DNA from: Marchantia polymorpha subsp. ruderalis
Taxonomy: Eukaryota; Streptophyta; Marchantiopsida; Marchantiales; Marchantiaceae
DNA length: 64,000 nt
Assembly: GCA_037833965.1 (NCBI GenBank)
Contig: AP031356.1
Coordinates: forward strand, 12,980,501-13,044,500
Reading direction: 5' to 3'
Below, in pieces: positions 1 to 64,000 of this stretch. The position numbers were made by a program, and so were the translations under genes. Under the pieces are notes generated by a model that was given only the letters and a program-made list of their open reading frames with translations, ran no database searches and had not been told where the DNA came from. The first letter of the stretch is position 1. Each line of letters starts with the position of its first letter.

Positions 1-870
1 CCGAGGTCCGAAGCAGCCATGGCAGAGGCTGCAGACATGGGTCCCATACAATTGCAACTGGATGGTCACCGTCTAACTTTCGACCATGGCGAATGGCAAC
101 CGGGTCTCTCTCTCGTCCTCTTCCTTTTCCGGTATTGCAGCCAATTGTTCACTAAGTTTGTTTGGCACAGCTAGCACAAAACAGCGCATCAGAAGATGCA
201 ATCCCGCTCTCAACTGCTCCGTACGAGTGGTGAGTGTATCCCTGACAATCAATCTCATCGCAAAATTACTTAGTTTATCTTCGCATACTTACGAGCCCTC
301 TCTAGCTGAGACGGCAGCACATCGTCCTCGTCAACCTGCACCATATGCTAAATTCGGGCGTTCGTGTTTGTACCACCTTCTTGCTGTCTTTCCTGAAACT
401 AGTCTTTGTAACTCCACACTTCGATCGACAAGAGTCCCAATCGCAGTCTGTCCAATCCTTAACTTGTACATGAATCCTTGACTCGGAATCTCAGATTCCG
501 AGTTCAGCCAGCCAAGGATTCATGTACGAGTTGCTCCAGGCTACTCTACTATTCTGCGTGCATCAGGAAATTTCATCTTTCAAACGGATCTTATAACAGA
601 GCATTATGATGCTTGTCGGTGACAGTAGAAGGGAACCTTGTTTCGGCTTAAAGTAGATGTTTCTTTCATATGAAGGGAATCCAGAAATCGCAAGTTTTGC
701 TGCTTGAGCGCTGAGCAGAAGACGCTCTAAGATGGAACGAACAAGTGAGGAATCGAAGATCGTCACAGCCTCTGCAAGAATTGATGACTGAAAGAGATGG
801 GTCCATGGTCGACTCTAGAATTGGTGATCGATCTCAGAAAACTGACATCTCTTGCGGCATGGCTTTACAG
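1..870. other. left flank, no supported gene
   Basis: Short open frames occur on both strands, for example a start codon at 19 followed by about 50 codons on the plus strand. None shows a recognisable domain, and none joins in phase to the coiled-coil exons at 871-1166 with a convincing intron. One weak option is a start near 796 with a donor near 813, but that intron would be under 60 bases. A foldback at 461-532 is listed separately. An upstream exon of the gene at 871 could lie here or beyond the window edge. Confidence 0.4.
461..532. repeat. nested inverted repeat (cruciform-like)
   Basis: The outer arms 461-480 and 513-532 are reverse complements with one mismatch in 20. Between them, 481-503 is itself an almost perfect palindrome built on ACTCGGAATC. 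A single strand could form a long stem topped by a second hairpin. It lies outside any recognised gene. Confidence 0.75.
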
Positions 871-1166
871 AGTACGAGGAGATGCCCGAAGGTGAAGGGG
901 CTATCGAGGCCGAGTTGTTAGAACTGAGGCGCGAGAAACGAAAAATGGTTAGTCACATACCAGAAGCGCTAGTGTAGTAGTCATGAGCGGAGCCTATCAG
1001 TCCACGGTCGTTTATGTCGTGCACATCCTGCTGTTCAACATGTCTGAAGTCGATCACAATGCAGAAGAAGGAGCTGGAGAAGTATCAAGCACAGAGAGAA
1101 GAAATGAAAGAACTGAAGGAGCGCTGGAACCTTCTGGACTTCAAATATCAACTACTTCTAGACATG
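871..1166 (+). CDS. two coiled-coil exons of an unidentified gene (partial)
   Basis: Exon a runs 871-947, with acceptor TTTACAG before it and donor GTTAGT after it. Exon b runs 1065-1166, with acceptor AATGCAG and donor GTACTA. They join in phase 0 to give about 59 residues. The peptide is rich in Glu, Lys, Arg and Leu in heptad-like spacing, with segments ELLELRREKRKM and KKELEKYQAQREEMKELKER, so a coiled coil is likely. Exon a needs one base from an upstream exon, so the 5' end is missing. A further exon may follow: an open stretch at 1204-1416 ends in an acidic and basic segment containing TVDWMQWTMRELDIKRAQEE and can be entered in phase at 1243. I do not recognise the family. It may be the tail of a gene starting outside the window, or a gene fragment beside the LINE relic. 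Confidence 0.35.
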
Positions 1167-1547
1167 GTACTATATTTAAAACCAATCCGAAGGAAACTGG
1201 AAAATGATTGCAGCCGTGCTTGATGAAAATTCAGATGAGGTGGAAATACTCATAGTTCTTCTTGGTGCGTTCCACCTTCAACGTGATGGACGTGCCATTT
1301 CTAACTCTGATACTGTGGACTGGATGCAGTGGACAATGAGAGAACTTGACATTAAAAGGGCTCAAGAGGAAGGCTTGACACCAAAAAAGACTCGACACTC
1401 GACACACATAAATTAGGAAATGTAAAGCAGGTGCAACCAGAAAAAAAAGCGAGCAAAGAGTACTTCTTTGTGCAAGAAGTAAGTTCATACTTGGCTTCCT
1501 CGGATTATGTTAATGGTAAATGGAGCTTTGGAGGTGCACAAGCGCTC

Positions 1548-1735
1548 ACTTCATAGATTTTAATAAAACTTTTGACACTGTTACTTTTGAGTTATTATGG
1601 AAAAGGTTGCAACCATTGGAATATCACCGGATCTTCTAGTAGCCTATATGTAATACCATTTTGTTCTGGCCAAGATGAACACTTTTCAAACTGAAAAGAG
1701 TACCATTGGAATGATTCAAGGTTGTACTCTCTATT
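1548..1735 (+). mobile_element. decayed LINE reverse transcriptase fragment
   Basis: Translation gives FIDFNKTFDTV, then ELLWKRLQ, and after a frameshift GISPDLLVAYM and later STIGMIQGCTL. These match the order of conserved non-LTR reverse transcriptase blocks: the DFxKAFDxV block, the xLLxxRL helix, and the GVxQGCxL block. Stops and at least one frameshift interrupt it, so it is a dead fragment. No element ends or target duplication could be placed. A similar relic lies at 38508-38948. Confidence 0.7.
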
Positions 1736-2071
1736 GGAAAATAACTCTTCGGTCCATATCACAATACTCAGTTTTCAATCATGACTGGTATCTTTCAGAA
1801 TGTACTGAATCGTATGTCATACCCGTATTAAAAGCCTCGCGTCTACGTAGGTCTTGTGATTGTCGCATATGATATTTCCCCACTTTTTTTGCTTCGTCTC
1901 AAGAGTTTGTTCTTCTTTCATGTGGCTCCATGAAAACTCGATGCAAACACGTCTCTCTCTAGATATGTAAACGGAAACGAAACGAAGCAACCAGATAAGA
2001 AATTAAGCAGTAAAGAAGACTGTGACACCAAGAGCACCTGATAGTATAAGAGGATGGTGAAGTGTCGTAAG

Positions 2072-2099
2072 CGAATTGTGTCGGGGAAGACACAATTCG
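2072..2099. repeat. short perfect inverted repeat
   Basis: The 11-base arms CGAATTGTGTC and GACACAATTCG flank a 6-base loop. It is isolated, with no T-run or gene end beside it. Confidence 0.7.
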
Positions 2100-2200
2100 G
2101 GGAATGCTAAGCACGGAAGCAAACCAAAACCTTCAACATAAACGTGCAAATAGACGCAATGTAGAACTCAAGCATCACATCGTCTTCAAACCGCAACGCT

Positions 2201-2246
2201 ACAAATTGAGATCAAACTCGATCACTCGACTTTGATCTCAATTTGT
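2201..2246. repeat. perfect 16-bp inverted repeat
   Basis: Arms 2201-2216 (ACAAATTGAGATCAAA) and 2231-2246 are exact reverse complements around a 14-base spacer that itself contains TCGA-type symmetry. It may be the end of a small foldback element. Confidence 0.75.
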
Positions 2247-3026
2247 TGATTCTTACTTCGAGGCTGCGGAGCACATAAGGGTCTTTTATATTTTAGACAT
2301 CACGGTGTAAATTGAGATTGAAACGCAACCAATGTTCACCGGCCGTCCAGACTGAAGAGATTGGTCTCTATGTCAGCGCAAAGTAATTTCCCAGTTTTCC
2401 TTTTGCAACTCTCGCTGAGCGCAGGTCTAAACGAAGTCATTAATGTTGCTGAATCGAGCAGCAACCCTTTCCACATTAGTGCCAGGTCTCACCGCGGTTC
2501 AGATGTATAATGCCGGTTAGCAAAATCCTTGTTAGTAGTCACATAGTGATGCGCTTCATGGATAATCTATCCATATTATTTTACACTAATTACATTGAAT
2601 ACAAATCGAGCAAAGAGTTTCCAATGCTTAGCAGAGACACAGTTATATATCCAAGTGAAAAGTTGATGAAAGTTAGATAGTCAAAATCAAAACTTGTCAA
2701 TTTTGATTTCAGATCAACACATTTTACAACTATTATCATGAAAACATGAGCCCATCTCAAGTTAAAATATTTTCGACGAACTTTGTTTCAATTTCACAAT
2801 CATGATTGATCAAAACTTGGATAAGACACGAGAGTTGCATCTAAAACATTTTCAAAGATTAGATTCTCGTTTTTTATGTTGATATCTTTATTGCGTAAAA
2901 ATTTTATTCTTAATTTCGAAACGCATAATCACAGTAGCTAAAGCTACAGTTTAGAAATGAAAGATATGATAGGAAACACGAGTATATAATTTTAATTTGA
3001 ATAAAGCCTTAAACAGAACTGAATGG

Positions 3027-3053
3027 TTTTAGTAAATCGATAATTTACTAAAA
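3027..3053. repeat. AT-rich hairpin
   Basis: TTTTAGTAAAT and its reverse complement ATTTACTAAAA flank a 4- to 5-base centre. The surroundings are AT-rich, so chance is a fair explanation. Confidence 0.5.
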
Positions 3054-4099
3054 TGTGTGAATTTTCATTTATTACATGTATACATTTATCATTTCAGTTA
3101 TTTTAATCTTAACATCCTTATTAATGATTGAAAATAAGTACTCAAGACATGTTTCCAAATTTTCAGATATTACTCTTTCCTTTTTTATCCTTTAAAAATT
3201 TCATTTTATATGATCGTAGCGTAGAAGAATAAATATATTTCAATATCCTTTAAGTATGTGATTTTTGGATAATTTTGAAACCTATTCATACATAAAAATT
3301 GTTTGACTCGAAACTTTCCAATGTACTCTGAGGTATACAATTGTCAGATTTGATGAAGTAAAGAAACTTAACACACACACAAGATGACAATAGTAGTTAG
3401 TTAGAGTCGTTCAAATAACAAACCATTGATTTTTTTGATTCATTTGAAAACATTTATAATTCATTGAACTATATTTTTTTAGAATCATGTAGATTTTCTT
3501 ATTCCAATTGTGGTTGAATCAGTAAATATGAACGTAAATATAAGTAAATTCAAGTGTAGTCAATATGTAATGAAAGGTAACATTGGCCATTGCTGTTCTA
3601 CCATGAGTTGGTTGATTCAAGATCTACTGATGCAGTAAATTTCTCCAACTAAAATTTTATCAGCTTTTCTCTATCTTTGTCCGTTATAGTATCAGTCAAG
3701 TTCAAACTGAATTCCGCTTTCGGTGATTTTCAACGCATTTGTGGGGCATAATTTTCCCAAAAAAACAAAAGAACTGGTGATAACTCACTAAGCATAAGTT
3801 AGAGGCATATTTGTTGTAGGGCATATATTGCAGCAAGATTTTAATGAATCTAAGCTATGGGGGCCGACACCTTGGCCAGTTGCAGCCACAAGGAAGAAGT
3901 ATTTGTTTTGTGGGGAATGGAGGGAGCAATAAATGTTCTGGGAATGGAACTATGGAAGATAAATAGAGCGATTCCGAGCTTCCTTCACGAGAGAGGAAGC
4001 TATGCGAACCCGAAGGCAAGTATACACTCACTACATGTTATCCTGCGCTAATGGTTCCCTGTTTGGCTCAGCAGAGATAACAGTTATAGAGTGCGAGAG

Positions 4100-5533
4100 C
4101 ACACATCGAATTTGCACACACCCTTTTGAATTGGTGGCAGCGCAGCCAGAGCTCTGCGTGAATTTCGTCGATCGTCGCCACGATTTCTCACTGTGGCGAT
4201 CAAATCCGTTCTCCGTGGGGGTCGTCTCAGGGGCTCCGCACCCAAAGAAAAGAGTCGGTAGGTGACGCGCTTCAGAGTGTCGCAGGTCGGTCTCTATTCT
4301 CTGCTTCTCTCTATCTTTTCCTTCCCCATTTCGTGGACTTGAGATCTGCCCTGGACTTGATCGGCTGCCGGGAGAGATGTGAGTCGTGTGATTCCGTGTT
4401 TATGGATTCTTGTTGTGTTTTTTTACCATGAGGGGATTTTAAGCATTCATTTCGATTCTGTTTCTGGAGACCGACTTCCTTTGTTTTGAAGAATCTGCTC
4501 GAAAATGCTTCCTCTGTTTTCATGCATCCACGTCAGGTTGATTTTCCATCTTGTCTACTCCGACGCGCTCACGCTGATGTTTGTTGTGGACCTAGCTGAA
4601 ATCGGCAGAGTGTGCGATGAGATGCTCATCTTCTATCAAGCATCTCCTTAGGTCTGGCTCTGGCCTTTTTCTCTCTTCAGTGTCAGAACTTAGCTATCCT
4701 GCTCAGGGACGAAGCTTCAGAAGCCTGATGCAATTTCAAGGACAATAAATGATGATGTTTATATCTCTGTTTTCCTGTGGTTGGGTCAGTAAGTAAGAGA
4801 AGCATGTGGTTTGATGTTCTCGTAAAAGGCCAATGATTTCATCATCAACAGGAGCTGAGAAATTTTCTTGAAACATCTTATTTTGACGTTTACACCTTGT
4901 CGAGATCTTTAACATCTCTAATTCCTACTTGATCTTCGAGGTTTGAGGCGAATTTCTATCATCTTATCAACTTCTCTGTACTGGAAGTCAAATATTCAGC
5001 TATGACTTTTTCAATGTCACCGCTGCCAATATCCGGTTAAAATAGCGGTATTGGTGCCCGAAGAATGTAAGCAGAGTATCAAAAGGAGGATACTGAAATT
5101 GAGTGAGACTACTCAATGAAGAGAAGCTCTATAAGAAGATGACACCTGACTTTCCTGGTCCTGCTGCTACTCTGATGTGATTGACATTTTTGAAGAACAG
5201 GATTCAGTACAAATTATGTTCAGTTTCTCGTCAGCATACCCTTCGCTTTGGTAAGCTTTGGAAATAAGTGAAAGTGGTGTTTTCGATGTTTAACTGAAAG
5301 ATTTGCTTCACGTGTCCAGGCCCAGTCTGTCTCACCTCATAGTCGACAACTAAACATCAAGAAAAATGCAAATGTTGAAGGATTACCGGCCATGACGCTC
5401 TTTTATGAGTGTAGTGCGGACGCATTTTCTGAGTAGTCCAGCGTATCAGACTTACGTTTTCGAGCACGTTGAGAAGAGCTTGGCTTTGAAGAAGGGCAGC
5501 AGATTCCTCGTATCAACCCAAACGCCAGTAGCC
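4100..5533 (+). promoter_or_regulatory. probable promoter and leader of the helicase gene
   Basis: Base composition rises to GC-rich around 4120-4380 just upstream of the helicase, as at the other gene starts here. A good donor (GAGAT|GTGAGTC) near 4378 and an acceptor-like CCAG just before the helicase start (about 5528) suggest a leader intron of about 1.1 kb. An in-frame ATG at 5405 would add 43 residues of non-conserved protein, and it would fall within that intron. Transcript evidence is needed to fix the cap site. Confidence 0.4.
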
Positions 5534-8500
5534 ATGGGTGGTGGCGCTGGCCCTAATTCTCAGGGCAGAGGTAGAGGTGGAGGTAGTCGAGGTGGTGGTG
5601 GTGGACGGGGCAGAGGTGGGGGCGGTCGAGGTGGCGGTGGCGGTGGCCAACGTTGGTGGGATCCTGAATGGAGAGCTGAAAGATTGAGACAGATGCGTGA
5701 AGAGGTTTGCAGATTACCCTACCTTGAGCTACTCAATATGTATGACATTTGCCTGATAACTTTCGATAACTGGAGCTGAGATATGTTTTTCTTTTGAACA
5801 GGGTCCTAACGAAGAGCAGTTAGATCAAAATGAATGGTGGGAGCGGCTAGAGCAGCTCAGAGCCAGAAATGATCGACAGGAAGAAATTATCAAAACCAAC
5901 TATGGTCGAGAGGGAGCTCAGCTTCTCGAAGGCATGGCTAATCAGCTCGACCTGTATTTGTAAGTTCATCTTCCTATTTAGGGTTTAATTACAGCATGAG
6001 TGTGCATTTTGTTGTCCTAGATAGCCATATGAGTTCTTGCTCTTTCTCTGACGAGGTTGCCTTTGGATGATGTTGGGAAGGAAGTCATGCATACAACAAA
6101 GGGAAAAATACAGTTCTTGTTGTCAGCAAAATACCTTTACCAAACTATCGAGCTGATCTGGACGATCGCCATGGCTCTTCACAACGTCAGGTACAGCGCA
6201 GTAAAGTTCATTTGAGATCTAGCTTGTTAATGCAAGATAAGAGCTTGTACCATCTATAATTTTTATGTTTTTAATCCTTGAAAATATGTGCAGATCAGGA
6301 TGTCGTCCGATACAGAGAATCGAGTTGAAAATATGTTGGCTGGTATACGCGAGGCAGATGCACATACTGCAGCAAGTCTGCCAAAAGAACCTGAGAATTC
6401 TTCTGTGCAGCCCACAGTGGCACCCTATAGACTCGGTGCAAGAAAGGGTAATCAAACTGATCTGGTGGCACCCATGTCGATGACCCAGATCGACTCAGAA
6501 AAGCTCAATGCAGATTTGCGAGAAAAACAGCGGCGCCTTCAGGTCTGTGTAGATTGTTTATTGCCATTCTCTGAATGCTTGGCTGCTTGAGTAATCCACA
6601 GTTTACAAGCATCTATGAAGGCCAGTATTCCATGGTGGATGTATCCGTTTCTGAGTCATGCTTTTGACAGAAACTACAATTCTTAGTTATACGAAAGAAA
6701 AGAGAGATAAGAAGAGGCAAGATGTTTGGAACTCTTGTCATCACGACATTGGCTGCTCATTGTTCATAAGCTTGGGCAAAGTTTGCCAGAAAAGAAAATA
6801 TGGAAACCGTTACCTCCTCTTTCATCTAAACAGCTTTCTCGAGATACTACACGTACCCATATTTACAAATTCAAGGGGTAAGCAAAAGACATATATGAAG
6901 ATCGAGATTTGGAACTTCTTGCCATGTACCACTTACTCCTTATCAGTTGTGTACAGACACTACCGGCAGTCAAGGCCATGTCTGTCTTCCGAGAGAAGCT
7001 GCCCGCATTCAAGATGAAAGAGGAGCTGCTGCGAGCTGTCGCCAACAATCAGGTACATGCTTTGAAGCTCATGTTGATTTTAGAGTTGGAGCTTGATACA
7101 TATCTGGCAGAAATGGACATGCGTTTTTTAGTATTTAAGGCAAAGGTAAGCTGCTGTTTGTCTGGCCATTCAACAGTATGCCTGTCCTCGGTTTCTTGCT
7201 CAAAAACCTCATGAAAGCTAGGAATCACCCAAACGCTGTTGAAGTCTGATTATAGAGAAACAAGCATGAAATCGCCATCTTCTGACTACCAGTGATCCAA
7301 ATTTCCTGGAGGATGTTCTGTCGGCGTCCTACTTCAGCGCTTGGTACCTGGACTCTTTCGAGCTCCAATACCAACTTCAGGACTGGCTTAACCTTGATCT
7401 TGCATCTAGAGCACGATCTATCTTGTTGTTTAGAATCCTGTTACAGGAGACCAGGCTAGCTCGTGTGAGGCTTATTATAATCTCTACCAAAGATGTGCCA
7501 GCAGGATAAATATGGTACAGGTCTGCAAGGGAGGCCGACAACATGTAAATCTGTTGAAGGTTGTGCCGCAGGCATAACCTTATTGTTTTGTGAGTACATA
7601 GGTCTTGCTGCTTCTCACACCATCCTTCATTAGGACGTCCCAATGCAGCTGCTCGTTGCTTGAGTCTGTCACCAAGGTAACCCTTATAGTACCCATGCAA
7701 TTGGACAAACTAGTGGGCTGGGTATATGCTCTTCCAGACCATGGTTAGTCTGGCAGCTTGCCATTCTTTCTCTCCTTTTGGTATCTATCAAGTGTCTCCG
7801 ATGTGATACTTATTACGCAACATGTCCGAAGAGAATTATGAGAAATCCCGCATCTATCAAAGCCATACCCATTATATCAAGAATTTACATGTAGAATACT
7901 CTTTTGAACCCATAACAGAGCTAGATAATGCAGTGTGAAGTGGCCTTATGACTCTGAATTATTTACTAATTTCTTTGGGCAAGATTTTATAACGTGATTA
8001 CCGGCACTCACATAAAGTGCCGAATCATTTTTAAGTAAAGTGGTATGTTTGTGAAGAATCCACCGAAACTTTGGACGTTGTATCCGGCAGAAAATAGCAT
8101 AGAATTTAGCATTCCAGCAGATGCCAACTATAAGAACAACTTTAAATCGAATATTGGACAACTGTACAAATGAAGCACGAATCCACATATGGTCAAACAT
8201 TGCACCCATGCAGTACCACCGTTGAGAGTGGACAATCGAGATTCGGATGGGGCATAAAAATGCATATGATGTCCGTATTTGAGCTTGTCCACAGTACAAG
8301 AAACTGTAAAGCAATGATATTATGCCGAACCAACTTTCGTCTGGGACCCAAACCACTCTCCTTGTTCTGAAAAGCAGTCTTTATGGATGATATCATTGTC
8401 AATCCTAATTAACGAATGATCTGATACTCTAAAGTATGCGATTTTTCCAACTGAGTTGTGCGTGATAATGCAAATTTTTCGAGGATACTTGAGATGTTGT

Positions 8501-11500
8501 TACACTGGTGAATTGAATTTCATCAAATCTCCTCCTTGTATTGAAGCCCCCAAGAAACCTCATGCACTTCCTTCAACTTGATACTGTGCCGAATTCACTG
8601 ACAATCTGTAAAGTGAATGAGCCTCCTGACGACAATGCGCTGAATACGGTATCTCCTACCAGTAAACTTGACATGTTGCTAGTCAACATGAACAATTTAG
8701 ATTGCGAGAATTTGGACCAGGTCAATATATTGATACCGAGTGGGCAAGTAGAGTGTGATAGCTCATTCGCATGTACGTGAGAAGTATGACATGTGATTGA
8801 ATATTTGACTATGTCGAGGGCGAGGAGGATTCCATCATGTTCTTCCAACAGATTCAGCTGACTTATTTGTCATTTTGGCTACAGGTGGTTGTGGTTTCTG
8901 GAGAAACTGGATGTGGTAAAACAACACAGCTGCCCCAATTTTTGTTAGAACAAGAGGTAGAAGCGGGCCGTGGTTCAAAGTGCAACATTATCTGTACCCA
9001 GCCTCGCCGTATATCTGCCATGTCGGTGGCTGCAAGAGTGGCAGCCGAACGAGGTGATGCTTTGGGGCAAAGCGTGGGGTATCAAATTCGATTGGAGTCA
9101 AAGAGATCGGAAAACACCCGATTGCTTTTCTGTACGACGGGAGTCCTACTTCGTCGTCTGGTATGAACTTTAGTACCATCCCCGTTTCGTTTAGTAGTTG
9201 CGTCGATAAGTTTGGCAAGATGGAAATGTTTCTCGTTCAACTCATAGTCATTGCTATGCACGATTGAGTGAATCCGCAATGACAGTAATTTTGAGTGCAG
9301 TTTCCGGGCTTTCCTCAAACGTTTACAAAAATTTTCTCAACGCTCGGTCAAGGTGCAGGTCTGTGACCTTCAGATTATGACGGACACATACTGATAAGAA
9401 CGTCGTATATTCATATCACGCAGGTTCAAGAGCCAGAGTTAGCGGGAGTCAGTCACGTGATGGTGGACGAAATTCACGAGCGTGGAATGAACGAGGACTT
9501 TCTGCTCATCATATTGCGAGACCTACTTCCACGCCGACCTGATCTTCGTTTGGTACTAATGAGTGCCACCATCAATGCAGAACTCTTCTCCAAGTATTTT
9601 GGCAATGCTCCCATGATGCATATACCGGTAATGGTCATATATTCCTCTTCAAGTGCAGGGCTTAATTTGAAGTGATAATGTATAAAATAAATCTACCGAG
9701 GCCCATCATGGTACTGTCATGAAGTCTTCGCGTACTTGAGATCTTCATTTCGTTAGAAGGTGCAAGTGAAGAAGCTGAGCTCTGCTTGGGTGCCCTTTAA
9801 ATCAAAGAACACTGAAGGCTTTCGTGTTGTGCTGCAGGGTTTTACTTTCCCGGTGCAAGAGCTTTTCCTTGAAGACGTGCTTGAGAAGACTCGGTATAGA
9901 GTAGGTGCAGACCAACAACCCTCTAGCAATTACGGAGGACAAAGACGGAGAACACAAGAGAAGAAGAGAGACCCTATCACTCAGGCTTTCGAGGTGACTA
10001 CACCGTTGCCTCACACTCACAGTGTAGGAGTAGAACTGTAATTGTTTTTCAACCAAATGAACCCCATATCGAGGCGCACCAATTGAGTGTCCGCTGTAGT
10101 TGTGCTCCGATACTTGCTTACTTGCTTCATTTATACGTCCGAGTCCAATTTTATTGTCATAGCATTTCTTTACAAAACTGATGCGATGGTTATGTTTTGT
10201 CTCATGACTTCCTATATTTGGCAGAATGCGGATATTGACGCTGAGTTTCGTCGTTACAGCCGTGGCACTCAGTTGTCTCTGAAGGCGTGGAATGGCGATG
10301 AGCTTGACCTTGGACTGGTATGTTTTTCTTCTACGATGCTCTATGCCTCTTTGATTTGGTAATTGTGTTTTGCGTTTCTCCTTGCTTATAATGATGTTTC
10401 TTTGGATTTCTTAGTCAGGACTCTTGTTAACGGCAATATATTGTGGACGAGCAAGATTAAATGCTATCGAGAAGTTTTGTATCGGGTGCAGTTCTTGTCC
10501 ATGCTGTTCAGTGTTGTGAATCTCATAGCCAAAACAAGGTAATGAGAATTTCTTGATTGGTGCTATGTTTCAGGTAGAGTCTACAATTGAGCACATATGT
10601 GAGCGTGAGAGTGAAGAGGGGGCTTTACTTGTCTTTCTGACGGGATGGGACGATATATCAAAACTTATGGAAAAGCTGAAAGCTAATGCTGCTCTGGGAA
10701 ATGCGAGCCGATACTTACTGCTGCCTTTGCATGGGTCTATGCCTACTATCAACCAGAGGGAAATTTTTCAGCCGCCTCCTCGTGGCGTAAGGTAAACTTT
10801 CACTCCATTTCTAAGTTGCTAGTAGTTTGTTAGCCCATTCGCAAGTCTTTAGTGATAAATAAGGGTCAGGCTCGAAGGGATGTACAACTTCCTTCTATTA
10901 CTACCCCGAGGAGATATATGTGGACTATATGTATGAAGAAAAAAGTAAAATTTTAGTATATGATGCATAGTGTAGAGCATGAACCCTCAATTGTGAAATG
11001 TATTTAAGCACTTGGTCCTTCAAAGTTTTATGGCCGAATTTACTCCGAATACCGTAAGAAGATGTCTTTCGGATTTTAATATTTTGTTAGTATCTTCTAA
11101 TGTCGAGTTCCATGAAGGATTTCTCTCTCATGCTGCATGAACTCCATAATGCGGCTCCTCTGCCCTGTTCGTATTGCCTCCACGTCAGTCATCAACTTTA
11201 CTGTGAACGGGAAGCAGGACCAAGCTCTTGATATCTTAGATATATTGCTAGGCTATCGAACCCGTAAACATGATCAAATAAAACACGACTTCATATTTGT
11301 GTCGTACCTTTCAGTAAACTGTACTTACTATGAGTCCTTCGTGCAGGAAAATTGTGTTAGCAACAAATATCGCAGAAACAAGTATCACAATTGATGATGT
11401 GGTTTATGTGATCGATTGCGGAAAAGCCAAAGAGACCAGCTACGATGCTCTAAACAAGCTTGCTTGTTTACTTCCCTCGTGGATCTCCAAAGCTTCAGCT

Positions 11501-13791
11501 CACCAGGTATATCAACGAAGCAATCTTCGGACTACAATCTTCCTAGCTTTGGATACATGGGCTCTCATGGCGACCCTTTTGGAGTTGAAGTTCAACAAAC
11601 AAGAATGTCTGAGAAGACCGTTGCATAACCCGCAGAATCACGTGATGGTCCAGTTCGTCGCTAACTTTGTGTTTGAGTCAACATGCTGTTGCCTTTTGAG
11701 CTGTTGCCAACCTTCAAGAAATGTTTGGTTTTTTCCAGAGACGAGGTCGAGCTGGAAGAGTTCGGGCTGGAGTTTGCTACCACCTATATCCGAAATTAGT
11801 GTACGATGAGATGCTGAAGTTTCAGTTGCCTGAAATTCTCCGAACTCCATTACAAGAGCTTTGCCTACAAATCAAGAGTTTAGGGCTTGGAAGCATAGGA
11901 AACTTCCTTTCAAAAGCCTTGCAACCACCAGAAGCCATGGCAGTTCAAAACGCCATTGATCTTCTTAAAACCATTGGGGCCTTGGACGATAAGGAAGATT
12001 TAACACCACTCGGTAAATTATTTTGATTGATCTTCCTCATGTTATAAACCGGTAACTAGCACAGACAGACTGGATCACCTAGCCATCTAGGGCAGTCAGG
12101 CTTCCTCTTACGACGCAACTAGTAGCTTTTCGAGTTACATCAACAGAGATACGCTCTCACTTACTAACCAGCGAATCACGTGAAATACTTAGAAGTTCGT
12201 GTACTGGATTTTTTTTTGAAGAAATGCCAGATTTGTCCACAGGATGCTGATGAGCAGTTGGTGCCTCTGTCTACAGGAAGTCATCTTGCGCAGTTACCCG
12301 TAGATCCGAAGGTAGGGAAGATGCTTCTGATGGGAGCTGTTTTTCAGTGTCTGGGCCCGGCACTTACCATCGCTGCAGCTCTGGCTCATCGCGATCCCTT
12401 TGTTCTTCCTATTGAGAGGAAGGAGGAAGCCGATGAATCCAGACGGCGTTTCGCTGGCGACACGCAGAGGTAATATTTATTCTCAAAACATCAGCTTGTT
12501 TTGGACGTACAGAGCTCCATTGTTCTTTAATAGCATTTATCTTGTTCAAAAGCTGTAACAACATGCATATCTTATCCCTTTACCGAAATTACTTTTCAGT
12601 GATCATGTAGCCCTTCTAAGAGCATACGACAGTTGGCAAGCTGCGAAGCGTGAAGGATGGGAGAAAAACTTTTGTTGGACGAACTATTTGTCACCTCCTA
12701 CTCTGCAAATGATGGAAGACATGCGCCGGCAGTTTGTGGATCTGATATCTGATATTGGATTTGTCGACAAGCGTCGACTTCAGGTTAGCGTTTCACCTCA
12801 TCGTTTGATGACGTGTCCGTCCCCAGCATTCATCTTTTTCTAACAGTTCTTGCTCTTGTGCAGGAGTACAATGTATACAGCGGTGATATGGAAATGGTGA
12901 AGGCAGTGCTTTGTGCGGGACTCTTTCCCAGTGTGGTCCAATGTAAGCAACGTGGTAAACGCACCGTTTTCTTCACCAAGGAAGACGGGAAAGTGGAACC
13001 TCATCCAGCGTCAGTCAATGCACGGGTCAACTACTTCCCAGAACCTTGGCTCGTCTACAGCGACAAAGTTAAAACGAGTGGAATCTACGTACGACAATCA
13101 ACCAATCTATCGGATTACGCGCTTCTCATGTTCGGAGGTAGCCTGAGTCCCAGTAAAGAGGGATTCGGAGTCGACATGCTCGATGGGTACTTGCAATTTC
13201 AAGCTCCGGCGAAAACCATCCAACTGGTGCAGGTAATTTACCATCCTAGACGGCAAACCAGTGGAGAACCGAGTGTAGATTCGATATCCTCTCTCTGTCC
13301 GTTCAATTTTAATTAGTCGTTGTAAGCAGCACTACGAAGAGACAGGTCTGAAGGTTCCATCACCCTGTCCTATTAGGGTCAGCGGCTTTCAAGTACCTTT
13401 ACCTGGCCTCTTACCATATTCTCTCTCTCTCTCTTTTGTTTTTCGAATTTCTTCGGCCTCTGGACATGATTCCACTGTCCGTAGATCATTTGCGGAGGTA
13501 CTAAGCAAGTGCTCCTGCATGCTCACTCTTGTGCCCGTTGGCTGGTAACAGGATCTGCGCTACGAGCTAGACCTGTTGCTGGAGCGCAAGGTCAAGGAAC
13601 CGCAGTTTGACATTCACAAGGAGGGCAAAGGAGTCGTAAACGCGGTTTTGGAGCTTCTGCATAGTGGCCAGCGCAAGTCTTATTCTTCTCCATCTTCGGC
13701 CTGGGGACCCGATGACGGCGATCGGGCTCAAGGATCTTCCTCCTCTTCTTCCCGACCGTACCATGGCACCGGCTTCAACTCCAGGCGTTAG
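5534..13791 (+). CDS. DExH-box (DEAH/RHA) ATP-dependent RNA helicase, DExH1/DHX36-like, 16 exons
   Basis: Exons: 5534-5704, 5802-5959, 6085-6190, 6294-6542, 6957-7052, 8885-9160, 9424-9627, 9838-9993, 10225-10317, 10574-10791, 11347-11506, 11739-12012, 12277-12469, 12600-12783, 12864-13232, 13552-13791. All have GT-AG borders and consistent phase, giving 1,048 aa. The N-terminus is a Gly/Arg-rich RGG-like tract (residues 4-38), as in plant DExH1. Visible motifs: Walker [10 protein letters not shown] (266-274), motif II DEIH (367-370), SAT (399-401) and motif [10 protein letters not shown] (629-636). HA2 and OB-fold regions follow, then a Ser-rich tail. DEIH in place of DEAH is normal for the DHX36 branch. 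The family unwinds RNA, and in animals also G-quadruplexes, in nucleus and cytoplasm. The start at 5534 was chosen because GPNSQGRG directly after it matches plant DExH1; the ATG at 5405 adds only unconserved sequence. Every key motif is intact, so the gene looks functional. Confidence 0.95.
7053..8884 (+). other. large intron 5 of the helicase gene
   Basis: This 1.8-kb intron separates the segment ending AVANNQ from the Walker A exon. It is several times longer than the other introns of the gene. Its small open frames carry no recognisable domain and no element ends were found. It could be an older insertion too decayed to read. Confidence 0.8.
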
Positions 13792-16700
13792 GCGTAGCAA
13801 ATTTTGATACCCCCCATTATCATAAAGCCAGAGGCCGGTGCAGTATCGAACATGAGCCATTCTCAAGTTCGTGCACGGTCCAGTATTGCATTTCTTCTCG
13901 ACCTTTTGGGCGCGGACAAGTTTCTAGAATTTTCGCGTGTTTGTTGGTGAGCGGGGCGGACGCAGACGGAGGTTGTCGGAATCAGCGCACAGAAGGAGAG
14001 AGGACATGTCCAGCCACCAGCCGGAGGAACGACCGAATACACTGCAGGAGAGGGGATATTCGAGTAGCCCGACGAGGAGCCTCGGAGATCGCCCGTTGAC
14101 TTGCGAACCTGTTCTGTGTCACGAATATGTGGCTTACCGGGCGAGAACGAGATCTTAGCGCGGTCCTCAAGTGCGTCATGATTTCTACGTGCCTACGAGT
14201 ACCTCGAAGTAGGATCACTTTTTCCAAAAGCCTTGGAATGTGGAGGCTCTCGTGTGGACTAGCGGTTGAACAGTCGGTCCCAAGGACCATTTCGGTTCCC
14301 TCCATTCAAATGTTGCCTTCAGTAATATATAATCGTCAGATGTTGGACATAGTCCACCGTTCGCATGGTCTTTCGAATTATCGCTCATTGGCTCATTTCC
14401 GTGTGTGGCATGGAACTGAATGTCCGTCCGGATCGAGTCTGGCCGAAATCTTACAAGCGAATTGTTCGAAGGTGCCTCAGTCCTCGCCCGATGTGCAGAT
14501 GGACTACAGGATCGGACTTCTCGTCATGCTCGAGTGGCAGCCCTTCATCGTCAACGCAGCAGTGACTTACCCGGCACGTCTACGGGCGTCGAGGACACTA
14601 TCTCGGGGCCCATAGCCTGAAGATGATGGAGACTCGATCTTCGCATGACACACAGCCTCCTTTTGATCTCACAAAAGCTGCACAGTTACGTGTCGACGAC
14701 CGAAACCGCGTTCGGTTGACTTCCGGTCCGAGGAGGACATTGTCCTGCTCCCGTTGGTTGGTTGCCACGTCTCGGAGGCCAGGAGATCCTCCTGGCCCTG
14801 ATTGTTGGCTTGTGGCGCCCCTGTGCATGCCTCGTATCGAGAGACCAAGAGATCATTCGGCACTCGCATTCGCACGCAAGGGGCCGGCAAGTCTCATTGC
14901 CAGGACTTAACTGCGTCCTCTGAAGGCGCATGAATCTAAACGCCACATAACGCTGTCGATACATGGATTTGTTCCATGAACGTATGGTAGGAAAACAGAA
15001 GGGATTTTCCGAAAAAAAATTAAACGAACTTGTAGAGTCTCGTTCGGTTTTTCACTTTATAGTCGGAAAACATCAACTTTTGGGATTAGAGATACTGTTC
15101 AATTTACATACTCAGGGGCTCGAAATATGAAATCTGTGAGGCTCACAAGTTTGTGAATCTAATGATTGTTGTGTTGTAATTTAACGTAAAGTTTCTCTCT
15201 CACTCATTCATGCTCATTCGATGGGACCATTTACAAAAAAGAAAAGAAAAAAGGTGACCCGATTCTCACTAAGAGTGTGAATATCATCTAGGTGGTAAAT
15301 GTGAATAAACATTTGAAAATGGAGACAACATTAAACAACAAATTTTAACAGAAAATATTCTGCACGTGCATGTAAATAATAATAAGCCAAAACAGGGTAA
15401 TGAAACTTGGATAACGATAGGGTGAAAACTCCGCGAAGTTTGATCTATTCAGACTGGAAAAAGAGGTAAGATTCGAAAACACGCCTTCTCAACTTCGGTA
15501 GAATCGGTAGGAATCGATTACAAATGACAAAAATCAAAGCCATAGCTTCCAGATTAACTCGCCTCATCAACTGGAAATCTGCATTGCGAATATGGTGATC
15601 TATGAACAACTCGAGCCTCGCCGACTGTGCCAAAGTTTCGATCCCGAGCCAGCAGGTCCGAGAGACCTTCTAAACGGGTGAGAAGTTTCACATCAAGAGG
15701 TCATTAATGCATTAGACTCGAAAGGCATCGGAGGAATTGAATATGTGAGCACGAAGACAGGAAAGTAAGAAGAGAAAGCAGAAGATGGGACAGTTCGAGA
15801 ACAAAAGTGAGACTGTGGCTTGCACGGGCGAGAGATTACATGAAGTGACATCAGTTGTGTCGTGTTTCTCCCGAGCAGCCGAAGGACCACACACCACGTT
15901 CCCTGGTCAATCCCTCTCAACATCAAGCCACGCTCTTTTCATGCAAACGGACGGAGGGAGGCAGGTGAATCGATGTGTCCAAGAAGCTTGCTGCTGTCCC
16001 CACCGAGGCCCCATCCAATCGCATCAGACTGAACACACCGCGCTCACCATGACTTTCTGCCACACTTTGTGGATATTGCCAGCTTCGTCATGAGTGAGTC
16101 TCGCCATCTCCAAGCTGCATGGAAGAGAACAATCTCTTTCTACGAGCGTGCCAGTGCAGCAGCACGAGGGGGAAATGTCCACTTGTTAGAAAGCTGCATC
16201 CCTTTCGGGGCTGTACGGTCGAGGTGGGTTCTCACGGACTGACACAAATGTGGATGAAGCACAATGCGATGTGCATTCGAACCCTACGAGGGAGCAAACT
16301 TTTTAGTCCGGGTCCTGTTTTGGCAGCCAGACCTTCGTGGACGTCTACATGTTAGAGCTGAAAGTGGTCGCTGGACAAGAAGAACAGACCAGCCCCGACG
16401 AGAGAATGTACCTTGGCTCGGACTGTGCGGCCCTACCAATCGTAGTACATCAGATCCAATGAGCTGAGCACTGCCATTGTGTATGTGAAAGCGACCTGTC
16501 CAGCATTAATAATAACAGAAGGAAGCAAAAAGAGAAGCGGTTTTTCTCCGCTTGGTCACGTCAGCCCAAGCACATTGTACAGCTACAACATACAACGGCA
16601 TTTAGTGCAATTATTCAAGTGTCTGACATGAGCAGAGAATAATTCTATGCAGCCCAGAATAAACGAGGATTACTTTTAAGTTACAGAATCGGGTTAATTC

Positions 16701-18474
16701 TGGAATGAATGTGTGGCCCTTTCTTTTCAAGAAGCTGGTTCCCAAAGTGAATAAAAGTGGGATTATAATACATTTCTCTTGTCAGAAGTCGAAAGTTCAG
16801 GAAAAGAAATATCGTAGTTTTGAATATAAAACACCTCCCACATCAAAGCTATAGCTAGAATCTACGACCAAGTGCACGTGTGATGGTTGCCTGTCTCAGT
16901 TGGAACGTCATGGTCATGGACATTGAAGTACATTCAGCTATGTACTTCGAGGATCTTTGCAGCGACTGCAGTAGATTCTCACTTGTTATCGATAAGGCGA
17001 TGACGGTTACGCCTGCCAGTTGCTTGGAGAACACTGAACATATTAACGTACACTGTAAGAGCGAGTTGTCTCCACCTGAACGGCGATTGCTTCCGCTTGA
17101 AGGCAACAACTCTGATGAGCTGATGCGAAGCTCGAGTTTCCAAGCTCGAGTTTAATTAGAGCTGAATGGGGTTTTGCCCGTCTGACCGACCGCCAGGAAG
17201 TAATCAACTACAGGCGGGAAAGTAGCGACTTGCAGTATCATCAACTGAAAGGTTCACTTCTCTATCCATCAGTAGAGAAATTTAGGCCGCGAGGAAAGCG
17301 TCGAATCTCGGTTCAATGAGAAACATAAATCAAAGTCCGCCCATCTTCTGAGCTACATGACATGCGAGACATTCGACGGAACAGCAAGGGTAGAGCTTAC
17401 TCTCCCTTTGCAATCGGATCAAAGAAAACGCAAGAAGACAATGCGGGATGTATGCACTCTCCTTGTACCGGTCCACATGATGACAGATGGGACTCACAGC
17501 TTTGATACGAACAGGCGCAATGGTACAAGTTTGGGTTAAAACTACCCTGTACGAATCAATCAAGTCCCAGAGGAGTGACAATTACATCATGAAAACGTGT
17601 TGATTCGCTCTACTACGCAAGCGAAACCGCATCCACAAACCATGATGAGTGCTGCAGAAGATTCATTTTGTAACGGTCGTCATGCACGTGTCTAAATTTA
17701 AGAGTATTCTCACGTGAAGTCTGAAGCTTTGGACGATAGTCCCCGATCTGGAATCAGCTGGAACTGCAAAGCTTTTGAAGTTAGAACGATTATTACATGC
17801 AAAATTGGACCTCCGTCAAAGCATAGCGAAGGTCCAGAGCTTCGATCCCACAAGTGCGGCAAGATTCAATCCAACAACCTCTCCATCAGTATTGATCAGT
17901 GATTCGGCAAGATCACCGGATGCTCTGAACCACATGTATGCACTGGCACATCCAGAATTGAGCCATAACTACCAAAAAGCAAGATTGTGGATACATCTGA
18001 TTGCAATACACCTGTTTACAAAGCAATACTTCTGAGAATTGACGGCGCATAAAAGCTAGCCGCCATTCGGTAAGCTCGTCTAGGGAATGATTTTCGGAGT
18101 TACAATTTCCAATGTACATATGTGGTCCTAAACCACAAGAGAGTAATTCGACTACATGTTGCGCAGTACCAAGCCCTCACTAAAGAATATCGGTTCGTAA
18201 CGACTCTTAAACTGAATGAGGGACGAAGGTGCTCGCAATAGTTCCATGCGTCTGGAAGATCACGTACTAGTGTAATACGTTTACTTTTACAACCATTCGA
18301 AGCTGATTGTTGAGTTGTGTTCGACTAATATCTGCCATGGAGTCCTCACAAACACGGAACGAGGGTGTAAGAATCAAACGAGTCTACAAGGACTCGAGCC
18401 ATGTGACAGTAATCATTTCTTCGAGTGTTGAGCGTGCTGGAGAGAATGTCTGATATGGGGAGAGTGTACCAGAT
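13792..18474. other. intergenic region between helicase and calmodulin-like gene
   Basis: The 3' ends of the two convergent genes face this interval. Open frames up to 162 codons (14127-14615) occur in the balanced-GC part around 14.0-14.9 kb, but several frames overlap on both strands and none shows a known motif or splice pattern. From about 15 kb it is mixed-composition DNA. No RNA gene or complete element was identified. Confidence 0.5.
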
Positions 18475-19176
18475 TCACAATTGAGAGAGTGCATTGGAGT
18501 TCATCATCTTCTTGAATTCTTTGAAATCTACTTGGCCGTTACCATCTGCATCAACGCTTTCGATCATCTTTTGGCATTTCTTCAGACTGTTACCCTCTGG
18601 CATCCCCAGGTTGACCAAGACCTTCTGCAATTCTTGAGCGGTGATGTATCCGTCTTGGTCTTTATCAAAAATTTGGAAGGCGTCGAGGAGGCTGTCATCC
18701 TCGTCCTCAGGTGCCTCGTCCTTCTCAGGCGCCACACCAGTTATTTGCTGGTACAAGGAGTAGAATTCATCAAAATCCACAGTACCATCCTCATTGTCAT
18801 CTACTGTTTTGACCATGGCCTGAAGATCTTCCTCGGACATCTCGAAGCCAAGCTTCTCCATGAAATGCTTCAGCTCATCGCTGCAAATGACCCCGTCCTT
18901 GTTTTCGTCCAATTTCTCAAACACTCTTCTCATCTCGGCCTCGTCAGGGACTTGCTTCGGAGGTGTGACTTCCTGCGAGCCCGTCATCTCCGCACTGCTT
19001 TTGTCGCCATTCAAGTCCACAGCGGCAAGTGAGTTGGAGATTTCTACGTCCTCGACGGCCGGGGTCGCTGCAGGGGGCGCTGTCTGGGGCGCTGTCTCAT
19101 TGGCACCAGTACTTTTGGACACAATAGATTGATAATACCACCTCCGGTCGAATAAATTGAAAGGAAATTTACTCAT
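18475..19176 (-). CDS. calmodulin-like protein with four EF-hands (CML)
   Basis: A single exon encodes 233 aa. After a hydrophobic/aromatic N-terminus (FPFNLFDRRWYYQ) and an Ala/Pro/Thr-rich linker to about residue 80, there are four canonical EF-hand loops: DENKDGVICSDE (90-101), DDNEDGTVDFDE (126-137), DKDQDGYITAQE (171-182) and DADGNGQVDFKE (209-220). All have Asp at position 1 and Glu at position 12, so four calcium ions could bind. The acidic linker between hands 2 and 3 (about 150-161) is longer than in calmodulin. The layout resembles plant CML3/CML5-type proteins, whose N-terminal extension can direct membrane association; that is inference here. The Met at 19176 was chosen as the second of two adjacent Met codons; 19179 or 19188 are equally possible, and an open frame reaches 19278. 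It acts as a calcium sensor, with unknown target. Confidence 0.9.
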   Translation of the reverse strand: MSKFPFNLFDRRWYYQSIVSKSTGANETAPQTAPPAATPAVEDVEISNSLAAVDLNGDKSSAEMTGSQEVTPPKQVPDEAEMRRVFEKLDENKDGVICSDELKHFMEKLGFEMSEEDLQAMVKTVDDNEDGTVDFDEFYSLYQQITGVAPEKDEAPEDEDDSLLDAFQIFDKDQDGYITAQELQKVLVNLGMPEGNSLKKCQKMIESVDADGNGQVDFKEFKKMMNSNALSQL

Positions 19177-19730
19177 CATACCCTCCATGCTCGCACGCAG
19201 CAGACACTGGCTTTCGTGCCCGAGCAGGCACAGCGAGACAGAATGATCCCCTGCACCCGAAGAAATAGAGCCCGTCACGAGGAAAAGGCGTCACGAACAC
19301 TCACTTCCGAGCAATTGGCGCGAGCAGCTACGGGTCCGAACTCGAGCATTCTCCGAACGAGCTGTGAGCAAGTCTCTCGCCGAAGGAATGTCGGACAGGA
19401 CAGTGCACCAGAAACATAATTCTGCGCGAGAGGAACCGCAATTCTGCGCCAGATTCTCGGCCCGAGCGCGATGTCGACGAGTTCGGCAGAAAATCAAGAA
19501 GAAGCTCGTCCCGGCCTCGCCAGGCGCGGAGGACGACAACGGGCCACCCGACGCGATGGATGATGGAGCGTCTGAGCAACGGGCATGCGTCGCGCGGCTG
19601 CTGCTGCTGCTGCGGCGAGAGGGCGAGGGCGAGGAAAATCTAAATAGGCGACGAGGCGAGGCGCGCGGCCCTACGACAACTTGCTAGCTCAGCTCGACAG
19701 CCACTGACCCGCGGCTTTCGAAACTCACCG
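19177..19730 (-). promoter_or_regulatory. GC-rich leader of the calmodulin-like gene with upstream ORFs
   Basis: If transcription starts about 30 bases below the TATA box near 19.76 kb, the leader is some 550 bases long. It has two overlapping upstream ORFs on the minus strand starting at 19579 (83 codons) and 19539 (82 codons), and a short CTG-type repeat near 19600. A leader intron is possible and would remove some of this. Confidence 0.4.
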
Positions 19731-19758
19731 CCACTTTGGCCGCCCGTTGCCCGTCTCG

Positions 19759-19766
19759 TATATATA
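19759..19766 (-). promoter_or_regulatory. TATA box of the calmodulin-like gene
   Basis: TATATATA lies in an otherwise very GC-rich stretch upstream of the calmodulin-like gene, reading CTATATATACG on the minus strand. Composition and position fit a core promoter for the minus-strand gene. Confidence 0.55.
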
Positions 19767-19769
19767 GAC

Positions 19770-22080
19770 GCGGCAGCGCCGAAAGCTTAAAGGCCACCAC
19801 CGGCCCTGCAGCGGTCCTTTTCGGACGCGTCAAAGCCCAACCGATCCCGATCCGCTTCGATGGGACGGACGGGATCGGGCCGGGCCTCCCGCGGCCCTCC
19901 CGCTCCTCGCTCCTCGCTCCGCTCGCTTCCTGTACGGGCGTGGTACGCTGCCGCTGTACCGTTGCGCTAGCGCCTAGGCCTGCAAACACGGAGCGCAGCG
20001 TGAGAACCCGGTGGAAGCCGCGTGAATGAACGGACCCGTCGCCTCTCCCGCCCGTCCACGTCGCAGCCGTCGTCGCCTCCGTCGTCGTCTGGCCGACGGC
20101 TCCTACATGGCACTGTGCTCCGCGCCTGCTTTGGACGGAACAAAGTCTGCCCAGTCGGCCCCGGGGCAGGTTAGACTACTAAGGTTGAGTTAGCGGCCTT
20201 CGGTAGTAGATTAAAGTTCCGTAGAATGCGTGTCTTCTTACAAACGTCACTGTCTTTTGACGCATTTTGACACATGGAATGAGGACAGGGGGACGCATGG
20301 GATGCAAATGCCAAAGGAAACCTTTGGCTGCGTATAATAGAGATATTTTTCATATATATTATATATTATAATATGATATAACTTGAGATATCGAGTAGAT
20401 GGTTTTCGGATGATTTTTTTTTCTGAAGCGATTAGCAATTAGCAAATAATGTGCAAGATTGGATATTCGGACTAGCCCCATGTTACCCTTACGGCTCGAT
20501 GGGATCTTCCCATTTTTTGCCATATTTCTGGGCACCCGTTTAGGGTCTCTGATCTGACTTCCTACTGCCCGAAAATTACAGTTTCTTATTCGGTTTCTTC
20601 AAGAGCGGCAAGAACCGGTCGGCTGGTGGCTGGAGTCGGTTTCCTGAGACTGGTCTACCGGGATTTCAACAAAAGTCGACCGCACTTTATTCAGAAACGC
20701 GCTTTTCAGCGACCGGCCAACCCCGGTCAGACGCAAGCCCCATTCGGATCCTGGAACGCCGGTCAAGAGCCAAGAACTCCACTCCGTGAATGGAACTCCA
20801 GGCTCTGTTTCAATGTTTACATTACTTGTTTAATAATTCCAAAATAAATAAACTCTAGAGCGGATCGCTTGGCTGCGGTCGAACAACTAGTTTCCAGTTC
20901 CCAAGGCATTAGACCTGAATGTTCATCTGACTGCTTAATTTGCTGCGGACATAACCTTTGGAGTAGAGTCAGTTAGGGAGGACTCGGGTTTACAGTACAG
21001 GACTGACAAATGCGAGCAGCCGACAAAAATGATTGGAAAATGTCGAAGGAGTTGTGATATCGTTGCACAATCATGAGCGAAGACGGCCGAACGAACCGAG
21101 GGAGACAGAGGCTGAATGGGGCTCCAAGCTCCTTGGGACATCGCCTTAATTTGGACAAGACGACAAGCGCCGGGGAGCGTTCATGCTCCAGTCCCAGCAC
21201 CGGGAGAATCTTGGGTGGGGGAAATTAAACTGCTGCATGGCCGGGAAGAGTGTTGACTCACAGGAGCGATGGCGCAACGTTCCTCGTCTGGCCATGCTCG
21301 CTCGCTCGCGACCTCGTTCGAAGATCCCGATCGTGCACAAGCTCCGCGGCAGCAGCCGCTCGATCCGGTCCGCGAGTCCTCTGTGAGGAATTCCGTGCTT
21401 CTAGATTCGCAGGGTCGCTCGTAGGCCGACTCCGAGAACGAGCCGAAGGTCGACGACGACTTGCGAGAGCGAGCGAGAGAGCGACTCTCGAGTGAGGGAG
21501 GACCGACGACGCACGAGCTCCTCGAGGCAAGAGACGATGGCGCGCGGCTTGACGTCCGATGCTCCTGACGTTGAAGCCTGAGGGAGCGACGAAGAACAAG
21601 GAGGATGAAGAAGGAAGAATCGGAACGCGAACAGGTTCGCTGATCCGAGGGAATGTCCGCCGCCATGTCAGGAGGACTCGGTAGGGCAGCGCTGCCGAAA
21701 GTTGCGAAACTCTTTCTGCGCCGAAAGACCTGGACACCCGAATTCCTCGCCATCAAATTTAGCCCATTGCGGTCCAAACGCGACGCGTTTTCTCGTGCAG
21801 TAAGTAATGCAGCGCGACGACCTGCCGCCACGGACTACGTCATGCCGGCCGTTCTACGATATCGAACCTCGTCTCGTTGTCTATCCAACGGGACTTGCTT
21901 CCGTACGTTCGGATAGTGTGATGTGCGAATCGCAGATTTTCTGAACTTTAAGTTCCTGTTGGCGTTCTTGTCCGGAGCATGCTGCAGGCCACTAGTGAGC
22001 GCCTTCTTGAGTGCAGCGAACATAACTTCAAGGCCTCGACATATCGATCCTAACAAAAGCGCGTTCATGTCTTCCGCTCG
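19770..22080. other. GC-rich intergenic stretch with two GC peaks
   Basis: GC peaks at 19.8-20.1 kb and 21.2-21.85 kb flank an AT-rich spacer near 20.35 kb. The second peak is open in several frames on both strands (up to 216 codons on minus, 21181-21831), all Ser/Arg-rich with no domain. That is what GC-rich DNA gives by chance. It could be an unrecognised promoter or first exon. Confidence 0.45.
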
Positions 22081-25000
22081 AATCTTTTAACGTAAACAAA
22101 TCGACCAACGAGATTTATTTTTTATTGTAAAGTATGAGTGTCTGTTGCCCTGCTATAAACGTCTTCACATTCAACTCCGGAGATTCGGATGCTCGACACT
22201 TCTTTATTAAAAGAAGTCAACAACGAACAAAGTGAGTGAACTGCGACTACTACAGTAAGTTGAACTTGAATAAATCAAATGATTTTCAGTTGTGATAGAT
22301 AAGTCAAAAGATTCAATAAGAACTTGTATGATCTGCTGTTGATGGATATCTCCGTGATATGAAGCTCTTTACTTTTTCTTTAAAACGTAATCAAAAGGCT
22401 GCCTCCATAATTTTAAATGTTTCATGTCAAGCAGTATTGCAAGAGATAAAGGCAACCGTGATAGTTTTATTTCGGGAAGAAGATGAAACATAGGTGGCTA
22501 AGATTTTGTCCAACCATAAAGTTTCACCTAAGACTGATCCATGCATCTTTATCGGCCGCATGTGGTGGTACTGTTTTGTCTGCTCGCGGTACTCAATTGC
22601 CTAGTTGCTCATTAGGATGGTAAAGGTTAGTCAAAATCAAGGTGAAGTTTTTCATATGATTTATCATTGTTAAGTCATGTCTATATATTGTCCAGATGGA
22701 TATGTTACTTTTGCATATCATTTGCATTTCTCTATAACATATCATGTCTCATAATTGACATTGCTCATGATCTTCACTTATGAACTGGAAGAAAATCATC
22801 TCCTTGAGTTTCTAAGCTTGGAATATTATGAAATTATGGAGAGTAAATTAATCGTGTATCGTTGAGAGAAGTTAGGTACTTATAATGACATGAAGGATAT
22901 GATGTTGGTCAATGTGGATACGCAGGAAAGGGGTATTGGGATCACTTTTTTTTAGTAGGTAGGCTATCATTTGGAGTCTATTTGCGGGTATCATGTTACA
23001 TCATGATTCTACGTGTGACATGACCCGTATGATCTAAGCAAGCGAGATCCTCAAGTGTGTCCAAAGATGTCATCTTTAGCTTTGGACTTACATGATATTT
23101 ATGAAAGGAGACTTTGATGTGTATGTGAAGAATGTGAGATAAGTTACTACATGTGGCAAGTATTTATCAATCTGTTTATTTTGAAGCTTATTTCAGACCG
23201 TGTTTTCTCATTCATAAATTCTAAATAATCGCTGAAAATTATTTTTGTTTGAAAATCAAACATGTCATAAGTGTAGATGCTCAATTTAAATGAGATTGAC
23301 AATCAAGGTATATAGGCTGAATATAACATGACTTACTACTCCTTGTGATGCTCTTGAGTTCTAAACTCATGTTATGCGTTGGGGTGAATCCCAATATGGT
23401 TCGATGGTGTATTCGAATACTGTTTGTTATATGATTTGGATTCCCTTTGATTAAATTGAATCAGGTACTTCATGCAATAACGGCACACATTTCTAAGTTT
23501 AACGTGCCGATTTTTGGAGCACGCCGGACGTCATACGAAGTGTTAAGAACTAACATCGTTGCACTCTTGCGGTAAATCATTGCAGCGTCATAAACTCACG
23601 CCCCCTTGTCTTGGTGCATGTGTCCATGCTCAAATGGTCCGCATCATCGTGGTTGGAGTCGATGAACGAGCACGCGGTTAGCTCACATGCATAACCTGTG
23701 TCACCATCTAGTCCACGGTACTGGGACTGTGAGTTTCTCGCGTGTCAATTAAAAATATTGAATGCTAACTCTAACTGCGGGAGGACATGGGAAGGCTCCC
23801 ATTGCCAAATCACTATAAATCCCATGTGGTGTGACGTAGGTAAAAGCAAGTAGGACAACCACAAGGATGGGAACTTAATAGTGAAAAAGAGGGACGTGGG
23901 CAAGTAATTAGAAAATTGTGGTAATATCACGTCGATTGCAATCAGTACTGACCACCATGGAAATACACCATATAGAATCAAAATATAAAATATGGAATGT
24001 AATGTCTAACACACGAAACTATTCAGATCAAGTAGTGCCATATGAAACGAAAAGTGCATATACGGCTCTGTGCATCATATAGAAAAAAGTGTCCCATTGT
24101 ATATAGGATCTCAAAACCCTGTGAAATTACCTTCATGCTATATAAAAATATGCACTACACTACTCATTATTTATTTGAAAAAGAAAGAAATGTATAAAAA
24201 ATCTTTTCTACATAAAACGTTTCTCACAAACAACACACTTGATAAAAGCTATCTACGAATCTAACATTATAATGACAAAGATATCATCTATATTCATAAT
24301 CTTCCACTTCATTGTTGCAGTTCCACTATTCACTGATCAAGATGATGTCAAAACAAGTTCTCCAATACTAACATAGAGATTCATCAAAACATTAATCAAC
24401 TTCAAGTCATCTCAAAATTATTGTGACAAAACAAACATCACATCTATAATAAAGACATTGATGTCAATCTTTTAATTTTCAATTATCATCCACATGAAGT
24501 ACATATTCCACAACTTTTTTGTGTAGACACAGTGAGGCAAAGTTAATACATCATACTAGCAATCCAAGAATGTGTAAGTCATTTCTGAATCATATGTTAG
24601 AAGTTCTTGAAGATACAACGCAAACAAAAAGCACAAAATCAAAATAAGAAGTTGAACGATTTAGCTGAAAGCATAAATAAAGGCCGTCACATACGGGAAA
24701 AAACCATTGTTGTTGCACATATATTCATCATAGATCTTCTTCTTGTCTCGGTCTAGCAGTTCTCAAAGCTTGTTTTCTTAGATTGAAGAGAACGTACATG
24801 ACTTTTTTGAAAAAGGATATTTATATTCTGCAACATTGTCTCTTTATGCAGAAGTGTTTAGGAAGGTAGACGAGCGGAGATGAAAGAGTGTGAGTGAGAC
24901 AATTCTCCATTGCCCAAGCTATGATGAAAAGACCTGATTAATGTGTTTAGGTATTTTAAACACATTCTTCAAGCTATTAATCAGGTGTTTTTAGGTATTT

Positions 25001-26640
25001 TTAAACACTGTGATCATACTTGAAGTATATTTATCTTCAGGAATCTTTGCCCTTTTACATGAAGAGTATGTTGTGAAAGCTAAACTTGTCATATTTGTAG
25101 TCACATCAAGCTTCAAATACATTATGATCAGCAAAATTTTTAGGAGAAAGAAAAGGATGTTTTGGTACAAATTAATTGACTTCTTGAGTGTTCAGAAGCC
25201 TTTTTTGTTCTCACTCGATTCCACCCTAATCCAAGAACAAATTTTTGTAGTCCATCTTATATTTTCTTCTAAAACTCTGGTGGAGTATTTATTTTAGGAT
25301 TACAGACTCCAAGACATGAACTCAGATCTTGTGGATTTGTGCTATTTCAATACTAAATAGTTTGATTAGGATGAGCTTGGATTTATAGCTTTCAGTGATA
25401 AACTTGTAAGGTTTTCAGTCAATCATGTGTGTTTCTGTAGACATAAACTTTGTAAAGATGAACCACATGCTTCTGAGTGTATGTATCTGCGTTGAGTTGT
25501 GAAATCTACTCAACATGTTCAACTCATATGTAATTTATCTTGCATTATTTTTTAAAATATTAGACAACGTGATTCATCGTTTTACCATAAATAATATGTA
25601 TAACTGCAATCAATACAATTGATGTGTAATAAGACATTATTAAACTATTTATATCTTTTCTGGTTCATGTATTTTGTAATAATCTCAATTGAACTCTTCA
25701 ATTTAATTCTATTTCAACTTTAACTCTTCACTGTATATCACTCTATTTCCCTTCATCCATTTGAATCTAAGATGAAAAAAATACCTCCATATGTTGTTTG
25801 GATTTAAGTTGTACATGAAGTACAAAACACATAGAAAAGTACAACCAAATGTTAATAAGCAATCAGAGAGAGAAGTGCATGACAAGTGTGGACCCATCAT
25901 GAATTTCTTATCTTGTGTTGGCAAAGCGTACAGTACTTGGAAGCAACAGGAAACGCAGCAGCATGTTTGTGGAGGATGGGCCAACCGTTGGCCTCCAAAC
26001 TGATCTGCACGTTCCATTGGGCAAGCGATGCGTAGCTTGGCTTGGCTTGGGGCCAGACGCTCCCAACTCAACTAGCTCGTACTCTGTACGGAGATAAGCT
26101 TGTACTTCTGCGATGCCCTCTTTGGGAACGATCCCAATCCTTTGGGGGCTGGAGAATGCACGTTAGATTCGGTTGTGGACATGATGTGCATCTACGAAGA
26201 GGAGGCGTAGGCAGATTCCAGGCCCTCAGAGGTCAGCAGCACATTTGACACTTTTGATCCATCATTGAGTGCACGTTGTCCTTTGTGTACCTAAGGGTCC
26301 ATCTTTAGGGTGTCGAGTGTCTGCGGATTCTGGAGATTAAAAAACAAATTGTCTCGATCAATCCACAAGAACTTGTCCTTCTGTTTGTAAGAGGAGGAGG
26401 AGCAAGAGTTTCTGGCCCACAGCTCGCTGATGAATCAGTGAATCTGTTGAGAAATAGTATGCAGGAAAGATGTGCAACTCTCTTTCCAGTTTCTGAAATT
26501 TTCCTCTCCTACGTGAAAATTAGTCAGAGAATTTGTGTTGATTCTCAGGGTGATGTTCAAATTACACTCCACTGTCCAAAATTGTCCTTGAGGTGGATGC
26601 TGTCGCGCCTGCCAACAGATGCGAAAGTCCTCGATAGGCG
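22081..26640. other. AT-rich intergenic DNA without genes
   Basis: No coding sequence was recognised on either strand. The longest frames (about 70-120 codons) are AT-driven and have no similarity that I can name. One nested inverted repeat (24932-24986) stands out. Confidence 0.55.
24932..24986. repeat. nested inverted repeat
   Basis: Outer arms ACCTGATTAAT and ATTAATCAGGT (11 bases, exact) enclose a second inverted repeat, GTGTTTA...TAAACAC. A near copy of the inner unit (GTGTTTTTAGG...TAAACAC) follows directly to about 25009. Confidence 0.65.
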
Positions 26641-27112
26641 TGCTCGATATTCTTGAAAAAGAATAGAAGAAGAGGAGAAATTAAACCTCGAGGACACATG
26701 CCGCACACTCGAGGTTCGTCCCGTGCGGCAGTGTCCTCCCATCTCAACTCAACTGCAGCCAGCGCACTTCTGGCTACCTTCTTGCTCCTTGAAGAGATGA
26801 TGATCCGAGCGACGTTCGGTTGGCCTTCCAATCTTCTCTTCTCTGCTCACCCGAGCGTGACTCGGGAATCGTTTGGGTGCCCTCGCTCCATCCACAATGC
26901 TCACACGATCCCTCGACTGTAAGTAGCTTGACGAAATGCGAACTCATCGCTAATGCAAGGCCTTGATGGACCCCATGTATCTCTGTGGGGCTCTCTTCCG
27001 CGGGCTACACACCAGCACACATTCTTTCAAGAGACCGAAAGGCCGCGAATGAAACCTGGAATCATAATGGACAGAGGATCATATAATGTTGAAGTCTAGG
27101 GCAACTTAGGTT

Positions 27113-27143
27113 GCATCATTCTGCATCACTTGCAGAATGATGC
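27113..27143. repeat. perfect 13-bp hairpin
   Basis: GCATCATTCTGCA and its exact reverse complement TGCAGAATGATGC surround a 5-base loop. There is no adjacent gene. Confidence 0.75.
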
Positions 27144-28914
27144 CTTCAATCGAGTATGAGATTTTATCTCAGGCCATCAAAGACAGCAATCAATAACTTA
27201 GGGCGAGGCAGAACCATGGCCATCACCCGCTGGGTCCAGCACTTTCCAACGAGGTTCAGAAAAGCCGGCGGCTTGGCTTCATGTCCATCTCATGCAGTTG
27301 CTGCTCATGGAGTAATAGCAGTCACGAACATCATGTTGTCAATGTTCCCAATCAGAGCCTCTTTCTTGTACATGCAAATCTTGCTGTGATCAACAGGCAA
27401 GTTATCTTCATTCTCTGCTTTCAGCTCCACAAATTCATGCTTCCTGTACTCCGGTGCGAAATTACGAAGGCTTGTGAGAGGAATCACCGGAAACCAAATT
27501 CATTCAACTCTTTTTCTAAATAAGAAGGATTGGATGCCCCCAAACAAATGTTAGTAATTGAAGAATTTGGATTTCCAATCTATTGCAGTCGGTGGCAAAG
27601 CTCTACTTCGATGAAGGGGGTTTGGACAGCAAGGAGAACTTTAATGAAAACGTTGGAGTATACACTCAAAGCTCACATCTAATCAATAACTGCAGCTCAT
27701 TGGATGAAAGCTTAAAACTCATCGACGTTAGTTTCTATGTCAATGAACGACAGGAAGATTCAAATGACACCCATAACCTGCCCTTTCTGGCAGATTTTAT
27801 ATGATACAAAAGAGCTATCTGTGAAATTCGCAACAGTTTTGCGGTAGACTTATTAACCCTGCAGGATTATTGTTGAGTGCTACAATTCACCAGATTTGAT
27901 TTCTTCCCGTGGTTTTCGGATAGTCTGTGGTAGATTTTTTTAGTATTTTTATTTGTATTCAATAATTATATATCTACTTTACATTATATTTATTCAAACC
28001 CACTGAAACTTTCTGCAAAACCTTCAGCCGGTGTGAAACGTGAGTTTATGAAACAGTTTAACCCCAATTTATGAACTTACTTATGTCTCATTTCTCACGA
28101 TACTTTGTCCAATGTTTCATTAATGGTTACGGACTCAATTTCTTGACACACACATTGATGAGGATGTTACTTACAAGATACTAGCTCAGCGTTCAACGAT
28201 GGATCTGACCATGGGAGAGGCGTACGTTCGATAGTACAAAACCGTATGGGTCGTATATACTTCTTCAAATACATACTCCACCTTCCGGTACGACTTTACT
28301 GCCATTAGAGAAATGGGCCTTGATTGCCGGGTACTCATTCGTCTCTCGACTGAAGCCAATTCTTACGATGAGAAGTCACTTTTTCCCTGTTGACAAGGGC
28401 GATCTCAGGGATTGTGGTGATGTCAGTGCACAAATCTAATTTCCAAGAGAAGTTCTGATCGAGGCCGCTATCCCTATCCTCATAAGTCAAATTATCGATG
28501 AAGAGTTTCATGTCCACTCGAATCCTATCGACATGCACAGACTGTGATCATGACTACACTTTACCTGCAGGACTTCGAAAATCATCGACGAGTGTGAGAT
28601 CTCTCGAGTCCAACATCGACGAAGCTTTACTTTCCGAGGACCGGACTTGACTTCGTACGCACACCGCTCTACAACATTCTCTCAGACGACCCTCATGTGT
28701 CTTCACTGTGCCATCAGAGTCTCTTCCTGTGCCTTCTGAATCTCGATTTGAGCTACTACCTCCATAATTCACTCCTGTACTCAATTTGGTATCCCCACCC
28801 GGATGCAAGTTGTCGTGGCTGGCGTGATGAACGCTCTCTCAACCTTCTGGTCTTTTTAGCATAACAGATTTTCCACATGTTAAGACATTACATCTATGTC
28901 AAAAAAAGTATAAG

Positions 28915-28938
28915 TATATATATATATATATATATATA
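28915..28938. repeat. (TA)12 microsatellite
   Basis: Twelve uninterrupted TA units lie inside AGTA...TACT, so the flanks are also symmetrical. Confidence 0.95.
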
Positions 28939-29930
28939 CTTACTCTTACTGGGAAGCACACATGAATGAAACCAAAGGGGTAGGGTGAGACTAGACCCCT
29001 ATAGAATCAAAGTGGAAAGATGTCCTTATGCTCTTGAACATCCCACATACCAAAGGCTGTAATGGAACAATTCAAGAAGAATGCAAAACATATGCACTTG
29101 CTCTTGGTAAAATTTTGGCTAAATTGTGTTACACACGATGATAAAGAAATTTATATACCATGTCATCAGTTTAATACTCTATCACGCACTCTCTCATGAA
29201 TTATTTAAGTGTATGTATTTAGTTCCATATAAACCAATACTAAAAGATAGCTTCGCTCCGTGCTTTGAAACATGTTTTTGAAACATTGCAGTTGCGACTC
29301 CACTTGGTCCCCTCCAAAAAAAATAAAAAATAAAATCATTTTATCATTAATATAGTCATCTATATACAATAAAACACTCGAGAGCCAAATATAAGTATAC
29401 TCTAACCCGAGTCTCACTACACTATACACTAATGTTGTTTCCATGGAATGTCAAACATCATATCTTAAAGTCACAACAGTAACTGTACAAAGAATCATAT
29501 GGACCCGTTGGATCTAACGAACTATGACAAACGCATTTGTTCAAGAGGCATAAACATGGCCATCCCTTCTCTGAGAAGGTCCAAGATTCACTTTAACTTC
29601 ACTCCATCAAACCAATACGCAGTTCAATCAGAAACTTGATTGGGCCAAGAACACTACCATATGACGGGAGTTAACTGGAGCCACGTCACATCACACGAGG
29701 GCCCAGGTCAATCAAATCTCCTCTTCAAAGTCTAGTCATCGCAATCTAGGTGTCCAGATTGGGTCCAGTTAAGCCGATACTTCGCATGCCGCGTACTAAA
29801 CAGCGCTGAGACACGGGGCCTTGATTGTTGCGGACACTGGGTCCTCGAGACGTTGTCGTCTTTACTCATCATGACGAACATCAATGCACGGATATCCCTT
29901 GCAAGTTCAAATATTCTGTCGTATAATCAG

Positions 29931-29956
29931 TATATATATATATATATATATATATA
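29931..29956. repeat. (TA)13 microsatellite
   Basis: Thirteen TA units are followed by degenerate GTTATATA units to about 29976. Confidence 0.95.
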
Positions 29957-31604
29957 GTTATATAGTTATATATAGATATCACTCGGCAGGTTAAATGAGG
30001 TCCACGAGGCTTATCTCAAGTAGCAGCAGTGCCCAGTGTACTTTGGAATGGGACTTCCAGAACCCAGAAAAACTGAGTCCTGATCCGTTCGTTCTTGGCT
30101 TTTTGGTGCTTTTAATCAGGGCATCTCGTATTTTGTCTGACTAGTCTCGCCAAATGTAACACCATCCTAAGTCACTCCAGCAGCTTTCTTCTGAAATTCT
30201 TATGAAATGCACAATTCCGAACTATGCCTTGGTCGTCTGGGCATAACATAATACCAGGACTATCCCTTTCGACTTCTTCGCGGACATGAAAGTAATATCG
30301 AAGTGCCCAGAGAGAATAATATTTTCGTTTTTAATAATAAATTGGATCTTAATTCCACCTTGGATGCTTCCTCTTTTCTATTCTGTATTCCACTCACTTT
30401 CGAAGTCAACCAGCCTCTAAGATCCAAAGCCTCACGTGAAGAAACACTAGGCCATATAGTTGAGTAATGCCGTGACAACAAAATTCCAACAACAATTTGC
30501 ACTGTTTCAAGTTTAGTATCACTCACAAATTGACAACGCAGATTACTCAAATCCCAATATCTTAGCTGATGCGGTTTTGATATCAAAGATAATATTTTTT
30601 TTATTTCCACAACTGTAACTGGTGGGGTGGCATCCCCGCCACTGACACCGATATATCATTAAAACCCCGTACTTTACGTGCTACAGTTTCCAGCTTGTGC
30701 CAATAAAACAGTCGCAGCAGCAATTCACCGCTCCATTCCAAACAGGCCGTGAATATTTGAAAACCGCTTAGAAGAGCACATCCATAGTTTGATCACGTGT
30801 AAGGACGACGCAGTATAACGACAGAGCTGCAAGCAGGACAACTTTCGCACTGCTGATAGAACCAGAGCGTACCTGGCAAAGCTAAGAACGTGGTCAGAGG
30901 TACGGTGCAAGCATGGATTCATAGACTTGTTACACATAGGCCCTTTCTTGTCTCGTGCGTGAAGCTCGTGGTCCTCTACCTCTGCTCCTGTTTCGAAGGG
31001 TGCCATCCACATACCACGTCGCTTGTCCAGGTCTAAAACCTTTTATCGCTCTGACATGTTCTCACAGGATGGACCCCACCGAGCTCAGACCTTTAGGACA
31101 GAACTAGTACATCTATCAAGATGCTGATTCTCGCCATTCGAGCAGACAAGTGTATGAGCCAGAGCACAAACGAATCTCCAAAGAAAATCCCAATTTGTAC
31201 TTTCTGCACGTAGGAGTCCGTAAAACCTCTCTGATCACAGTACAAAACCTACACATGGGCACCAGGCAGTCCTTTGCCCAGACAATGTCCTACACCCCTC
31301 ATTTCTCAGTTGTGAGTCCGTCATTCATACGAGCTGCCGTAAGTCAAATCTATGACGCGTGTTGGTCTTCTGAAGTTCTACTACCAACAAAATGCTCTAT
31401 GCTCTGACAATCACAGATGCACGAGTCTTCGCTTGGCGCATATGTACGGACGTCTTGTCCTGAGACATCCTCGTCATAGCATGCACAGGAAGTTGACCTC
31501 TGAATCTCTGCCGAGTCGTTAAAGTGTGCAGTCTTGATCTTCGAGGAATTGGTCACTAAAACTGTGAAAGGCCTGAAATGTAGATAGTGCTTGAGTTGAG
31601 TGGA

Positions 31605-34600
31605 CTAAGCACCAGTGGCTGCGGAATGACTGGTAGGTTGAGAAAAAGCGCTTCCAACTTCCGCTAACACCTCATCCTCAGGTCGATAGATCATGTCACT
31701 CATTCTCCATATCTGCAACAAGTCACAGCACAAAGAACTCAAAACCTCCAGACTTGGTTGCTTTCTCTTCAATAGATCGAAAACATTGCGCCCACGAGGT
31801 GAAGTGCCCAATGATAGCAGTACCAGTTTGCACTCCCATGGGTACCCAGCAAACGAAATGTTGACGTTTCAGGGAAGATAAACGGAGATTACGTGGAAAC
31901 CATGGTATATTCGGTATGAGGGAATAGACCATAGACCGTAACATCAAGAAAAAACTGCAACAGCTCACTAAGACCGCATATGGGTAAATACTATACAATC
32001 CATGTCTCGCCATGGTGATGAGGTGCTAGAAAAAATGAACGAGCAGAGATAAGGACATATATAGAAGGCAGACATACTTGCAGCGTTCCTCCGCCGTTAG
32101 GAGTATCACAATCATCTGAAACGCTCAGCACTGTCCATGGATCACAAGGATCCCAATGAAAATCGACCACCTTATCCCTGCATATAGGTGAAATGATCAA
32201 TTCATATCTAGCTAATTGGTCCCGAAGCCAAGTAAATGAAGTAAAAACATACATAAACTCCTCCACATCATGCACTACTGAACTTAAACCACACTCACGG
32301 AGCATTGACCATCTCCACATATTGAGATTCATCTCGATATGTGCAGGAATATGCTATCCTGGTAATCAGCGGACAATCTGAGGGTTAAGGACAGCGGCGG
32401 AGTTGGGATCACCACGAGCTACCCCGTCAGTCCGGCTGCGAGTACTTGGAAGGTGAAGTTTTGGTAGATTGGAAATCCTCGCACAAAATTACATGAGAAA
32501 GGGCACATACAGGTTAAGTATCACCGAGTTCCTCCAATGTGTGGATATTTGGACTGAAACCTAAGCACCCATTAAGTATGGCAACGCCTGTTGGAGCGGC
32601 CCGGGCAGGAGTGACATCAGAGTCCGAATGAGTTCCCCCGAGGACCAAACACGCCTCTTGGATCAAGCAGGAAAGCTTTATTCCTCGAAACCTTAATAAG
32701 CTTATCCGATTGAAAAACTTCTCCGTGAGGACTTTTCGACAAACCCCCAAAAGTATAAGAACTACTTAGAACATTACCAAGTTTTCGCCCCAAAAAAAGA
32801 CTAACGAACTACGATGCAAAACTAATTCTTCTGCCCAGTCTACTACCACTAGCACCGCGCAGCCAGGGCATGGGGTCTTAGGTCTTCAGGCTACAATAGA
32901 TCATAGTGAAGAATTCCACCAAGAACCTGGAAGTGACTGCACCCTGAACAAGCACAGCTTCCTTAACCATAATATGAGGCTTCGGTCCCAACACGACGAG
33001 GCTGAAGGTGGGGTGAGTGTGAAGATACAATATTCAACAACAAAAAGAAGTACCTGTGTCCAGCATGCTGGAAAAATAGCCCAGGAGGAGGAGAATGCCC
33101 CTTCATTCTCCTGTAGGTTTCTTCTTCTGCTTTATTCACCTGAAGGTAAGGAAACCCAAACCAGTAAGACCGGACATATTCTCAGTATAGCACAAAAAGC
33201 ATGCACACGACGTCACACGTCTATCTGAATGCAACCCAATCAAATTCACTTAGAGAGAATTGAGAAGCGTATATACTGTACGGGGCATGAAGTGATGAAG
33301 CCTTGCTGTTCTTGTTATCCAGCAAACTTGCAAACCCACAAACTTTTGCAAGTTTGCTGGATAACAAGAACATTTTGCAAGAGACCTATTATGGGCACTA
33401 AGATATACTGTTTTTCATCGTAGTGCAGATAAGTCCACAATTTTCTTCAGCTGTGAGATTACCTTATCAGCATCCCAGATATTCAAAAGACCATCCTCTG
33501 CTGAACTCCCAAATACCGACGCCCGGTCTGGACACCACTGGTCAAGAAGAACGAACCCGAATTAAAGAACTCAAACTGGGAACAAGGTGTATTCAACTTA
33601 AGCAGTGCAGACTACTTGCATAGTTTAGATCATAGAAACATAAACTTTCTTAACTCTATCATGTGCATACGAGTCAAGCCACACCTGTACGCACAAAACA
33701 GCGGCAGAATGTCCACGAAAGGTCTCGACTGGTAAACCACGGCCATTCGCTGACAGCTTTCGATAGTCGAACAGATTGATTGAAGTATCAGCTGAACTGA
33801 ATGTACAATACAGTTAGAACTGATTGCTCATCCATGACAAAACACACCTTTACTTCGGTCCATATTACGGACCCTCAGTTCTACATAGAGCGTCAAGCTT
33901 ACGTTTATGGGGGTGAACATGACATATACTGGCCCAAATTAAGTTCTGAAAGATTCTTGGACGAGTTTTCCTACAAAGGACAGGTCCAGACCAAACACAG
34001 CAAGAGAAACACCAGTTGTGTCCGTAATATGGACCGAAAGATGATGACCAATGATACCACTTGCAAGTATATGTAAATGAGAAACTAAATGTTGCGACGT
34101 ATTTCGGACTTACCCTGTCAGTAGATGATTTTCATTGTGGAAATTCCAGTCCACGCAATGAAGGTCTGCATCATGTGCTCTTTCTACCTGTTAAGAATAT
34201 CACCATAAGGTGTTGAGTGATGTATATCTACATTTACGAAGAGTAACACCATAGCAGATTTAGAGTGAGTAATTTGAAGTGTTGTCCCAACGGGACCTCT
34301 GTAACTTAAGATTCACTCGAACTCCTTTCACATGAAGGCCAGGTCCAGCTTTGAGATGGTCTATGAACTTCAGGCTATCAAAGGCACATACTAGTCGAGT
34401 TGGGATATAAGTGCCCTACTCATCAGCAAGACTGTCCGAGAACGATTAAAGAATTGAGGCAGTACCAGTAACTGTTCAACATAAGGATTCGGAGGTAAAA
34501 AAAGGTACCCTATTTGCAGGAGTTGTCCCTGCACGAGCATCCCAGAGTATAAGCGAAGAATCGTCACCAACACTGCAAAACTCCTGCGAACTGGTGTTTT

Positions 34601-36910
34601 GACAGACGCGCTTAAGAATTCCAGACGAGGATGGCAACTCGTACATATAAACGTTACGACTTGTTTCCTCTATAAGTACATAATAATTCGTCATAAATCT
34701 TAAGCCCCGAACGTTCTTTTCGTCGTTTCATGGCCTCGACAAAAGCATGAACTACGATAGCTGATCACAGGTGTGATGTTGCAATTCCTCCAACATAACT
34801 AGAGGTCCAGAAGGGCTCTAGCTATATTTGGCTTCCCTCACCTTGAGGGGCGAAACTGGACGTCCTCTACTGTTGCCGTATGGCCGACGAAGATCCCTTG
34901 TGGTCCGATCTCCGAGGGAGATGTGCTCGTTGGTTTTTCAGAAGTAGAAGCCGATCCTCCACTATTACAAATTGGCCTTGCACCAGATGATGTAGCAGAT
35001 TTACTGGGTGAACCATTATCCTTCCCGGCTGTAATTTGGTCCTCAATGCTCCAAAGTATGACCCTCGCATCTTTCCCTGAAGAAGAATATACAGGACGGG
35101 GATTCTCAAGTTTCTGAACTGAAAAGCATTGACTTGTCTAGCGAGATATCTTCTACTCAACGTGATTTTCTAGCCAATGCACATAGAAAAAGGGTGAAGT
35201 ATCCTTCCACCCTTTTGAGGACAAGTAAACACCCACCTCCTGATAGAACATGGGGTGACGTCGGACTTAATGCGAGAGCAAATTCCGCATTGCCAGTATG
35301 GCCTGTTAAAACCTGTACACAGGCGCCACCTTGAGATGCGCAAGGAACTACCGGAACCGTAGGTGAGTGTGTGACCTCAAGTGTGAACTACATTCAGATC
35401 CTAGTGATAAACTGGGGTGTTTGAAGGGATGAAGTACCGACCAGATCGGGGCGTGAATGGTTTGCACCGAGAAGAGCGGCCCTATTCGGTTGTGTCTCTA
35501 GGTTCCAGATGTAGACCTACTACAACAACGGGAGGAGTGAATTAGAGGTAGAGGCCACTTAACGAACACCTCCTATATTTGCATCTGCTTCGAACATTTA
35601 AAACCGAAGTCGTATGGTAGACAGACGGTAAAAGACTAGAATTGGGCTCTACCTCTGGACTATCAGTGTGAGTTGCCACTATCTTGCTGTTTTGAGGAAG
35701 CTCTCTTATCCTGTTCACCTGCCACAGAACTGTCAGACATGGTTTTACAACGACATTGTAGAAGAGTCTGAGAATAACGACTTGAAACTAGAACATCAGA
35801 TGAAACCTCACACAGATCGTCAATGCTTGCGATTTCCACATTAGGAATCAGATCATAATATTACGCTCATATCAGGAAATGATCCTCTGAAAGAATACTG
35901 ACCTCTTCAGATTAGAGAACATGGGGCTGGACAAAACTGGCATCACAATAGTGGCTCTCATAAATGTGAAAGTGAACACGTTAAAGCTTTGTACTTTTGT
36001 TGAACCACTATGTTCAGGAAGGAAAGTATCAGAAACACACAACAACCTACCTCACCAGGATGAATTATTGTCTTGTGCTTCTTCACGAACGGCGATCGGG
36101 CCTCCTCACTGAACTGGTCTCACATAACGGAGTAACTGTCAATGCCTGCAAATAATGAACGAGTTTCATGTCACACCAAAGGTTTTGTATCAAAAGTTCA
36201 TGTCACAGCAGATACCTGAAATATATGCTCAGCTGCGGCAGCTCGAGGCTTAATAACTTCACAGTTGAAAACAACCAAAGTATTTGGACACGAACCATCA
36301 GTCTGCAGACAAACAAAAACATTTCACATTCGACAGGAGAGAAACCATAGTATGGCGTCTGTATGCACTCCAGAGTGTATTGAAGAATTAAAACAACAAA
36401 AAAAAGTAAAAAAAGTCGCAATTATCGAAGAGATATATACCAGCAGTTCCAAACGGACGAGAATCCAAAGAGGCAGAGAATCTGAAATCTTGATGACAAC
36501 TACCATCAGTACTCCAGCTACCGTCAGAGAAGGTATGAACACACCTGCTCAGTGAGGTATATTCGCTGGCGCGATTTGAAGGATCCCTGCTCGAGCTGAG
36601 GTCCCCATCTGAAGAGAAATGGTCAATTCTCAGACAGTCAAAGTCACTGACAATCGGCAGAATCCAGAGCAGGGACGCATGCAGAGCACTTGGGTGATGG
36701 AGAGAAACCAGTCACCAACGTGAAAATGGAGAGATCCCACATGTACAGGAGGAGACGGACACAGACAAAGCTCGACAGGAGCGAGCTGCAAAGGTAGCAT
36801 GCATGCAACCTGCAGGAGAGAGACGGCCAGACGAGGCTGTGATTGGCGAGCCAGTCGTAGAGAATTGGCACCAGGGACTTCCATTGGGCGTGTCGTTCTT
36901 CGCTCCGCAT
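31605..36910 (-). CDS. MSI4/FVE: MSI4/FVE-type WD40 histone-binding protein, 15 exons
   Basis: Exons, 5' to 3': 36910-36810, 36608-36545, 36302-36216, 36113-36051, 35718-35653, 35516-35442, 35312-35237, 35076-34842, 34590-34509, 34187-34114, 33796-33685, 33537-33463, 33139-33054, 32177-32078, 31712-31605. All are GT-AG and in phase, giving 467 aa. The N-terminal H4-binding helix region is clear (WKSLVPILYDWLANH, VWPSLSCRWGPQLEQ). WD repeats follow, with VYIWN, VILWS, EFCSVGDDSSLILWDAR, LFDYRK, GLLNIWD and the family-diagnostic DKVVDFHWDP, DPWTVLSVSDD and IWRMSD. The family serves chromatin complexes: histone deacetylase, PRC2-like and CUL4-DDB1. In Arabidopsis it controls flowering time and cold response through FLC. 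Unlike Arabidopsis FVE, no basic KKRGRKPK-type N-terminal extension is present: only seven residues precede the conserved AQWKS. A TATA box sits 200 bases upstream, which supports this start. Confidence 0.95.
33307..33372. repeat. perfect 28-bp hairpin inside an FVE intron
   Basis: Arms 33307-33334 and 33345-33372 are exact reverse complements over 28 bases, with a 10-base loop. It lies in intron 12 of the FVE gene (33140-33462), about 90 bases after the donor in the minus direction. No mismatch has accumulated, so it is young or maintained. Confidence 0.9.
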
Positions 36911-37106
36911 CGTGGCAGAGTGCAGCAGCTGCCGAAGCTCCGCTCGACTCTGCCTTCTCTTCCAGTTTCAAAGCATCCGCTCTTGAATTTGCCTCCGCGC
37001 TCCTCCCCGGCCCCCGGCCCCCGACCCCGGACCCAACTGTCTCTAGCTCTAGTTCGAACCGAGCCCGCCCGGGTTTGCTCATTCCCACGCTTCCCCTTCC
37101 AACAAG

Positions 37107-37117
37107 ATTTATATAAA
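37107..37117 (-). promoter_or_regulatory. TATA box of the FVE gene
   Basis: On the minus strand the sequence reads TTTATATAAATC, 200 bases upstream of the chosen start and just before a GC-rich leader. A transcript starting near 37080 would have a leader of about 170 bases. An out-of-frame ATG at 37082 sits right at that expected cap site. Confidence 0.55.
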
Positions 37118-37129
37118 AAGTCATGAGAG

Positions 37130-38500
37130 AATGCGGAGTGTATTTGATCCGTATAACAATAGAAGATACAATTACTTGACACAATTACAGTAGGGTACTC
37201 GGCAAATCTCGATGTAAATACTTCGTAGCGTAATCAAGTTCTAAAAAAAATTCTTGTAATTATATATTGCGGGCTATAGTGTGGGGATTGAGAGTTTGGA
37301 AGTTACAACTTGTTTGCAAGTTTCGCAAGTATTCTAGAGTTCTTTGCATTTTGCATGAGTGACTTTGTGGAAGTGAAAAAGTGCATGCTGAAACCATGGC
37401 AGACTAATCACTATATGCTTTTGAGAACCTCGACGTGGTTACGGATAGAGGAGTGTAATATTCAGACGAAGCAGTCACCAACACAATGTCGCGTTAATTG
37501 ACAAGCGTTGGATCAGACATAAACATCTCTTAAACATAGTCTTTGGATCTATCATTCCATCAAATTATGCATCTCATCCTTGTCACTATCACCATAATAG
37601 ACTCCAATGTTATCACTATCATAAGTTTTTTTATATAACTTTCATATATATCTTCTTACTCATTATAAATGTTTGCTTGAATTAGTCCACCAACACGCGT
37701 TGAAGAACTAGTTTGAATCACTTGTGAGATCTGGATAGTTTCAAAATATGAATTGTCATTTGTTGCAACAAGCTCCTCATCTACAAGTCTACAATTTCCA
37801 CAGCAGCTCTCTTTTCGCATGTACAAGCATTGTGTCATGACGTTTTTCTTGCTTGTTTTAGAACTTGAATTTTCCGACCACCAAGTAGGTGCTATTGCAG
37901 CTCAATGTCATCACAAAGAGGGTACCTAATAAATAATTGATCACCCTTTCAGCAAAACTCGTAACGTCCAAGGTCTACTGCTTTGCGCAGTAGCAGATAC
38001 TCGCAATTAGATTTCAATCTCAGTTCACTCAAAACATAGCAATTATATAGCAATCCTCATGAACATCCATATGAAGACTCATTAAAATGGGAAATGTTGG
38101 AGCATAGAACATATGAAAAGATTTCTTTTTTGATAGTGATGGAATTTTATGTTGAAATATTTTCCGTTAATGTCATTCCATGTTATGAGGTGTTCACATG
38201 ACTAGAGCATTTTCTATTTCTCGATGCGTGTTCATGTGATTTGTTGTGACAAAATAACAAAGTAATCTTTTCTAGCATCCGTGATGGAAACTTTTGCCCT
38301 CTACTTTAACTCTTCATGAACCTATCATGGCTCATAGGTACGCGCATTGACATTGTGTCAAAGATCTACGGAAATAATCATAATTGAATTTCTTCTTGCA
38401 TCTTTAGAGAAAAGAGCAAGGCTCCAAGTTGATTTTTGCCCAACATACAACATCATCGACCATATTTTAATAATAAATTTCTTTCTAAGTAAAATGGGGG
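37130..38500. other. AT-rich intergenic DNA
   Basis: This lies upstream of the FVE promoter. No gene, RNA or repeat structure is supported until the LINE relic at about 38.5 kb. Confidence 0.5.
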
Positions 38501-38507
38501 TGTTTTG

Positions 38508-38948
38508 TTTTGCCGCTTATTTGATTTCAAGACAGCTTTTGATTTTGTACCTCATAAACTCTTTTGGAAAAGATTACAATTCATTGGAAACCATCAAATC
38601 TTCAAGCAACCGTGACCACGCTATATCATTTTGTTTGAAACAAGATTTTGTCAACAATTCACAAACTCAAGAGATCTAAAATTGCATTGGAGGATTCAAG
38701 CTTATACTCACTCTCCTACTCTATTTGAAATTTTCATGTATGTTATAAAAGATTTGTTAGAGGAATGTGATAGTGAAAGTGTTCAACTTGGGGACTTTGT
38801 CATCAATAGTATATTGTATGCAGATGCTATCATGTTAGCGTGGCACCTTGACACTTTTGCAAAAGTTTGTATTCAAAATCATATGGAATTCAATATGCAT
38901 AAGCTTATATTGTGTCTTGTCTTCCACAACTTTTATGTAAGAGTTTAA
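38508..38948 (+). mobile_element. decayed LINE reverse transcriptase
   Basis: One frame reads FDFKTAFDFVPHKLFWKRLQ. After a frame change come SPTLFEIFMYVIKDLLEE, VQLGDFVINSILYADAIML and HMEFNMHK. This is the catalytic core order of non-LTR reverse transcriptases, with the YADD box changed to YADA. Loss of the second catalytic Asp, together with stops and frameshifts, marks it as dead. The FDFKTAFD and KLFWKRLQ blocks resemble those of the relic at 1548-1735, so both may come from one family. Confidence 0.8.
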
Positions 38949-39429
38949 TGTTAACGGTTAGCTTATATGATTCCCAAGTGTGAAATCATAATGGTAATAA
39001 TATAAGTTGGGAGTGCTTGGAGAGGAAGACAAAGATAATTTTTTCAAAAAATAATTGATGAAAAAAACCAAACTGTGTGTGTTATTTTTCTTGCTGAAGC
39101 AAGTTATTCTCCTGTGAAATTCTTTACTTGATACTCACTTACATAGCATGGATGAGATATCTTAATATTTCTTCACTCTCTCATCAAATGAATATCTAAA
39201 GGGCATTTTATCAACATTATTTGAAGCAGATTGGATAAAATTTTTTTTATCAATTTCATGCTTGTATATTGTGAACAAGTTCTCTACTTGCTCGGATTTC
39301 CACATTCTTATTATCAAGTTATCTCACGATATAGTAATAGATTATAGATTAGTCTGATAGACTAAGAATTGAATAAGACGAGATTTAATATTGATAATAA
39401 ATTTAATTTGAAAATTACATATCAAAGTA
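38949..39429. other. AT-rich DNA between relics
   Basis: It may be the 3' part of the LINE relic, but no conserved block is readable. Confidence 0.4.
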
Positions 39430-40425
39430 TAGTAATCTCCAACTTAAGTACGCATCTTGATCCTTGGAGTATTGTGATTACCTATATGAGATGTGTACTT
39501 AGGTGAATTAGAACCCTAAACTCAATTAAATTACATTTTTGGTATATTTTTGATGAGCGAATAGTCATCCAAGTTCTTTGCATCATCTACAAATGATGCA
39601 TAGATAAACTTACCAACAATAATTTGTAAACTTATGAAAGATTCATTTATGAGAAAAATTATACTGAATTTATCCCTACAGATCTTCGGATTTATTAAGA
39701 CAAATTTTAATTAAACGAATCAATTGTAAAAAATAAAAAAACTACTGAACGAACTTTAGATGTGATGTAAGTTGAATAACACCGATGCTTCCAATAAAAG
39801 TGCTCAAGTTTGTGAATACAAAGTTAGTGAAACAGCTGAAAAAAATATGCTACTCAAACGATAACAAATCCTAGAAAGATCAGACTAAATATCTGAATCT
39901 AAAGAGAATACTTTTCAATTTGATTGGTTATTTAATTGAGTTTTAAAAAATACTTTGACATGATTAGGGCTAATTTACCTATTTCGCAATTGCCAAAGCA
40001 AAAAAATTGCATGAAATTTTTCAATTGTGGCTAAATCAATCACAAAATGTGCTGCTTATCAAAGAATGAGCTGAAGTCAAGAGAAACTATATAGTGTATT
40101 ATTGAAAGCTTTAGACTAACCATGAGTGTTTATTGCCCAATATTCTCTATCTACAAAACGATTCATACTTGCTAATTGTTTTGTACTACTATCAAAATAT
40201 ATCTCCTAACGACATATGAGAAATCATCAACCAAAAATCTGTTTCCAAACACAAAAAATTTCCACACCTGCACATAGAACTAGATAAATTTTGATCCCAT
40301 TTTTGAGTAACTTCTGCCCCATAACAGGGATACGTGGTTAAACGGATCCATACTTAAGTGAGGCTTGCTATAACACTGGGGATGGGTGGTTAAACGAGTG
40401 CGTAGTTGGGTGGGTGTTGCTGTAA
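39430..40425. mobile_element. degenerate inverted-repeat DNA element (pogo/Tigger-like MITE, copy B)
   Basis: The left end, after a TA dinucleotide, reads TAGTAATCTCCAACTTAAGT. The right side (40340-40425) holds two degenerate inverted copies of the same kind of end, including ATACTTAAGTGAGGCTTGC and a variant ending TTGCTGTA. The interior shares stretches with the element at 44636-45186, such as CTTGATCCTTGGAG, GAATAGTCATC and CCAACA..AATTTGTA. No transposase was seen, so it is a non-autonomous or decayed copy. The right boundary is uncertain by about 60 bases. Confidence 0.55.
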
Positions 40426-40607
40426 ATATGTATAAAGTGTGTTCATTACTTGTCGAAAAACAATTAGACTAGCTCATAAACTAGCTACTGGGAAAACAAT
40501 TTGAGAATATTTTTCCTGGCTAGTGAATTAATGAGTTGCTACCTATCTATAACTTAATCTATTTACCATTTACATTTTGAACCTCAACTACTGTGGTTCT
40601 AAATACA

Positions 40608-41558
40608 CTCTAACCTCGATAATGTCATCATTGTTAATATAACACCTTGATATTGTCACCTAAAAGTTTGAAACCAATTTTGCTAGTGTAAAACTCCCTC
40701 GTTATTATCAGTATCACACTCAAAAATATCATTATTTTTTTCCAAAATTTGTAATGTAAGTGTGATAATATCAAGTATGGATGGATTATATGTGAGTGTT
40801 GGATGGACATATTGTAGCAACAAAAAGTTCATGAGCCGCCCTGTGATAAATGAAGTGCTATACAGTCATGAGTTGCCCCTTGCACCAACCTTGATAAGTG
40901 TTGATGATTCAAAATTTCAGTTTGGTGACCATTTGCTCATCAACATTGTGTCTTTTCCGTTTATCTTAACTACGAGTACTCACATTGCATTGCACTCAAA
41001 GAAAGATATAGTGTTTCACAAATATGCTAAGGATTTTTAGAATTTTATAGCTAGCTAAAGTTTTCAATTTTTTAACCGTCAAGAGTTGTTAATAGTGAAA
41101 AAATATATTATATACTAGTTACAAATAGTGTTGGACATTTAACATTACTAAAACAATGTGACATAGTAAATTTCTTTGTTTCTAGTGAGAGTTTTCTATT
41201 GGATCTCAAGAGTTGTTAATAGTGAAAAAAGTATATTATATACTAGTTACAACTAGTGTTGGATATTTAACATTACTAAAACAATGTGACATAGTAAATT
41301 TCTTTGTTTCTAGTGAGAGTTTTCTATTGGATCTCAATGAGACATTATGATATGTTCTTGTTGTCATTCATAGTTTTGAACCTTCCATTTGTTATGTTCT
41401 TTTTGACGCCGTAATGTTATCTTGATGTTTTACACTCTTTTCTCATATCACATTAAGCACAAATTATTAAAATGAGACTTCAAAAAAAAATGTCAAACCT
41501 TGTTCGTGTCACACTTTATATGGTGAAACGGAGGGTGTGATAACATCGAGGTTAGGTT
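40608..41558. mobile_element. inverted-repeat DNA element (second family)
   Basis: The left end TCTAACCTCGATAATGTCA (from about 40608) and the reverse complement of the right end, CCTAACCTCGATGTTATCA (to about 41558), match in most positions. They resemble pogo/Tigger terminal repeats (CTCGATAAT type). Inside are an open frame of 92 codons (40762-41040) with no recognised domain and a 127-bp tandem duplication. No intact transposase was seen. Confidence 0.5.
41080..41334. repeat. 127-bp tandem duplication
   Basis: 41080-41206 and 41207-41334 are two head-to-tail copies. They differ by one inserted G and a few substitutions. The high identity implies recent duplication within the surrounding DNA element. 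Confidence 0.95.
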
Positions 41559-41768
41559 GTGAACGCTTTCCGTACCCCGTCAGCTTACTTGTTTGATACC
41601 ATCACTAGGAATCTCCTTGATTACAAGCAATAGGCGGTGCAATTATAATTAAAAATTCACATTAGACAGTAAACCATCTACGTTTAAAACACTTCCACCG
41701 AGGGACTAATTGCTAATAGTTCTCCAACTTCAAGTTTGAGCGTAATGTCAAAGACAAGAAGCACAATC

Positions 41769-41905
41769 TAGTCGGGGCTATACGCTTTTCGTGGGCAAGT
41801 TCTTGCCCACAAAGTAGAAACACACTGCTCGCCTCACCTGAGGGTGAGCTTTACTGCGCGTTCAAGCGCAAGTGCCCCGAGACCGAGTTAAACACGTCCC
41901 GACTA
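41769..41905. repeat. multi-hairpin foldback element
   Basis: Outer ends TAGTCGGG (41769-41776) and CCCGACTA (41898-41905) are inverted repeats. Between them are three further stems: GTGGGCAAG/CTTGCCCAC (41791-41810), CTCACC/GGTGAG (41833-41848) and TGCGC/GCGCA (41855-41870, loop GTTCAA). The block is GC-rich in AT-rich surroundings. It lies 170-310 bases past the stop of DIM1A. It is either a small foldback element or a structured RNA. Confidence 0.6.
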
Positions 41906-42075
41906 CTTCTCATATCGTGGAGAATTGTTCAAAATCCGCTTAACATCAAATTAACAATTAAAGTAGTCAAGCCATAATTGCTAGATGGATCTCCAATCAC
42001 AAGCCAGTGAGAAATATATAAAAATCATGTGGATCGAAGGAGCAGGACGAAGTAAATTTCATAAGACGTTAGAAG

Positions 42076-44528
<2,453 letters not shown>

Positions 44529-44616
44529 CTACAGCTTCACCACTCTGCAGCAAATCTGAATTACAGGACAACACCTTGTTGTCCTGAAAAATCTGCGTGT
44601 TCGTTCGTACAGAGTA

Positions 44617-44629
44617 AAACCCTAACCCT
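44617..44629. promoter_or_regulatory. telo-box in the DIM1A promoter
   Basis: AAACCCTAACCCT lies about 200 bases upstream of the DIM1A start. Telo-boxes (AAACCCTAA) are established elements of plant promoters for ribosomal and ribosome-biogenesis genes, so the gene identity supports the call. Confidence 0.65.
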
Positions 44630-44635
44630 ACTGTA

Positions 44636-45186
44636 CACTAGTCTCCCGACTAAGTACGCACTTTGATCCTTGGAGCGTTGTGCGTACTTATCCCGTAGGT
44701 GCTTACTTAGTCGAATCACTTCCTAATGGAAGTGGGAGAAGCTATCAGAATTAATTCCGGACAATCGGTAGGAGAACCTGGAATTTAATTAACTTTACTA
44801 ACATTTTATGCTAGAGTTTTTATATATATATAGTTCCATATTCGAATAGAATAGTCATCGAGATTCTCTTGTCTTAATACGAGGCATAAGGAAAAATCTA
44901 CCAACATTAATTAGTAGACTTCTGAGAGACCCATGTAGAAGTTTTAGATCAATTTCTCAGTTTAAAACTGGAGCGACGAATATAGAAAAATTACCCAGGC
45001 CGGCCAGCCTTCATATTTATTACGATACAAATTTTTTAATTAAGCGAATCACTTCTCAATATTTTGATTCGATTGTAATGTCAAAGAAATCAAAACTCAA
45101 CTAATACGAAATAAATTTTAGCGATGAAAACACTGTGAAAAATTATCATACTTACCGGGGATACGTACTTAAGCGGGAGACTACTG
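44636..45186. mobile_element. TA-flanked MITE with pogo/Tigger-like ends (copy A)
   Basis: The left end CACTAGTCTCCCGACTAAGT and the reverse complement of the right end CAGTAGTCTCCCGCTTAAGT differ at three or four positions. TA lies outside each end, as expected for Tc1/mariner-pogo insertion. The element is about 550 bp, AT-rich inside and carries no coding sequence. Its left end lies about six bases from the DIM1A telo-box. Confidence 0.75.
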
Positions 45187-48100
45187 TACATGTCGATCTT
45201 GATTCCGGGTAACCTGTAAATTCGTCTCGTAGCGCCGATTTTCAGTTCGCATTATGTCTTCTTTTCACCATCAATTATATTTACGTGTCGATCAGAGGAC
45301 AATGCACTTTTCTCCACGAATAACGTTCACATACGCAACTTGCGTTCATGTTTCATCGATAGAACAACATAATGGAAATGAATCTGGTTATTTTTCTTAA
45401 TATAAAATATTTTTAAACATGATTTTATTTATTTACATGATAATATAAATAACATTCAAAAAATAATACATACATATTTCGTATAATAAAATGCTTTACA
45501 TGTATTTTAATCTCATAAATTAGTACAAGATAAATAGTATAATAGATAATTAGTATAAGATTCTATCAGTTTATAGTTTCTGATTTTTATCAAATAATCA
45601 TATATTTGAATCAAAACCTATATATATGAAATTCAAAATTTACAAGTATCATCCTTCAATCACATGTAAAGTTCTTATAATATACAAGGATATTATCTAT
45701 ATATTTAGATCACGCAATTGTCAATTTTTACCTACATTTATAATGAGAGATATTTTTAACAAAATCAACGAATACCTTATTTGATCAATTTTAACATACT
45801 TATCTGTAAGAAACACATAAATTGTTCTACTCAAAATCTGAATATATCATACAAATATTAATTTCCAATTTCTATTGAATGTTTTTAGCTAAATAATTTA
45901 ACTAATGATAATCAGACAAGTCATACTTTATCAAAATATAAATTAAGACCTTTAAAAACCTTTCTCTTGATTAATAAATTGTATATCATAACATTTTTTA
46001 TCAATGTGATTATTCTACAAAATGGTATTTGGTAAAATCTAAAGTAAAAAGTGTTGTAAGTAAACTTAACTAAAATATGTCAAAGCAACATCTTGGATAG
46101 AATTGATATATGTCTCAATACATGAGTAATCATCAAGTGCTAAACTTCAGGTGTTGAATAACTACTTTTAAAAAATATATTTAAAAATGAATTAAAAGTC
46201 AAAAAACGTCAAAAGGTTAATTAATCATCAGAAATGACTATTTAAATATCACACTCCATAATTCTATTCAAAACCATATATATAACATTCTAACTATCAC
46301 AATATGATGACTTTAATCACATGTATATTAAAAACATATTCAATCAAATTGATTTAAAAGAAGTTTTATCATGATTAAACATTTCAAACTTACTTAGTAC
46401 ACAATGTATTTTTCCGATTTTGATTTTCACTTCATACTTTTATCTTCAAATGTGAAATCTACCTATTGTAAAAATAAACTATTCAGATTTTGTTCATAAG
46501 CAACAAATACATAAACTATAAATGATTTGGCATTGTAAAATATAACATCAAACACACAGCTATAATCTAATGTAAACTTCAGATTTCCTTCCGTTCATTT
46601 CATGACTTTTGAATGTATTACCTAGCATTGTACATAAGTGGAGCAAAATAAATTCTATCTCATCTCTTGAAAGATTATACAAGATTTCATTGATTTATTA
46701 TATAATGTATTGAACATGAAACATTTCATACATAATGTAGCTTAAAAAATAAATTTGAAGTCTTAGTATGTGAAGCTAACAAAATCTCACAAGCTTACAA
46801 ATTTTCACTTTAATTTTTGTAGATATTTTTGCAGCATATTTGATTTTAATTATTTGTATTTTTTATGATTGTGAGTATGTTATATCTTTATATTCAACAA
46901 AAAGTTTGCTACATCAAGTTTTTCATTAAAAACTTAAATTCTAATATTTTTTTATTTTTTCTAAATATATATTTATAATTGTAGATGCTCGATAGGCACC
47001 GCAAGATGCAAAGAGCTACTCATTAGTTCCACTTCAACTACATGTTACCAGATCCACAAATCAAAAACTACCAACTATGCTTTGTGACTTGAAGATCTAA
47101 ACTTTGTGACTTGAAGATCCGAGAGTTCATTTTAGCTAGTTTTTTACAACTGTTAATGTCAAATTGATTATTTGTCAAAATGAACATGTTATTAAACTAG
47201 AATAATGAAATTAGAAATCAAGTTCTTGTCTTTTGTATGTATACACATGAATTATACACAATACATTTGAAAATCATTGTGGTATCATGAACTCATCAAA
47301 CCTAACATTTCCCTGTCTAATAGGTTACTTTAATCTATATAATGATGTCAACAATCTACAAACTAACTTTTCCCCGACATTTTTTGCCGGGAACTTGTTG
47401 TCTCATGTGGATTTTGTACTCAAAAGATTCATATAAAATGGTTGAAACTACAGCATATGATCTATAACCAGACTAAATATTGCAATAAATGTGCATACAA
47501 GTCAAATTATATCATATTTTCATACAAATTAAAAAGCTTCGCTATAATACACACATTTATCTTCTGTGAAACTTCTAGTCATCAACTTGGCTTTCAAGGT
47601 TCTACTCTTGTCATTTGTAGTATTGTATTTCAACTTGTATCAATTCCAAATATTTGCTTTAGTTAGGTAAAAATGAAACAAGGAACAATGAGTTTCAACA
47701 CAAGCAATGAGATTTCAATCACATGAAAAAAAAAGATTTTCTTTGTGCTTTTCATTTAGTTTCTTAAATTTTCTCCTTGGAAAAGTTGTGATCATTGCAA
47801 TGTTTCATTTTATACAAGACAACAAGATATGTTTCAACTCTGGCACAAACCTTGCCAAGCTTCTTTGCTCTCTATGCTCTCTATCATCCATAATAGAAAG
47901 AAGAAGTCATGAGATGTATACGTCTACAATTATTGACTTTGACTACCTTACTTTAACTCATGAATGCAAAGATCTACCAACGAAGCTCATGTTCAAGTAG
48001 TTCTCTAATCTTCAACCTTGTATGCTCTTACTAGTCAATCAAGCTCAAACAAATCAAAACAAAGTGAACTAAAAGTCAAAGCATGGATCTTTACCCCTAT

Positions 48101-48580
48101 GGATCCCACTACTCTTGTCCATGTGTGAACTGCAGTGCAACAATCAAAATATCTTAATATCGAATCAAAACGTCTTTTTTCTAATACCAATTGTTTAAAA
48201 TATAATCCAATATCATTTAAATAAATACAATAGAGTTGACACGAAGACAAATGAATACCGTGCATACAAATGAATCACAAGATCAACCAAGGTTGTTTTA
48301 CAAAGAGCTTCAAAATCTTATCTTAGAAAATGGAATCCAACTTGTCTAAGTAAATAAAATTACTACGGATAAAATTAAACACCAGAAGAAGAGTGAATTG
48401 ATATTCCCAATGATCATTATTTAAATGGTTTTCATCATGAAAAGAACGAGTATAATTATAAACCCCCGAGTTGAATAACACTAGTAAAAGGTCTGGAATA
48501 AATACAGCAGATCCTCTTTGAAAATGGGATGTGGCGAGGAAGTGCAACGGTAGAGGGGGAAGTACGATCTGTTGAAAGAT
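45187..48580. other. very AT-rich intergenic DNA
   Basis: No gene or complete element was recognised. A 22-base direct repeat around GACTTGAAGATC occurs at about 47080-47120. Small frames at 47.4-48.0 kb show only AT-biased composition. Confidence 0.55.
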
Positions 48581-48823
48581 GAATTCACCCTATTCCGCTC
48601 GAGGACGAGAGGAGAGAGAGAAACTGGAGCGTCGGACCGCGTCTTGCGCTTGGGCCCAGGGGGTCGTTGTACTCGTTGTGCGGCTAAACTCGGCACCTGG
48701 AAGGGTCGATCGGTTCAGGCGCTGCTGCTGATTCTTGCGCTGCGCTCCATTCCAGTCCCATTTCAGTTCAGTTCAATTCAATTCAGTCGCACTCTTGTGA
48801 AGATCCCGGTCGATTGATCGAAC

Positions 48824-50416
48824 ATGGCTCACAACCCCTCGCACCTCATGCCCTCCGGTTGGTGTCGCTGCTCTGTGTCCGTCTGAGCTGCTTTGGTTTG
48901 CTGTCTGTGGGCATTCTTGGGCGGAGTTTGGCCGGCCAAAACTTTGGATGTGGTGGTCGCCTGCACTGCCGCGCCAAATTTTGATCAGTTGTGTGTTGTC
49001 GCTGTTGTCTGCAGAGCTGATTGACCGGTGCATTGGCTCGAAAATATGGGTGATCATGAAGGGTGACAAGGAGCTGGTCGGGACTCTGCGCGGTTTTGAC
49101 GTCTACGTCAATATGGTGCTCGAGGATGTGACAGAGTAGTGAGTACTATGGGTAGAGTGCCCTGCTCGTGAATTTTTTTAAATCTCGAGGCTGGACTGGA
49201 AATTAATTAACCGAAGTGCATTTTGCTGAGATGGAATATTTTAGTTCTTTGGTAGCTACCTCTGCATGAACTCAGATAACGCCCAAGTCTGGTCGAAGTC
49301 ACATGCTTTTCGTTTCAGCTCCGAACAATGTGTGGAAACTGTTCTCAATTACGCGAATGTGCGCATCATCATGAGTTGCGCCTGATGGATTTTTTTTGAC
49401 CACGGAATTCAGCAGTTCTTCTGCTCAGCTTCAATTGGAGTGATAAGCTGGTTTGATCACTCCAATTTCTTAAACTAGGTGTCAAATGACGTGGTGTTCA
49501 CTTTGAATGAGCTCCAGGTTTATGAGAAGCCTGCCCCGTGGCACTATTCAGCTCGTAGGAATTTAGGGCACCTGATCTCATCTTTTGTTTGTTCGCACAT
49601 TATCACACAGTTAGTCTCGCCTTCCGAGATATTGTGGCGTACCTTACCTTATACCGACTTGAATCAGACTCGTATTCTCTTACATTATTCAGTCATTACC
49701 AATATCCTCTCCCAGTGTCACTGCAAAAAGCATCGACGCATAAATCGAAGATTGTTCTGATGATCTAGAGGTCAAACCTCGCTTACTACAGTGCGATTAT
49801 TTTTGCAATAACCTCACATCAAGGTCTCCATTCCCTTCTATGTGTGCACTTTCGGTTCTAATTTAGTTTTTGGTTGGCAGTGAAATAACTCCCGAAGGAC
49901 GCAGAATAACAAAGCTCGATCAAATTCTTTTAAACGGGAACAACATTGCTATAGTAAGTTAGGTTTTTCTATGTTGGCAGTTATGCAGGTTTCTTAAAAG
50001 CACTTGCTGTTTAAGATTAATGAGTATTACTTAAGGGCCAGCTTAGTTTGGAAAATATTAAGCAATTTGGTTTTACAAAGTGCTGCAACTCGGTGAAATG
50101 AACAGACACATGAAAGCTTCAACCCGTTTCATTGTCAAGTTTTTTCTTAGTTTGATCGGAAAAGTTGCTGATGCAGAACAGAGACTTGATTGAGTTGATA
50201 TTTGCTAGACTTTTGGTGCACATACTGAAGATGGATTTTAGGAGATTGAGCTTTCTCAGTGCTTCTTTGAGGGTCGTCTATAAGCTCGAGACGTGATAAT
50301 TGAAAAGTACGTGCTAGTTTTAGACTATTTTTAGTTTCGTCCATCTAATTTTCAGACCCTAACCCTACTTGCCGTTATACTCCTCGCAGCTTGTTCCTGG
50401 AGGAGGTCCTGAATGA
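48824..50416 (+). CDS. LSM5: U6 snRNA-associated Sm-like protein LSM5, 4 exons
   Basis: Exons: 48824-48857, 49015-49138, 49881-49953 and 50390-50416, giving 85 aa in phase, against 88 in Arabidopsis. The Sm1 motif covers [20 protein letters not shown], then [15 protein letters not shown]. The Sm2 motif is [20 protein letters not shown]5 is a subunit of the LSM2-8 ring, which binds the 3' end of U6 snRNA in the nucleus, and of the LSM1-7 ring, which promotes decapping of mRNA in the cytoplasm. The start [15 protein letters not shown] matches the family closely. The last exon encodes only eight residues plus the stop, an easily missed micro-exon. The gene is preceded by a GC-rich leader region (48590-48820) with a TTCAG/TTCAA-type short repeat. 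Confidence 0.96.
49433..49467. repeat. inverted repeat in LSM5 intron 2
   Basis: AATTGGAGTGAT and ATCACTCCAATT are exact 12-base arms around an 11-base loop, inside intron 2. Confidence 0.7.
50356..50368. promoter_or_regulatory. telomere-like repeat near an intron end
   Basis: ACCCTAACCCTAC sits about 20 bases before the acceptor of the last LSM5 exon, in the polypyrimidine region. It may serve as part of that tract or be an interstitial telo-box. No further role is shown. Confidence 0.4.
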
Positions 50417-51871
50417 CAGGTGAGCTGTGCCGGCGTGCAATTAGATGCAGATATGTACTCAATTTTGATACACTTCCTGCTCGGAGGACTAGTCCAAGCT
50501 AAGTGCTTCGGATCAGCTCATTACAGTCTGCTTTTGGAAATTTCCTGTAAGGAAAACGCAGTTTTCTGTGTGGATCATGACAGCAGTCTCCAACTTGTTC
50601 AAACTCAGCCAGTAAGCATTGAGCTCTTGGAGAGTGAGCTATCCAAGTCTACTGTGTTAGAATTGCTTCACTTGGGAATGTCAATATTGAAAGGCTCGTG
50701 GCCCACATATCCAATTTCTGCTCTTGACAAATTCCTGCCATGCAGCCACATCAAATCCCATCGATACTTTATTTGCCTCAGTAGCGTAGTCGCTTGTACC
50801 TGGCTTATCCATCACGCATAGGCTTCCGTTTTTCATAACTTGTAGCCAAGTGATATGACACTGAATCTTGTTTCAGATTCTTGGTCTGAACTCTTGTGAA
50901 TCTGTACAATAAAGAGGTGAAGAGACTCCATGGCTAGCTTTGCGGTCGGAGGATTGCCAAATTCTGCAGGTCTTATCCATCAACGCTTTCCCTTATGTTG
51001 CACTCAAATATATACTCAAATATTGTTTACGTGCTTCCGATCCATTTTCAAGGAAGTTTAGGATCAGATAAGTGCAGAGACTTGCAAATTCAGTACTGTG
51101 AAGATGTTCCGACATTTTGTGGAAAAGTAGATTAGAAACCGATTCAAGATTAAATTATAATCTTGAACATTACAATCTTGACTAGGTTTCGATCACAATT
51201 ATGTTTCAAGTTGAGTGTCCATGTCAAGGATATGTGACGTAAAGAAACCACTGTCGTCTAGTTCGTATATTTGTTCATTAAACTGGGTGGAGCTTCACGG
51301 TTGTGGCTGCGACTCATGATGAAAGCACTTGGGGAAGTAGTCTACAGTTTGCGGTGGAAGAACTATTGTGTTCTTTCGAGATCCATTTGGTTGTGACTGC
51401 GATTGGACATTTCAAACAGTCTTGCACTTAGGATCCAAGGTTAATTCGCTAGTGATTTGGCAACTGAAGAAATTCATTCATAATACACATTTTTACAATA
51501 AGCTGTTAGTACAATTGACACCAGTCATGTTCCGTTCTGTCTTTCTTTGGATCATTCTTTCCTTCTACTTCTATCATTACTCTATCCCCTTTCAAATTTG
51601 TCCGAAATGATCGGCCCTTCCTCTACACACTGGCTTCGAGTTTCCTCCTCAGACTGCTACCGGGTTCTTCTGCTACGGTTGTTCATGCAAACAACCGTGG
51701 CCGAAAACACAAAATTCAGAGCGGCGGTTGATTTCCAGGCTTCGTTCGAGGTTCCCCAAAAGACTTGAGCGGAGACTCTCCACACTGAAGATGAGATCCT
51801 TTTCAATCGTCCCCGGGGTGCATGACGAACTTCCGTTGAGATTCCTCCGCAGACTGTGGGCGAGGCTCCTC
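50417..51871. other. intergenic region 3' of LSM5
   Basis: The LSM5 3' untranslated region lies at the start. A plus frame of 133 codons (50420-50821) overlaps the LSM5 end and has no recognised domain. The convergent gene at 51872 ends at the far side. Nothing else is supported. Confidence 0.5.
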
Positions 51872-53470
51872 TTATTGACGTGAAAATTTCCTGGGTGGGT
51901 CAAAGACATATCGAGAAACACCTCCTGTACGACCTTCATCGTCACCGGACTCTCGGGATTCTAGCTGATCGGCATTTAAAGTCTCCAAAACGTTAGAATC
52001 TGCTCTACTACTCCTGCGCACGTCAAAATCGTATTGTACACTATCTGCTATCCTCCTATCCTCTACAGTTGAGGCTGTCCTCTCAAGGTGAGGCTGCTCA
52101 TTGCCTACATTCTCTACCGTCTCAAGTCTTCCTTGGCCTTTTCCGGACGTGTTTGATGCATCCGGTCCGGTCTTCGGACTGCGCATCTTTGTCTGGCCAT
52201 CTAAAACTTCAAACCTTCCGGCGTCATCCAACTCAGTATGAAGTTCCGCTGGATCCTTCAGCTCTCCGGGTACACTTTCGTCTTCAGACACATCTATCAT
52301 CTCGACTAGAACGTCGGCATAAGGAGGCGAATCATCCTTAGCCGATCGCTCTCCCACGTTGTGGACATCCGTGAACCGTCTCCTTCCATCATGTGCGTGA
52401 GCATCAGTTGACAGTCGAGAAGGGGATCGTGATTGTGATCGTGATCGTCTACGATCTGCTGAAGCAGAGCTCCGTCGACCATCACCTCGCGTGTCTTCAT
52501 ACAGCACGTTGTAGTGCCGTTTCTTGTCTTCCTTGCTGAACGGGACGTTTCCAAGCATCGCCGGCTGCGATTTCGATCCCCAGCATGCAGCTAACGACCT
52601 CCAGACTCCTGATGCTGGAGCCGGAGTCGGACTAGGTTTCCTCCGAGGGGTAGCAAGTTCAGCCGGTTCCAAGCTTTGCACCTTCACTCTGCGCTTCTTG
52701 TTTGGTACCTTCGGGGCTTTACCTTTGCCCTTCGTAGATTCGGTTTCTTGAGGCGATTTCTTTTCGATTTCTATCTCCGGCGGAGACAATACTGCTTTAT
52801 TCGTATCGGCAGTCGAAGTGGACGCGGTTTCTGCGCGGAGAGCTGGAGCTGGTGCAGGGGGTCCAACTGAAATGGAAGGATTATCGGTTTGTAACGCATT
52901 GGTGGACGGTACAGCAGGAGGAACTTGGGAAGTGGAAGGAATATCAGAGGGTAGTGCTGGAGCAACTTGTCCTTGGGAAGTGGAAGGAATATCAGAGGGT
53001 AAAGCTGGAGCAACTTGTCCTTTCGAAGTTGAAGGATAGTCAGTAGGTAAAGTTGGAGGGAATTGCTCTTGGAGCTTTTCTTCCCGACTTCCGCTTTCCT
53101 CATAGTCCAGGACTGTAACCACCCGTCGAGCAGCTCCGAACGGAATCAGATGATGCTCCAGCTGCTCTCTCTCGGCCGAGCTACTACGAGGTCGCTTCAT
53201 TGCTTCCATCTTCTGCTTACCATGCCTTCTGGCAATGGTTCGTCGTCTCTTTGCGCCCGGTCGATGAGGTGTTTGATAAACAGGCGAAGGTCTGCTCCAG
53301 GGGGCTTTCATGGGACATATCGATCTCACCGGAGCGATATCTTCGGGCTCTCCAGGAGAGGTAGTTGAAAAACACCGAACTGCAGGTTCTATACCCATTT
53401 CCTCGTCATGTGGTATGTGCTGTTTAGATCGCTGTAAAATTTCAGTCTCCAGTTCACGCCTTCTTTTGTT
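51872..53470 (-). CDS. long disordered Ser/Pro/Arg-rich protein, 3' terminal exon, family unknown
   Basis: An uninterrupted 532-codon frame begins exactly at a good acceptor (CTTGGCCGTTGCAG) with no ATG at its head, so an upstream exon is expected between 53480 and the tetraspanin end at 54382. I could not place it. The first internal Met (about residue 23, MGIEPAV) is an alternative start. The protein has several basic patches (NKRRREL at the head, AKRRRTIARRHGKQK, PNKKRRVKV). There is a repeat of about 19 residues, LPSDIPSTSQGQVAPA, in two to three copies, and an RS-rich segment RRRSRSQSRSPSR. The C-terminus is acidic and ends DPPRKFSRQ. Two or more nuclear localisation-like patches suggest a nuclear, possibly RNA-related protein. 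No catalytic domain is visible. The length of the frame against stops in the other frames argues that it is real. Confidence 0.6.
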   Translation of the reverse strand, partial: NKRRRELETEILQRSKQHIPHDEEMGIEPAVRCFSTTSPGEPEDIAPVRSICPMKAPWSRPSPVYQTPHRPGAKRRRTIARRHGKQKMEAMKRPRSSSAEREQLEHHLIPFGAARRVVTVLDYEESGSREEKLQEQFPPTLPTDYPSTSKGQVAPALPSDIPSTSQGQVAPALPSDIPSTSQVPPAVPSTNALQTDNPSISVGPPAPAPALRAETASTSTADTNKAVLSPPEIEIEKKSPQETESTKGKGKAPKVPNKKRRVKVQSLEPAELATPRRKPSPTPAPASGVWRSLAACWGSKSQPAMLGNVPFSKEDKKRHYNVLYEDTRGDGRRSSASADRRRSRSQSRSPSRLSTDAHAHDGRRRFTDVHNVGERSAKDDSPPYADVLVEMIDVSEDESVPGELKDPAELHTELDDAGRFEVLDGQTKMRSPKTGPDASNTSGKGQGRLETVENVGNEQPHLERTASTVEDRRIADSVQYDFDVRRSSRADSNVLETLNADQLESRESGDDEGRTGGVSRYVFDPPRKFSRQ

Positions 53471-54381
53471 CTGCAACGGCCAAGAGACAGGTTGAGATTT
53501 GCTGGTTTATCTCTGAATCTTATTGATGATGGTCGAACGTCGTGAGAATCGACTTAAAGTAATGTGGCCTTTTCACCATATGGTCAGATACAGACGAGTG
53601 AAATAGACTAATTAAGAGGCTGAATAGATAGTCACTAAAATGTTTAGTCGGAGTGAAAGGAGAAGCGATGCTATGTAATTACTCAAGCATCAACTGGCAG
53701 TTTACTTCACTCAACAGAGTAAAGTAGACTAAACACCTTCATTAGTCTGTCAAAGGTAACTTTTAGTGAACATTCATTAGTGAACTTTTTAGCAGACCTA
53801 TTCTGGAAAGTTCATAAGGTGATCAACTCTTTAAGATGGCAACGGCCTTGGAACCTAGATGACCGACCATGTAGGAAAGATCGAGTCCTATAATAAATCA
53901 CATGGGACGCCGATGAGTTATAAACAACTTTCGATGCAAACTTCTATCGTGCTCGGTGATCATTCGTGAAGGTTGTGCAAAAGCAGCTGGTGAGGTTCAT
54001 CAATACGCTTTGTGCATCGTGAAAGCCTTTAGTAACGTGAGTGATTCCGTAACCTTGCTTCCTACAACGCCAGCCAAGTTAATGTTTTAGATACTAAGCA
54101 GCATTATATTTGTTTACTACATTTTATTTCATTTTGTTCTATTTGTTAGCTACATTCCTCATTACGTGGATGATCTTATCTTTTCACTGCATTCCACTAC
54201 CGGTTTACTTCACTGAACCAGTTCACGTATATACTGTAGTCGCTGACTTCAGTTGTGACACGCACCACCCTGCTATGAGACGAGATTTAAAGAACTGTAA
54301 AGGAAAAAGTACACTCTGTAGAAACAATCTCATAAGAATATGCACAACTTCTCAGAAGGTAAGAGAAAAGGAGCGCACGAG
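53471..54381. other. gap between disordered-protein exon and tetraspanin stop
   Basis: This should hold the first exon and promoter of the disordered-protein gene and the 3' end of the tetraspanin. No coding exon could be chosen with confidence. GTTTAGTC/GACTAAAC-type inverted motifs occur at about 53640 and 53730. Confidence 0.4.
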
Positions 54382-57300
54382 TCACACTTTGGAGTACTGA
54401 GCTCGTGATGCGTTGCGTCGTGCACAGCAGCCGACTGTGTATAACGCGACCTGCCAAAGAGATGCAAGAAGGAAGAGTTAAGGTCTCCATGATTTCTCCA
54501 AACATCTTCGTCAGGGCATAATCACAAGTGTGAAACTGGTTTCTACAGCGGACGTAATGAGCGACTGCGGAGTTTATACACACTGTTTATCTCTTGATGT
54601 GATTCAAGACTACTCCCGAATGCCCCGAAATTAGCCCATAGGACAAACCTCATGCAGCGGCTCAAAACGCCCTAAGTATGAGAGATAAAGCTTGAACATC
54701 TGGGTAAGTGCCCAGTAAGTAAGGAGGAAAGAGGTAAACGTGTTGGAGACTCACAAGAAATAAGAGAACGGCAATGTTGATTATTGCAACCAGGCGCCAA
54801 TCCTTTTTGATAAATTGCGCGACCCCAGCCCTGAACACAAGACTCCTGGTCAGTGGATAAGCTCCTCTTGACAATGCATATGCTGACCATAGGTATCTAG
54901 ACATTCCTTTTCGAACTATGTGAGAGCACGGTTTTCGGCTGATATGTTTTCCCAGTTTCAGCATTAGCACAAAGGGCTGGACCTGGCACCAGATGTACTC
55001 TAGCCTTTGATCGCGCTAATCTAAGTCGACAATGCCTGCTAGTGACACCGTCTCATCCACTTGCTAGGATGTAAAATGTTCTGGTAAGTGATATCTTCTC
55101 TAGCAACTTTATACACTTGTGGGAGAGAACAGACATGCACACAACTTACTTGCAGGAATCACACTCGAAGCACATAGTATCTGGATCGTTCTGATAAATA
55201 ACGCAGTCTGGATCATCGTAGTGTTTAATCGGAGATGGAGCAGCGTCATGTTGAACGAGTGTTGAAGAAACGTTTATGGTTTTAACCCTCCGGACTTTCA
55301 GTTGAGCTCGTGGAGGTTGTCTGGAACCGGAGACAGCCGCGAATTTGACGACTGGAGCAGCAGGGGTGGCACCAGCTGGAGGTGGTTCATCAGGTGGGGT
55401 CGAATCAGGAGGAGGAGGAGGTTCATCTGGTGGAGTGGAACCAGCGGGAGGAGGAGGTTCATCAGGAGTGGCACCGGCAGGAGGAGGTGGTTCATCTGGT
55501 GTGGCACCGGCGGGAGGAGGAGGTTCATCTGGTGTAGCACCGGCGGGAGGAGGTGGTTCATCTGGTGTGGCACCGGCGGGAGGAGGAGGTTCATCTGGAG
55601 TGGCACCTGCGGGAGGAGGAGGTTCATCTGGTGTAGCACCGGCGGGAGGGGGAGGTTCATCTGGTGTGGCACCGGCGGGAGGAGGAGGTTCATCTGGTGT
55701 AGCACCGGCAGGAGGAGGAGGTTCATCTGGTGGAGTGGAACCAGCGGGAGGAGGAGGTTCATCTGGAGTGGAACCAGCGGGAGGAGGAGGTTCATCTGGA
55801 GTGGCACCGGCAGGAGGAGGTGGTTCATCTGGTGTGGCACCGGCGGGAGGAGGAGGTTCATCTGGTGTGGCACCGGCGGGAGGAGGAGGTTCATCTGGTG
55901 TAGCACCGGGAGGAGGAGGTTCATCTGGAGTGGCACCGGCGGGAGGAGGAGGTTCATCTGGTGTGGCACCGGCGGGAGGAGGAGGTTCATCTGGTGTAGC
56001 ACCGGGAGGCGGAGGTTCATCTTGTGGAGTGGTACCCCAGGGAGCTAGTGGAGTGAAAACGGTGGGAGTAACTCCATAGGGAGGTGTTGGTTGAACGGGA
56101 TTGAAACCCAGAAAGGAACTTGTGTTACCGGAAATTCCGGTAACATTCGATTTGCCTATAGAGACCGACGACGAATTGGTTTGCACATATCTGCTTGATA
56201 AGTCGTAATACGTTGCGTTTATCATGGGGAATTTGCACCTGCAAGTAAAGACATTGCAAATAATCTTGTCACCTTAGCCGTAGTTTCCACCCAGTGGATC
56301 ATTTCCTCAGTGTATCCCACTTCCCGCAATGCTACTTAACAGCACCCAATCTGATCTTCCAACTCTGACTACACAACCATTATATGGTACTTACTCCGAA
56401 GGTGGACGGCAACAGCCCGATTGGATAGAGTTCAATTGTCCACTTTTAAGATCAGCTACTGACTGAGAAATCACGGCACAAAAGATTTCAACATCAGCTT
56501 CTGTTATGCAAACATGAGATATAAAGAGACATGCATAAAATTTCATTTCATATGCAAATCTTTTGACAAGTAGTACGCAACTCACACTATATGTCCTGCC
56601 TATTTCTGCGCAATAGTCGGGATTCAACAAGCAAGCTCGCAGATGTTTCCAAATTTGATGATTATTGAACTGCAGAAAATTTTAGAAGTTAGTCCTTGTT
56701 AGACGTGGAATCTTGATCGACTATATGAATCATATTCACTATAAGGAGTGCAATAAGCTTTGCTGAGGGGTAACAAGCTGATTATACCTGGTAATAAAAG
56801 AAGGCGACTGACCACACCTAGCACATAGAATTCGACTTGAATCACTAGTACTAAAACAAAGAAGACGGCAATACTTACAAGTTTCCGGATGTATCCAGAA
56901 TAGTCAGCAAGTCTGTATTCCTCAAAACTGTTTGTCGAACACCAAGAGTTTAAAAATTCAGTTGTTACCCAATCATTTGATTGATGCAAAATGCCATTTT
57001 AATGTGAATGTTGCTGGGGTATTGAAGCAATTAAAAAGCCAAAAAAGTGAACCCACCCTTGCCCGCTTATAGCACGGCCAGCTCCCTCGTTGGTAATAAC
57101 AAAACTGCACACGGAAGTCAAATTTCGTACTGAATCAGTTTCAGCATCTTAAAGACGCCGTGGCTTCGTTAGCTAATGAAGACGTCAATCATTTGACGAA
57201 TATCGTCAATTTCAGCTCCTGCCCATGAAGGCTACAAGCTGTTAGGAGCAGGTTTGAAGACGAAAGGAGATCTATATATAGAGATAAGGATCTTACGCAA

Positions 57301-58744
57301 ATGCTGTGAAAAGAGCAAGACCTGCAAGAAGAAAGAACATAATAACCAAGTACTGTGAGGAGCAAGTTAAGGATGACATTGAAGAGTCAGGATAGAATTG
57401 ACCTCTTCTCAGAACTATTCGAACGTTATTTCAGAGCCGTTCGAGTGTTTTTCTCCAGGAGCTAGCATGCTTCTATAGAAGTTCGAAATTAACTACTTTA
57501 AATGTTGCTTTGCTTATTTCATGACCAATCCCTCAATGTCCTCTTCGGGATGCAGTACATGAAGTTGGAACCCATCCAACAGTATTGATTGTTAGTATTC
57601 TCATAGAGAAGAGACATGCTTTCGTCAATTAATTTACCGTCCTCTATGCTATTACGGCAATCGACTAGAACGAGAAACGTTTTGAAGTCCAAATTGTTAC
57701 ATCAAACATGCTATATGGAGGATACGATCCATAAGAGCCAGGCGATATCCTTCCAAGATCCCACAAAACCCAACAAAGATCTGCATCGAACGAGAAAATT
57801 CAGTTAATCCATAGCCTTTTCCAATTATCATAAGTTGATCTAACAAGGTTCTTCCAGAAACCACTCGATCAATCTCTTCAAAAGGTTCAGCGCCGCCTCG
57901 CAAGTCGTGCAAGTCTCTAGATGACTTATACAGCTTTCAAAGAATTCTTTGAGCCATTGAGATAAGCCAACGAGTCCACGGGTCATATCTGATAATGAGG
58001 AACTGTGTGACTAATACAGCATACACACACTCTTACGCTGTTTGTAGCTGATAGGAACTACTATTATATCTCCTAGCACACTCAAAGGCAGAAAATCACT
58101 AGATTTGCAAGGTACTATTGTAGTAAAAGGAAGGTTACCATGAACAACTCTCTCCGGATTTTTTGCAGATAGTATTCTTGTTCACAAGGAATAGAAGCCC
58201 CGATACAAAAACAGGGAAGCTACAGATAAAAGAGAACCACCATTGCTGAAGTATAAACTGAGCAGTGAATGGAAGAGAAACATGCAGACGCTAGAATCAT
58301 TGCCGCAGTTTAAAAACAGCTGGAGTAAGTTAACGTGCCTGTGCAAAGCGCCGAACATATCTAAAAATTGAAACATTATTGTTTGTTTTAACTGTTAATG
58401 ACAGTGATCAAATGGGAGAAGTCTCACATCAGAAAAACAAAAATTCCTACTATGATGACCGGCGCGGTCAGAAATTCGTCGCAGTCTCCATGCTTTGTGG
58501 AGAGCCATATGCCCAATCCAAGAACACAGAAGGAAACACCCTGACACACGAAGCATGCATGTTAAAAAGCTTGGTAGATGGTTTAGCTCTAACCTGGACT
58601 TAAAACAGTTAAGGTAGCAAAATTGTGTCACGAGATACTTCTAATACGGTGTACAAATCGAAGGGTTTCTTTCTCTGTTGTGAAACCTACCAGTGTGAGA
58701 AAGTTAACCCACTTGATGATAAAGGAGCTGACACCATAACCCAT
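54382..58744 (-). CDS. TET10-type tetraspanin with a proline-rich repeat insert in the large extracellular loop, 11 exons
   Basis: Exons: 58744-58691, 58540-58428, 57780-57726, 57352-57297, 57104-57057, 56927-56879, 56669-56586, 56462-56395, 56238-55150, 54830-54755, 54450-54382. All are GT-AG and in phase, giving 586 aa; plant tetraspanins are usually about 270-285. TM1 is near 8-32, TM2 45-63, TM3 70-97 and TM4 about 552-574, with tail GCCARRNA. The plant loop signature GCCRPPSEC is at 169-177, followed by NATYYDLS. Further cysteines are at 521, 532, 535 and 538 (MCFECDSCK), so the disulfide framework is kept. The extra mass is one exon: residues 249-468 are about 20 copies of DEPPPPAGATP, flanked by Ser/Thr/Pro-rich linkers with five N-glycosylation sites (183, 197, 207, 214, 498). 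Tetraspanins organise plasma-membrane microdomains. Contiguous prolines in the secretory path may be hydroxylated and arabinosylated, giving a rod-like, wall-facing domain (inference). The family match is to Arabidopsis TET10. Confidence 0.93.
55362..56021 (-). repeat. 33-bp coding minisatellite in the tetraspanin gene
   Basis: About 20 tandem units, mostly 33 bases (30 or 36 in a few), encode DEPPPPAGATP with variants GATP, GSTP, GSTPP and PPDSTPP. All length changes are multiples of three. Units near the 3' end of the array are the most diverged. The array lies wholly inside exon 9. Several other frames across it are open by virtue of the repeat and are not separate genes. Confidence 0.97.
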
Positions 58745-58759
58745 ATCTAGCGCCTGAAA

Positions 58760-59370
58760 ACCAGGGCCACCTGAAATTTCACCGGACGGGAGCCTGAAAT
58801 CCAGAGAGGCATGATCTTCAGTTGGCACGCGTGACCCAGCTTGAACGTGCTAAAGAACAGTCCTGCATGTCAATTGAAATCACAATATTTCACGAAGGCT
58901 GCGAGCTCAGAAGTTCTGCAAATTGAGAGCTAGTACAGTACTGCTTGGATTCATGTTATCAAGAGATAGCTCTTTTTTTTACGCAGATTGCGAACTCTTT
59001 TCTTTGTCCAAACACCTGAGTCACTAAGCCTCTCAGCTGGTGACTTCATTCGTCGTAATGGGACGACACTAGGGGCGAAACAGCTTGAAGTAGAACTGAG
59101 TAGGCGTCCAACGTGAGACCTCTATGGTTGCAAAAGAAACGCATTCTGAATGCTTTGCTAGAGATAGGAAATTATTGGCAATAAGTTGACTCGTTGTGGC
59201 CAGTGGATACCAATGGGCGCTTCGTAGAAGTCTTCAGCACTTCTTTTTCGGAGAACATCACAGAGAAGGTATTGTTCCGCAAGAAACTTGGAGTGCGTTC
59301 ATGCTTGAGACTGTACTAAGGAAATGACCGGCAAGGTTCAACTCGTCGGAAGAGCACATTCTCTGAGCTT
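58760..59370. other. upstream flank of the tetraspanin gene
   Basis: No exon is recognised. It is probably leader intron or promoter of the minus-strand tetraspanin. Confidence 0.4.
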
Positions 59371-59379
59371 CTTCTGAAG

Positions 59380-60260
59380 TGAAAACGGCAAAAAACTTCG
59401 GTTCACGAGATGTAGTGAGCCGCGATACATCCAAACAGTTTAAGGGCTATTCTACTCTCATGCCCTTAGGCGTGCGAGTTCTGTGGTGTGCAGACGAACG
59501 TCACAATTGCATTCACGAACGAATGTTCATCTCTTCCGCCACGAGGAAAGTGCAGATGAAAACACACGCGATTCCTCCGGACCATTCAGTGGTCACGAGA
59601 ATGGCCCTCTCATGGACAAGGTTTCGACCACGCCACCAATTCGACCACGAACAGCTCACGACCCGCACGGCCCGTCTAAGGCCGAATGTGAAGAAGCTCC
59701 ATGAGGAGATCAGAAATTCTATGCACGGGCATTGCCGACGAGACTAACAAAGAAAGAAGAATCCTCGTTCGGGCGCCAAATCGGAACACGGAAGGACCTC
59801 GATCGAGCTCACACGAATGTTTCTTTGTAACGGATCTTCCTTCTTGCCCGCCATTAGCTACAGCATCCGAACTCATCATGCGATTCTTTGACACCAGTAA
59901 TCTCACTGTCCACACAAGGCCAGATCACTCGATCGTCAACGTGAGACCAATGCTTCGGATTGAGACGGAACGAGACCTTCTGTTACAAAAGGTCGACCCG
60001 CACTTCCGAGCAGGAGGTTCGAGATCTCCATCGATCAGCCGCTGGGATATCAAATCAAACTGCGACCGGGCCGATGTTCTTCCCGTCCAATCGGAGCTCT
60101 ATCTCGCCAGCCCCGATCTCTGCTCTTCCGGTCTCGTCTGCTCTCCGCTCCGCTCCTCTCCTCTCCTTCCGTCGCCGCGCCCCTTGCCACTAATTCAAAC
60201 CCTGCCCACGTGGCCGCGTCTTCGGACCAGGCAACTGTCCGCTCCTTGACCTTCACCGCC
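59380..60260. promoter_or_regulatory. GC-rich island, probable promoter or first untranslated exon
   Basis: A GC-rich block is open in several frames without domains. Around 60110-60180 the plus strand is a CT-rich run (CTCCGCTCCGCTCCTCTCC), like a plant leader. It could be the promoter and leader of the tetraspanin (then with a leader intron of about 1 kb), or the start of an unseen plus-strand transcript. Confidence 0.4.
60206..60213. promoter_or_regulatory. G-box
   Basis: The palindrome CCACGTGG contains the core CACGTG bound by plant bZIP and bHLH factors. It lies at the edge of the GC-rich island beside the CT-rich tract, which is a typical promoter position. Confidence 0.45.
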
Positions 60261-60269
60261 TACAGGCGG

Positions 60270-63200
60270 TGACCTCCTACACCTCCGGCCTCCCCCGGAG
60301 CGAAACGACGAAGATATGCATATCCGCAAGAGCAGCATTCGGGCGAAGCTCCATGCGAGATCCGAACCCAGGGACTGAAAAAAGTGCCTGCATTTGTCGT
60401 CCGGACGTTGTGCATGCACTCGTGGAAAGGACTCTTCGGTCTTGATTTGTTACCGGTACGATGCAGTCGTCGTACTGCAGCGGATCTGGGTCTGCGAATC
60501 CTGTGCATTCTTGAGGCGGCGTGCCCATAAATGGTCGGTTATGATGTCTACGACTTGAAGTACGTACTGCGTGAAACATGATCGGTGCACGGCCGGAGCA
60601 GAAGAAGAATCGAGCGTTTCGTGGCCTGTGTGTCTGTTGAGGATCTTTGCCGAATGTTACTGTGAGAATGCGAGTGGTGAGTTCTGGGCACTCGAAAAGT
60701 AGTATCCATCCGTTTGGCAACGATTTGTGCGAGGAGGTCCGAGGAGAACTAGACTCTCACGGTTACTCACAATCACGACGCTTTGATGCGGTGAACATGT
60801 TCGAGACATGGCTCATGACGGAACATGAATATCCTTTCCTTGCACGTTTAAACGATGGCACTTGATTTTCAATCCAGTTCCGGTTGATGTTCAGATGACC
60901 CTTCCTTCCTTCCCTTTCCTGGTGTGAGAGAGACTTGTGTGTCCAGAGGTCATATCAGCTGGGGGAACAATTTCAGCGTAACCAGGTGCAATTTACAAAC
61001 CGCTGACTGGCCCTGGGTTGCTATGGTCTGATTCATAACATCTTCATTCCGGATCTTTTCTGTTCCTCTGGGCTTGTGCACAGTGTCACCTGCGCTACTC
61101 GGAGCCAAATAGGTCGAGTCTGGAATGACACATTCAACTCATTTTTTCGATGGCGAGGCCGGCTGAGGACACACAAGGGTACTTTGTTGAAGTAGGAGGC
61201 GTGGACTCGTATATTCTCATCGTATGTGTACCGATTCAGCGTTTAAAACGATATGAATGTCTCAATTCTCTGTAACTCAGCCGTGATCAGTCCTTTTCGT
61301 GGAATGAATGTTTCAGTAGCGTGTGATTCCGATATCTCGAATCGCCCCGTCATCAACTACACCCTGAAGAAGAAGCTCTATGGAGGGCGACTATCTAACA
61401 TTTACCTGACAGGTGAATCGATACCTCAGGATGATCATCTCGTGATCTAAAATTGCCGAGGTGTGATGTCAAAACCGATCAACACAATCACGAAGCTCAG
61501 ACTGCTCCAGAACCCGTTCAATTTTCTGGAAACTGTGATGTTCATGATCAGCCATATGAGTTCATGGTATACTAGACATTGTCAAGTGGAATATATGTGA
61601 CGGAACTACAAAGGTCACTCTAAGCACTTGCACGACAGCAAGTAGGGAAGGTTTTGCTGCTTAGGTTTGGATTGATAAACGTGACTAGTTACTGGTCTGC
61701 TTGCCATGTGTTCTCCATGCGTGATATTTATCTCGTATATCCCATTGACCTTAAGATTATGTTTGCCACTGCCTTTTGCTTCCTGCAATGTACGCATAGG
61801 GTGCTCATACCGGAATGAACCTCTACAAGTTTATTCTACTAGTCTGAGTGGCTAGATGATGATTATATACAAATAACGAAGCACTATGCGTGCTAGTTCC
61901 GACTTGTGTGTAAGACATGGTATCCAAGCATTTCGCTGTATGTTCTTCGATGTAGTTTGTAGGTTAAATGTGGAGTTGCTAGTGAGTGGTTAGTTTATTT
62001 ATGGAGTTAGCAATCATGTCAAGTTAAAGGATATGCCTTATAATCTAGTAGCAAGCTAAAAGTTTCCAGTAACTTCATCCTATGGAGCTTTCCGATCAGT
62101 AACAGCTTGCTAGAAAAGTATGCGTGGGATGACGTGAGGGGTGAAGAAATCAAGCCCAAAGTTGGTGATACTCATATGCTAATCGATTATGAGAAGAAGG
62201 CCACAAAAGAGTTTCTACTTCAGTCTGAATAAACCGAGGTGACTCATCAACTGATGGGGTTGAAGACAATGAAGACATTTTAAACAAGAGGTTCAATACC
62301 CATAGCATTCAAATGAAGTTTGTGCTGTTCACTTCAATCTTCACTTCACTAACATTGTTTGATTCAAGACTTAGTGATTCATATGTCTTGCATGTTGATG
62401 TAAAATATTGATAAACCACATTGTTTGTACCGTGTGCTGCGTGATTAGAACAAACATGCAGCACACATGACACAAACATCGAAGATATGTGGTTTATCAG
62501 TATTCTACATCAACATGCAAGACATATGAAATCACTCAGTCTTGAATTACGTGAGATCAATAACGAGAGTCTACAAACTATTAGTCAGCTCAGTATACAT
62601 AACCATGAAGCTATCAGGTAACTAATATAACCTGCATAATCTAAAAATGTTAATAAATGACAAGACAAAATTAAACAACCTCAAAAAATTTAGAACTTCA
62701 CACGGTGGTTAGTTTAAATTTGTAATCTAAAATACCCAATTAGATTTGAGGGGTTTGGAGTCTTAATAAAACATAACTCGGAGTTTGGTCCTATAGACTG
62801 CAAGCTAGATCCAAGACTCACCGTTGTCTTGATATGATTGTCGATGTTCACGTGTTATTCACAAACGTAACTATATTGTTCATAATTACGTGGTCATGAT
62901 ATCGTTGAAGAAGAGAACCTTTTGCTAGCATAATGAACTCGAATATAAATGTGTTGTACTTGATTTAGTGGACGTTGAGTCTGAATACAAATCAGTGGAA
63001 GACAAAATTGGGATCTTTACGTTTTCTTTATTGAGGAATTTAGATTGGTTGGAGAGGTACATATCAACAATATTCATTAGATCAAATTTGTACATGATCT
63101 TGTCTCAGCAGTTTTCTTGCCTTTTTCTTCAGATACAGGCTTCTTTGATAATCTTATTCTGTTTATGTTGTGGAACATTCAGCTCAAATTCCAAGGCCTT

Positions 63201-64000
63201 CCTCCAACTAATACAATAAATCATCCATCTCTTAACAAATTTTTTCATGAATAGAACTTCCATCAATAGTTTACAAATGCTTTTCATGCTTGATTGTCTT
63301 GTCCAAAAAACTACTCCTTCAAAACTAAGTGGTTGGCATTGGCAAGGCTTGAATCTGAACTAGGTGACATGACTGATGTAACTACTACAAGTAGAGGGCT
63401 ATCGAAACTTCAGTATGTTTTAACATGAGTTAACACACTACCAATTATAAGAGGGAGAGAGAGAGAAAAAAAGAAAGAAAGAAGATCAAGTGTAATGAAA
63501 TCAAGCATGTGGAAACACACTACTGTACCATCTTATGAGAGAGAATGTCAAGTTTAACGATTTGCAAGTAGAATATCTGGATACTAATGTACAACATTAC
63601 CAACTGTAAACACTTTAATATTTTACCATATTCAAAGTTAAACAGTTGAGGATCTCTAATGGTTAAATCTTGTGCACATACTTTATTGTGTAACTAATGA
63701 CGAAGGGTGTTGAGATACCTTATTACCGTTACTTACAGACTTGTAGAGATGGTTAAGTTGGTAGATGTGACTTGTGACCCACTATGGGCTCGGGTTTAGG
63801 CTAGTTGTCACCTGTTCTATGTGTACCATGTAATGTTGTGAATAATATTGGTGTGAACTTTTGAATGTTAGATTATCATATGCTCTGCTGCTTTATTGCA
63901 CTGCACACGCACAGTGCTCATTATAGAGAATCTAGGAACAAAACATCACCTGTGCAGGTGGCGACATGCGCCGATTCACCACATAGAATATCGATCGATG
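60270..64000. other. right flank, no supported gene
   Basis: Balanced composition continues to about 61.4 kb, with frames up to 147 codons on minus (60277-60720) that show no domain. Beyond that the DNA is AT-rich. A long foldback lies at 62362-62547 and a purine-rich GA tract at about 63450-63485. The frame at 62968-63219 is not recognised. Confidence 0.5.
62362..62547. repeat. long near-perfect foldback (MIRNA-like or MITE)
   Basis: The left arm 62362-62421 pairs with the right arm ending at 62547 over about 60 bases, with roughly four mismatches or one-base bulges. The spacer holds a second stem, GTGTGCTGC against GCAGCACAC, with flanking pairs. A transcript of about 186 bases would fold into one long hairpin. 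No coding sequence overlaps it. Confidence 0.8.

Follow-up and report, generated by a model that had tools for sequence, protein, structure and literature searches.

A candidate TET10 tetraspanin gene of Marchantia polymorpha predicted to encode a disordered-looking, proline-rich insert in the large extracellular loop

In the window, which is the whole stretch of 64,000 nucleotides of Marchantia polymorpha subsp. ruderalis DNA analysed here, a tetraspanin gene is predicted on the minus strand whose exon 9 encodes a 325-residue insert that separates cysteines five and six of the large loop (C177 and C521). Tetraspanins are organisers of membrane microdomains. We read the gene as a TET10 orthologue in which the disordered-looking insert faces outward and may serve as an acidic, partly glycosylated spacer, and we give this reading a probability of roughly 0.55.

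Gene structure and tetraspanin family membership

The rebuilt gene model starts with an ATG at 58744 and ends with a stop at 54382 (1761 nt including the stop). All ten introns have GT-AG borders and the phases are consistent over the 11 exons. The coordinates are identical to those of the original prediction, which had proposed a phase-consistent gene of 11 exons. The features of the gene model are as follows:

54382..58744, minus strand, whole tetraspanin coding span, 11 exons, 586 aa (exon-by-exon model; PF00335, E=3.2e-27)
58691..58744, minus strand, exon 1, start of TM1
58428..58540, minus strand, exon 2, end of TM1, small loop with the single Cys38 and start of TM2
57726..57780, minus strand, exon 3, end of TM2 and intracellular loop
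57297..57352, minus strand, exon 4, TM3
57057..57104, minus strand, exon 5, start of the large loop
56879..56927, minus strand, exon 6, large loop, EEYRLADYSGYIRKL
56586..56669, minus strand, exon 7, large loop, Cys138 and Cys145
56395..56462, minus strand, exon 8, SGCCRPPSE motif
55150..56238, minus strand, exon 9, 1089 nt, with CKFPMINATYYDLSS, the insert and DDPDCVIYQNDPDTMCFECDSCK
54755..54830, minus strand, exon 10, AGVAQFIKKDWR and TM4
54382..54450, minus strand, exon 11, end of TM4, GCCARRN tail and stop

The match of the 586-aa protein to PF00335 scores 96.1 bits, compared to a curated cut-off of 32.1. Four membrane segments are predicted from hydropathy runs at residues of about 7-33, 37-66, 65-99 and 548-576, of which the second and third touch. 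The plant motif GCCRP is found at residues 169-173, and nine cysteines are present in the large loop (138, 145, 170, 171, 177, 521, 532, 535 and 538) and one, Cys38, in the small loop. The four membrane segments (as hydropathy runs), the GCC motif and the full set of loop cysteines that had been proposed earlier were all recovered. The same GCC(K/R)P motif and the same numbers of cysteines are given for plant tetraspanins in excerpts of PMC8927881 and PMC6705802. When solved structures were searched, only weak tetraspanin matches were obtained (UPK1B, E=0.047; TSPAN15, E=0.75).

The genome comprises 241.47 Mb in 9 contigs, and a search of it yielded one other clear tetraspanin, at C4:7493805-7494937. 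With the insert set aside, 118 of 259 aligned positions are identical between the two proteins (46%) and the loop cysteines align. However, the loop of the C4 protein has 138 residues and no insert, and its gene contains a single phase-0 intron, located before SGCCKPP, instead of ten. The PF00335 search of the genome returned two matches, both of them exons of the C4 gene. The gene in the window was not listed, presumably because its exons are short, and other tetraspanins with many exons may therefore escape this search as well. Weak matches were seen on C5 (E=0.27 and E=0.05) and C6 (E=0.03).

The gene is very probably a TET10 orthologue

The Marchantia protein is presumably similar to AtTET10. 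TET10 orthologues, with Marchantia included, have 10-12 introns according to an excerpt of PMC6705802 (2019). The ten introns of our gene lie within this range, and it therefore most likely corresponds to the TET10 gene already known from Marchantia; as an orthologue of TET10 we regard it as a very strong candidate. In rice, OsTET14 has 10 introns and 10 of the 15 tetraspanins have a single one (PMC4675852, in excerpt). The gene shares with AtTET10, OsTET14 and PvTET10 the plant tetraspanin frame, GCC(K/R)P and the high intron number, but differs from them by its 325-residue loop insert, of which the excerpts of PMC4675852 and PMC6705802 make no mention. A tonoplast tetraspanin of the TOM2A type was dropped on the intron count and the TET10 literature. 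Reporters for AtTET10 localise to the plasma membrane (PMC5394113), and for PvTET10-GFP a plasma-membrane signal at the tips of root hairs and a vesicular one are reported (PMC6705802, in excerpt). The probable identity as TET10 had been missed by the original prediction. Since the gene itself is most likely already known, and noted for its many introns (PMC6705802, in excerpt), the insert is the new part and the interest rests on it alone.

Intron 3 carries signals of the minor spliceosome

One further feature, absent from the original prediction, concerns the third intron:

57353..57725, minus strand, intron 3, U12-type (minor spliceosome) signals, phase 0, at LLWI|Y (scoring of the donor and of the motif near the acceptor)

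The U12 consensus combines a donor opening with ATATCCTT and TCCTTAAC 10-15 bases upstream of the acceptor (PMC2426677, in excerpt). For membership we asked for a ATATCCTT-like donor, with the GT variant accepted, together with TCCTTAAC 10-15 bases from the acceptor. The donor of intron 3 is GTATCCT (GTATCCTC) and resembles the U12 donor. Near the acceptor, ATCCTTAAC matches TTCCTTRAY at 8 of 9 positions, and TCCTTAAC is followed by 13 bases up to the end of the intron. In the nine remaining introns of the gene the best match to TTCCTTRAY is 6/9 or 7/9.

The insert consists of an acidic proline-rich array between two linkers

The insert is divided into three parts:

56022..56192, minus strand, N-side linker, 57 aa, Ser/Thr/Pro-rich, with three Asn-glycosylation sequons (197, 207 and 214), from sequence
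55362..56021, minus strand, proline-rich array, 220 aa, 20 units of the DEPPPPAGATP type, residues 249-468
55218..55361, minus strand, C-side linker, 48 aa, basic (about +7), from sequence

An array of about 220 residues with flanking linkers in the large extracellular loop had been predicted, and it is indeed encoded in exon 9. The units are 10-12 aa long, with 11 aa in 14 of the 20, and units that lie 10 apart are slightly more alike than the mean (0.81 compared to 0.73). The array has a pI of 4.05 and a charge of about -41, and the whole protein a pI of 4.35. On the Uversky charge/hydropathy plot the array (0.362, boundary 0.48) and the whole insert (0.398, boundary 0.449) both fall on the disordered side, the latter by a modest margin, and from its sequence the 325-residue insert looks intrinsically disordered.

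When searching the genome for a second copy of the array, none was found: 13 exact pattern matches and, in a second search, 4 matches all lie at this locus. The N-side linker likewise matched only itself in the genome. An origin of the array as a piece of a repeat family or transposon was rejected on these results. No Rfam family reached its gathering score within the window. Among the open-access full-text literature matches listed there is no tetraspanin of like design, in agreement with the earlier claim that none had been described.

The array lacks extensin features and resembles an arabinogalactan-type spacer in composition

The array had been labelled extensin-like. Like extensins, it is built of proline-rich units in tandem in which four prolines follow one another, but extensins are highly basic, carry SP4 repeats and are cross-linked through Tyr (PMC3149072, in excerpt), whereas the Marchantia insert contains no SPPP, no YxY and no VYK, and its array is acidic and embedded in a membrane protein. 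As the Ser-Pro4 (SPn) repeats, the YxY/VYK cross-link motifs and the basic charge are all three lacking, the label was abandoned.

In composition the array resembles an acidic arabinogalactan-type spacer. Pro, Ala, Ser and Thr make up 73% of its residues and 20 [AST]P dipeptides are present; in the whole protein the share is 45%, and the filters used for arabinogalactan-proteins are 50-55% or 35%, set by protein length (PMC3149072, in excerpt). The likeness is at most that of a chimeric domain. Chimeric arabinogalactan- and proline-rich tandem repeat proteins similarly combine a folded domain with a stretch rich in these four residues, and the chimeras named for bryophytes in an excerpt of PMC12209756 are plastocyanin-, fasciclin- and xylogen-like, with no tetraspanin among them. 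In contrast to arabinogalactan-proteins, every unit of the array is broken up by Asp-Glu.

The array is likely to be translated

We consider it likely that the array is translated in the main product, since the differences between its units are almost confined to third codon positions and no frame of the linkers other than the sense frame is open. In the 14 units of 11 aa, 7 of the 11 third positions are variable compared to 1 of the 22 first and second positions (Fisher p=0.0005). The difference persisted in all 20 units, with 12-aa units trimmed to their first 11 codons and 10-aa units aligned by hand (8/11 and 3/22, p=0.0014), and in the 14-unit set without two CpG columns (5/9 and 1/22, p=0.004). 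In the sense frame the linkers (57 and 48 codons) are free of stops, each of the five remaining frames is interrupted by 1-5 of them, and the linkers are poorer in T than the introns of the gene. By itself the position test is insufficient against an antisense gene, because the antisense frame of the array shares the third-position register. This frame is open, but the linkers contain stops in all three antisense frames, and an antisense gene was rejected. An assembly artefact is not favoured either: silent differences distinguish the units, and the M. polymorpha assembly taken as the source has a reported quality value of 82.9 (PMC13078153, in excerpt).

Alternative explanations for the insert

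An exitron is an in-frame GT-AG stretch within a coding exon that is spliced out of some transcripts. One such candidate, a possibility that the original prediction had missed, covers the array:

55208..56128, minus strand, candidate exonic intron, 921 nt, GT-AG, in frame (splice-site scoring)

Without this stretch the gene would yield a 279-aa tetraspanin that keeps every cysteine and an ordinary loop, and this ordinary TET10 could then be the usual product, with the array form minor or conditional. Of the 10 true donors 8 score at least as high as its donor (0.9), as do 10 of 245 decoy GTs, and an eleventh intron would fit a clade with 10 to 12 introns (PMC6705802, in excerpt). The acceptor, however, is weak, its score of -0.7 being reached by 64 of 224 decoy AGs. 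The sense-only opening of the linkers, their low T content relative to the introns and the variation limited to third positions, which suggests translation at present or in the past, also speak against it, and we regard such a splicing pattern as unlikely. The same low probability is given to a neutral minisatellite, a coding repeat that grew without a particular role in a tolerant part of the protein. The near-identical tandem units of 10-12 aa speak for such growth, the G-rich blocks of the template strand (19 non-overlapping blocks of four GG) may promote slippage, and the insert sits in the sub-loop that varies among tetraspanins (PMC5394113). On the other hand, pS is 0.218 and pN 0.005 among the 14 equal-length units, a pN/pS of about 0.02; codon pairs that differ at two sites, of which there were three, were left uncounted as changes. 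This ratio indicates that the amino acids were kept constant as silent sites diverged. Copies may in part have been homogenised, but this alone would not spare first and second positions.

The array might also act as a covalent anchor of the extensin type, a hydroxylated and cross-linked rod that tethers the membrane to the wall, along the lines of the tether suggested by the original prediction. It is proline-rich and repetitive, and the topology places it outside; arabinogalactan-proteins are described from Marchantia together with two putative prolyl hydroxylases related to them (PMC12209756, in excerpt), and a partial extensin-type (EXTD) sequence was reported from M. polymorpha (PMC3149072, in excerpt). 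Yet the missing SPPP, YxY and VYK motifs and the low pI set it apart from extensins, and the array offers no tyrosine or lysine for a cross-link. We regard this as the least probable of the readings. Decidedly improbable, too, is an acidic, glycoprotein-like loop brush that touches the wall and is toggled by exonic-intron splicing between a brush and a plain form, by which the microdomain would be coupled or released.

A model for the insert as an extracellular spacer

The acidic spacer is the preferred reading. If translated, the insert very likely faces outward or into the lumen of secretory vesicles, as judged from tetraspanin topology. The cysteine-framed head would fold and traffic like that of any plant tetraspanin, while the insert would project from the tip of this head as a spacer that is hydrated, negatively charged and partly glycosylated; with the array fully extended it would reach about 70 nm at most. 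Such a spacer could keep microdomain and wall apart and bind the wall and Ca2+ through weak multivalent contacts, and the basic C-side linker might be a pectin-binding end. A functional contact of the insert with the wall is doubtful.

The insert may bear on how plant microdomains couple to the wall. If it is translated and faces outward, the protein would naturally unite a tetraspanin and a stretch resembling wall glycoproteins in a genetically tractable plant, and in Marchantia a deletion of the array could be made at the native locus. Should the exonic intron be used, the gene would offer a simple case in which a disordered extracellular domain is gained or lost by splicing.

Gene structure and probable assignment to TET10

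The tetraspanin gene lies on the minus strand from 58744 (ATG) to 54382 (stop) and encodes 586 residues in 11 exons. The exon-by-exon model, in which all 10 introns are GT-AG and the reading frame is unbroken across the exons, bears out the 11-exon, phase-consistent tetraspanin with four membrane segments of the original prediction. The product matches the Pfam family Tetraspanin (E=3.2e-27) and has four hydropathy segments, a GCCRP motif, nine cysteines in the large loop and one in the small loop. These segments, GCCRP and the cysteine set fit plant tetraspanins as described in passages of PMC8927881 and PMC6705802.

The window corresponds to C7:12980501-13044500 of the genome (241,466,482 bases, 9 contigs). 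When searching this genome, one other clear tetraspanin was found:

G000:C4:7493805-7494937 (L009): tetraspanin gene with a single intron, 270 aa and an ordinary loop

This C4 gene has one intron and a loop of 138 residues, whereas the window gene has 10 introns; with the insert left out, the two proteins are identical at 46% of positions (118/259). According to passages of PMC4675852, 10 of the 15 rice tetraspanin genes are single-intron genes, but 10 introns, the same number as in the window gene, occur in OsTET14, which is homologous to AtTET10. For the orthologues of TET10, that of Marchantia among them, PMC6705802 gives 10-12 introns. We conclude that the window gene is very probably the Marchantia TET10 gene (probability about 0.9).

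Intron 3

Among the tetraspanin introns, one scores poorest as an ordinary intron (donor -5.9), because it carries U12-type signals:

57353-57725, minus strand: intron 3, U12-type (minor spliceosome) signals

Its donor is GTATCCT, and ATCCTTAAC, which agrees with TTCCTTRAY at 8 of 9 positions, is followed by 13 bases before the intron end. The best agreement in the remaining nine introns is 6 or 7 of 9. The consensus was taken from passages of PMC2426677; no U12 intron in any plant tetraspanin was mentioned among the literature matches listed or the paper passages checked.

The insert in exon 9

Exon 9 is 1089 nt long and the other ten exons are 48-113 nt. The large loop has 459 residues with the 325-residue insert and 134 without it. 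The insert sits after Cys177 and before Cys521, which are cysteines five and six of the nine in the loop; passages of PMC5394113 treat this stretch as the variable region of the tetraspanin loop. It consists of:

N-side linker: 57 aa, charge about +2
array: 220 aa, charge about -41
C-side linker: 48 aa, charge about +7

The array is 47% proline and has 20 units: 14 are exactly 11 residues long, three have 10 residues and the other three 12. The predicted DEPPPPAGATP repeat of about 220 residues in the large loop was recovered. The genome search scores best candidates only, and for both the array and the N-side linker no second copy was found, each matching only itself, which falls short of proven absence. 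On the template strand (55363-56026, plus) the array reads as a run of GGAGGAGGAGGT blocks, with 19 non-overlapping four-GG blocks. Such a pattern is able to form G-quadruplexes, and this may explain the growth of the repeat.

In the 14 units of equal length, 7 of 11 third positions are variable compared to 1 of 22 others (Fisher p=0.0005). The same was seen with all 20 units (8/11 and 3/22, p=0.0014) and after removal of two CpG columns (5/9 and 1/22, p=0.004); pN is 0.005 and pS 0.218. The array also has an open antisense frame, whose third positions are the same bases as in the sense frame (by hand from the translations), and the position test is therefore blind to strand. The strand is instead chosen by the linkers: the sense frame has no stops in them, and the remaining five frames have 1 to 5 apiece in either linker.

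Removal of the array by splicing was weighed by scanning exon 9 for splice sites with a generic matrix, not fitted to Marchantia. The candidate is:

56128-55208, minus strand: in-frame GT-AG pair within exon 9, 921 nt

Splicing of this stretch, the only pair for which the product was translated, would give a 279-residue protein with all cysteines and an ordinary loop. The donor of this pair is good (8 of the 10 true donors, and 10 of the 245 decoys, score as high or higher), but the acceptor is poor (9 of 10 true acceptors and 64 of 224 decoys). At a lax cut-off, the level of the weakest true sites, exon 9 holds 132 in-frame pairs; about 8 of the 10 listed array-spanning pairs would take out the whole array.

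Relation to wall proteins

The label 'extensin-like' did not hold. Passages of PMC3149072 describe extensins as strongly basic proteins that carry Ser-Pro4 repeats together with YxY or VYK motifs, whereas the array is acidic and the whole insert contains no SPPP, YxY or VYK. Pro, Ala, Ser and Thr make up 73% of the array, above the composition filter for arabinogalactan-proteins quoted in passages of the same paper, but 45% of the whole protein, so that the array would be at most an arabinogalactan-type domain of a chimeric protein. Hydroxylation of proline within ...ATPDEPPPP... is uncertain. A charged neighbour of proline disfavours this modification. The word 'tetraspanin' is absent from the main text of the Marchantia wall proteome paper (PMC8792609), which gives no support for a wall-bound form.

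Among the open-access literature matches listed (Marchantia, plant, proline-rich and extracellular-loop tetraspanins), none was seen to carry an insert of this kind, in line with the earlier remark that no tetraspanin of this design is known to be described. The sequence of the gene is surely already within the public Marchantia annotation.

Neighbouring features

The window also contains:

5396-13313, plus strand: helicase-type gene, OB_NTP_bind above and DEAD below cut-off
18478-19290, minus strand: calmodulin-like protein, four EF-hands (Pfam)
41079-41337: tandem pair of a 128-nt unit, two copies with 97% match, AT-rich surroundings
42079-44528, minus strand: rRNA adenine dimethylase, at least three pieces (Pfam)
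48801-49136, plus strand: LSM protein (Pfam)
51872-53506, minus strand: stop-to-stop frame of 544 residues, just downstream of the tetraspanin gene and on the same strand

The glycine/arginine-rich start of the helicase-type gene at 5396 is without a Pfam match, and we ourselves read it as joined to the later helicase-type exons. For the 544-residue frame no Pfam match was obtained at E 0.01; a 48-nt tandem repeat inside it (52924-53058) reads as repeated ...LPSDIPSTSQGQVAPA...

Location and possible function

According to passages of earlier papers, root hairs of bean carry TET10 at their apical plasma membrane, vesicles also contain it (PMC6705802), and AtTET10 reporters mark the plasma membrane (PMC5394113). 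In moss, PpTET6 is placed at plasmodesmata and PpTET3 evenly over the periphery (PMC10049917). From the topology, the insert would be expected on the wall side of the membrane. As a polyproline helix the array is computed to reach at most about 68 nm, a span that would be enough for entering the wall. We favour a reading in which the insert would serve as an acidic, hydrated spacer that is basic at one end.
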